From NCBI GenBank assembly GCA_947632455.1, contig CANRPK010000009.1:1-41184 (forward strand): a DNA stretch of 41,184 nucleotides, read 5' to 3'. Of this stretch, positions 1 to 41,184 are shown piece after piece. Position numbers and translations under genes: made by a program. This DNA is from an uncultured Bacilli bacterium (GTDB lineage Bacteria > Bacillota_I > Bacilli_A > RF39 > UBA660). A model generated the notes under the pieces. The model made no database searches. It saw only the letters and a program-made list of their open reading frames with translations, and was not told the origin of the DNA. Within the stretch, counting starts at the first letter, position 1. The number at the start of each line of letters is the position of its first letter.

Positions 1-91
1 ACTAAACTCTTGTGCTTTTTTTGTAAATACAAATTTATTAAAACTAAAGACTTTTTGGCAGAAATTTGGTACAATAAAATTGGTGGTAAAC
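1..91 (+). promoter_or_regulatory. tail of an upstream terminator and recO promoter
   Basis: Bases 10-23 (CTTGTGC followed by T's) look like the 3' arm and T-run of a terminator whose 5' arm lies outside the window. An extended -10 (TGG then TACAAT, 67-75) is followed after six bases by GGTGGT at 82-87, which acts as the ribosome binding site for the ATG at 92. No good -35 box is seen. Confidence 0.5.
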
Positions 92-811
92 ATGATAAGA
101 GAAGTTGAAGGAATGATTGTAAAAGAAATACCTTATGGAGAAACATCAAAAATAATTCATCTTTTAACTAATGAAGGTATTTTAGGAATTATGTGTAAAG
201 GGGCAAGAAGTTTAAAAAGTCCTTTTAGAGCGACAACTTTAAAGTTTACTTATGGGAAGTTTAATATATATTATAAAGAAAATAAATTATCTACTTTAAG
301 TAGTGTAGATATAATTAATCCTTTAACTAATATTAAAAATGATATTGTATTACTTAGTTATTTAAATTATATAACTGAACTTACTTTACAAGTAATAAAA
401 CAAAGTAATGAAAATATATATGAAGATTATTTAGCCGTGATTTTAAAGATAGAAGAGGGATTAGATCCTTTAATAATGAGTAATATATTGGAGATAAAGT
501 ATTTAGATTATTTAGGGGTAGGACTTAATTTGGATTCTTGTGTATCATGTGGAAGTAAGGCTAATATTTTAACTATTGATGGAGATAGAGGGGGTTATGT
601 ATGTCAAAAGTGCTATCAAAATGAAATAATCGTGGAACCTAAAAGTATAGAATTATTAAGAATGTATTATTATGTTGATATAAAAAGTATTTCTAAGCTT
701 AAGATAAGTTCAAAAGTTAGAGAAGAAATAAATAGATTTTTAGATACTTATTATGATAGATATACAGGGTTATATTTAAAAAGCAAAAATTTTTTAAAAA
801 AATTGGAATAG
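92..811 (+). CDS. recO: DNA repair protein RecO
   Basis: RecO helps load RecA on single-stranded DNA in the RecFOR recombinational repair pathway. The protein (239 aa) has the RecO N-terminal OB-fold start (EVEGMIVKEIPYGETSKII, then GILGIMCKGARS) and a later zinc-finger-like CxxC pair (CVSCGSK and CQKC) within a helical C-terminal part. The length is normal for the family. The frame is open up to a TTG at 80, but the ATG at 92 has GGTGGT four bases upstream, while the TTG lies only five bases after the -10 box. It is the first gene after an apparent upstream terminator, and the unknown membrane protein follows after about 50 bases. Confidence 0.93.
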   Translation: MIREVEGMIVKEIPYGETSKIIHLLTNEGILGIMCKGARSLKSPFRATTLKFTYGKFNIYYKENKLSTLSSVDIINPLTNIKNDIVLLSYLNYITELTLQVIKQSNENIYEDYLAVILKIEEGLDPLIMSNILEIKYLDYLGVGLNLDSCVSCGSKANILTIDGDRGGYVCQKCYQNEIIVEPKSIELLRMYYYVDIKSISKLKISSKVREEINRFLDTYYDRYTGLYLKSKNFLKKLE

Positions 812-863
812 TTTGTAGTATTTAGAGATTTTTTTTGATAGAATTAAGATAGAGGTGAGTTAT

Positions 864-2243
864 ATGGAAGAAAATGAAAATTATGAGGGTTTTTTAAATG
901 TAAATAAGTCAAGAAAATGGAAATTTCTTATTTGTAGTCTTTTAATTATTATCGCGGTGGGAGTAGGTTTATATGTAGGGTTTAATAAATTAACTTCTAA
1001 TCCTATGTTAGTTTATAAGATGGCTCTTAATAATTTTTATAATGAAATAAAAGAAGATTTTAAAAATGTTAAGCCACAAGAATTTTTTATTGATGCTTTA
1101 AATGAACCTTTTACAATCAATTTAAATACTAAAATAGCAACTAATCAGACAGAATTAAAACTTTTAGAAAATATTAAATATGATATTAATATAGGATTTG
1201 ATTATCCTAAAAAACAAGCTATGGCTAGTCTTAGTTTGAGTGATAGTAATGACCCAATAATTAAAGTTTTAGGCGCTATAATGAATGATAGTGTATATGT
1301 TAAAAGTGATGAGATTTTTGATAAAGTAATAAAAATAGGGGAATATGATGTATTTGATAATTTAAAAGAATATTCTGATAATTTAGATTATAGTTATAAA
1401 GGTAATATTAATGAAGATATAGTGGAAGCAACTAAAGAAATTAAAAACATATTAATAGATAGTCTAGATAGTAAGAATTTTAAAATAAGTAATGCTAAAA
1501 TCAAAGTTGATAATAAAAATGTTAAAGTTAAGAAAGTTACTTATACATTAAATAAAACAGATTTAGAAAATACTTTAAAAGATATTTTAACTAAAGTAAG
1601 TGATAATAGTAGTATTCTAGATGTTTTAGCTTATGTTAGTTCAAAACCTAAAACAGATTTAAGAGAAAGTCTTGATTATTTAGCTAAAAACTTAGATTTA
1701 GATTTAGAAAAATTAGTTATTGATGTTTATGCTAATACTTGGAATAAAGTTGTTAAAATGGATTTATTTATTGATAATGAAAAACTAATGGTTTATGAAA
1801 AAGAAAACGATGATGATAAGATTACAATAGAAATGGAAGATCAAACATTAGAGATTATTGGTAATGATAAAGAAAGTACAATAACTTTAAAAGAGCTTGG
1901 TGAAGATGTTTTAAAAATTATAGTAGATGGAGATGCTCAAAGCTTAGATATAGTTTTTGATTATGAGACAACATATTTAGAATTGAAATTAGATAATATG
2001 GTTAATAATGAAAATAAGTCTAGTCAAGATTTTGAATTAAGTTTAAGTGACAGCGAAGAAAATGTGAAGATAGATTTAGAAGGTAGTTTAAGTATCTTAA
2101 AAGGTGAAATAGAAGTGGTAGATACCTCAAATAGTATTTTATATACGGATATTAGTGAAAAAGATATGGCAAAAATGTCTGATAATTTAAATAAATTAAT
2201 CGAAGGACTTAATTTGACAAATTTATTTTCAGAGATGATTTAA
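864..2243 (+). CDS. unknown membrane-anchored extracytoplasmic protein
   Basis: I do not recognise a family. The 459-aa protein has a short charged N-terminus, one membrane segment at about residues 20-42 (FLICSLLIIIAVGVGLYVGF), and then a long, acidic, lysine-rich region predicted to lie outside the cell. That region resembles the repetitive beta-rich build of bacterial surface proteins. It has no Cys after the membrane segment, so it is not a lipoprotein. The start is the ATG at 864, six bases after AGAGGTG. The track frame also allows a GTG at 855, but that codon lies within the ribosome binding site. A strong terminator follows at once. Confidence 0.75.
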   Translation: MEENENYEGFLNVNKSRKWKFLICSLLIIIAVGVGLYVGFNKLTSNPMLVYKMALNNFYNEIKEDFKNVKPQEFFIDALNEPFTINLNTKIATNQTELKLLENIKYDINIGFDYPKKQAMASLSLSDSNDPIIKVLGAIMNDSVYVKSDEIFDKVIKIGEYDVFDNLKEYSDNLDYSYKGNINEDIVEATKEIKNILIDSLDSKNFKISNAKIKVDNKNVKVKKVTYTLNKTDLENTLKDILTKVSDNSSILDVLAYVSSKPKTDLRESLDYLAKNLDLDLEKLVIDVYANTWNKVVKMDLFIDNEKLMVYEKENDDDKITIEMEDQTLEIIGNDKESTITLKELGEDVLKIIVDGDAQSLDIVFDYETTYLELKLDNMVNNENKSSQDFELSLSDSEENVKIDLEGSLSILKGEIEVVDTSNSILYTDISEKDMAKMSDNLNKLIEGLNLTNLFSEMI

Positions 2244-2264
2244 GGTAACATTGTTACCTTTTTC
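2244..2264 (+). terminator. intrinsic terminator after the membrane protein
   Basis: The arms GGTAAC (2244-2249) and GTTACC (2253-2258) pair perfectly around the loop ATT, followed by TTTTTC. It starts on the base after the stop codon. Confidence 0.85.
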
Positions 2265-2278
2265 TTTGGGCTAAAATT

Positions 2279-2299
2279 TGATATAATAAAGATGGTGAT
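2279..2299 (+). promoter_or_regulatory. dgt promoter with ribosome binding site at the transcription start
   Basis: An extended -10 box (TGA then TATAAT, 2279-2287) is followed after exactly six bases by GGTGAT (2294-2299), and the ATG starts at 2304. The expected transcription start falls on or next to the first G of GGTGAT. This leaves a leader of about ten bases. Confidence 0.6.
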
Positions 2300-2303
2300 A
2301 ATA

Positions 2304-3428
2304 ATGAATGAAAAGATAAAAAAACAGATGATGAAACATAATGAAGCTTTAAGTAAGTATGCGACTAAAGATGATGAAGCTATTTATTTAAAGCCAGAGG
2401 ATAATGATATTAGACCACCTTTTTTTCATGATATAGATAGAATTATTTATTCATTAGCGTTTATTCGTTACCAAGATAAAACGCAAGTTTTTGCCACAGT
2501 AAAACACGATCATATATCTAAAAGAATGATCCATGTACAATTTGTAAGTAAAATAGCCAGAACTATAGGAAGAGCTTTAGGACTTAATGAAGATTTAATT
2601 GAGGCCGCGGCTTTAGGCCATGATTTAGGGCATGTACCTTTTGGACATCAAGGAGAAAAGATATTAAATGAAATTAGTTTAAAATATAATGAGGGTTATT
2701 TTAATCATAATATTCAAAGTGTAAGAAATTTAATGATGGTTGAAAATTATGGCAAAGGATTAAATATTAGTGTACAGGTGTTAGATGCAATAATGTGCCA
2801 TAATGGGGAAATAGCTTTAGGCAAATATGAACCAAGCATAAAGGATACTGCAGAATTTATGAAAGAATATAATGATACTTATAAAGATAAAATGGCTAAT
2901 TTAAAATTAAAACCTATGACTTTAGAAGGATGTGTAGTAAGAATAAGTGATTTAATTGCTTATTTAGGTCGGGATATTGATGATGCTATAAGATTAAATT
3001 TACTTAAGAGAGAAGATATTCCAGAGAATATAACTAAAGTTTTAGGTGATAATACTAAAGATATTGTTAATACTTGTATTTTAGATATTATAAATAATAG
3101 TTATGATAAAAATTATATATTACTTAGTGAAGAAGTATTTAAGGCAATCGAAGATTTAAAGAAATTTAATTATGAGTATATATATAATAAAGCGATGACT
3201 AAAGAATATTTTGAAGAATTAAAGATGATGTTTAATACTTTATTTGAAAAATATTTAGAAGATTTAAATAATAATAATCAAAAATCTTTAATAATTAGCT
3301 CATATTTAAAAAATATGAATCAGAATTATATAGATAATAATACTAAAGAAAGAATAGTAATTGATTATATCGCAGGAATGACTGATGAATTTTTTATTAG
3401 AGAATATGAAAAAATAAGTAAGAGGTAA
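2304..3428 (+). CDS. dGTPase-like HD-domain triphosphohydrolase
   Basis: This family hydrolyses dGTP (or other dNTPs) to nucleoside and tripolyphosphate and helps control dNTP pools. The metal-binding HD signature is visible as H77, H106-D107 (ALGHDLGHVPFGHQG) and D216 (RISDLIAYLGRD). The N-terminal DIRPPFFHDIDRIIYS and RYQDKTQVF segments are typical of dGTPases of the Gram-positive type. At 374 aa the protein is a little shorter than E. coli Dgt. GGTGAT four bases upstream supports the ATG at 2304 over the upstream ATG at 2292. It is followed one base later by recX. The HD family match is sure, but the exact nucleotide preference is inferred. Confidence 0.88.
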   Translation: MNEKIKKQMMKHNEALSKYATKDDEAIYLKPEDNDIRPPFFHDIDRIIYSLAFIRYQDKTQVFATVKHDHISKRMIHVQFVSKIARTIGRALGLNEDLIEAAALGHDLGHVPFGHQGEKILNEISLKYNEGYFNHNIQSVRNLMMVENYGKGLNISVQVLDAIMCHNGEIALGKYEPSIKDTAEFMKEYNDTYKDKMANLKLKPMTLEGCVVRISDLIAYLGRDIDDAIRLNLLKREDIPENITKVLGDNTKDIVNTCILDIINNSYDKNYILLSEEVFKAIEDLKKFNYEYIYNKAMTKEYFEELKMMFNTLFEKYLEDLNNNNQKSLIISSYLKNMNQNYIDNNTKERIVIDYIAGMTDEFFIREYEKISKR

Positions 3429-3429
3429 G

Positions 3430-4200
3430 ATGAAAATATTAAAATATAAAAAAGTAAAAAGTAATTTATATAAAGTATATACTGATAAAGATGAATATAT
3501 GATATATGATGATATCATAATTAAATATGAATTATTATTAAAAAAAGAAATTACAGATAAAGAATGGGAAAAGTTACTTCAAGAAAATAATTTATTAGAA
3601 GCTTATTATGAAGGGTTAAAGGCTATAAATGTTAAATTAAGATGTAAAAAAGAATTAAAAAATTTACTTTTAAAAAAAGGATTTAATACTAAAGAAATTC
3701 AGTATGCGATAGAAAAATTAAGTAAAGATGGTTATTTAGATAATAAAGTATATATTGAGGCTTATATACATGATATGTTAAATCTTTATGTAGTGGGAGA
3801 AAATAAAATAAAAGATGATTTAATTGATTTAGGCTTTGATATTAAAGAAATTGAAATATATTTAGATAGTGTAGATAAAGATATATATAGAGATAAAATT
3901 AAAAAATATATTGATAAAAAATTAAAAGCAAATAAGAAGAGTGAAAAAGAATTTAAAAATAAAATACTAAATGAATTAATTAAAAAGGGCTTTAATAAAG
4001 AAGATATTAATGATTATTTAGGAAAAGTTAAAATTGCGATTGATGAAGGGGAAATAGAGAAAATAGTAATAAGATTATATAAGAAATATATAGTTAAATA
4101 TGATTTAGGGGTAACTAAAATTAAGATAAGAAATTATTTATATACTAAGGGATATGATGGTATAGATATAGATGAATACATAAAAAAAGCTTCGATTTGA
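3430..4200 (+). CDS. recX: RecX-family regulatory protein
   Basis: RecX binds RecA filaments and modulates recombination. The 256-aa protein contains the repeated three-helix RecX modules: LRCKKELKNLLLKKGF, IQYAIEKLSKDGYLDN, GENKIKDDLIDLGFD and later FKNKILNELIKKGFNKED. It is very rich in Lys, Ile and Asp. It begins one base after dgt and is probably co-transcribed with it. Its TGA stop (4200) lies in the first three bases of the insertion sequence. Removing the element and one target copy regenerates the same TGA, so the protein is intact. Together with recO in the same cluster it suggests a RecA-related function. Confidence 0.85.
   Translation: MKILKYKKVKSNLYKVYTDKDEYMIYDDIIIKYELLLKKEITDKEWEKLLQENNLLEAYYEGLKAINVKLRCKKELKNLLLKKGFNTKEIQYAIEKLSKDGYLDNKVYIEAYIHDMLNLYVVGENKIKDDLIDLGFDIKEIEIYLDSVDKDIYRDKIKKYIDKKLKANKKSEKEFKNKILNELIKKGFNKEDINDYLGKVKIAIDEGEIEKIVIRLYKKYIVKYDLGVTKIKIRNYLYTKGYDGIDIDEYIKKASI
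4195..4197. repeat. IS target site duplication, left copy (ATT)
   Basis: The ATT here is matched by ATT at 5465-5467, directly outside the right inverted repeat. A three-base duplication is usual for the IS3 family. Confidence 0.8.
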
Positions 4201-4238
4201 TGTGAACCCCAATTAGGAGACATCAAAAAAAGCAGTTT
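4198..4238 (+). repeat. IS terminal inverted repeat, orfB end
   Basis: It begins TGATGTGAACCCC and ends in the 20-base stretch 4219-4238, which is the exact reverse complement of 5424-5443. Seven mismatches all lie in the outer half. Confidence 0.9.
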
Positions 4239-4265
4239 AAAAGAGAAAATTTATTTTTCTCTTTT
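4239..4265. terminator. bidirectional terminator inside the IS, overlapping the orfB stop
   Basis: The arms AAAAGAGAAAA (4239-4249) and TTTTCTCTTTT (4255-4265) pair over 11 bases around a five-base loop. A further T follows on the plus strand and AAACTGC plus a T-run on the minus strand. It can stop orfB transcription and read-through from recX. Confidence 0.65.
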
Positions 4266-5122
4266 TGTGTAAGTTTTTCTCTTTTTCTTAACTTTTGACT
4301 TTAATCTTGTTGTGTTATAAAATAATATCCATTCTTCTACAAGTTGAATATATTCTTGTAAAGATGTAATATTATTATTGTACAAAGTTTCTTTTTTTAG
4401 AAGAGCATGCCAGCTTTCTATTGGAGAATCATCTATTGGAGTACCTTTTCTACTCATAGAAATTTGTATTCCATTTGATTCACATATAGCTTTGTACTCA
4501 TAAGATGTATATTGGAATCCTTGATCACTGTGAATGATAAGTCCGTGTACATCTTTTTCTTTTTCTATCGCTTCATTTAAAGTATCAACAACTAATTTTA
4601 TATCATTTCTTTTAGATATTTGATATGCAACTACATGTCTATCATATAAATCTATTATTGTGGATAAATATGCCCTTGAACCTTTAAATATTAAATATGT
4701 TACATCTGTGTCCCATATCTTATTTGGAGCATCAGTCGTAAAATTTCTATTTAATAAATTTGGTTTAACATTATCTTCAATTCTTTCATTTTTATTTTTC
4801 TTTTTTGATTTTCTTACATATTCAGCCATTAAATTATATTTTTTCATTATTCTTAATACCTTCTTCCCATTCATAACTACACCATACTTTTGGAGTAGGC
4901 CTTCAACTATCCTTCGATAACCATATGTACCTTTGGAATCATCAAATATTTCTTTAATAATTAAATAATCATAATAATCAGGATCTTCCTTATTTCTATA
5001 CTTATAATAAGTTTTAGGGCTTATATTAAGTACGGCACACATGTTAGTAAGTTTATAATTATTTCTATATAAATTTATAAATGTTACTTTCTCTCTCGTT
5101 GTGCCTTGAGGAAGGCCTGGTA
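4251..5122 (-). CDS. IS3-family transposase, catalytic part (OrfB)
   Basis: OrfB is the DDE (rve) integrase-like catalytic half of the transposase. An HTH_21-like start (ISPKTYYKY, then GTYGYRRI) is followed by the catalytic core: first Asp in WDTDVTYL, second Asp in IIHSDQGFQYTS, and Glu in DDSPIESWHALLKKE. The first ATG is at 5042, but the frame is open and conserved-looking up to 5122 (IPGLPQGTTREKVTFI). The expected product is therefore an OrfAB fusion made by -1 slippage at 5123-5129. No damaging stops are seen, so the enzyme is probably functional. Confidence 0.92.
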
Positions 5123-5380
5123 TTTTTTTAATATCTCATATCTTTCTTTCCAATCTTCTTTAGTTAAATCTTTTTCTTTTTGTCTACCACGTTTTTTACC
5201 TTGATTAGGATACATCTCAGGATGAAGAATTTTTTTTAATTTCCAACCTCTAATAGTTTTGGCCGGAATATTTCGCTCTCTAGATATTTGCAAACTAGAC
5301 TTACCAGTCATCAGCTCTGATAATACTTCTGATATAATTTCTTCATTATATTTATTAAATTTTTGCCCTTTTGAAGCCAT
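5084..5380 (-). CDS. IS3-family transposase, DNA-binding part (OrfA)
   Basis: OrfA (98 aa) is the helix-turn-helix part that recognises the element ends. The visible features are the HTH region (LMTGKSSLQISRERNIPAKTIRGWK, with the recognition helix near residues 35-48) and a basic, coiled-coil-prone C-terminus. The start ATG at 5380 is preceded by AAGGAGG (5390-5396). Its 3' end overlaps the -1 frame of orfB by about 40 bases and contains the slippery A-run. In the family OrfA alone can repress transposition, while the fusion is the transposase. Confidence 0.9.
   Translation of the reverse strand: MASKGQKFNKYNEEIISEVLSELMTGKSSLQISRERNIPAKTIRGWKLKKILHPEMYPNQGKKRGRQKEKDLTKEDWKERYEILKKYQAFLKAQRERK
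5123..5129 (-). other. programmed -1 frameshift site of the IS
   Basis: On the minus strand orfA reads TTA AAA AAA TAC, so the slippery heptamer is A AAA AAA. After a -1 slip the frame continues through orfB without a stop. This is the usual IS3-family arrangement. A downstream stimulating structure was not worked out. Confidence 0.75.
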
Positions 5381-5383
5381 TAA

Positions 5384-5412
5384 AATACACCTCCTTTCAG
5401 AGGTGTATTATA
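5384..5412 (-). promoter_or_regulatory. transposase promoter and hairpin over the orfA ribosome binding site
   Basis: On the minus strand a TATAAT -10 (5407-5412) predicts a start near 5400. A perfect 10-base inverted repeat (arms 5384-5393 and 5400-5409, six-base loop) covers part of AAGGAGG (5390-5396). A transcript started at the element's own promoter lacks most of the upstream arm. A read-through transcript from prsA has both arms and would hide the ribosome binding site. Confidence 0.6.
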
Positions 5413-5423
5413 ACACTTATATA

Positions 5424-5464
5424 AAACTGCTTTTTTTGATGTCTACTATGAGGGGTGCAGTTCA
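5424..5464 (-). repeat. IS terminal inverted repeat, orfA end
   Basis: Read on the minus strand it begins TGAACTGCACCCC, close to the known IS150 end. It pairs with 4198-4238. Confidence 0.9.
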
Positions 5465-5467
5465 ATT
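5465..5467. repeat. IS target site duplication, right copy (ATT)
   Basis: This is the partner of the ATT at 4195-4197. With one copy and the element removed, the flanks join into a perfect terminator hairpin. Confidence 0.8.
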
Positions 5468-5476
5468 TGAAGCTTT

Positions 5477-6505
5477 TTAATTATTGTTACGAGCACTATT
5501 AATTAAGTTATTCATATAATTGCCATATTGGCTTTTTAATTCACTATCAATAATGTCTAAATCATATTTTTTGCGATAATATTGAAGAGCATCAACAGCA
5601 TAAGAATTAGAATCTTCAGAAGATAATTTATCTTCAACAATAGCTTCATTCATTTCTTCTAAAGCTTCATCATAACTTTTCTTTTCACCAGTTTTGGTTT
5701 TTAGAATTACATGATATCCAGCTTCAGTAGTAATTAATTCAGTAGAGTATTCTCCATCTTTTAATTTAGCTGCAGCCTCAACTAATTCATCATATTGATT
5801 ATTAAGTGAGCCTAAATTAATTTCTCCTAATGAACCACCATCATTTTTAGTACCATCATCTTGAGAATATTTCTTAGCTAATTCACTAAATTTAGCAGCA
5901 ACATCTTCTTTAGCTTTTTTAGCCTTATCAAGTTCTTTAATAATAGTATTAATGGTTTCTTTAGCTTTATCTTCGGCTTCAGTTTTTTCATCATCTGTTG
6001 CAGTATCTGAAGTCTCAGCTTTAACTAAAATATGAGAAATAGTCATATTAGGATAAACACTATTTTCATAGTAATCTTTTAATTCTTTTTCAGTTATTTG
6101 ACTTTTAACATATTCTTCAATAGCTGTATTTTGTAAATAACTTAAATATAAACCTTTTTGATAAGCATCAAGAGAATTATAACCAAAATATGAAATATAA
6201 GTTAGCATATCGCTTTCACTTGAATAACTATCTTGTAATTGTTTAATAGCCATTTTAGCATAAGAATCAGCGCTTTCAATCTTTTCTTTAGGAAGTTCAG
6301 TTTCATAAATATATGTATCAACTAAAGTTACTAAAGAATTTAGTCCATAAGTATTTTTTACTTGTTCATAAAGATCGTTAACACTAATCATATGACCATC
6401 ATTAAATTTAACAACAGCTTCATCACCATTTGATAGAGTTGGTATTTTGCCACATCCACAAAGTAGTAAAGCAGATGCTCCAATTAATAATATTTTCTTT
6501 TTCAT
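5477..6505 (-). CDS. prsA: foldase lipoprotein PrsA (peptidyl-prolyl isomerase)
   Basis: PrsA is an extracytoplasmic chaperone and PPIase that helps secreted proteins fold at the membrane-wall interface. The 342-aa product begins MKKKILLIGASALLLCGCGK, a lipoprotein signal peptide with the lipid-accepting Cys near residue 18. A SurA-like N-terminal helical region follows, then a parvulin domain at about residues 155-265 (SHILVKAET, FSELAKKYSQDDGTKNDGG, GYHVILKT). The ATG at 6505 has TTGGAGG eight bases upstream. The longer open frame to 6556 would spoil the signal peptide. Its 3' end formed one arm of the terminator split by the IS. Confidence 0.93.
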   Translation of the reverse strand: MKKKILLIGASALLLCGCGKIPTLSNGDEAVVKFNDGHMISVNDLYEQVKNTYGLNSLVTLVDTYIYETELPKEKIESADSYAKMAIKQLQDSYSSESDMLTYISYFGYNSLDAYQKGLYLSYLQNTAIEEYVKSQITEKELKDYYENSVYPNMTISHILVKAETSDTATDDEKTEAEDKAKETINTIIKELDKAKKAKEDVAAKFSELAKKYSQDDGTKNDGGSLGEINLGSLNNQYDELVEAAAKLKDGEYSTELITTEAGYHVILKTKTGEKKSYDEALEEMNEAIVEDKLSSEDSNSYAVDALQYYRKKYDLDIIDSELKSQYGNYMNNLINSARNNN

Positions 6506-6527
6506 GTATTTTTCCTCCAATAACTTA

Positions 6528-6556
6528 ATTATAGCAACAACCTGGGAAAAACACAA
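6528..6556 (-). promoter_or_regulatory. prsA promoter
   Basis: On the minus strand TTGTGT (6551-6556) and TATAAT (6528-6533) are 17 bases apart, and the -10 is extended (TGC before it). The predicted start is near 6521, which gives a very short leader carrying GGAGG. Confidence 0.6.
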
Positions 6557-6683
6557 GATTTTTGTGAAAAATATTATACTTTTAGCTTTAAATAAGACTA
6601 GATAAAAAATAATAAATGCCTAGCACCAAAAATATATTTTAACGTAATATATAATGAAAAGACAAATAAAGGAGGAATGATTT

Positions 6684-6776
6684 ATGAATAACTGTGGATA
6701 TGGCAATGGTATTGGAGCCGCAATTATTTTAGTTTTATTTATTCTATTAATTATCATCGTAGGAGCATTCATTTAG
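6684..6776 (+). CDS. YjcZ-like small membrane protein (30 aa)
   Basis: The product reads MNNCGYGNGIGAA, then a hydrophobic run of Ile, Leu, Val and Phe to the end. A Gly/Asn/Tyr-rich head followed by one membrane helix is the pattern of YjcZ/YjcZ-like small sporulation proteins in Firmicutes. AAAGGAGGAATGA lies just upstream, which makes this a strong start in spite of the tiny size. A TATAAT at 6650-6655 has neither a sigma-A -35 nor an extended -10, so a sporulation sigma factor is possible. That is an inference only. Confidence 0.75.
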   Translation: MNNCGYGNGIGAAIILVLFILLIIIVGAFI

Positions 6777-6806
6777 TCTTTTTTAATAAAAACAAGGAGG
6801 TGTCCC

Positions 6807-6947
6807 ATGGGATGTTGTAGTAAAGGGAATTCTTCAAATAATTCTTCTTGTGGAAATAATGGAGGATTCGGTCTAGCCAATAGTGCATTTTTAATAATTG
6901 TTTTATATATTTTATTAGCAATAATTCTTGGCGGATATTTATTTTAA
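6807..6947 (+). CDS. second YjcZ-like small membrane protein (46 aa)
   Basis: The head is MGCCSKGNSSNNSSCGNN with three Cys, then GGFGLANSAFLIIVLYI leading into one hydrophobic segment to the end. It resembles the neighbour at 6684 in design (Gly/Asn/Ser/Cys-rich head plus a C-terminal helix). AAGGAGGTG sits five to seven bases before the ATG. It starts 30 bases after the first small gene and ends at a clear terminator, so the two probably form one transcript. A sporulation role is inferred from the family. Confidence 0.72.
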   Translation: MGCCSKGNSSNNSSCGNNGGFGLANSAFLIIVLYILLAIILGGYLF

Positions 6948-6965
6948 AGAGGGTAACCTCTTTTT
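6946..6965 (+). terminator. intrinsic terminator after the YjcZ-like pair
   Basis: The arms AAAGAGG (6946-6952) and CCTCTTT (6957-6963) flank the loop GTAA and are followed by T's. The 5' arm includes the last two bases of the stop codon. Confidence 0.8.
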
Positions 6966-6970
6966 ATTTG

Positions 6971-6999
6971 TTGACTTTTTAGAAGGCTTAATTTATAAT
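6971..6999 (+). promoter_or_regulatory. sigma-A promoter
   Basis: TTGACT (6971-6976) and TATAAT (6994-6999) are 17 bases apart, upstream of the gene at 7024. GAGG at 7015-7018 is its ribosome binding site. Confidence 0.8.
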
Positions 7000-7023
7000 A
7001 AATTTTAATTTAATGAGGTATAT

Positions 7024-7707
7024 ATGGTAAATAATTTTGAAAAAGTTTTATTAGAAGAAGCAAAAATTTATTTAAGAAAATCCAAAGAATTGGAACAAAA
7101 GATTGAGGAGTATCATAAAACTTATGATGACAGATCTAGTTTAAGTATTGATATTTTAAATCTTTCTAAGAAAATGTTGGAATTACAAGGAGCATTTAAT
7201 TATTATTTGAGAAGTTTAAAAGGAAAGTATGGATTTAAAGAAATTAGTTTAGTAGAAAGTTTAGATCCATATTTAAGTGCAATTTATGGGGCAACTAGAA
7301 TAGAACAATATGGATATAAAAATCTTTATACGAAAAATGGAAATAGTGTAAATGCTGTAACAATAATTGGAGATGCTGATATTATAGGTTTAGATAGTGA
7401 AAAAATATATTCACAAGAGCAATTAAGAGATATTATAGCTAAAATTAAAAATCGGGGAAAATCAATCGTACTGGGAATGATTTATGATGCTGATGCTCTT
7501 AGTGGTTTTAATAAATTAAAACTTAATATGGTGGGAAAAGATGGAAGAATTATGTATGCTTTAACTAAAGATGATGAATTAGGAGAGGTTGTACAAAATT
7601 TTGAAGATTATTTAAATCGTAATAATAGGCAAATTGATGATATACCAAATGATATAATTGTGCAGAATATTGAAGCTAGAAATTTTGGAAGAATAAGAGA
7701 GATATAA
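7024..7707 (+). CDS. unknown cytoplasmic protein (227 aa)
   Basis: I do not recognise a family. The N-terminal 70 residues are helical and coiled-coil-like (KSKELEQKIEEYHKTYDDR, then LSKKMLELQGAFNYYL). The rest is a mixed alpha/beta region with the segments NAVTIIGDADIIG and GKSIVLGMIYDADALSG. There is no signal peptide or membrane segment. It has its own strong promoter and its own terminator, so it is a single-gene unit next to the mraZ operon. The ATG at 7024 follows GAGG by five bases. Confidence 0.7.
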   Translation: MVNNFEKVLLEEAKIYLRKSKELEQKIEEYHKTYDDRSSLSIDILNLSKKMLELQGAFNYYLRSLKGKYGFKEISLVESLDPYLSAIYGATRIEQYGYKNLYTKNGNSVNAVTIIGDADIIGLDSEKIYSQEQLRDIIAKIKNRGKSIVLGMIYDADALSGFNKLKLNMVGKDGRIMYALTKDDELGEVVQNFEDYLNRNNRQIDDIPNDIIVQNIEARNFGRIREI

Positions 7708-7728
7708 GCTATGCTTATATTTTTTTTG
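7702..7728 (+). terminator. intrinsic terminator overlapping the stop codon
   Basis: The arms ATATAAGC (7702-7709) and GCTTATAT (7713-7720) are separated by TAT and followed by eight T's. The stop codon 7705-7707 lies in the 5' arm. Confidence 0.88.
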
Positions 7729-7779
7729 TAAAATTTTTGTAAAATATGATTTTTTTTGAAAAAGGCGAACACTTAGTTA

Positions 7780-7808
7780 TTGATTTAATTCCTGTAGTTT
7801 GGTAATAT
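7780..7808 (+). promoter_or_regulatory. mraZ operon promoter
   Basis: TTGATT (7780-7785) and TAATAT (7803-7808) are 17 bases apart. The expected start near 7815 lies inside the MraZ box array. Confidence 0.6.
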
Positions 7809-7810
7809 TA

Positions 7811-7845
7811 TGGTAAGCAGTGGTGCATTGTGGTAGAAAGTGGGG
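7811..7845 (+). promoter_or_regulatory. MraZ operator: four direct TGGKN boxes at 10-base spacing
   Basis: TGGTA, TGGTG, TGGTA and TGGGG begin at 7811, 7821, 7831 and 7841, exactly ten bases apart with five-base spacers. Another TGGTA lies at 7800, eleven bases earlier. MraZ is known to bind such spaced TGGG-like direct repeats upstream of its own gene, so this is a likely autorepression site for the division cluster. Confidence 0.8.
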
Positions 7846-7853
7846 GATTATAA

Positions 7854-8297
7854 ATGTTCATGGGCGAGCATCATCATAATATTGATGATAAAAATAGACT
7901 TGTTATTCCATCTATGTATAGAGATTGCTTAGGCGAGAATTTTATTGTTACTCGAGGCTTAGAAAAATGCTTATATATTTATACTGAAGCTGAGTGGCAA
8001 AAGCTCGTTAATCAATTAGCAAGTTTGCCATTTACCAAAAAAGACGCCCGAATATTTATTAGAACATTCTTTTCTGCCGCTGCTAGTTGCAGTCTTGACC
8101 GACAAGGTCGCATTAATATTACTCCTGAGCAGGCCGTTTACGCCGGTTTAAACAAAGAATGTGTTATAATCGGCGTTAATGACCGCATAGAAGTATGGTC
8201 TAAAGAAAATTGGGATAAATTTAATGATGAGTATAGTGAAACTTTAGAGAGTGTAGCAGAACATTTATTTAATGGAGATAGTTATGATTCATTATAG
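7854..8297 (+). CDS. mraZ: transcriptional regulator MraZ
   Basis: MraZ is an AbrB-fold regulator of the division and cell wall (dcw) cluster. The 147-aa protein has two MraZ repeats, each ending in the DxxxR motif: DDKNRLVIPSMYR near the N-terminus and LDRQGRINITPEQ in the second half. The start MFMGEHHHNIDDKNR matches the family. The ATG at 7854 follows GGGGG by about seven bases. It overlaps rsmH by 14 bases, so the two are translationally coupled. The four operator boxes directly upstream suggest autorepression. Some codon choice is less AT-biased than in the neighbours. Confidence 0.96.
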   Translation: MFMGEHHHNIDDKNRLVIPSMYRDCLGENFIVTRGLEKCLYIYTEAEWQKLVNQLASLPFTKKDARIFIRTFFSAAASCSLDRQGRINITPEQAVYAGLNKECVIIGVNDRIEVWSKENWDKFNDEYSETLESVAEHLFNGDSYDSL

Positions 8298-9207
8298 TGT
8301 AATGCGGGATGTTGCAATAGAAAACTTAAATCTTAAAGATGACGGTATATACGTAGATGCCACACTGGGATATGCTGGTCATAGTGGGGAAATTTTAAAA
8401 AGAATAAAAAAGGGCTTTCTTTTCGCCTTTGATGCGGATACGGAGGCAATCTCGTATTCAAATCAATATCTTAGGAAAATAGCTTCTAATTTTAAATTAA
8501 TTCATGCTAATTTTAAAGACTTAAAAATTAAGTTAGAAGAAAATAACTGTTTTGAAGTTGATGGCTTTCTATTTGATTTAGGATTATCTAGTCCAGAGAT
8601 TGATAATCAAGAAAGAGGATTTAGCTTCATGAGCGAAGCAAGATTAGATATGCGAATGAATCAAACCCAAAAGTTAGATGCATATTATGTAGTTAATAAT
8701 TATTCATTAGAAGCTTTAACTGAGATATTTTATAAGTATGCTGAAGAAGCTAAAAGTAAATTAATTGCTAATGGTATTGTAAATGCTCGAAAAAACAAAG
8801 AGATAACAACAACTTTAGAATTAGTTGAGGTTATAAAAAATAGTGTAGGAGCTAATTACTTTTATAAAAAGCATCCAGAAAGAGTAATATTTCAAGCAAT
8901 AAGAATTGAAGTTAATCAAGAATTAACTGCGATAGAACAAGCTTTAGAAGATGCAATAAAAATGTTGAAAATTGGAGGAAGAATTTGTGTAATAACTTTT
9001 CATTCCTTAGAAGATAGAATTGTTAAAAATATATTTAAAAAATATAGTGAAGTGCCAGAAGTTTTTAAGGGGATGCCAGATATTCCTTTAGAATATAGGC
9101 CAATAATTAAATTAGTAAATAAAAAACCGATTGTTCCTAGTTTAGAAGAATTAAATGAAAATAGTCGGAGTAGAAGTGCTAAATTACGAGTAATTGAAAG
9201 GATTTAG
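8284..9207 (+). CDS. rsmH: 16S rRNA m4C1402 methyltransferase RsmH
   Basis: RsmH N4-methylates C1402 of 16S rRNA using S-adenosylmethionine. The 307-aa product has the SAM site DATLGYAGHSGEIL, the family motif FLFDLGLSSPEIDNQERGFSF with RLDMRM, and the C-terminal QAIRIEVNQEL, FHSLEDRIVK and RSRSAKLR motifs. The start is the ATG at 8284 (MIHYSVM), four bases after GGAGAT and inside the end of mraZ. The ATG at 8272 lies at the binding site itself and is less likely. The next gene begins four bases after the stop. Confidence 0.96.
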   Translation: MIHYSVMRDVAIENLNLKDDGIYVDATLGYAGHSGEILKRIKKGFLFAFDADTEAISYSNQYLRKIASNFKLIHANFKDLKIKLEENNCFEVDGFLFDLGLSSPEIDNQERGFSFMSEARLDMRMNQTQKLDAYYVVNNYSLEALTEIFYKYAEEAKSKLIANGIVNARKNKEITTTLELVEVIKNSVGANYFYKKHPERVIFQAIRIEVNQELTAIEQALEDAIKMLKIGGRICVITFHSLEDRIVKNIFKKYSEVPEVFKGMPDIPLEYRPIIKLVNKKPIVPSLEELNENSRSRSAKLRVIERI

Positions 9208-9211
9208 AAAA

Positions 9212-9511
9212 ATGCGAACAAAAAAAGTTAAAAGAATAAAATTTTTAAAAGGTGAAAAATTTATGGTTTTTTTAGTAGCGCTATTTGGCTTTGTGATTAT
9301 GCCTGCTTCTTGGGTGTATACTAAAGCTTTATTATCTGAGACTAATATAGAATTAGAAAGAATTAAAACCAAAATAAGTAATCAAAATGATCGTAATGAA
9401 GCCTTAGGTATGCAAATTGATGAGCTTGCGAGTATAGATAATATTCAAGATATTGCAAGTTCTTCAGGTTTGTCTTATAATAATAATAATATTAAAACTA
9501 TTACAGACTAG
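9212..9511 (+). CDS. ftsL: FtsL-like septum protein
   Basis: FtsL is a single-pass membrane protein that joins DivIC and the division PBP in the septal complex. The 99-aa product has a basic head (MRTKKVKRIKFLKG), one membrane helix (residues 16-35) and an extracellular leucine-zipper-like stretch (ETNIELERIKTKISNQNDRNE, then LASIDNIQDIASSSGL). Sequence conservation in this family is low, so the call depends on topology and position between rsmH and the PBP. The ATG at 9212 follows GAAAGGA by nine bases. Confidence 0.82.
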   Translation: MRTKKVKRIKFLKGEKFMVFLVALFGFVIMPASWVYTKALLSETNIELERIKTKISNQNDRNEALGMQIDELASIDNIQDIASSSGLSYNNNNIKTITD

Positions 9512-9522
9512 AGGGGATTAGT

Positions 9523-11625
9523 ATGAAAAGAAAAATTAATAAGTTGAGGATGAGTAAATTATTTATTTTTCTTTTTTTCTTCTCTTTTTTAGTGGCAATA
9601 ATTAAATTAGGTTATGTAGCTTTAAGTGATAATGTTGATGGACTTAATTTAACTGAATTTGCTAATAAAAGAAATACAACTAAAAAAACATTATATGCTT
9701 CAAGGGGAACTATTTATGATATTAATGGGGAAGTTATAGCATCTAATGCTAACTCTTATACTTTAATTGCATATTTAAGTGAATCAAGAACTACTAATCC
9801 TGATAAGCCACAACATGTTGTTGATAAAGAAAAAACGGCTCAAGCTTTAGCTGATATATTAGGAATGGATTATGAATATGCTTTAGAAAGATTAAATGTT
9901 AAAGGAGCATATCAAGTAGAATTTGGGGCTAAAGGAAGAAATATATCAGAAAATAAAAAGCAAGAAATTGAGGCTTTAGCTTTACCAGGTATAGATTTTA
10001 TTGAAGGAATTAAACGTTATTATAAAAATTCTAAAATGGCATCATATATAGTTGGTTATGCTAAATCTAATGAAAGTGGCGAAATAACTGGTGAAATGGG
10101 AATTGAAGGATATTATAATGATATTCTAAAAGGAACAGATGGTTATACAGAGTATCAAAGAGATGCTTATGGTTATGCGATGGGGGAACCTTATAGAATA
10201 GAACCTGTAAGTGGTAGTGATATTTATTTAACTATTGATTCAGGGATTCAATTAATCTTAGAAGATGCGGTACATACTTTAGAAGAAAATAATCATTTTG
10301 CTTGGTTTACTTTTTCGGTTATCGATGCTAAAACGGGAGCAATAGTAGGAAGCGCTAATAGTCCTAATTTTAATCCTAATACTTTAGAGGGATTAACTAA
10401 CTATGTAAATCCTTTAGTAGGTTATACTTATGAACCAGGATCAACTATGAAAATATTTTCTTGGTTAGCTGCGATGGAAAATGGGGTTTATGATGGCAAT
10501 GAAAAGTTTATGTCAGGAACAGTAAAAGTACCGGGAGCAACAATTAAAGATTTTAATAATACAGGATGGGGAGAAATAACTTTTGATACTGGATTTGCTT
10601 ATTCTTCGAATGTAGGTGCGACATATTTAGCTCAAAAAGTAGGAGCAAAAAAGTTAAAAGATTTTTATGAATCTTTAGGTTTTGGTTCTAAAACAGGAAT
10701 TGAATTGCCGGGAGAAGAAAGTGGAGTTATTAGAATGACTTATGAATCTGAGCTCGCTACGGCATCTTTTGGGCAAGGTATTACAACAACACCAATACAG
10801 ACTTTACAAGCACTAACTATATTAGCTAATGATGGAGTAATGTTAAAACCATATATAGTTTCAAAAATTGTCAATGAAAAAGGTGAAACTACTTATGAGG
10901 GTGGAAGAGTTGAATTAGGGAAAAAGGTTTCTAGTGAATCTGTAGAAAAGATAAAAGAATTAATGTATGATGTTGTTTATCATGGAGTAACTAATGGAAT
11001 TTGGGAAACTAAAAATGTTACAACGATTGGTAAAACAGGAACAGCTCAAATTGCTAGTGCATCAGGTGGTTATTTAACTGGAGCGGGTAATTTTATTAGA
11101 TCTTTTGCAGGTATTTTTCCAGCCGAAGATCCTCAATATATCTTTTATGTTTCTGCTAAACAAATAGATGGTGGTGCTTCAGCTGTGGCAAAAGTTGTAA
11201 CTAAAGCGGTAGAAAGTATTGCTAATTATGCAAATATAACATCTTCACCATCGGAGGCTGATTTATCTCAAATTATTACTTTAAAAAATTATATAAGTAA
11301 AGATGTAGAAGATGTAAAAAATACTTTAGAAGAGAATAATTTAGTACCGATTGTAATTGGAAATGGAACGAAAGTTATTAATCAATTTCCATTAAATAAA
11401 ACGCAAGTATTACAAAATAGTAAAGTATTTTTACTCACTGAACAAAAAGAATATATAATGCCTGATATAAAAAATTGGAGTTCTAATGAAATTATGAGTT
11501 TTTGTAATTTGATTGGTCTAAAATATGAATTTGAAGGCTATGGTCGAGTGGAAGAATATAGCATAGCTAAAGATACAATTATTGATTTAGATGGAGTTTT
11601 AAAAGTTAAATTAAATTCGGAATAA
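9523..11625 (+). CDS. class B penicillin-binding protein with PASTA domains (Pbp2B/SpoVD type)
   Basis: This transpeptidase cross-links septal (or spore cortex) peptidoglycan. The 700-aa protein has an N-terminal membrane anchor (about residues 11-31), a PBP dimer region, and the catalytic motifs S307-T-M-K310, S361-S-N363 and K504-T-G. Two PASTA-like repeats fill the last 130 residues (EDVKNTLEENNLVPIVIGNG and MPDIKNWSSNEIMSFCNLIGL). It starts 11 bases after ftsL and has GAGGGGA upstream. In most relatives mraY and other mur genes come next, but here the cluster ends. Whether it acts in division or sporulation cannot be settled from sequence. Confidence 0.94.
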   Translation: MKRKINKLRMSKLFIFLFFFSFLVAIIKLGYVALSDNVDGLNLTEFANKRNTTKKTLYASRGTIYDINGEVIASNANSYTLIAYLSESRTTNPDKPQHVVDKEKTAQALADILGMDYEYALERLNVKGAYQVEFGAKGRNISENKKQEIEALALPGIDFIEGIKRYYKNSKMASYIVGYAKSNESGEITGEMGIEGYYNDILKGTDGYTEYQRDAYGYAMGEPYRIEPVSGSDIYLTIDSGIQLILEDAVHTLEENNHFAWFTFSVIDAKTGAIVGSANSPNFNPNTLEGLTNYVNPLVGYTYEPGSTMKIFSWLAAMENGVYDGNEKFMSGTVKVPGATIKDFNNTGWGEITFDTGFAYSSNVGATYLAQKVGAKKLKDFYESLGFGSKTGIELPGEESGVIRMTYESELATASFGQGITTTPIQTLQALTILANDGVMLKPYIVSKIVNEKGETTYEGGRVELGKKVSSESVEKIKELMYDVVYHGVTNGIWETKNVTTIGKTGTAQIASASGGYLTGAGNFIRSFAGIFPAEDPQYIFYVSAKQIDGGASAVAKVVTKAVESIANYANITSSPSEADLSQIITLKNYISKDVEDVKNTLEENNLVPIVIGNGTKVINQFPLNKTQVLQNSKVFLLTEQKEYIMPDIKNWSSNEIMSFCNLIGLKYEFEGYGRVEEYSIAKDTIIDLDGVLKVKLNSE

Positions 11626-11664
11626 TATTATGAAAATAAACCATATTATAAATGGTGATAATAG

Positions 11665-11847
11665 TTGAAAAATATAAATAATTATTTTAAAGGGTTTGAT
11701 GGTAGTAATAAAAAAATAGATTATTTAAAATATGGTTTATTTAATACAAGGGGATCTATATTAGATAGTAGTCCTAAAAAAATATATAAAGACGATGAAT
11801 ATAAAAAAATTGAATGTAATATTGGAAAAAATAAACTGCCTTGGTGA
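11665..11847 (+). CDS. small protein with TTG start (60 aa), unknown
   Basis: No family is recognised. The product is polar and basic (MKNINNYFKGFDGSNKK ... IGKNKLPW) with no signal peptide or membrane segment. Although short and TTG-initiated, it has the window's standard expression signals: a TATTAT -10 (11644-11649), GGTGAT (11654-11659) five bases before the TTG, and a terminator overlapping its end. It could also be a remnant of a longer gene. Confidence 0.5.
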   Translation: MKNINNYFKGFDGSNKKIDYLKYGLFNTRGSILDSSPKKIYKDDEYKKIECNIGKNKLPW

Positions 11848-11864
11848 TGCTTGGTAGTTTTTTT
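11830..11864 (+). terminator. intrinsic terminator at the end of the small gene
   Basis: AACTGCC (11834-11840) pairs with GGTAGTT (with one G-U pair) across a loop of about 12 bases, followed by a T-run. It includes the last codons of the small gene. Confidence 0.65.
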
Positions 11865-11910
11865 ATTGCGATAAATTAAGAGGAATGTTATAATTTTTAT
11901 AGGTGTTAAT

Positions 11911-13329
11911 ATGAAGTATGATGTAATTGTAGTAGGAGCTGGGCCTAGTAGTGTATTTTTTGCTTATGAAGCAATGAAGATTAAACCAAATATAAAAATA
12001 TTATTAATTGAACAAGGAAAACCAGTAGAGAAAAGAGAATGTCCTATAGATAAAGTAGGAAAATGTATAAAATGTCGGAAATGTAATATTACTTGTGGTT
12101 TTTCGGGAGCGGGAGCATTTTCAGATGGGAAATTATCTTTGTATGACGCAAATGATGAAGATATTTATGTAGGGGGAGAATTACATAAATATATTGGGGT
12201 AGGAGAAACTAAAAATTTAATAGATTATACTGATAAAATATATTTAGATTTTGGAGCGGATCCTAATTTAGAAGGAATTAAATATAAAGAAGAAATATTA
12301 GAAATCAAAAAGAAAGCTAAAAAGGAAGATGTAGAGTTAATAAATATTCCAATTAGACATTTAGGAACAGAAAAAAGTCATGAATTATATTATAAGTTAG
12401 AAAAATATTTAATAGAAAAGAATGTTAATATTTTATTTGATACTGAAGTATCTGATTTAATAATTGATAATGATATTATAAAGGGTGTAAAAACTAAAAA
12501 TTTAAATAATCAAAAGGAAGAAGAGTTTTTTTCAGATAAAGTTGTATTAGCCGTGGGAAGAAAAGGGGCTAATTGGTTATCTTTTATGTGTGATAAATAT
12601 AATATTAAAAGAGTATCAGGAATTGTAGATATTGGTGTTCGTTTTGAGTTACCTGACAAAGTTATGAGTAAAGTTAATAAATATATGTATGAAGGAAAAT
12701 TTATTCAAAGATCAGGACCTTTTAAAGATAAAGTTAGAACTTTTTGCCAAAATCCAAGCGGTTTTGTGGCCTCAGAAGTGTATGATGATGCTTTGACGTT
12801 AGTTAATGGACATTCATATAAAGAAAAGAAAAGTACTAATACTAATTTAGCTATTTTAGTATCACATCATTTTGAACAACCATTTAATAAACCGATTGAA
12901 TATGGAAGAAATGTTGCGAAAAACTTAAATTCGTTAGGTGATGGAAATGTTGTAGTTCAAAGATTAGGTGATATTTATCGAGGAAAAAGAACATGGCCAC
13001 AAGAATTGGAAAATAATTCGGTAAAACCAACTTTAAAAACAGCTGTTGCGGGAGATATAACTTATGCTTTAGGATATAGAACTATGACGGATATATTAGA
13101 ATTTATTCGCAGTTTAGATAAAATAATTGAAGGTTTTGCACATCCCGATAATTTACTTTATGGGCCAGAAATAAAGTTTTATAGTAATAAAGTAGTTATC
13201 GATAATAATTTAGAGACGAGTATTAAAAATTTATATTCGATTGGTGATGGTGGAGCCCTAACGCGAGGTTTGATGATGGCTTCGGCTTCTGGGGTTGCTT
13301 TAGCAAGAAGGATTGTAAGTAAAGATTAA
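11911..13329 (+). CDS. uncharacterised FAD-dependent oxidoreductase (COG2509 type)
   Basis: The 472-aa protein begins with a dinucleotide-binding motif (VIVVGAGPSSVFFAYEA, GxGxxS form) followed by the acidic end of strand two (IEQGKPVEKREC). The Cys-rich stretch KCIKCRKCNITCGFSGAGAFSDGKL is typical of the COG2509 FAD dehydrogenases. A C-terminal FAD-contact motif (NLYSIGDGGALTRGLMMASASG) is present. No membrane segment is seen. The substrate is unknown. Its stop overlaps the stop of the convergent gene on the other strand by four bases, and both share one terminator. Confidence 0.88.
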   Translation: MKYDVIVVGAGPSSVFFAYEAMKIKPNIKILLIEQGKPVEKRECPIDKVGKCIKCRKCNITCGFSGAGAFSDGKLSLYDANDEDIYVGGELHKYIGVGETKNLIDYTDKIYLDFGADPNLEGIKYKEEILEIKKKAKKEDVELINIPIRHLGTEKSHELYYKLEKYLIEKNVNILFDTEVSDLIIDNDIIKGVKTKNLNNQKEEEFFSDKVVLAVGRKGANWLSFMCDKYNIKRVSGIVDIGVRFELPDKVMSKVNKYMYEGKFIQRSGPFKDKVRTFCQNPSGFVASEVYDDALTLVNGHSYKEKKSTNTNLAILVSHHFEQPFNKPIEYGRNVAKNLNSLGDGNVVVQRLGDIYRGKRTWPQELENNSVKPTLKTAVAGDITYALGYRTMTDILEFIRSLDKIIEGFAHPDNLLYGPEIKFYSNKVVIDNNLETSIKNLYSIGDGGALTRGLMMASASGVALARRIVSKD

Positions 13330-13340
13330 TCCTTCTTTTT
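13305..13340. terminator. bidirectional terminator inside two convergent gene ends
   Basis: The arms AAGAAGGATT (13305-13314) and AATCCTTCTT (13328-13337) pair perfectly. T-runs follow on the plus strand, and A/T-rich sequence follows on the other. The two stop codons overlap inside the hairpin. Confidence 0.8.
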
Positions 13341-13685
13341 TAAATTATTTAATTCTTGTTCCATTTTTTTTAAGGCTTCAAGTAAAAATTCTACTTCAGG
13401 ACGTTGATTTTGATTACTTTTACTATTATTAGTATAAACACTTCCACCCATTTTGGCTTCTTTACTATTAATATTAATATTGGAGTTTTCAATTCGGCCT
13501 TCAATTAATTGTTGTTGAGCAGCACTAGTTAAAATAAATTGGCCAATTAAAATAAGCCAGTTGCCAAGACTATTTTGCTCGGCAGCGGTATAATCTCCAA
13601 CACAAGCTGAACCAATTAAAACAGCGATAAATGAATATACTTGAGGGTTAATATCGGGAGGAAAGTTAGATGAATTAAATGGCAT
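13326..13685 (-). CDS. unknown small protein (119 aa), conserved-looking
   Basis: I recall similar proteins in Firmicutes but cannot name a function. The N-terminal half is hydrophobic (PQVYSFIAVLIGSACVGDY, then NWLILIGQFILTSAAQQQLIEGR), with one or two amphipathic or membrane-associated helices. The C-terminal half is Asn/Ser/Gln-rich and ends in a short coiled coil (LLEALKKMEQELNNLKKK). The ATG at 13685 has GGAGGG five bases upstream. It is convergent with, and overlaps, the oxidoreductase gene by four bases. A spore-related role is possible but not shown. Confidence 0.72.
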   Translation of the reverse strand: MPFNSSNFPPDINPQVYSFIAVLIGSACVGDYTAAEQNSLGNWLILIGQFILTSAAQQQLIEGRIENSNININSKEAKMGGSVYTNNSKSNQNQRPEVEFLLEALKKMEQELNNLKKKD

Positions 13686-13723
13686 TATAACCCTCCTTAT
13701 CTATATAATTTTATTCGGGGTAA

Positions 13724-13764
13724 TTGCAAAAACAACTAAAATATAATATAATGGTAGTGGTGAT
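13724..13764 (+). promoter_or_regulatory. engB promoter fused to its ribosome binding site
   Basis: TTGCAA (13724-13729) and TATAAT (13747-13752) are 17 bases apart. Exactly six bases later comes GGTGAT (13759-13764). The ATG at 13751 lies inside the -10 box and cannot be the start. Confidence 0.7.
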
Positions 13765-13771
13765 GCAAATT

Positions 13772-14353
13772 ATGCAAATAAATAGTGTAGATTTAGCAAC
13801 AATGGCAGTTAGAACTAGCCAATATCCTGTAGATAAACTTCCTGAATTTTTATTAGTAGGAAGAAGTAATGTAGGAAAATCTAGTTTTATTAATACATTA
13901 ATTAATCGTAAGAATTTTGCATATACATCTTCAAAGCCAGGAAAAACTCAAACTTTGAATTTTTATTTAGTTAATAAAAACTTTTATTTAGTAGATGTTC
14001 CTGGGTATGGATATGCATCGGTATCTCAAGATCGTCAAAAAAAGTTTGGAGTTATGATTGAGGATTATATAAAAAGTCGAGAGAATTTAAAATGTGTATT
14101 TATGCTTATTGATTATAGACATAAACCTACGGAAGATGATGTTTTAATGTATGAATTTTTAAAATTTTATAATTTAAATATTAAGATAATTGCGACAAAA
14201 TTTGATAAAGTAAAAAAGAGTAGTAGGGATAAACAAAATAAAATAATTAGAGATACTTTAAAATTAAAAGAGGAGGAAGAATTTATAACTTTTTCAACTG
14301 TTTCTAAAAAAGGAAAAGAAGAAGTTTATGAATTAATAAATAATTTATTATGA
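13772..14353 (+). CDS. engB: ribosome biogenesis GTP-binding protein EngB/YsxC
   Basis: EngB is a GTPase needed for late 50S subunit assembly. The 193-aa protein has G1 (GRSNVGKSS), G3 (DVPGYG), G4 (TKFDKV, TKxD type) and the switch I segment TSSKPGKTQTLNF. The start MQINSVDLATMAV at 13772 lies seven bases after GGTGAT. The in-frame ATGs at 13751 and 13763 lie in the promoter and binding site. It overlaps the next gene by four bases (ATGA), which suggests coupled translation. Confidence 0.94.
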   Translation: MQINSVDLATMAVRTSQYPVDKLPEFLLVGRSNVGKSSFINTLINRKNFAYTSSKPGKTQTLNFYLVNKNFYLVDVPGYGYASVSQDRQKKFGVMIEDYIKSRENLKCVFMLIDYRHKPTEDDVLMYEFLKFYNLNIKIIATKFDKVKKSSRDKQNKIIRDTLKLKEEEEFITFSTVSKKGKEEVYELINNLL

Positions 14354-14889
14354 GAAGTAAAAGACAAAAAGAATTAGTAGATGATTATGTTGTTTTTGAT
14401 TTAGAGACAACCGGATTTGATGCCATAAATGATGAAATTATAGAAATAGGAGCACTAAAGTATCGGAATAATGCGTTAGTTGAAGAATTTAGTGTATTAG
14501 TTAAACCTAAAGTAAATATTCCAGAAGTTATTACGAATATTACAGGAATAAATGATGAAATGGTTAAAGATAGTAAAAGCATTGAAGAAGTTTTGCCAAA
14601 GTTTTTAGAGTTTATTGAAGATTTAACTTTAGTCGCGCATAATTCTAAATTTGATATTTCATTTATTGAGGAAAAAATTAAACAATTAAATTTACCTTTA
14701 TTAGAAAATACAAATATTGATACAGTGTGGTTAGCTAGAGAATATATACCTGATACAGTGGATGCTAAACTAGAAACTTTAAAAAAACATTTTAATTTGG
14801 ATTATGGTTCTCATAGAAGCCTAGAAGATTGTATGACTACAAATTATGTTTACCAATATTGTAAAAATAAAGCTTTAGTTAAAAATTAA
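14350..14889 (+). CDS. DnaQ-like 3'-5' exonuclease (PolC-type proofreading fold)
   Basis: This is a DEDDh exonuclease domain of 179 aa. Exo I is FDLETTGFD (Asp and Glu ligands), Exo II is VAHNSKFDISFI, and Exo III is HRSLEDCMTT (His and Asp). It is not attached to a polymerase, so it may act as a stand-alone repair or RNA/DNA trimming nuclease. It starts inside the stop of engB (ATGA overlap). The stop lies in a terminator arm. Confidence 0.88.
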   Translation: MRSKRQKELVDDYVVFDLETTGFDAINDEIIEIGALKYRNNALVEEFSVLVKPKVNIPEVITNITGINDEMVKDSKSIEEVLPKFLEFIEDLTLVAHNSKFDISFIEEKIKQLNLPLLENTNIDTVWLAREYIPDTVDAKLETLKKHFNLDYGSHRSLEDCMTTNYVYQYCKNKALVKN

Positions 14890-14897
14890 AGCTTTTT
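14869..14897 (+). terminator. intrinsic terminator overlapping the exonuclease stop
   Basis: The arms AAAGCTTTA (14869-14877) and TAAAGCTTT (14887-14895) are perfect, with a nine-base loop, then TT. Confidence 0.75.
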
Positions 14898-14945
14898 ACT
14901 TGCTAAAATATTAATATTTTTTTATAATAAAAAATTGTGATGTTT

Positions 14946-15938
14946 ATGGTTAAATTTGAAGATATTACTTCTTTAAATCAAAAATATGTAAAAATTATAA
15001 ATGATTTTTTAGAACAAGAAAAACCTAAATTGATAGAAGCTTTTGATAATTATTATGGGGTAGAATATCATGATTATATTTCTTATACAATAAATAATAT
15101 TAAGTTTATTTATGTAATAAGTGAAGAAACATTAATGGCTTATAAAAAGTTAGGTAAAGATTTAGAACCAGTTATAAATTATTATTTAAGTTATGTAAAA
15201 TATATAAATAATCAAATTAATTTATTACCATCTAAACAAAGAAAAGATTATGAATTTAGAGCTTTAGTCGTGGATTCAACAGTAGGGGTAGAAGAAGCAA
15301 TAAGGTATATAGATATAGATGATGATCCTATTTTGGGACCAGCATTTTCTAATATTTATGATTTTGGTCAAGTAAAAAAGGTTATATGTTTACCAATAAT
15401 TACAATTAATTTATTATTAATTATACATGAAATAAATCATGCTTTAAATACTTGTTCTTTAGCTTATTTACCAGATGAAGAAATTAGAAATAATCCGTTT
15501 AGAGATACTATTGTAGATGAATTAATAAATGAACTTATGACTTATGAAATATATGAAGAATATAAAAAAATTGGTGGAAAAGATATTGAGGGAATACCGA
15601 CCTTTAATTACTTTAATGCTTATACAACTTCTCTATGTTTAGTAAAATCCTTTTATGATAATTTTAAATTTTTATTAAAAAGGGGACTTATTACGCATAA
15701 TGATGGTTTAATTATAAATAAATTGGGAAAAGAGAATTTAAATAAATTTTGTAAGTTAGTAGATGATTTATTTATGGAAAGAATTAATGGTGAAGATTTA
15801 GAAAAACAATCAGAAATAGACTTAGAAGTTTTAAATGAAGCAATGATTGATCATTATTTATTAAGTGATGATATTAATTATGAAGAATGGTTTCAAAAAA
15901 TGAGGGAAGCTGGAATAATGGTTAGACGGCTAAAATAA
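14946..15938 (+). CDS. unknown protein with an HExxH zinc-protease-like motif (330 aa)
   Basis: The family is not recognised. A hydrophobic strand leads into H161-E-I-N-H165 (IIHEINHALNT), and E192 and E196 follow in VDELINELMTYE. This arrangement fits a gluzincin-type zinc peptidase with a downstream Glu ligand. There is no signal peptide, so it would act in the cytoplasm. A TATAAT (14923-14928) and a TGTGAT ribosome binding site support the ATG at 14946. It is a single gene ahead of the rimP-nusA promoter. Confidence 0.72.
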   Translation: MVKFEDITSLNQKYVKIINDFLEQEKPKLIEAFDNYYGVEYHDYISYTINNIKFIYVISEETLMAYKKLGKDLEPVINYYLSYVKYINNQINLLPSKQRKDYEFRALVVDSTVGVEEAIRYIDIDDDPILGPAFSNIYDFGQVKKVICLPIITINLLLIIHEINHALNTCSLAYLPDEEIRNNPFRDTIVDELINELMTYEIYEEYKKIGGKDIEGIPTFNYFNAYTTSLCLVKSFYDNFKFLLKRGLITHNDGLIINKLGKENLNKFCKLVDDLFMERINGEDLEKQSEIDLEVLNEAMIDHYLLSDDINYEEWFQKMREAGIMVRRLK

Positions 15939-15949
15939 GTAGAAAGGCT

Positions 15950-15977
15950 TTGACAATCTAAGGATTTGTGCTATAAT
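15950..15977 (+). promoter_or_regulatory. promoter of the rimP-nusA-infB operon
   Basis: TTGACA (15950-15955) and TATAAT (15972-15977) are 16 bases apart, and TGC in front of the -10 makes it extended. Confidence 0.85.
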
Positions 15978-15991
15978 ATGATTGACAGATT

Positions 15992-16032
15992 TTAAGTGGG
16001 CAGAATATTCCCACTTTTATTTATATTTTAAA
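15992..16032 (+). promoter_or_regulatory. leader hairpin of the nusA operon (attenuator-like)
   Basis: AAGTGGG (15994-16000) pairs with CCCACTT (16010-16016) around a nine-base loop, followed by T-rich sequence before the rimP ribosome binding site. Many Firmicutes carry a similar GTGGG/CCCAC hairpin at this place. It could terminate early transcripts and respond to NusA, but this control is inferred. Confidence 0.65.
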
Positions 16033-16041
16033 AGGAGAGTT

Positions 16042-16308
16042 ATGAAAAAAAAGTTAGATGAATTAGAAAAGAAAATACGTGAAGCATTAGAAGAAAAGGA
16101 AATAATTGTTGATAGTATTTCTTATGAAAAAAATAGTGGTAATTATAATGTTTTAAGTATTGTTTTAGATAAAGTTGGGGGAATTGATTTAGATACAATC
16201 GTGGAGGCGACAAATATAATTAATCCGATTGTAGATGAAAATGATTTTACTGATGAAGCATACTTATTAGATGTTGTTTCAAAAGAAAGAGGTGATATTA
16301 ATGAATAA
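16042..16308 (+). CDS. rimP: short RimP-like ribosome maturation factor
   Basis: RimP assists 30S subunit maturation. The 88-aa product matches only the N-terminal RimP domain: a helical start (KLDELEKKIREALEEKE), IVDSISYE, LSIVLDKVGGIDLDTIVEATNIINPIVDE and YLLDVVSKERGD. The usual C-terminal SH3-like domain (family length about 150 aa) is absent, and no frameshifted remainder is seen before nusA. The ATG at 16042 follows AAAGGAGAG. It overlaps nusA by eight bases, as in other genomes, so the shortening is likely natural. Confidence 0.8.
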   Translation: MKKKLDELEKKIREALEEKEIIVDSISYEKNSGNYNVLSIVLDKVGGIDLDTIVEATNIINPIVDENDFTDEAYLLDVVSKERGDINE

Positions 16309-17413
16309 TGAGGAATTTATTATTGCATTAAAAAATATAGTAAAAGAAAAAGGAATAAGTGAAGATGTTGTATTTGAGGGAATGGAACAAGCCCTTTTAA
16401 CTGCTTATAAGAAAAATTTTGATAGCAAAACTAATGCTAGAGTGGAAATTAATAAAGAAACAGGAGAAATTAAAGTTTATTCTTATTTGGTTGTAGTTGA
16501 TGATGTTGATTATGGTCATGAAGAAGTAGATGAAGAAGGAAATGTTGTAAAAATACCACCTGAAATTAATCCTGATGCTCAAATTATTTTAGAACAAGCT
16601 GAGGAAATGGTTCCTGGTATTAAAGTGGGAGAAACTATTGAATATGAAGTAACTCCTAAAGATTTTGGTCGGGTAGCGGCTTCAACTGCAAAACAAGTTT
16701 TAACTCAAAAGATTAGAGAAGCTGAAAAAAACAGTATTATTGAAGAATTCCAAGATAAACAAGATGAAATGCTTTTAGGTTTAGTTGCAATGGAAGATTT
16801 AAGAAATTATTATATTGATTTTGGACGTGCTAGAGGAATTTTACCAAAAAGTGAAATTATACCTGGTGAAACAATTAAAATGGGTTCTAATATAAGAGTT
16901 TATGTAACTAAAATTGAAAATAATACTAAAGGACCTTTGATTTTACTTTCAAGAAAACATTATGGTTTTGTTAAAAGATTATTTGAATTAGAAATACCAG
17001 AACTTCAAGATGGGACTTTAATTATGCATGCTTGTGTTAGAGAAGCTGGAGTAAGATCTAAAGTCGCGGTTTCATCATCTAATGAAAGAATAGATGCGAT
17101 TGGAACTTGTATTGGCGAAAGAGGCTCAAGAATTGCAAGTATTTTAAAGGAACTTAATGGGGAAAAAGTTGATGTAGTTTTATATAGTGAAGTACCTGAG
17201 GAATATATTAAAAACGCGCTTTCACCAGCTAAGAATGCAATAGTAAGTATTACTGATGCAGCTAAAAAAGAAGCACTTGCAGTTGTTTCAGAATCTGAAC
17301 TTCCTTTAGCGATTGGTAAAGGTGGAAATAATATAAGATTAGCAAGTAAACTTACAAAATATAAAATTAGTATTAAAACAATGCAAGAAATAAATGAGGA
17401 AGGTAATAAATAG
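16301..17413 (+). CDS. nusA: transcription termination/antitermination factor NusA
   Basis: NusA binds RNA polymerase and nascent RNA and modulates pausing, termination and antitermination. The 370-aa protein has the NusA N-terminal domain (MNNEEFIIALKNIVKEKGIS), an S1 domain (about 135-200), and two KH domains (GTCIGERGSRIASILKELNGEKVDVV and the GKGGNNIRLASKLT loop). The C-terminal acidic repeats of proteobacterial NusA are absent, as is normal in Firmicutes. The ATG at 16301 follows AGAGGTGAT. It may feed back on the leader hairpin upstream of rimP. Confidence 0.96.
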   Translation: MNNEEFIIALKNIVKEKGISEDVVFEGMEQALLTAYKKNFDSKTNARVEINKETGEIKVYSYLVVVDDVDYGHEEVDEEGNVVKIPPEINPDAQIILEQAEEMVPGIKVGETIEYEVTPKDFGRVAASTAKQVLTQKIREAEKNSIIEEFQDKQDEMLLGLVAMEDLRNYYIDFGRARGILPKSEIIPGETIKMGSNIRVYVTKIENNTKGPLILLSRKHYGFVKRLFELEIPELQDGTLIMHACVREAGVRSKVAVSSSNERIDAIGTCIGERGSRIASILKELNGEKVDVVLYSEVPEEYIKNALSPAKNAIVSITDAAKKEALAVVSESELPLAIGKGGNNIRLASKLTKYKISIKTMQEINEEGNK

Positions 17414-17430
17414 AGAAGAGGTTGGTAGAA

Positions 17431-17691
17431 ATGAAGATAAAAAAAATACCAATGCGAACTTGTGTTATTACAAAAGAAAAATTAGAAAAAAAGGATCTAC
17501 TTAGAATTGTAAGAACTCCTGATGGAAATATTATAGTAGATATAACAGGAAAAGCTAATGGAAGAGGAGCTTATTTAAAAAAAGATATAGAAGTTATTGA
17601 AAAAGCTTCTAAAAGTAAAATATTAAATAATATATTAAATGTAGAAGTTCCTTTAGAAATTTATGAAGAAGCTAAAAAATATTGTAAATAG
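17431..17691 (+). CDS. ylxR: YlxR-family RNA-binding protein
   Basis: The 86-aa protein has the family signature PMRTCVITKEK near the start and ANGRGAYLKKD in the middle. YlxR is a small nucleic-acid-binding protein found between nusA and infB. The ATG at 17431 follows GAAGAGG. The upstream TTG at 17422 is less likely. The ylxQ gene (L7Ae-like) that often follows is missing here. Confidence 0.92.
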   Translation: MKIKKIPMRTCVITKEKLEKKDLLRIVRTPDGNIIVDITGKANGRGAYLKKDIEVIEKASKSKILNNILNVEVPLEIYEEAKKYCK

Positions 17692-17710
17692 AATTGAAAG
17701 GAGAATTTAA

Positions 17711-19813
17711 ATGACGGTTAAAGAGTATGCGATTGATATTAACTTAAGTGTCGCAGAAGTTATCAAAAAATGTAATGATTTAGGAATAGAAGTTAAAAGT
17801 CCGGATGATGTTTTAACTGATGATGATGTTATTATTTTAGATAATGCGATAAACTTAATTGTAGAAGATGATGATTATGAAGTTGAGGATACAATCGATG
17901 AAGTAGTAGATGCGATTGTAGAGAGTTCTAATATCACTAAAAATATTAATACGACTGATAAAAAGCAAAAGCTAAAAAAGAAAAAAGATGTAGTGGAAAC
18001 TAGCGATTATTCACGGTTAAGAAAAGAAATGTATAAAAATAAAGACAAGTTAATGAAAAACACTAAAGATGAGAATATTGTTTTATTTAAAGAAGGAATG
18101 AGTGTTTTAGATTTAGCTAATGCTTTAAATGTAAGTGGAACAGATATTATAAAGAAATTAATGTCTTTAGGATTAATGCTTTCTTTAAATAATGTGATTG
18201 ATTTTGAAAATGCGGAAATAATTGCTTTAGAATATGATAAAGTCTTAAAAAGAGAAGAAACGCAAGATGTTTCTAATTTTGAAGAATATGAAATAGTAGA
18301 TAATGAAGAAGATTTAATTCCAAGACCACCAATAGTAACAATTATGGGACATGTTGATCATGGAAAAACTACACTTTTAGATTATATTAGACATTCACAT
18401 GTGGTAGATACAGAAAGTGGAGGAATTACTCAAGCAATCGGAGCTTATCAGATAGATGCTCATGGGAAAAAGATAACATTCATTGATACTCCTGGGCATG
18501 CAGCTTTTACAGAAATGCGAGCAAGAGGAGCTAGTGTTACAGATATAGTTATTATTATTGTTGCCGCGGATGATGGAGTTATGCCTCAAACTAAAGAAGC
18601 AGTTGAGCATGCGATGAGTGCTAAAGTGCCAATTATTGTGGCTGTAAACAAAATTGATAAACCAAATGCTAATCCAGAAAAAATTAGAACGGAAATGGCG
18701 GAGCTTAATATTACTCCTGAAGAATGGGGTGGTGAAGTACCATTTATTGATATTTCTGCCCATACTGGAGAAGGTATAGATAAGTTACTAGATACAATTT
18801 TAGCAATTAGTGAAGTATCAGGATTAAAAGCTAATCCTCAAAGATATGCAGTAGGTTCAGTAATTGAATCACGTCAAGATAAAAATATTGGGGGAATTGC
18901 TAGTCTATTAATTTTAAATGGAACTTTAAGATTAGGAGATCCAATAGTGGTGGGAACTACTTATGGTAAAGTTAGAACTATGAAAAATGATTTAGGTGAA
19001 GCTATTACGATGGCTCATCCTGGAACACCAGTAGAAATTACAGGGTTAAATGAAAATCCAAGTGCTGGGGATAAATTTATGGCTTTTGAAACAGAAAAAG
19101 AAGCTAAAGAAATAGCAGAAAAAAGAGCTATTCATCAAAAAGAAAATAAATATAAGAAAGATATAATATCTTTAGATGATTTATTTAGTAAAATAAATGA
19201 AGGTCAAAAAGAAATAAATGTAGTATTAAAAACTGATGTAAGAGGTTCTGAAGAAGCGGTTAAAAATAGTTTACTTAAAATAAATGTTGAAGGAGTAAAA
19301 ATAAATGTTATTCGTTCAGGAATTGGAACTATTACAGAAAGTGATGTAGTTTTAGCTAATGCTTCTAATGCAATTATAATAGGTTTTAATGTAAGTCCTT
19401 CAAATGCGACTAAAGAGATGGCTAAGGAATATAATGTAGATATTCGAACTTATACAATTATTTATAAATGTATTGAAGAAATAGAATTAGCTATGAAGGG
19501 AATGTTAGATCCAGAGTTTGAAGAAAAGATTTTAGGTACAGCCGAAATAAGAAAAATATTTAAATTTTCAAAAGTGGGAAATATCGCTGGTTCTTATGTG
19601 ACTGAGGGATTAATTAAAAATAATGCTCAAGCTAGAATTATTAGAGATGGAGTTATTGTTTATGATGGTAAAATAGCTTCTATTCAAAGAGAAAAAGATA
19701 GTGTTAAAGAAGTTAAAAAAGGTTATGAATGTGGAATAACTTTAGATAATTTCAGTGATATAAAAGAGAAAGATATTATTGAATGCTTTGAAATGGTCGA
19801 GGTGAAACACTAA
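17711..19813 (+). CDS. infB: translation initiation factor IF-2
   Basis: IF-2 brings initiator tRNA to the 30S subunit and drives subunit joining with GTP. The 700-aa protein has two N-terminal IF2_N modules ([19 protein letters not shown] and [21 protein letters not shown]), then the GTPase with G1 (GHVDHGKTT), G3 (DTPGHA) and G4 (NKID), a beta-barrel domain, and the IF2 C-terminal domains. GAAAGGAGA precedes the ATG. Its stop overlaps the rbfA start (TAATG). Confidence 0.97.
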
Positions 19814-20154
19814 TGCCTAGTCATAAATTAGCAAAAATCTCTTCAGAGTTAGTTAGAGTAATAAGTGAAATAATATTTGATACTGCTCGAGATGAAATTT
19901 TAAAAACTATAACTATAACTGGGGCTAAAGTTTCAAAAGATTTAGGATATGCGAAAGTTTATTTTACTTCTTTAAGTGATTTAGATAAAAAAGTTTTAGT
20001 TAAAGAAGTTAATGAAGCTAGTTCTTTTATTAGAACGGAAGTAGCGGCCAGAATGAATTTAAGACATACTCCAGAGTTAGAATTTGTTTATGATGATTCG
20101 ATTGAATACGCAAGTAGAATTGAGAGTATAATTAAAGAAATTCATGAAGAATAA
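19813..20154 (+). CDS. rbfA: 30S ribosome-binding factor RbfA
   Basis: RbfA binds pre-30S particles and assists 16S rRNA maturation. The 113-aa protein has the KH-like fold landmarks VRVISEIIFD, ITGAKVSKDLGYAKVYFTSL and MNLRHTPELEFVYDDS. It shares one base with the infB stop and overlaps truB by 11 bases, so translation is tightly coupled. Confidence 0.94.
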   Translation: MPSHKLAKISSELVRVISEIIFDTARDEILKTITITGAKVSKDLGYAKVYFTSLSDLDKKVLVKEVNEASSFIRTEVAARMNLRHTPELEFVYDDSIEYASRIESIIKEIHEE

Positions 20155-20986
20155 AGGAATTATTGTAATAAACAAAGAAGAGGGTTATACATCTCGAGAT
20201 GTTGTTAATATCGTAAGTAAATATCTTAAGACAAAAAAAGTAGGTCATACTGGAACATTGGATCCATTGGCAAAAGGGGTATTAGTAGTGTGTTTTGGAA
20301 AATATACTAAATTAGTACCTTTACTTACAAGTCAAGAAAAAACTTATATTGCCGAAATAAAATTTGGAATTAAGACTGATACTTTAGATATAACGGGAAA
20401 ATGGCAAGAAACTCAAGAAGTAAATATTGATTTAGATAAATTAAAAGAAGTATTAAATGGTTTTAAAGGTTTATATCATATGGAAGTACCTTTATATTCC
20501 GCGGTAAAAATAAATGGTAAAAAATTATATGAATATGCTAGAGAAAATATAGAGGTTACACTTCCATATAAAGATGTAAATATATATGATATTAAATTTA
20601 TACAATATAAAGATAATATTTTAAAATTTTATGTAGTTGTAGAAAAAGGAACATATATAAGAAGTTTAATTAAAGATATATGTGATAAGTTAAAGACGAT
20701 TGGAACGATGAATAGTTTAATTAGGATTAAACAAGGGAATTTTAAAATAGAAGATGCCTATACTTTAGAAGATATTAAACAAGGGAATTTTAAAATATTA
20801 GATATTAGAGATATTTTAGAAGTAGAAGAATATGAATTAGATGAAAATATTAAAAAAAGAGTAATTAATGGCAATAAAGTGCATATTAATTCTTTAGCTA
20901 AATATATTTTATTTACTTATAAGATGGAAGATATAGCTTTATATATTAAAGAAGATGATATATATAAATGTTATATTTTATTTTAA
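20144..20986 (+). CDS. truB: tRNA pseudouridine-55 synthase TruB
   Basis: TruB makes pseudouridine 55 in the T-loop of tRNAs. The 280-aa protein has the catalytic GHTGTLDPLAKGVL motif (Asp nucleophile), the KINGKKLYEYAREN segment (normally YSAVKxxGxRxYExAR), GTYIRSLIKDIC, and a C-terminal extension. A 20-base stretch coding KQGNFKI occurs twice (about 20731-20747 and 20779-20795), a local duplication. It is the last gene of the operon, before a strong terminator. Confidence 0.95.
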   Translation: MKNKGIIVINKEEGYTSRDVVNIVSKYLKTKKVGHTGTLDPLAKGVLVVCFGKYTKLVPLLTSQEKTYIAEIKFGIKTDTLDITGKWQETQEVNIDLDKLKEVLNGFKGLYHMEVPLYSAVKINGKKLYEYARENIEVTLPYKDVNIYDIKFIQYKDNILKFYVVVEKGTYIRSLIKDICDKLKTIGTMNSLIRIKQGNFKIEDAYTLEDIKQGNFKILDIRDILEVEEYELDENIKKRVINGNKVHINSLAKYILFTYKMEDIALYIKEDDIYKCYILF

Positions 20987-21009
20987 GATTATTTTTATAA
21001 TCTTTTTTT
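20985..21009 (+). terminator. terminator of the nusA-infB-truB operon
   Basis: AAGATTAT (20985-20992) and ATAATCTT (20997-21004) pair around TTTT and are followed by T's. The 5' arm includes the last two bases of the TAA stop. Confidence 0.88.
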
Positions 21010-21017
21010 ATATAAAA

Positions 21018-21039
21018 AAAAGAAGTAATACTTCTTATA
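21018..21039 (-). terminator. terminator of the EIIB-like gene
   Basis: AAGAAGTA and TACTTCTT pair closely around 21021-21037. On the minus strand they are followed by a T-run (A's at 21013-21020). Confidence 0.7.
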
Positions 21040-21352
21040 TGATATCATCAATATATCTTTTTAATTGGTGGGCATCTTTACCAAAAATAATCTTTAACTG
21101 ATTATCTATTTCAACAATACCTTTGGCACCAAGCTTTTCAATAGCATCTTTATTTACTAAAGATACATCTTTTAATATAACTTTAAAACGGCTCATATTA
21201 GCTTCGGCACTAACAATATTATCTTTACCGCCAAGATAACTAATTAATTTATTAGCTTCAATTTTAAAATCTCTTTTAGATAATTTTAGAACTATTAAAC
21301 AAATAATTAATAGAGCAAAAGCAATTATAATATATTGCATAAATGTTTCCAT
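21035..21352 (-). CDS. membrane-anchored PTS EIIB-like protein lacking the catalytic Cys
   Basis: Residues 1-24 form one membrane helix (MQYIIIAFALLIICLIVLKL). Residues 34-105 match the glucose-type EIIB fold (LISYLGGKDNIVSAEANMSRF, then LKDVSLVNKDAIEKLGAKGIVE and LKIIFG). The phosphocysteine motif, normally DNCxTRL, reads EANMSRF, so the phosphate acceptor is missing. There are no EIIC or EIIA genes nearby. It is therefore unlikely to move sugar and may be a binding or regulatory module. The ATG at 21352 follows AGGTGA. It is a single minus-strand gene among plus-strand operons. Confidence 0.8.
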   Translation of the reverse strand: METFMQYIIIAFALLIICLIVLKLSKRDFKIEANKLISYLGGKDNIVSAEANMSRFKVILKDVSLVNKDAIEKLGAKGIVEIDNQLKIIFGKDAHQLKRYIDDII

Positions 21353-21455
21353 ATTTATTCACCTATTAAAATTATACTACATTTTAAAGATAAAAAAAAC
21401 ATTTTTTGCATATTTGGGATAAACTCGGACATATTAGAAGTAGAGGAGATAAAAA

Positions 21456-22004
21456 ATGAAAAAGATTTTATTGATAGCTATAGGTTTATTATTGGTTGTG
21501 GGTTGTTCTTGTTCTAATCATACGGCCGCGGATGCTGTAGAACAATATTTTAATGATTATAAAGGGCTTTCAGAGGATGTTTTAAAAAATTTAGATGAAC
21601 TTATTGATAAAGAAGATTTAACTAAAGAACAACAAGAAGTTTATAGAAATATTGTAAAAAAACAATATAGAGATTTAAATTATACTATTTTAAATGAAGA
21701 TTATAATGGAGATACAGCTAAGGTAACAGTAAAAATAACAGTTTATGATTTATATAAAGCCCAAAAAGAAGCAAATAATTATTTAAATGCGAATGCTAAA
21801 GAATTTTTAACTGATGGAGTTTATGATGCTAAAAAATATTTAGACTATAAATTAGATTTAATGACTAAAGAAAAAGAAACGGTTTCATATAATATAGTAA
21901 TAAATACAATAAAAGTAGATGGTAAATATCAAGTAGAGCAACCAAATACTATAACTTTAGAAAAAATTCATGGAGTATATAATTATGAAGAAGATATTGA
22001 TTAA
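21456..22004 (+). CDS. unknown lipoprotein (182 aa)
   Basis: The N-terminus MKKILLIAIGLLLVVGCSCS is a clear lipoprotein signal with the lipidated Cys at about residue 17. The rest (AADAVEQYFNDYKGLSEDVLKNLDEL, then DLNYTILNEDYNGDTAKVTVKITVYDLYKA) resembles NTF2-like or DUF4878-type extracytoplasmic domains, but I cannot place it firmly. GAGGAGA lies upstream of the ATG. It ends at its own terminator. Confidence 0.75.
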   Translation: MKKILLIAIGLLLVVGCSCSNHTAADAVEQYFNDYKGLSEDVLKNLDELIDKEDLTKEQQEVYRNIVKKQYRDLNYTILNEDYNGDTAKVTVKITVYDLYKAQKEANNYLNANAKEFLTDGVYDAKKYLDYKLDLMTKEKETVSYNIVINTIKVDGKYQVEQPNTITLEKIHGVYNYEEDID

Positions 22005-22020
22005 TTAATATCTTTTTTTC
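21994..22020 (+). terminator. intrinsic terminator after the lipoprotein gene
   Basis: AAGATATT and AATATCTT pair across GATTAATT and are followed by seven T's. The stop codon lies in the loop. Confidence 0.8.
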
Positions 22021-22063
22021 TTGTAAGAAAAACTATTTCGTGTTAAGATAGTGGCGATGCAAT

Positions 22064-22714
22064 ATGAAAGAACATTTTAAATTATTATTGGCAAGCCAAC
22101 AAAAAGTAAAAGAATTAAAAAAAGAAATTAAATATTATGATGGACAAATTGGTAATTATTCGGCACTTTTAAATAATTTATCAATTAAGTATGCAAAAAT
22201 ATTAGAGGATATAAAAACTATTAAAAAAGAACCACAAGAAGATTTATGGATAGATACTTTGAGAGGTTTAGTTCTGGGTTTAATTCTTTTAACTATTTTA
22301 GTGGTTTATATATTAGCTACGTATTCTAAACCGATTGGAAGTTTTTTAAAAATAATGCTGGGAATAGATAGTTTTAGTTTTATAGGAGCCATTATAGTAA
22401 AAAAAATGGTTAATAGTTATTATCAAAGATATAGATATAAAGTTTTAGATGAAGTAAGTATACTTCAAGAACAATTAGATGAAATAACTATAAAAAGAAA
22501 AGAAAATTTAAAAATATTATGGGAATTAGAAAGTAAACGAAATAGTTTATATCAAATATTAAAAAAAGAAGAAGAATATGGAGAAAAATTAAATAATTTA
22601 TTAATAAACAATTATGGACCATTACTGGATAAATTAATTGAAGAACAAATAGATCAAGATAATCAAGAAATAAAAGAAATATATGATCATATAAGCTTAA
22701 CTTTAGAGTTATAG
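22064..22714 (+). CDS. unknown coiled-coil membrane protein (216 aa)
   Basis: The N-terminal 60 residues form a coiled coil (SQQKVKELKKEIKYYDGQIG). Two hydrophobic segments follow (about 67-90, GLVLGLILLTILVVYILATY, and 93-115), then a second long coiled coil to about residue 190. It has no known catalytic motif. A possible promoter TTGTAA-17-TAAGAT (22021-22049) and GGCGAT (22053-22058) precede the ATG. It is probably a structural or scaffolding membrane protein. Confidence 0.7.
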   Translation: MKEHFKLLLASQQKVKELKKEIKYYDGQIGNYSALLNNLSIKYAKILEDIKTIKKEPQEDLWIDTLRGLVLGLILLTILVVYILATYSKPIGSFLKIMLGIDSFSFIGAIIVKKMVNSYYQRYRYKVLDEVSILQEQLDEITIKRKENLKILWELESKRNSLYQILKKEEEYGEKLNNLLINNYGPLLDKLIEEQIDQDNQEIKEIYDHISLTLEL

Positions 22715-22724
22715 CTTTTTTGTA
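22692..22724 (+). terminator. intrinsic terminator overlapping the gene end
   Basis: AAGCT plus AACT (22693-22703) pairs with AGTT plus AGCTT (22708-22718), with small bulges, then T's. Confidence 0.6.
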
Positions 22725-22766
22725 TTTTTAGAGAGGTTTAGGCATACATTTAAGTAGGTGAAGACT

Positions 22767-23852
22767 ATGAAAAAGTTTTTAGTGAGCTTAGTATGTCTTT
22801 TAATTTTTCCTTTAAATATTTCGGCTATTAGTGCCCAAATGGCCGTGGTTATGGATCTTAATAGTGGAAGAGTACTATATGAATTAAATAGTCATGATGA
22901 GAGATTAATTGCTTCTATAACTAAAATTATGACTTGTTTAATTACAATTATGTATAGTGATTTAAATAAAACGGTAATTGTTGATGAAGATGTGTTAAAA
23001 GCTTATGGTTCTAGTGTTTATTTAGAAGTAGGAGAAGAAATAAAGTTAGAAGATTTATTATATGGATTAATGCTTAGAAGTGGAAATGATGCGGCAGTAG
23101 CGATTGCTAATACAGTGGCTGGTTCGATGGAAAATTTTGTATATTTAATGAATGAATATGCAAAAACGATAGGGATGAAAAATACTCATTTTGTAAATGC
23201 TCATGGGTTAGATGTAAATGGAGTAGGAAATACTTCTTCAGCTTATGATATGGCCCTTTTAACAAAAGTAGCGATGCAAAATGAAACTTTTAAAAAAATT
23301 TTTGGAACACAAAAATATAGTGCAAGCAGTAATTTAAAAACTTATCATTGGGAAGGAAAAAATAAGCTTTTTGGAATGTATCCTTATACTACAGGAGGAA
23401 AAACAGGATATACAGAGGCCGCTAAAAGAACTTTAGTTACTACAGCTAGTCGTGATAATAAGAATTTAGTTATTGTAACTTTAAATGATGGTAATGATTT
23501 TAATGATCATAAAAGTTTATATGAAACTTATTTTAACAAATATAAAGCAATAAAAGTACTAGATAAAACTAATTTTAAAATTGATGATAATTATTATAAA
23601 GATGGGGATTTATATATAAAAAATGATTATTATGCTTTAGTTACGGATCAGGAAGAGAAAGATTTAAAAATAGATATTGTTATTTATAAATATGATAATG
23701 TATATAATGATATTAAAGTAGGAGAAGCTAAAGTAATGCTTAATGATACTTTATTACATAAGGAAAGTATATATATAAAAAATAAAAATGTAAAAGTTCA
23801 AGATAAAAAAGAAAGTTTTTGGAAAAAGATTTTAGGGTGGTTTAAATGGTAA
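22767..23852 (+). CDS. D-alanyl-D-alanine carboxypeptidase (DacB/DacF type)
   Basis: This PBP trims pentapeptide stems and in spore formers adjusts cortex cross-linking. The 361-aa protein has a signal peptide (about residues 1-22), the active-site SxxK in ASITKIM, SGN in MLRSGNDAAVAIA and KTG in TGGKTGYTEAA, then a C-terminal beta domain and a basic amphipathic end (KKESFWKKILGWFKW) for membrane attachment. The ATG at 22767 follows AGGTGAA. The spmA-spmB pair directly downstream, with overlaps, copies the B. subtilis dacB-spmA-spmB operon. Confidence 0.93.
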   Translation: MKKFLVSLVCLLIFPLNISAISAQMAVVMDLNSGRVLYELNSHDERLIASITKIMTCLITIMYSDLNKTVIVDEDVLKAYGSSVYLEVGEEIKLEDLLYGLMLRSGNDAAVAIANTVAGSMENFVYLMNEYAKTIGMKNTHFVNAHGLDVNGVGNTSSAYDMALLTKVAMQNETFKKIFGTQKYSASSNLKTYHWEGKNKLFGMYPYTTGGKTGYTEAAKRTLVTTASRDNKNLVIVTLNDGNDFNDHKSLYETYFNKYKAIKVLDKTNFKIDDNYYKDGDLYIKNDYYALVTDQEEKDLKIDIVIYKYDNVYNDIKVGEAKVMLNDTLLHKESIYIKNKNVKVQDKKESFWKKILGWFKW

Positions 23853-24427
23853 ATATTATTTGGGCTAGTTTAATTATTATAGCTATTTTGTATTCTTTAG
23901 TAAATGGTAATATAGAAGTTATTAATAATGGAATATTAACTCATGCGACTAGTGGAATTAATTTAGTTTTAGAAATGATGCCACTTATTATTTTATGGAC
24001 AGGAATTATGAAGATTGCCGAAGCATCGGGATTATTAAATAGTTTTGCGAGATTATTAAATCCTATTTTAAGAAGGTTATTTCCTAGTTTACCAAAAGAT
24101 CATAAAGCTTTAGGGTATATTGCTTCTAATATAGCTGCGAATATGTTAGGGTTAGGTTCTGCGGCAACACCTTTTGGATTAAAAGCTATGCAAGAATTAC
24201 AGAAAGATAATCCCAAAAAAGATACGGCGACGGAGGCTATGATTACTTTTTTAGTATTAAATACTGGTGGAGTAACATTAATTCCCACGACTGTAATTGC
24301 CCTTAGAATGATGGCCGGTTCAAGAAATCCGACAGAAATAATTATTACAAGTATTTTAGCTACGGCAGTATCAAGTATATCTGGCTTAACTTTAGATTAT
24401 TTGGTAAGGAGAAAAAATAAGCGATGA
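23846..24427 (+). CDS. spmA: spore maturation protein SpmA
   Basis: SpmA is an integral membrane protein of the nucleoside-recognition (Gate) family needed for spore core dehydration. The 193-aa protein has four or five hydrophobic segments and the family segments GIMKIAEASGLL, NMLGLGSAATPFGLKAM and LNTGGVTLIPTT. It overlaps the carboxypeptidase gene by seven bases and spmB by four. Confidence 0.93.
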   Translation: MVNIIWASLIIIAILYSLVNGNIEVINNGILTHATSGINLVLEMMPLIILWTGIMKIAEASGLLNSFARLLNPILRRLFPSLPKDHKALGYIASNIAANMLGLGSAATPFGLKAMQELQKDNPKKDTATEAMITFLVLNTGGVTLIPTTVIALRMMAGSRNPTEIIITSILATAVSSISGLTLDYLVRRKNKR

Positions 24428-24942
24428 ATGTTTTATCAAAAATAATTATTCCTTTATTTGTTTTTTTAATTATTATATATGGGGTAAAAAAGAAAGTAAA
24501 TGTTTATGAAACCTTTTTAGAAGGAGCTAAAGAGGGACTTATTATGGTCTTTCATATTACTCCCACCATTATTGCTATGGTATTTGCAGTAAATATTTTT
24601 TTAGATAGTAAATTTTTAGAGGGGGCTTTAGGTTTTTTAAAACCAGCTTTAGCTTTTAGCAAAATACCTTTAGATATTATTCCTATGGCTTTATTACGGC
24701 CTATTAGTGGTTCGGCTACTTTAGCAATTATGAATGGCATATTTCTTAATTTTGGACCTGATAGTTTTATTGGAAGATTAGCCTCTACTTTACAAGGGTG
24801 TACGGATACGACTATTTATGTTTTAGCTCTTTATTTTGGAAGTATTAAAATATCAAAGACTAGATATGCTTTACCGGTAGGTTTATTTGCTGATTTAATG
24901 GGAATTATTGCCGCTTTTATCATTACTTTTATTTTCTTCTAA
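24424..24942 (+). CDS. spmB: spore maturation protein SpmB
   Basis: SpmB works with SpmA in spore core dehydration. The 172-aa membrane protein has the Gate-family signatures EGAKEGLIMVFHITP, ALLRPISGSATLAIM and STLQGCTDTTIYVLALYFGS. It starts in the ATGA overlap with spmA. It is the last gene of the operon, and a promoter for the next gene follows. Confidence 0.93.
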   Translation: MNVLSKIIIPLFVFLIIIYGVKKKVNVYETFLEGAKEGLIMVFHITPTIIAMVFAVNIFLDSKFLEGALGFLKPALAFSKIPLDIIPMALLRPISGSATLAIMNGIFLNFGPDSFIGRLASTLQGCTDTTIYVLALYFGSIKISKTRYALPVGLFADLMGIIAAFIITFIFF

Positions 24943-24970
24943 GCATTCGACAAAAAATTAAATTTTTATA

Positions 24971-24991
24971 TGTTAATATAGTAGTGGTGAT
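24971..24991 (+). promoter_or_regulatory. extended -10 promoter with ribosome binding site six bases away
   Basis: The TGT plus TAATAT extended -10 (24971-24979) is followed after six bases by GGTGAT (24986-24991), and the ATG is at 24995. Confidence 0.5.
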
Positions 24992-24994
24992 GAT

Positions 24995-25432
24995 ATGAAA
25001 GGGAATATAAAAATTTTTCTTATTGCATTAGTAATAGGTCTAGTAGTCGCATATTTTGTTAATTATAAGTTTGATGTACCAACTTTATCTTATGCTTTAG
25101 CTCCGGAAGCAACTATCTTTTATGTAGGGGCTTACAATGATGCTGATTTAGCAAGCGTTAAACAAAATAGCTATGATAATGCGGTAGTTTATAAAGATGG
25201 AGATATTTATAAAGTAGTTATTGGAATATATTGTAAAGATGATATAAAAGATTTAATGGAAAGCTATTTTTTAGATCAAGGAATTATATTTGCTTCATCG
25301 AAAATAAAAGTTAATAATGTTTTATATAAAAATATGGAAAATTATGAGTTATTAATTAAAAATAGTACTAAAGAATATTATGTAGGGTTAAATAATACTT
25401 TATTAAATTTATTTCAAGAATATATAAATTAA
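24995..25432 (+). CDS. unknown membrane-anchored protein (145 aa), possibly SPOR-like
   Basis: The N-terminal membrane anchor (IKIFLIALVIGLVVAYFV) is followed by about 115 extracytoplasmic residues. The stretch ATIFYVGAYNDADLASVKQ, with VVYKDGDIYKVVIGIY and MESYFLDQGI, has the beta-alpha-beta rhythm of SPOR domains, which bind denuded peptidoglycan, but the match is weak. It lies between spmAB and mreCD, so a cell-wall or sporulation role is reasonable. Confidence 0.65.
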   Translation: MKGNIKIFLIALVIGLVVAYFVNYKFDVPTLSYALAPEATIFYVGAYNDADLASVKQNSYDNAVVYKDGDIYKVVIGIYCKDDIKDLMESYFLDQGIIFASSKIKVNNVLYKNMENYELLIKNSTKEYYVGLNNTLLNLFQEYIN

Positions 25433-25439
25433 AAAATCT

Positions 25440-25457
25440 CATAATATTAATGGTGAT
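25440..25457 (+). promoter_or_regulatory. possible mreC promoter with ribosome binding site
   Basis: CATAAT (25440-25445) lies six bases before GGTGAT (25452-25457). This fits the spacing seen at other genes in the window, although no -35 is clear. Confidence 0.4.
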
Positions 25458-25460
25458 ATT

Positions 25461-26084
25461 ATGAGAAAGGGGTTTTATTTAGCTTTAATTATTATATATA
25501 TTTTATTTATTTCTAAAGATATGATATTAGGTATTTTTAGAACTGATGATAAAATTATATATACTAATACTGATTATTATAAAGAAGAATATGAAAAATT
25601 AAATAAGCTTTTAGAAATAGATAATTCTAAATATAATTTAATTTATACAAAATTAATACTAAGAGATATATATGAGTTTTATGATACAATTACAATTAAT
25701 AAAGGAAGTAAAAGTGGAGTAAAAAAAGGAAATATAGTGGTAAATAATGAAGGATTAATTGGAATTGTAGGAGAAGTTAATTATAATTATAGTAAAGTTG
25801 AATTACTTACAAATGCTAAAATTAATTTATCAGTAAAAATAAATGATGCTTATGGTATTCTTACAAGTGAAGCACCAAAGTTAATTGTTAAAAATATAAA
25901 GGGAAATAAGGATTTAAAAATAGGAGATAAAGTATATACTTCAGGACTCACGGAAACCCTAGAAGGAGTATTAGTGGGAGAAGTTGTAAATGTTTTAAAA
26001 GATGATTTAGGTTTAGAATATAAAATAGAAGTAAAACCGGCGGCTAATTTCTTAAATTTAAAATATTTAGGAGTGAGTATCTAA
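25461..26084 (+). CDS. mreC: rod shape-determining protein MreC
   Basis: MreC is a bitopic protein of the elongation complex that links MreB to the wall synthases. The 207-aa protein has one N-terminal membrane helix, a coiled coil (YYKEEYEKLNKLLEID), and the beta-barrel signatures ITINKGSKSGVKKGNIVVNNEGLIGIVGEV, KINLSVKIND and GDKVYTSGLTETLEGVLVGEV. It is shorter than most MreC proteins. It overlaps the next gene by one base. MreB is not in this window. Confidence 0.92.
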   Translation: MRKGFYLALIIIYILFISKDMILGIFRTDDKIIYTNTDYYKEEYEKLNKLLEIDNSKYNLIYTKLILRDIYEFYDTITINKGSKSGVKKGNIVVNNEGLIGIVGEVNYNYSKVELLTNAKINLSVKINDAYGILTSEAPKLIVKNIKGNKDLKIGDKVYTSGLTETLEGVLVGEVVNVLKDDLGLEYKIEVKPAANFLNLKYLGVSI

Positions 26085-26488
26085 TGCTTCTATTATTTAG
26101 TGATATTTTACTATCTTATTTAACTAAAGTACCTGTTTTTTTATTTCTTTTAAATGTAATTATTATTCCTAAGAATAGATTAGATAAATTAGTAATAAAT
26201 AGTTTAATATTAGATTTATTTTTTTTAAATGGATATTTTATACCCACTATAATTTTAGTAATTATTTTTATTATATATAAGAAATTAAGACTTAATCGAG
26301 TAACATTTATTAATTATATTATTTCTTGCAGTATTATATTTATATTATTTACTTATACTTTGGGATTAATAAATGGATATAGGTTAAATAATTTAAGTGG
26401 ACTTGTATTTAAATATTATTTATTTAATTTACCAATATATATTTTATGTTATAAACTATTAGGTAAAAACATAAAATTATCTAGGTGA
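26084..26488 (+). CDS. mreD: MreD-like membrane protein
   Basis: The 134-aa protein is almost wholly hydrophobic, with four or five membrane segments and no soluble domain. MreD proteins are poorly conserved, so the call depends on topology and its place directly after mreC (one-base overlap). It is slightly shorter than typical MreD. Confidence 0.7.
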   Translation: MLLLFSDILLSYLTKVPVFLFLLNVIIIPKNRLDKLVINSLILDLFFLNGYFIPTIILVIIFIIYKKLRLNRVTFINYIISCSIIFILFTYTLGLINGYRLNNLSGLVFKYYLFNLPIYILCYKLLGKNIKLSR

Positions 26489-26493
26489 TATAA

Positions 26494-27132
26494 GTGGATA
26501 TCGAGACAATTATTAGAAAAAACAAAGAAAAAAGAAATTTATATATAACTGATAATAAGAAAACTAAAGAATTGGAATCAGCAAAAATTAAATACTTAAA
26601 AGGATTAACTTCAAGGGTATTATTAGTTATTATCTTTGTATTAGGTAGTTTAATATTTACGAATATTAGCGATAAAAATAAAGAGTTATATAAAAAATAT
26701 GTTTTAGAAAATTCTTTAGAGTTTACAAAGATTAATAATTTTTATGAAAAATTATTAGGAAAAGTAGATATAGTTAGTCCTAAGATTGATAATACAACAA
26801 GTGTATTTTTAAATACTATTAATTATTCAAATATTGAAAGTTATAAAAATGGGTTTAAATTGGGATTAGAGGCAGGAGAAATTATTAATAATATTACAAG
26901 TGGGATAATTGTTTATATTGGAGATAAAGATGATCTAGGAAATACAATTATTGTGCAAGGAAATGATGGAGTAGATATTTGGTACTCTAATATTACCGAT
27001 ACCGACATAAAAGTATATGATTATATTGAATCAGGAGCAATCATAGGAGTTGCTAATAGTGATTATATTTATTTAACTCTTAACAAAGATGGTAAGTATT
27101 TAAATTATGAAGAGTATTTGGCATCTATTTAA
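26494..27132 (+). CDS. spoIVFA: SpoIVFA-like regulator (degenerate M23 domain)
   Basis: SpoIVFA holds the SpoIVFB protease in check in the mother-cell-derived membrane during sporulation. The 212-aa protein has a cytoplasmic basic head, one membrane helix (about residues 42-61) and a C-terminal lysostaphin-like (M23) fold (TSGIIVYIGDKDDLGNTIIVQGNDG and SNITDTDIKVYDYIESGAIIG) without the zinc ligands. The GTG start at 26494 follows AGGTGAT by four bases. It overlaps spoIVFB by 26 bases. Confidence 0.82.
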   Translation: MDIETIIRKNKEKRNLYITDNKKTKELESAKIKYLKGLTSRVLLVIIFVLGSLIFTNISDKNKELYKKYVLENSLEFTKINNFYEKLLGKVDIVSPKIDNTTSVFLNTINYSNIESYKNGFKLGLEAGEIINNITSGIIVYIGDKDDLGNTIIVQGNDGVDIWYSNITDTDIKVYDYIESGAIIGVANSDYIYLTLNKDGKYLNYEEYLASI

Positions 27133-27880
27133 AATAAAACCCGCAACATATATTTTAATTTTAGCTTTTTTATTTACAGGTTTAATTAAAAATATTATTT
27201 TAATATATGGAATTGTTATTTTTCATGAATTGGGTCATGTATTGATAACTAAGTTATTAAAATATAAAATACTTAGTATAGAAATCGAACCGATGGGAGG
27301 AATAACTAAAATAGATAAGCCAATAAATACACCAATAAAAGAAGAATTATTAATTGCTAGTATGGGAGTTATTTTTCAGCTTATTTTATTTGGTTTATTT
27401 TATATATTATTTAAAAATGGTTTAGTATTAAGAAATACTTATATAATGTTTATTAATTATAATAAAACTATTTTATTATTTAATTTATTACCAATTATAC
27501 CTTTAGATGGATATATAATATTAAAAAGTATTTTAGAATATATAATGAGCTTTAATAAAGCTTTTTATTTAAGTTTTTTAATTAGTATTGTAAGTGTAAT
27601 ATTATTTATGAGCTATAAACAAATATTTTCTTTAAATAATTATTTAATTATAAGTTTTTTAATATATAAAATATATAGAGAATATAAAGAGTTTAAATTT
27701 AAACATTTAAAATTTTTATTAGAAAGATATTTAGGAAAATTTAAGTATTATAAAATAAAATATAATATGAAAATTAATATAAATGATTTAAAAAAAGATA
27801 CTTATCATTATTTTAAAAATAATAATAGTTATATAAGTGAGAAAGTGGTACTTAAAGATAAATTTAAAAATATAAAATAA
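27107..27880 (+). CDS. spoIVFB: SpoIVFB site-2 metalloprotease
   Basis: SpoIVFB is an intramembrane zinc protease that processes pro-sigma-K in spore formers. The 257-aa protein has several membrane segments, the zinc motif HELGH (VIFHELGHVLITK), a conserved PMGGITK segment and the third-ligand motif NLLPIIPLDGYII. The lysine-rich C-terminus replaces the CBS domain found in some relatives. It is translationally coupled to spoIVFA. Confidence 0.92.
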   Translation: MKSIWHLFKIKPATYILILAFLFTGLIKNIILIYGIVIFHELGHVLITKLLKYKILSIEIEPMGGITKIDKPINTPIKEELLIASMGVIFQLILFGLFYILFKNGLVLRNTYIMFINYNKTILLFNLLPIIPLDGYIILKSILEYIMSFNKAFYLSFLISIVSVILFMSYKQIFSLNNYLIISFLIYKIYREYKEFKFKHLKFLLERYLGKFKYYKIKYNMKININDLKKDTYHYFKNNNSYISEKVVLKDKFKNIK

Positions 27881-27885
27881 GAAAC

Positions 27886-27914
27886 TTGACTTGGTATGTA
27901 ATTAAAATTATAAT
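27886..27914 (+). promoter_or_regulatory. sigma-A promoter
   Basis: TTGACT (27886-27891) and TATAAT (27909-27914) are 17 bases apart, upstream of the gene at 27939. Confidence 0.8.
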
Positions 27915-27938
27915 AATTTAACGAGGATTGAGATATTT

Positions 27939-28769
27939 ATGAACTATTTAGAAGAATTATTAAAAACTGGTAATACAGAAATGTTAAATTATTTATTAGA
28001 ACTTGGAATTGTTAAAATTGATACAGCAGTTGATGAAGCAATAAGTCTTAAAAATGGAACATATATTTATAATTTAGCGATGGCAATTCAAGATTTAAGA
28101 TTATTATCAAATGAAAATGTGGTAATTACTCCTAAATTAAAACAAGAGAGTATTGAAAGATTAGCTTGTGCTTTAGTTGAGTTAAAAGATGTAAATGCTT
28201 TAGCTAATTTTTTAAAAGTAATTTCTTATGCTAAACCATTAGTAGCGGGGGAGATTATTGCTTCAAATGATGCTCAAAAAATAAGTGAATTAATTAACTA
28301 TCTATTTATTTGTGATATTCAAGGTTGGGTTTATAATTCAAGTGATAAAGAACAATTTAAAAAAATTAGAAATGATATATTTAAAAGAGCATCACGGGCT
28401 TTAATTGATGGTAAACATTTTAATACTTTAATTAATTTAATTATAAGTAATAGAGAAAGTAATTTTCAAAATATTGCGTTAAGTGTTGCTAATGAGGAAT
28501 TTTTAAATTATTTTAAAGATTATATTACCAAAACTCAAGATCATAAAAACAAGGCAATTAAAGAAGATAAAGATCTAGATAATTTAGGATATATAGTAAA
28601 TCAAAGTTTACGAAATTTACAAATGAAAAATGGAACAATTTTAGATGAAGATGCATTTGATTATTTAAAAGTGTTATATAAGCGAAATGATAGAGCAACA
28701 ATTTTAAATTATAAAGATGTATTTGCTAGGTTATTTCAAGGAAATCCTGAAAAAGGTTTGACAAAATAA
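27939..28769 (+). CDS. unknown all-helical protein (276 aa)
   Basis: I do not recognise a family. The protein appears to be all alpha-helical with repeat-like segments (EMLNYLLELGIVKIDTAVDEAI, VNALANFLKVISYAKPL, AQKISELINYLF, NTLINLIISNRESNFQNIA), like an alpha-solenoid or ankyrin-type scaffold. It has no signal peptide or membrane segment. The start follows GAGGATTGA. The -35 box of the ribosomal L21 promoter lies in its last codons. Confidence 0.7.
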   Translation: MNYLEELLKTGNTEMLNYLLELGIVKIDTAVDEAISLKNGTYIYNLAMAIQDLRLLSNENVVITPKLKQESIERLACALVELKDVNALANFLKVISYAKPLVAGEIIASNDAQKISELINYLFICDIQGWVYNSSDKEQFKKIRNDIFKRASRALIDGKHFNTLINLIISNRESNFQNIALSVANEEFLNYFKDYITKTQDHKNKAIKEDKDLDNLGYIVNQSLRNLQMKNGTILDEDAFDYLKVLYKRNDRATILNYKDVFARLFQGNPEKGLTK

Positions 28770-28786
28770 GATTATTTTGTTAGAAT
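28758..28786 (+). promoter_or_regulatory. promoter of the L21-Prp-L27 operon
   Basis: TTGACA (28758-28763) and TAGAAT (28781-28786) are 17 bases apart, with an extended TGT before the -10. The -35 box lies inside the preceding coding region. Confidence 0.8.
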
Positions 28787-28792
28787 TATAAG

Positions 28793-28885
28793 CGCTGAAT
28801 GCATTATTTTTGTATTCGTAAAAAACCACTCAGAAATGGTCTTTAAAATAGGTTACTATTACCATGATGGTGCGTCTTATAAAAG
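28793..28885 (+). ncRNA. ribosomal protein L21 leader
   Basis: The 5' UTR before rplU can form a hairpin GAATGCA/TGTATTC (28797-28803 with 28811-28817), an ACCA/TGGT hairpin near 28827-28840, and ACCAT/ATGGT near 28861-28871. This matches the place and general build of the L21 leader in Firmicutes, which controls the operon by ribosomal protein binding. The match is judged by eye. Confidence 0.65.
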
Positions 28886-28896
28886 GAGGAATGAAT

Positions 28897-29193
28897 ATGA
28901 AAGCAGTATTTGAAACAGGTGGCAAACAATATTATGTTAGCGAAGGCGATGTAATATATGTTGAAAAATTACCTAATGAAGTAGGAACTGAAGTTACTTT
29001 TACTAATGTTTTAACTTTAGGTGATAAAGTTGGTACACCTTATGTTGATGGTGCAAAAGTTGTTTGTACAGTAGAAAAACATGGACTTCAAAAGAAAATC
29101 AAAGTGTTTAAGTACAGACCAAAGAAAAAATATCGTAAAACTCAAGGCCATAGACAACCATATACTAAATTAGTTGTTAAAAAAATTGGCTAA
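28897..29193 (+). CDS. rplU: 50S ribosomal protein L21
   Basis: L21 is a 98-aa 50S protein that binds 23S rRNA. The sequence [29 protein letters not shown] and the basic end [18 protein letters not shown] are typical. The start at 28897 follows AAAGGAGG by seven bases. It is followed by prp after one base. Confidence 0.97.
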
Positions 29194-29194
29194 T

Positions 29195-29488
29195 ATGATT
29201 AAAGTAAATATTGAAAAAAATAAAATAGTTGTAAAAGGCCATGCTAACTATGATGTTTATGGTAAAGATATTGTCTGTGCAAGTGCATCTTCAATTTTAA
29301 TTACAAGTATTAATGCTTGCCTTAGAATTGATAAAAGCTTTTTGGAATATAAAGAAGCTCAAGGTGAACTTATAATAGATATTAAAGGCAATAATAAAGA
29401 TTGTTTATTAATAATAGATAATATGATAAATATGCTAGAAGAATTAGCATTGACTTATAAAAAAAATATAGAGATTAGGAGGAATTGA
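29195..29488 (+). CDS. prp: ribosomal-processing cysteine protease Prp
   Basis: Prp removes the N-terminal extension of L27 in Firmicutes, a step needed for ribosome function. The 97-aa protein has the catalytic His in [10 protein letters not shown] and the catalytic Cys in [11 protein letters not shown]. It lies between rplU and rpmA, its usual place. The L27 gene downstream encodes the extension that it cleaves. Confidence 0.94.
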
Positions 29489-29490
29489 CC

Positions 29491-29775
29491 ATGAATTTTA
29501 TGAAATTAAATATTCAACTTTTCGCTCACGTTAAGGCTCAAGGTTCAACTCAAAATGGTAGAGATTCACGCGGACGTCGTTTAGGAGCTAAAGCTAGTGA
29601 TGGTGAAGTTGTAAGTGCGGGATCTATTTTATATCGTCAAAGAGGAACAAAAATTTATCCGGGAAATAATGTGGGCATGGGAAAAGATCATACATTATTT
29701 GCAAAAATAAATGGTGTTGTTCGTTTTGAAAGATTAGGTCGCGATAAGAAGAAAGTTAGCGTTTACGAGGCATAG
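29491..29775 (+). CDS. rpmA: 50S ribosomal protein L27 with cleavable N-terminal extension
   Basis: L27 lies near the peptidyl transferase centre. The 94-aa precursor begins [18 protein letters not shown]. The [13 protein letters not shown] boundary matches the Prp cleavage site known from other Firmicutes. The rest ([40 protein letters not shown]) is standard L27. AGGAGG lies seven bases upstream. Its stop sits in the terminator loop. Confidence 0.97.
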
Positions 29776-29790
29776 TAAACGCTTTTTTAT
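29758..29790 (+). terminator. terminator of the L21-L27 operon
   Basis: AGCGTTTAC (29758-29766) and GTAAACGCT (29775-29783) form a perfect nine-base stem with an eight-base loop, followed by T's. Confidence 0.92.
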
Positions 29791-29802
29791 AGAGGTGTTT
29801 TG

Positions 29803-30393
29803 GTGGAAAAAGTTTATTTAAATGGTGATATTTATGTTAATACATCAGCATATGATGTTCTTAGTACACAAAGGGATGGAACAACTAAAAATTTAATGTT
29901 AGGATTTACAGATAATATTGCTGATGTGGCAGAATTTCTAAATATTATAGGTACTAATCCTGAAATATTAGATGTTGGTGAAGATACTACGCATGCTTGG
30001 GTTCCTGATTATACGAAAAATATGGGCTTTTATCATCTGTTATTTGGTCAAAATAAAATATATCTTATTAATGCATTAAATATAGTTAGTTTTGATACTT
30101 TAGAAGATATGGAAATAGAATATACTAATTTACGAGAATTTATGGATAAAGCTTTTTTTGTAGGAAGAAATTTATTTTCAAAAGAATTAAATTTGCCGGC
30201 GTATATTGTTCTTTTTGAATATGAAAATATTTATTTAGTTCAGGATGCTTTGACAGGGAAATTTGAGATTGCTCATAAAAATAGTTTTGATAAATATGAA
30301 CTTGGAAATATTGTTGCAGATGTATATGAAAAAGATGAAATTTATAAAGCTATAATAGATCAAGAATATCGAAAAGGGTTTAGCAAGCGTTAA
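29803..30393 (+). CDS. unknown protein (196 aa)
   Basis: The family is not recognised. It is a soluble, mixed alpha/beta, acidic protein (KVYLNGDIYVNTSAYDVLST, EFLNIIGTNPEILDVGEDTTHAW, AYIVLFEYENIYLVQDALTGKFEI) with no signal peptide, membrane segment or catalytic motif. AGAGGTG (29791-29797) supports the GTG at 29803, and a TTG at 29800 is also possible. It is the last gene before the three-unit repeat region. Confidence 0.65.
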   Translation: MEKVYLNGDIYVNTSAYDVLSTQRDGTTKNLMLGFTDNIADVAEFLNIIGTNPEILDVGEDTTHAWVPDYTKNMGFYHLLFGQNKIYLINALNIVSFDTLEDMEIEYTNLREFMDKAFFVGRNLFSKELNLPAYIVLFEYENIYLVQDALTGKFEIAHKNSFDKYELGNIVADVYEKDEIYKAIIDQEYRKGFSKR

Positions 30394-30400
30394 CAAATAG

Positions 30401-30704
30401 TTGAATATTTTAAAGGATTTGATTATAATAATTTTGGTTAATCTAAAAAATCGGATGGTTTTCTCCGATTCGCTATTATATCACTGGTAGCAATGCTGAT
30501 GTGTTCGATGTGTGGGGTGATGGCACCCTCAACGCTGCGGGCGTGAATGGCCTTGCTGGTGTGCGTCCAATATCCTTTAAACTTATTATTTGGTTAAGGC
30601 TAGATATAGAAGAACTAGGATACAAGATTAATCAAAGGATTGTCCTAAATATTTAGTACTGATGCATTTTTTTCAAGAATTGAATGCTATAACAGTACTT
30701 TTTC
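30401..30704 (+). ncRNA. repeat unit 1 (putative transcript from about 30436)
   Basis: The promoter is TTGAAT (30401-30406), 17 bases, TATAAT (30424-30429). Six bases later GGTTAATCT (30436-30444) can pair with AGATTAATC (30625-30633). The core 30462-30575 reads SPIRYYITGSNADVF, then DVWGDGTLNAAGVNG and GVRPIS. The frame is open from 30447 to a TAG at 30654-30656 but has no start codon. The terminator is AGTACTG (30655-30661) with CAGTACT (30693-30699) plus T's. Confidence 0.65.
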
Positions 30705-30719
30705 TATTTATAAATAATA

Positions 30720-31028
30720 TTGTATATTTTTCAAAAATAATATATAATTTAGATGGTTAGTCTAAATTAGGATCGTTGTCTCCGAATCACTATAATGTCA
30801 CTGATAAGTGGGCTCGCGTGTTCATTGTGCATGTAGATGGCAACCTCAACACTTGGGGCGTGAATAGCACTACTCCTGGTGTGCGTCCAATATCCTTTTA
30901 AAACTCATATATTTGGTTAAGGCTAAATATCGTAGAATTAGGATACAAGATTAGCCAATGGTTTTCCCTAAACAAATGATGCTGATGTTTTAAAATGAAA
31001 TTTTTAAAACTATAACAGCATCTTTTTT
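30720..31028 (+). ncRNA. repeat unit 2 (putative transcript from about 30755)
   Basis: The promoter is TTGTAT (30720-30725), 17 bases, TATAAT (30743-30748). Six bases later GGTTAGTCT (30755-30763) can pair with AGATTAGCC (30948-30956). The core 30779-30895 reads SPNHYNVTDKWARVF, then IVHVDGNLNTWGVNS and GVRPIS. Its frame stops at 30899, and a TTG at 30776 could start a 41-aa peptide. The terminator is GATGCTG (30978-30984) with CAGCATC (31016-31022) plus T's. Confidence 0.65.
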
Positions 31029-31041
31029 AATTTATAAATAG

Positions 31042-31325
31042 TTGTTTATGATTTAGAAATAATATATAATTTAAATGGTTAATCTAAAAATTTACGATTT
31101 AATAAGTATGCTCGCGTGTTCTATGTGCATCCTGATGGCCACCTCGGCACTGCGGGCGTAGGAGATACTCGCATTGGTGTGCGTCCAATATCCTTTAAAC
31201 TTATTATTTGGTTAAGGCTAAATATTGAAGAATTAGGATACAAGATTAATCGAAGGGTTATCCTAAATATTTGATGTTGATGGATCTTTTCAGGCATTAG
31301 GGACTATAACAACATCTTTTTTTAT
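31042..31325 (+). ncRNA. repeat unit 3 (putative transcript from about 31077)
   Basis: The promoter is TTGTTT (31042-31047), 17 bases, TATAAT (31065-31070). Six bases later GGTTAATCT (31077-31085) can pair with AGATTAATC (31243-31251). The core 31101-31193 reads NKYARVFYVHPDG, then HLGTAGVGDTRIGVRPIS. The frame is open to a TGA at 31272 but has no start codon. It lacks the SP segment of units 1 and 2. The terminator is GATGTTG (31273-31279) with CAACATC (31310-31316) plus T's. Confidence 0.65.
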
Positions 31326-31346
31326 GCTATAATTAGAATAGGTGAT
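31325..31346 (+). promoter_or_regulatory. promoter of the prepilin-like pair
   Basis: The TGC plus TATAAT extended -10 (31325-31333) directly follows the T-run of repeat unit 3. GGTGAT (31341-31346) is the ribosome binding site for the ATG at 31350. Confidence 0.65.
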
Positions 31347-31349
31347 GAT

Positions 31350-31805
31350 ATGAAAAAGGGATTTGCACTTTTAGAAACATTAATTGTAATATCTTTTTTA
31401 GCAGTATCATTATTACTTTTATACAATACTTTTATAGATGTGAGAAGAAATGCTAAGAAAAATTATTTATATGATGATGTAGCAAATATATATAAAACTT
31501 ATTATATAAAAGAATATTTAGAAAAAAATGGGTTAAGTGATTACTTTAATAATAAAGATATTCAAAAGGTGGTAATTAATAATGATGGATTTAATGAGTT
31601 TATAACTAATTTAAATGTTACTAATATTTATTTAGTTAAGTATGATTTAAAAGAATATAATGAGAACTTATATTCTTTAGAATTTAATGATTATTTTGAT
31701 AATTTAGCGATTGATGAAGATTATGATTATCGATTAATTATAGAATATAAAATAGATAATAATAGTTTTTTTGCTAATATAGGGTTAGGTGATAATGATG
31801 AATAA
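31350..31805 (+). CDS. prepilin-like protein (151 aa)
   Basis: The N-terminus KKGFALLETLIVISFLAVSLL is a type IV prepilin/pseudopilin signal: cleavage after Gly4, Glu at mature position 5, then a hydrophobic helix. The rest is polar and acidic (YIKEYLEKNGLSDYFNNKDI) with no known domain. Such proteins build pili or competence pseudopili. No prepilin peptidase, ATPase or platform gene is present in this window. It overlaps the next prepilin gene by eight bases. Confidence 0.78.
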   Translation: MKKGFALLETLIVISFLAVSLLLLYNTFIDVRRNAKKNYLYDDVANIYKTYYIKEYLEKNGLSDYFNNKDIQKVVINNDGFNEFITNLNVTNIYLVKYDLKEYNENLYSLEFNDYFDNLAIDEDYDYRLIIEYKIDNNSFFANIGLGDNDE

Positions 31806-32295
31806 AAGGGGTATTACAATCATTGAACTTTTAGCTAGTATATTTCTTATAGCAATAGTAAGTTTATTACTATTTAGAGTATGTTTTAATTTATTAGAAA
31901 TTAATAATGATAATTCTTATGCTTCAAAAGATGAAATTAGTAGAACAACAATTATTAAGAATATTGAAAGTGATTTTTTGGAAAATAAGTTTATTGGTTT
32001 AAATATTCAAAAAGGGGAAAAACAAACTAAAATAGAAGTAGAATATGATACAGGTAAAGAAAATATTATAATTTCCAAAGATAAATTAACTTATAAAGAT
32101 ACTTATATTTTAGAAACCAAAGGGGCTTCTTATGATTTAGATCCGATTATAAATTATGTTGATTTAGATAATGATTATTATTTAATTACGATTAAAATAA
32201 AAGTATTAATGAATAATAAAAATGATACAGAAAAAGATGATATTGATATTACATATATAGGACTTAAAGAAGATAATGATTACTTTAAAAGATAA
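31798..32295 (+). CDS. second prepilin-like protein (165 aa)
   Basis: MNKRGITIIELLASIFLIAIVS is again a prepilin signal (cleavage after Gly5, Glu at mature position 5). The soluble part (KIEVEYDTGKENIIISKDKLTYKDTYILETKG) resembles ComGF/GspJ-like minor pseudopilins, but the match is loose. The ATG at 31798 is four bases after AGGTGAT. Its 3' end overlaps the convergent ylbJ by 11 bases. It is co-transcribed with the first prepilin gene. Confidence 0.78.
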   Translation: MNKRGITIIELLASIFLIAIVSLLLFRVCFNLLEINNDNSYASKDEISRTTIIKNIESDFLENKFIGLNIQKGEKQTKIEVEYDTGKENIIISKDKLTYKDTYILETKGASYDLDPIINYVDLDNDYYLITIKIKVLMNNKNDTEKDDIDITYIGLKEDNDYFKR

Positions 32296-33187
32296 TTATT
32301 AAAATAAAACTAATTATTGTTTGAAATATTCGACCTTGAAAGAAGGGTTTAAATTTAATATTAGTATCTTCTAATAAAGCTTTTACCTGAGTATGAATAC
32401 TAAGGCCTCCAAAAGAGATAATTGTTAAAGCAATTATTTCTTTTAATTTGGAAGTAATAGTTAAATTTTGAAGTAAATTTAGACCATTAGTTATTTCAAG
32501 TAATCCTGAAGATAAAGTTTTAAATAAAGGGGGCATAGGAAATATATTAGTAATAATATAACTTATTAGCATATAAAAAGTGATAGTTCCTAGAATTATT
32601 AATAAAGTATTAATGCTTTTTTTAATACTTTGAATAAGAGTATTACTTAGTTTTGAATGAGTAATAGATAGGATGTTTTCGGGATTAGAAATTTTATTTG
32701 GTTTTAGATAGGCAATTATAATATTACTAAAATAATGGATGATAATAATTTTTATGGTAGTGGTTATTTTAAACATAGAACTAAGCATGGAATAAAGAAA
32801 TAAAGGGTTAGAAAAGTAAGTAAAATATAAATAATTTTCGGCTTCTTTAGAAGTTATTTTATTATTTTCAACTAAATTTTTTAAGATATAGGCTTGAGAG
32901 GGAGTACCACTAATAATACTCATAATTAAAATATAAGCAGTAAGACCATTAACTTTAAATAGTTTTTGTAATGGTTTAAAAAGCTTATAAAAATAGTAAG
33001 GGAAATTAATACTTATTAGAATATCATTAATAATAAACATGGGAAATAGACTAACAAATACTTTTTTAAAAAATAAATTAATAGCGGTTAATATTAAATT
33101 AGCAATTTCTTGATTATTTTTAAAGATAAAGATAATACTAATAAAGCAAATTAAACAGAAAGTAAAGTCTAAGTATTTTTCTTTCAT
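32285..33187 (-). CDS. ylbJ: sporulation integral membrane protein YlbJ
   Basis: YlbJ is a Gate/nucleoside-recognition membrane protein needed for spore cortex formation in B. subtilis. The 300-aa protein has about eight hydrophobic segments and the motifs FPMFIINDILIS, IISGTPSQAYILKNLVE and the C-terminal FGGLSIHTQVKALLED. It is divergent from the ylbL-like gene upstream, echoing the ylbJ-ylbL neighbourhood in Bacillus. It overlaps the prepilin gene tail to tail. Confidence 0.9.
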   Translation of the reverse strand: MKEKYLDFTFCLICFISIIFIFKNNQEIANLILTAINLFFKKVFVSLFPMFIINDILISINFPYYFYKLFKPLQKLFKVNGLTAYILIMSIISGTPSQAYILKNLVENNKITSKEAENYLYFTYFSNPLFLYSMLSSMFKITTTIKIIIIHYFSNIIIAYLKPNKISNPENILSITHSKLSNTLIQSIKKSINTLLIILGTITFYMLISYIITNIFPMPPLFKTLSSGLLEITNGLNLLQNLTITSKLKEIIALTIISFGGLSIHTQVKALLEDTNIKFKPFFQGRIFQTIISFILIIIF

Positions 33188-33203
33188 AAACTCGCTCTTT
33201 TCA

Positions 33204-33224
33204 TGATATAATTTAGAGGGTGAT
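33204..33224 (+). promoter_or_regulatory. promoter of the PDZ-Lon protease gene
   Basis: The extended -10 TGA plus TATAAT (33204-33212) is followed exactly six bases later by GGTGAT (33219-33224), and the ATG is at 33230. Confidence 0.65.
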
Positions 33225-33229
33225 AAATA

Positions 33230-34240
33230 ATGTTTAGTAAATTATATGAAAGTCTAAAAGCATTTATTAAAGAGAACTATAAAAGTTTAATTGCTCTTAT
33301 AATTATTTTTGCTTTATTTATGGTGGAACTTCCTTTTGCAATATATGCACCAGGCGGAGCAGTTGATTTAAATGAAAGAATAAAAGTAGAGGATGAATAT
33401 ACTATTCATGGGTCATTTAATATGGCTTATGTTTCAATGGTTAGAGGTTCTATTCCATTTTTATTAATATCTAAGATAATTCCGGATTGGGATATAGTAA
33501 AAAAAGAAGATATAACCTATGATGGTGAGAATATGAAAGAAATGATGGAAAGAGAAAGACTATATTTAAAAGAATCTCAGGATGCGGCCATCATTAATGC
33601 TTATAAAAAAGCAAATTTAGAAATAGAAGTAGATAAAATAAATAATAATATTAGTTTAATCAGTGAAGAAGCTAAAACTAATCTTAAAATAGGGGATAGT
33701 ATTATAAGTATTAATGGAATAGAAATTAATACTTTAAAAGAAATGCAAGATGTTATTAAAGAGTTAGATAAAGATGTTAAGGTTAACTTAAAAGTATTGA
33801 GAGATAATAAAGAAATTGATGCTTATGCGATTACTTATGAGACTAATGATGGAGTTAAAATTGGAATTGGGATAGTAAATACTTATGAATATACCACGGA
33901 TCCAAAAATAGAAATTGGAACTAAATCTAGTGAGATGGGCAGTAGTGGAGGTTTAATGATGAGCCTTACAATTTATAATAAGCTGGTTCAAGAAGATATA
34001 ACGCATGGTAAAAAAATTGTTGGAACTGGAACAATAGATATTGAAGGAAATGTTGGAGAAATTGGAGGAGTAAAATATAAATTAATTGGGGCAGTTAAGA
34101 ATAAAGCGGATATTTTTATTTGTCCTGAGGCTAATTACAAAGAAGCTTTAGAAGTAGCTAAAGATCGAGATTATAATATTAAAATAATAAATGTTAAAAC
34201 CTTTGATGAAGCTTTAGAAAAACTAGCACAAATTTCTTGA
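33230..34240 (+). CDS. PDZ-Lon family membrane serine protease (YlbL/SepM-like)
   Basis: This is a membrane-anchored Ser-Lys protease. The 336-aa protein has an N-terminal membrane helix (about 19-38), a PDZ domain (about 145-210, KIGDSIISINGIEI) and a Lon-type protease domain with Ser in MGSSGGLMMSL and Lys in EIGGVKYKLIGAV. SepM processes a competence pheromone in streptococci and YlbL acts in a DNA damage checkpoint in B. subtilis, but the role here is unknown. Confidence 0.92.
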   Translation: MFSKLYESLKAFIKENYKSLIALIIIFALFMVELPFAIYAPGGAVDLNERIKVEDEYTIHGSFNMAYVSMVRGSIPFLLISKIIPDWDIVKKEDITYDGENMKEMMERERLYLKESQDAAIINAYKKANLEIEVDKINNNISLISEEAKTNLKIGDSIISINGIEINTLKEMQDVIKELDKDVKVNLKVLRDNKEIDAYAITYETNDGVKIGIGIVNTYEYTTDPKIEIGTKSSEMGSSGGLMMSLTIYNKLVQEDITHGKKIVGTGTIDIEGNVGEIGGVKYKLIGAVKNKADIFICPEANYKEALEVAKDRDYNIKIINVKTFDEALEKLAQIS

Positions 34241-34279
34241 AATTATTTTAGTTAAGTGATATTATTATGTGCTGGTGAT
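34237..34279 (+). promoter_or_regulatory. promoter upstream of the gene at 34285
   Basis: TTGAAA (34237-34242) and TATTAT (34260-34265) are 17 bases apart. GGTGAT (34274-34279) is the ribosome binding site. Confidence 0.6.
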
Positions 34280-34284
34280 TATCA

Positions 34285-35271
34285 ATGAAACATAAATTAT
34301 TTAAGACTTTTGTAACTGTAGGAACTACTATAGCATTATTAGTAGTTTCAGATAATATAAAAGAAGAAATTAGAAAAAAAGAAGATGATGATAAACTGGA
34401 TAATAATATAGAAATGCCAGTAGAAACTATAAATTTAGCTAAATTATATATATTTGATAATAACTTTAAAATGAGTACAATAGTTGGAAATGTACCGAAT
34501 ATTAATAATCGTTATTTTTTAATGGAAAATACTGATAAAACTAATTGTATGCGTTTTGAAAGTGTATTTGATAAAAATGTTATTGGATATTATGATTATC
34601 AAATACATAGATCTGATGAAGATAATTATATTGAACAAGCAGCAAGTTTAATTTTTAATGATTTTAGAGGTCAATATCTGGGAACTATATTTTTAGATAT
34701 TAAAGGTATATATACTTTAAAAGAGTTTTTAGAAGATGCAGGTTTAGATTATTTAATTAAAGATGATTATACTTTAGAAGAGTTAGAATGTATTAAAGAA
34801 TTAATTGATAAAAGAGAAAATGTTACAAAAAAATATTTAATTGATGATATAATAGTTGTTGATTTTAGAAAAAATGCTAATGAGAATATTGAAGATAGTT
34901 TTTTACTTTTAACTAAAGATAAAGCAAATATTCAAGATGAAGCTTTTGCAAAAATAATATATAATTATTATGGGTTAGATTTTGATAGTTATGAGGCTTA
35001 TGAAGTATGGCAACATGATTTTCGAGGAATTATAACGACGAAAGAGGAAGATCAAACATTAAGTTTATTTGAAGGTAATGCTACATATAATAATTTTCAA
35101 ACTAATTTAAGTTGGAAAAACAAAGGATATACATTAAGAGAATTTTTAGAGTTTTTACAATTAGATGAATATATTAAAGATGCTTATAGTTATGAAGAAT
35201 TAGCTGATTTATATAATATTATCAAGGGAATTATGGAAGAAAATAACTATACAAGAATTTTAGAAAAATAA
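34285..35271 (+). CDS. unknown protein with an internal duplication (328 aa)
   Basis: The family is not recognised. A short N-terminal hydrophobic segment (FKTFVTVGTTIALLVVS) may be a signal or anchor. Two similar segments are visible: YTLKEFLEDAGLDYLIKDDY with LEELECIKELI (about 152-185) and YTLREFLEFLQLDEYIKDAY with YEELADLYNII (about 286-320). The spacing suggests two copies of a domain of about 130 residues. It ends just before the tRNA genes. Confidence 0.68.
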   Translation: MKHKLFKTFVTVGTTIALLVVSDNIKEEIRKKEDDDKLDNNIEMPVETINLAKLYIFDNNFKMSTIVGNVPNINNRYFLMENTDKTNCMRFESVFDKNVIGYYDYQIHRSDEDNYIEQAASLIFNDFRGQYLGTIFLDIKGIYTLKEFLEDAGLDYLIKDDYTLEELECIKELIDKRENVTKKYLIDDIIVVDFRKNANENIEDSFLLLTKDKANIQDEAFAKIIYNYYGLDFDSYEAYEVWQHDFRGIITTKEEDQTLSLFEGNATYNNFQTNLSWKNKGYTLREFLEFLQLDEYIKDAYSYEELADLYNIIKGIMEENNYTRILEK

Positions 35272-35291
35272 AAATAATTTATAAATTGCTC

Positions 35292-35320
35292 TTGAAAGTA
35301 ATATGATATTATGATATTAT
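35292..35320 (+). promoter_or_regulatory. tRNA promoter
   Basis: TTGAAA (35292-35297) and TATTAT (35315-35320) are 17 bases apart, shortly before tRNA-Met. Confidence 0.7.
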
Positions 35321-35332
35321 AAATTAGCAAGT

Positions 35333-35409
35333 GGACCTCTAGCTCAGTTGGTTAGAGCATCCGGCTCATAACCGGGCGGTCGTAGGTTCGAGTCCTACGA
35401 GGTCCACCA
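35333..35409 (+). tRNA. tRNA-Met (CAT anticodon), elongator type
   Basis: The cloverleaf is complete: acceptor GGACCTC/GAGGTCC, D-arm GCTC/GAGC, anticodon stem TCCGG/CCGGG with loop CTCATAA, T-stem GTAGG/CCTAC, and an encoded ACCA end. The G1-C72 pair and the stem argue against initiator tRNA. tRNA-Ile2 (lysidine-modified CAT) cannot be fully excluded. Confidence 0.93.
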
Positions 35410-35415
35410 TTATAT

Positions 35416-35500
35416 GCACCTGTGGCGGAATTGGTAGACGCACTAGACTTAGGATCTAGCGGATAATTCCATGGGGGTTCAAGTCCCTTCAGGTGCACCA
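35416..35500 (+). tRNA. tRNA-Leu (TAG anticodon)
   Basis: The 85-base cloverleaf has acceptor GCACCTG/CAGGTGC, an anticodon stem CTAGA/TCTAG with loop CTTAGGA (anticodon TAG), a long variable arm (class II), and an encoded CCA end. It lies six bases after tRNA-Met in the same transcript. Confidence 0.95.
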
Positions 35501-35512
35501 CTTATTGATTAT

Positions 35513-35538
35513 TAAGTCTCGTTTAAGAGATTTTTTTT
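35513..35538 (+). terminator. terminator after the tRNA pair
   Basis: AGTCTC and GAGATT pair (with one G-U) across GTTTAA and are followed by a run of T's. Confidence 0.75.
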
Positions 35539-35616
35539 ATTAGTATTTTGTGATAATTTAGAATACTTGAAAATTTAAGGGGTTTATATTATACTTAGAA
35601 GGTAAGGAGTGATTAT

Positions 35617-36078
35617 ATGGAAAATAAATATAATATAGCGGTTGTTACTAAGCCTAATAATTATTTTCCTATAAATTTAAGAGACCTAAAAATAAGTAAT
35701 AATTATAATACAGATAAATTAGAAGAATTAGATAATTTTACATTAAAATATACTAAAAATGATATTATGAATGCAATAAAAGAAGCTAATTTATTAGATA
35801 TAAATGAAGATATGTCATTAGTTATTATTTATTATGAGAAAAATGATATAAGAACTTTACCTATTTTAACAAAGGAAATATCTTTTGATATGTGGAAATA
35901 TATTAAAGATAATTATGAAGATAAGAATTTTAAAAATAAAGTGTTTAATTTTTTAAATAATAAAGTTGAAATTAATAATTTAAAGAGTGCTAAAGATTTA
36001 AATGAATTTTTGATGATTATAAGTGGAGTACCTTATATTATTAAAAGAAAGTTGTATTTTTATTTATATGAAAAATAA
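35617..36078 (+). CDS. unknown protein (153 aa)
   Basis: I do not recognise this protein. It is soluble, with many Asn and Lys, and an alpha/beta pattern (MENKYNIAVVTKPNNYFPIN, SLVIIYYEKNDIRTLPILTKE, NEFLMIISGVPYIIKRKL). AAGGAG lies eight bases before the ATG. It overlaps the recombinase gene by 11 bases, so the two are probably co-expressed. Confidence 0.68.
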   Translation: MENKYNIAVVTKPNNYFPINLRDLKISNNYNTDKLEELDNFTLKYTKNDIMNAIKEANLLDINEDMSLVIIYYEKNDIRTLPILTKEISFDMWKYIKDNYEDKNFKNKVFNFLNNKVEINNLKSAKDLNEFLMIISGVPYIIKRKLYFYLYEK

Positions 36079-36973
36079 TTATGATAGTTATGTTGCAACA
36101 TTTTTAGAGTATTTATTCGCGGAGCTTAATTATTCTAAAAAGACGATTGCTACTTATAAGGATTCTTTAAGAGTTTATAAAATATTTTTAGATAAAAATA
36201 AATTGTCTTTTTTAAATATTACTACTAAAGAAGCAAATATGTATAAAGCTTTTTTGATTGAAAGTAATTATCAAAATAAAACATCATCATTAAAGCTTAG
36301 TGCAGTTAGAAGTTTTTATTCTTATTTAAGAGAAATAAAAACAATTAATAATAATCCTTTTTTAAATATTCATAATCCTAAAATTGAAAAAAAGTTACCA
36401 AATTTTTTGAAAGATCAAGAGATTAAAATGATTTTGAATCCAGAAAAATTAGAAAGTGTATATGATTTTCGAAATTATGTTATAGGAGAATTTTTATATG
36501 CGACTGGACTTAGAGTTAGTGAGTTAGTATCAGTAAAAGTAAATGACTTAAGTGAAGATACTAAAACTTTTATTGTTATGGGAAAAGGAAGCAAGGAACG
36601 AGTTGTATTTTATAAAGCATGTGCACCACTTATTAAAGAGTATATAAATAATATTAGACCTCTTTTATTAAAAAATGGAAATAGTGAATATTTATTTGTT
36701 AATAAAAATGGACAGAAAATATCGGTTAGAAGCGTAGAAAATATAATAAAGAATTTAGCTTTGAAAAATAATATCAAAAATAAAGTTACACCACATACAT
36801 TAAGACATACTTATGCGACTGATTTATTAAATAATGGAGCGGATATTAGGGCAGTTGGAGAGCTATTAGGACATGAATCTTTAAGCACTACGCAAATTTA
36901 TACGCATGTTACAATGGATTATTTAAAAAAAGTTTATGATCAAACACATCCTAGGGCTAAAAAAACTAAATAA
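36068..36973 (+). CDS. Xer-type tyrosine recombinase (XerC/XerD)
   Basis: This enzyme resolves chromosome dimers or performs related site-specific recombination. The 301-aa protein has the SAM-like core-binding domain (FLEYLFAELNYSKKTIATYKDSL) and the catalytic domain with Arg in ATGLRVSEL, Lys in GKGSKERVV, HxxR in HTLRHTYATDLL, His in LGHESLSTTQ and the Tyr nucleophile in QIYTHV. Length and order match housekeeping XerC/D. A nearby dif site was not found by eye. Confidence 0.93.
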   Translation: MKNNYDSYVATFLEYLFAELNYSKKTIATYKDSLRVYKIFLDKNKLSFLNITTKEANMYKAFLIESNYQNKTSSLKLSAVRSFYSYLREIKTINNNPFLNIHNPKIEKKLPNFLKDQEIKMILNPEKLESVYDFRNYVIGEFLYATGLRVSELVSVKVNDLSEDTKTFIVMGKGSKERVVFYKACAPLIKEYINNIRPLLLKNGNSEYLFVNKNGQKISVRSVENIIKNLALKNNIKNKVTPHTLRHTYATDLLNNGADIRAVGELLGHESLSTTQIYTHVTMDYLKKVYDQTHPRAKKTK

Positions 36974-36996
36974 TTCTTTTCTTGCATAGCTAGTAG

Positions 36997-38447
<1,451 letters not shown>

Positions 38448-38449
<2 letters not shown>

Positions 38450-38480
38450 AAACTTAGCTTTTTTTACGGGCTAAGTTTTT
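38448..38480. terminator. bidirectional terminator between convergent genes
   Basis: AAAAACTTAGC (38448-38458) and GCTAAGTTTTT (38470-38480) form an 11-base stem with T-runs on either strand. It covers the end of the minus-strand gene. Confidence 0.85.
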
Positions 38481-38837
38481 AATACTTATATTTTTACCAA
38501 ATGAACCACCTAAAATACTAGAGATAATAAGAATGGAATAGTAAATAATTCTATCAATATTAAAAGGGCTTTTAAAGATTATTAAGTTTATTAATATAAG
38601 AGTAATTATGAATATTAAACTTAATTTAATTCCTAATAAATAACCAACTTCATTAATATTATGACTAGCTTTGGCACTTATAATAAAGAAAGATATAGCT
38701 GTTAAGATAATAGATAATTTATTTATAATATTACTATTAATACCGGTTAAATTGATAAGAGATGTAATTAGGGCAATAATAATAGTAAAGATAATAAATA
38801 GTCCTAAATATTTTAGATATTCTAATAATTTATACAT
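38454..38837 (-). CDS. TIGR04086-type membrane protein (127 aa)
   Basis: The protein has four membrane segments, with the segments ISFFIISAKASHNINEVGYLLG and SSILGGSFGKNI, as in the TIGR04086/YrzE family of unknown function. That family often lies near tgt, as here. The ATG at 38837 has GGTGAT four bases upstream on the minus strand. An in-frame ATG at 38846 is less likely. Confidence 0.78.
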   Translation of the reverse strand: MYKLLEYLKYLGLFIIFTIIIALITSLINLTGINSNIINKLSIILTAISFFIISAKASHNINEVGYLLGIKLSLIFIITLILINLIIFKSPFNIDRIIYYSILIISSILGGSFGKNISIKNLARKKS

Positions 38838-38910
38838 GATAATCACCTTAATAATATATATTAAATGTTTAAAAAAATATGATTAGTTACATAATAATAG
38901 TGGTGATATA

Positions 38911-39561
38911 ATGGAATTATTTACAACGGTATTTAGAACTTTATTTTTTTACTTTTTTATTACTTTAGCTTATCGAATTATGGGAAAAAGAGAAGTAGGA
39001 CAATTAGGAATTATTGATTTAATTGTATCTATATTAATTGCTGAGTTAGTAGCGATCAGTATTGAAAATATAAAAGATTCAATATTTTTAACAATATTAC
39101 CTATAGGTGTTTTAGTGTTATTAGAATTAATTTTAGCTTATATTTCCGTTAAATCCCGAACTTTTAGAACTATATTTGGGGGTAAACCATCATTAATAAT
39201 TGCTAATGGTAAAATAAATTATAAGGAAATGGTTAAACAAAGATATAGTTTAGATGATTTATTACTTAGTTTAAGGCAAAAAGAAATTAGAAATGTAGAG
39301 GATGTAGAATATGCATTTTTAGAACCTAATGGAAAGTTATCAATATTTAAATATAATTTCTTTAAGTTAAAAAGTGCTTATCCTATGCCTTTAATTGTTG
39401 ATGGGAATATTCAATCTAAAGCTTTAAAATATATTCATAAAACTAAAGGTTGGTTAGAATTAGAACTTAAAAAAAAGAATTTAGATGTTAAAAATGTTTT
39501 TTATGCTTTTTATAAAAATAAAAAAATTTATATTGTGAAAAGAGAAGAAACCCTAAATTAA
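38911..39561 (+). CDS. DUF421/YetF-like membrane protein
   Basis: The 216-aa protein begins with three membrane segments, including the DUF421 signature AYRIMGKREVGQLGIIDLIVSILIAE. A cytoplasmic YetF domain follows with KPSLIIANGKINYKEMVKQRYSLDDLLLSLRQKEI and VEYAFLEPNGKLSIF. The family occurs in spore formers, with some members linked to spore germination. CATAAT (38890-38895), six bases, and GGTGAT (38902-38907) precede the ATG. Confidence 0.9.
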   Translation: MELFTTVFRTLFFYFFITLAYRIMGKREVGQLGIIDLIVSILIAELVAISIENIKDSIFLTILPIGVLVLLELILAYISVKSRTFRTIFGGKPSLIIANGKINYKEMVKQRYSLDDLLLSLRQKEIRNVEDVEYAFLEPNGKLSIFKYNFFKLKSAYPMPLIVDGNIQSKALKYIHKTKGWLELELKKKNLDVKNVFYAFYKNKKIYIVKREETLN

Positions 39562-39564
39562 TTC

Positions 39565-39593
39565 TTGTATTAAAAAAAATATTGTGGTATATT
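39565..39593 (+). promoter_or_regulatory. serS promoter
   Basis: TTGTAT (39565-39570) and TATATT (39588-39593) are 17 bases apart. TGG before the -10 makes it extended. Confidence 0.6.
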
Positions 39594-39599
39594 AATGGA

Positions 39600-39800
39600 G
39601 TAAAGCGAAAAAGAAGCTAAGTATTATATTATTTTTAAATAGAGAGTTCATGGTTGGTGGAAATGAATTAAAAAAATATAAGAAATCTCCTTCTTTAGTG
39701 GAACTAATCATTCCCGCATAATCGGCGTTATAGATATTTGAGTTATAAATAAGGATGGTACCGCAAAAATTGCTCCTGGCGTTTTTGTGGTTTTTATTTT
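39600..39800 (+). ncRNA. T-box riboswitch controlling serS
   Basis: T-box leaders read the charging state of their tRNA and allow transcription when it is uncharged. Visible landmarks are GGAGTAAAGCG near the start (AGTA motif), an AAAGAAG/CTTCTTT stem, the distal AGAGAG and GGTTGGTGGAAATGAA parts of stem I, and the T-box sequence AAGGATGGTACCGC at 39751-39764. The terminator CCGCAAAAA (39761-39769) with TTTTTGTGG plus T's overlaps it. A serine specifier is expected. AGT at 39697-39699 is a candidate, but I could not fix it. Confidence 0.9.
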
Positions 39801-39816
39801 AAGAAAGGTGTATGTT

Positions 39817-41103
39817 ATGATTGATATTAAATTAATTAGAGAAAATAAAGATTTAGTTAAAGAAAATATTAAAAAGAAATTTCAAGATGAAAAAATTGTT
39901 TTAGTTGATGAAGTATATGAACTTGATAAACAAGTAAGAGATTTAAAACAAAAAGGCGATAATCTTAGAAGTGAAAGAAATAATGTAAGTAATGAAATTG
40001 GTTCTTTAATGCGCGAACAAAAAAGAGAGGAAGCTGAAGAAAAGAAAAAGAGAGTCGGAGAGATTAACAAGGAATTAACATCTATTGAAGAAGAAGAAAC
40101 TAAAATAAATGAAGAAATTAGAACGAGAATGTTAGTTATTCCTCAAATAATTGATGCAAGTGTACCTGTTGGCAAAGATGATAGTGAAAATGTTGAGAAA
40201 GAAAGATTTGGGGAACCAATAGTTCCGGATTATGAAATTCCTTATCATGCCGATATTATTGCCAATTTTAATGGTATGGATAAAGAAGCTGCAGGAAGAA
40301 CAAGTGGAGAAGGATTTTATTATTTAATTGGGGATATTGCTAGATTACATGAAGCAATGCTTGCTTATGCTAGAGATTATATGATTGATAAAGGATTTCT
40401 TTATGCTATACCGCCATTTATGATTCATGGAAGTGTTGTTGAGGGAGTTATGTCTTTTCCAGAAATGCAAGCAATGATGTATAAAATTGAAGATGAAGAT
40501 TTATATTTGATTGGAACAAGTGAACATTCAATGATTGGTAGATTTAAAGATCAAATCTTAAAAGAAGAAGAATTACCAGTTAGAATGACTTCTTATTCTC
40601 CATGCTTTAGAAAAGAAGGAGGAAGTCATGGTTTGGAAGAAAGAGGCTTATACCGAGTTCATCAATTTGAAAAACAAGAAATGATTGTTATTTGTGATCC
40701 AAAAGAATCTATGGATTATTATGATAAAATGTGGCATTATAGTGTAGAAATATTTAGAAACTTTAATATTCCTGTACGCCAACTTGAATGTTGTAGTGGA
40801 GATTTAGCTGATTTAAAAGTTAAATCATGTGATATTGAAGCATGGAGCCCTAGACAACAAAAATATTTTGAAGTTTGTAGTTGTTCAAATTTAGGAGATG
40901 CTCAAGCAAGACGTTTAGGCATTAGAGCTAAAGGAGAAAATGGAACATATTATGTTCATACATTAAATAATACAGTTGTAGCGTCTCCTAGAGGTTTAAT
41001 TGCTTTAATTGAGAATAATTACCAAGAAGATGGTTCAATTATTATTCCAGAAGTATTAAGACCTTATATGGGTGGTAAAGAAAGAATTGAAAAGACAAAA
41101 TAA
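39817..41103 (+). CDS. serS: seryl-tRNA synthetase
   Basis: SerRS charges tRNA-Ser in a class II synthetase reaction. The 428-aa protein has the N-terminal tRNA-binding coiled coil (LDKQVRDLKQKGDNLRSERN, then KRVGEINKELTSIEEEE) and the catalytic core with the motif 2 region (CFRKEGGSHGLEERGLYRVHQF) and QARRLGIRAK before motif 3 (LNNTVVASPRGLIALIE). Alternative starts lie in the T-box terminator. The ATG at 39817 follows GAAAGGTG. Expression is under T-box control. Confidence 0.97.
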   Translation: MIDIKLIRENKDLVKENIKKKFQDEKIVLVDEVYELDKQVRDLKQKGDNLRSERNNVSNEIGSLMREQKREEAEEKKKRVGEINKELTSIEEEETKINEEIRTRMLVIPQIIDASVPVGKDDSENVEKERFGEPIVPDYEIPYHADIIANFNGMDKEAAGRTSGEGFYYLIGDIARLHEAMLAYARDYMIDKGFLYAIPPFMIHGSVVEGVMSFPEMQAMMYKIEDEDLYLIGTSEHSMIGRFKDQILKEEELPVRMTSYSPCFRKEGGSHGLEERGLYRVHQFEKQEMIVICDPKESMDYYDKMWHYSVEIFRNFNIPVRQLECCSGDLADLKVKSCDIEAWSPRQQKYFEVCSCSNLGDAQARRLGIRAKGENGTYYVHTLNNTVVASPRGLIALIENNYQEDGSIIIPEVLRPYMGGKERIEKTK

Positions 41104-41117
41104 TTGTCTTTTTTATT
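41093..41117 (+). terminator. serS terminator
   Basis: AAGACA (41093-41098) and TGTCTT (41105-41110) pair around AAATAAT, followed by T's. The stop codon lies in the loop. Confidence 0.8.
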
Positions 41118-41150
41118 ATGTAGCAATCGAAAGATAGCTACTTATAAAAC

Positions 41151-41167
41151 CACGTGCTATGCACGTG
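41151..41167. repeat. GC-rich palindrome near the window end
   Basis: CACGTGC (41151-41157), TAT, GCACGTG (41161-41167) is a perfect 7-base stem. It is strikingly GC-rich for this genome and is not followed by a T-run. It may be the end hairpin of an IS200/IS605-like element running out of the window. Confidence 0.4.
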
Positions 41168-41184
41168 CGAACCAAAGAGCACGA

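Follow-up and report, generated by a model that had tools for sequence, protein, structure and literature searches.

A tandem array of three similar units, located at positions 30401-31325 of a 41,184-nucleotide stretch of DNA from an uncultured Bacilli bacterium (contig CANRPK010000009.1; the whole stretch is hereafter called the window), raises the question of which kind of RNA these units may encode and how their variable parts relate to the rest of the genome. A first-pass annotation of the sequence had described three tandem promoter-core-terminator units, and this layout, its exact spacing and a shared 21-base block are borne out by the sequence and by a shuffle test.

Results

Three tandem units with the layout of RNA genes

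Each unit (249-276 nt) displays, in the same order, TTGNNT-17-TATAAT-6-GGTTARTCT, a variable core of ~90-110 bases ending in the 21-base block GGTGTGCGTCCAATATCCTTT, a conserved tail and a terminator (hairpin, then T). The 5' strand of a stem, P1, begins six nucleotides after the -10 box. The 21-base block is identical in the three units and its first 18 bases have three exact occurrences, compared to 0.00 expected from shuffles. The core of unit 3 is truncated at its 5' end. The corresponding features are listed below (TR, template repeat).

30401..30429, + strand: promoter of unit 1, TTGAAT-17-TATAAT (sequence; scan 10/12; spacing kept across the genus)
30436..30706, + strand: unit 1, putative TR RNA gene (covariance model, 107.3 bits; alignment and pair counts), with P1 5' strand GGTTAATCT at 30436-30444, TR core at ~30462-30569, P1 3' strand at 30625-30633 and terminator at ~30656-30704
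30558..30578, + strand: 21-base block of unit 1, at the 3' end of the core (IMH*-like position and 5' strand of helix P2)
30720..30748, + strand: promoter of unit 2, TTGTAT-17-TATAAT (sequence; conserved position)
30755..31030, + strand: unit 2, putative RNA gene (119.5 bits; single-sequence folding gives P1, P2, P3 and terminator), with P1 5' strand GGTTAGTCT at 30755-30763 pairing with 30948-30956, TR core at ~30779-30889 and terminator at ~30978-31028
30878..30898, + strand: 21-base block of unit 2 (sequence, shuffle test)
31042..31070, + strand: promoter of unit 3, TTGTTT-17-TATAAT (sequence; conserved position)
31077..31325, + strand: unit 3, putative RNA gene (111.2 bits; alignment), with P1 5' strand GGTTAATCT at 31077-31085 pairing with 31243-31251, core homology from ~31098 to 31187 and terminator at ~31273-31323
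31176..31196, + strand: 21-base block of unit 3 (sequence, shuffle test)

Using a generic promoter scan at threshold, only the unit 1 promoter was recovered out of the three, and a generic terminator scan returned 0/3 terminators, the stems being A+T-rich and the loops longer than the scan allows. Much stronger than these generic scans is the comparative evidence: the terminator stem covaries (see below), and an exact TATAAT is positioned 6 or 7 nt upstream of the GG that opens P1 in 42/66 units from many genomes, so that the start of P1 should lie at about +1. The units accordingly have the appearance of separately transcribed RNAs, each presumably produced from its own promoter. Directly 3' of unit 3 (31350-32295), the window contains two overlapping prepilin-like ORFs, the second of which carries an N-methylation motif.

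A covarying RNA structure encloses the core

The P1 closing stem brackets the template core, GGTTAATCT pairing with AGATTAATC across it: 589/594 P1 positions are paired in 66 units from many genomes, a value reached in 0/5000 shuffles. In a 48-sequence alignment, four helices (P1, P2, P3 and the terminator as helix 4) covary, with 97.8% paired cells compared to 92.1% after shuffling, 16 pairs changed on both sides, and 94 double-change cells compared to 26.4. On any pairing measure, 0/500 shuffles matched the observed values, and slid-helix controls were only 29-45% paired. Folding of unit 2 alone yields the same helices as those defined by covariation. A structured RNA region with covarying helices is therefore present 3' of the TR, and the earlier proposal that the units, with their conserved flanks, are not random remnants is well founded.

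The cores recur in a dispersed family of target genes

Translated in frame, the cores read ...VFxVxxDGxL...GVRPISF and are directly followed by a stop, with neither a start codon nor an open frame upstream; a reading of the units as small coding genes was rejected on these grounds. The core sequence recurs in coding genes of the window's genome; there, GTAGTTAATCTGAA comes next, in place of the ATATCC found in the units. Unit-gene homology ends at GTGCGTCCA, and the flanks are common to the units only. The cores are thus variable, as described in the first-pass annotation, but not arbitrary, since they consist of variable-region (VR) sequence homologous to coding genes elsewhere in the genome.

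When a single target protein was used as query, more than 30 target paralogues of ~500 aa were detected, dispersed over many contigs of this genome, with the VR close to the C-terminus and a hydrophobic, probably membrane-anchoring N-terminus; we infer a surface location and role for these proteins. The AlphaFold model of a target (pLDDT 44) is too low in confidence for a C-type lectin fold to be read from it, DUF6273 matches are sub-threshold only, and a solved-structure search with the target domain gave no match. Core-to-core variation lies on AAY-type codons, and such variation of cores and coding paralogues is, as judged from sequence, the signature of a diversity-generating retroelement (DGR).

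The RT operon lacks a template of its own

A 12 kb contig of the same genome (C29) encodes a reverse transcriptase (RT; RVT_1, E 2.6e-20), an Avd-like protein (bAvd, E 3e-9; DivGenRetAVD, E 8e-9; both below curated cut-offs) and a small ORF matching MutS domain I (MutS_I-like). The operon order MutS-like, Avd, RT is kept in relatives, and the gap of ~26 nt between MutS-like and Avd leaves no room for a template there. The MutS domain I ORF (L047:4464-4886), which is always found directly upstream of Avd, resembles a mismatch-recognition-like accessory protein.

Self-comparison of C29 revealed no template/variable pair, and the unit motif is absent from this contig and from 21 related RT contigs; the window's genome was accordingly judged to have no TR next to this RT. 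By the same self-comparison, an ordinary template was found beside the RT in five more distant DGRs of the same genus or family, and in the clearest of these 8/8, 14/14 and 20/21 mismatches fell on template adenines (read as T in minus-strand DGRs), indicating that the method detects a cis template where one is present. Three short contigs of the bin, apparently richer in G+C, carry other RTs (L048 on C90, L046 on C36 and L049 on C64), C90 together with its own asparagine-rich template-like ORF; these contigs are probably binning contaminants.

The same RNA is found as a cis template in other genera

A covariance-model search of related genomes had been proposed in the first-pass annotation. 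With a model built on the unit tails (R1), 385 genomes of the order were scanned; outside the genus, it matched ~20 copies in each of two g54 genomes and single or few weaker loci (E 1e-6 to 1e-3) in other genera. Among twelve weaker loci inspected, 10/12 have an RT, a MutS-like ORF or both within a few kb, the remaining two (L248, L249) being near contig ends, and an adenine-rich core lies directly 5' of the R1 match in most of the twelve (none in L253, atypical in L247). At these cis loci, TR-to-VR mismatches relative to neighbouring targets fall on TR adenines in 23/23, 17/18, 15/16, 16/16, 22/28, 13/15 and 7/7 cases.

The search thus returned the same RNA as a cis TR beside the DGR operon in other genera, and the 'unknown type' of the first-pass annotation gives way to homology with DGR template-repeat RNA. 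Each of the R1 matches in other genera is weak by itself, but their location beside the operon and at the template end is an independent confirmation of this homology. We therefore regard the RNA with high confidence as the template RNA of this DGR lineage, which appears to have been detached and amplified in the window's genus.

In G097, one copy is located beside the operon (L256) and the others are dispersed. Tandem TR-like series in cis beside MutS-like/Avd/RT were observed in two other genera (L247:4460-5560 and L261:2880-3930); differences among their copies are mostly without adenine bias, and a possible interpretation is that these series represent an intermediate stage.

Probable adenine-directed transfer from units to genes

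In G015 (99% complete), 18 coding VRs caught by pattern, a subset of all those present, were each paired with the most similar unit. Mismatches affected 249/535 unit adenines (47%) compared to 257/1202 other bases (21%; p 1.7e-25 in a Fisher test that assumes independent sites although some units and genes are related), and no bias was seen when counting from the coding side (0.28 vs 0.29). This adenine asymmetry, restricted to the unit side, supports the view that units are donors and coding VRs recipients in G015.

In the window's genome, the pattern is near-symmetric, with 0.46 vs 0.29 from the unit side and 0.45 vs 0.29 from the coding side for all pairs, and 0.48/0.21 and 0.37/0.24, respectively, for the 14 best pairs. 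The unit cores are adenine-poor here (20.8%, compared to 20.5% in coding variable regions), the directional signal is weaker than in G015, and no unit in this genome matches a VR at all non-A positions. Near-symmetry of this kind would be expected were units and genes alike copies of other templates. An adenine-rich master template could be missing from the window's 126-contig bin.

An alternative reading of these data, which we consider improbable, holds that the units are silent non-coding recipient cassettes fed by a hidden adenine-rich master and serve the targets as a recombination reservoir rather than the RT as templates. Unit cores varying at adenine-type positions, own-genome units no richer in A than coding VRs, and a master template not visible in the assembly would all fit. 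However, the RNAs homologous to the units are, in other genera, bona fide TRs located next to the RT, the G015 asymmetry points solely from unit to coding gene, and the conservation of promoter position, P1 and terminator would not be required of a silent cassette.

Returning to the units as templates, these seem to be rewritten too, as suggested by an adenine signature that is present in the cores and absent from the flanks. In units of relatives, deviation from consensus in the cores is 0.22 at A and 0.107 elsewhere (p 1e-14), compared to 0.156 and 0.157 in the tails; own-genome cores deviate by 0.39 at A and 0.18 elsewhere. Cores are less similar than tails in 53/53 same-genome pairs (tails at least 93% alike). 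In the simplest reading, a unit's core can be overwritten by cDNA derived from a different unit. Unit-to-unit gene conversion would account for the exchange, but by itself not for the adenine bias.

Copies of the unit in the genome and the genus

The covariance model matches 26 RNAs in the window's genome, of which at least 13 form an array reaching the end of C20, the others being located on C35, C37, as singles elsewhere, and three in the window. Two neighbouring units of the C20 array (L036:8915-9500) are identical over ~300 bases, as after a recent tandem duplication, and this array apparently also expands by ordinary duplication.

Counted by hand and with incomplete assemblies included, units are present in 24/24 genomes of the genus that carry this RT or a recognisable remnant of it, and in 8/12 genomes in which no RT of this type was detected, 4/12 having none (chance of this split ~0.008). 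The eight unit-bearing genomes with no detected RT reflect either incomplete assemblies or loss. In G007:C43, G010:C50, G026:C6 and G030:C47, the RT gene of this DGR is interrupted by stop codons or broken into pieces, and the same genomes retain units, which makes it likely that in places the RT was lost and the units were left behind. Named relatives are gut Bacilli bins, including Candidatus Caccenecus avistercoris. A phage origin of the units was rejected, given that the 20-base tail motif has no exact match in IMG/VR viral contigs; restricted to exact matching, this is a weak test.

The occurrence in multi-copy tandem arrays, each unit with a promoter and terminator of its own, would also suit another RT-associated or regulatory RNA, such as a retron-like RNA or a mobile element, with a captured variable region. 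So would the lack of any Rfam 15 family at gathering score in the unit region, two tRNAs being the only matches in the whole window. Against such an RNA, which we regard as very improbable, stand the constant position of the TR core within the RNA from copy to copy, the identity of this RNA with the cis TR of sister DGRs, and the lack of exact viral matches mentioned above. Least credible of all, and ruled out by flank conservation and covariation, is an origin of the units as decayed 3' ends (pseudogenes) of target genes amplified by chance, the outcome that the first-pass annotation had named as contradicting its reading if flanks were not conserved: the cores do look like C-terminal portions of target proteins and lack a start codon or upstream open frame, but homology to the genes stops at GTGCGTCCA, the conserved flanks are shared among units alone, and four covarying helices, promoter spacing and presence across the genus all speak against decay.

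Discussion

Taken together, these results very probably identify the three units as genes for the template-repeat RNAs of a trans-acting chromosomal DGR. In the model that we propose, a promoter of its own would drive transcription of each unit, yielding a structured RNA of ~250-280 nt. In this RNA, the P1 stem would start at ~+1 and surround the template, and the core would be followed by a fixed 3' junction, GTGCGYCCAATATCC, base-paired to the downstream domain, and by a terminator hairpin. By homology, the RT-Avd-MutS-like operon (C29) would reverse-transcribe the unit RNAs with errors at adenines, and the cDNA would replace the matching VR near the 3' end of one of the more than 30 dispersed membrane-anchored target genes. 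The template would have left the RT operon and multiplied in this genus, and adenine-specific changes in the core, not in the flanks, suggest that templates may be overwritten by other templates. We give about even chances to a two-tier hypermutation system in this gut bacterium, in which a dispersed, amplified template library serves one RT in trans while its templates are adenine-rewritten by other templates and co-evolve with the targets.

In known DGRs, the RT operon usually contains a single template, which is spared the mutagenesis that it directs. The architecture suggested here, with templates split from the RT, amplified and apparently transcribed alone, appears to be new: in the open-access papers searched, we found no report of standalone amplified TR RNA genes with a TR-less RT operon, nor of templates themselves bearing the adenine signature. 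The earlier statement that the layout matches nothing known holds in part, as the kind of RNA is known (a DGR TR) and its standalone, amplified, RT-distant arrangement appears undescribed.

Self-contained and with defined ends, from the +1 stem to the terminator, each unit may represent a naturally occurring minimal template RNA. A path is suggested that begins in cis (other genera), passes through a mixed stage of cis and dispersed copies (g54) and ends fully in trans (the window's genus). It also becomes possible to test by what means adenines are retained in a template that is open to overwriting. By implication, searches demanding a TR close to the RT will overlook systems of this kind.

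Within the family, the cis-TR DGRs (L244, L245, L246, L250-L252 and L261) share with the units the homologous RNA 3' domain (R1) and the same operon proteins, and the closing stem GGCTAATCT...AAGGTTAGTCC is visible in the cis TRs of L246 and L261. Unlike the units, they mostly have one copy beside the operon, whereas short tandem runs of TR-like copies occur in cis in L247 and L261, and genus g54 differs from the window's genus in having one of its ~20 copies in cis.

The BPP-1 type DGR, summarised as avd-TR-spacer-brt with a structured spacer (PMC12875486), resembles the units' system in the adenine-directed template/variable-region relation, the use of RT and Avd, the fixed-point 3' junction of the TR, the structured RNA 3' of the TR and the VR near the target C-terminus. 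In contrast to this type, the TR considered here lies outside the RT operon: it forms a standalone gene running from promoter to terminator, exists in ~26 copies and has its template enclosed by a P1 stem. Several TRs in one DGR (MetaCSST survey, PMC6642488), targets served in trans (Thiohalocapsa, PMC10907252) and separate transcription of TR and RT (DiGReF, PMC3521204) are each on record, and these DGRs share with the units' system the presence of more than one TR, remote targets and action in trans.
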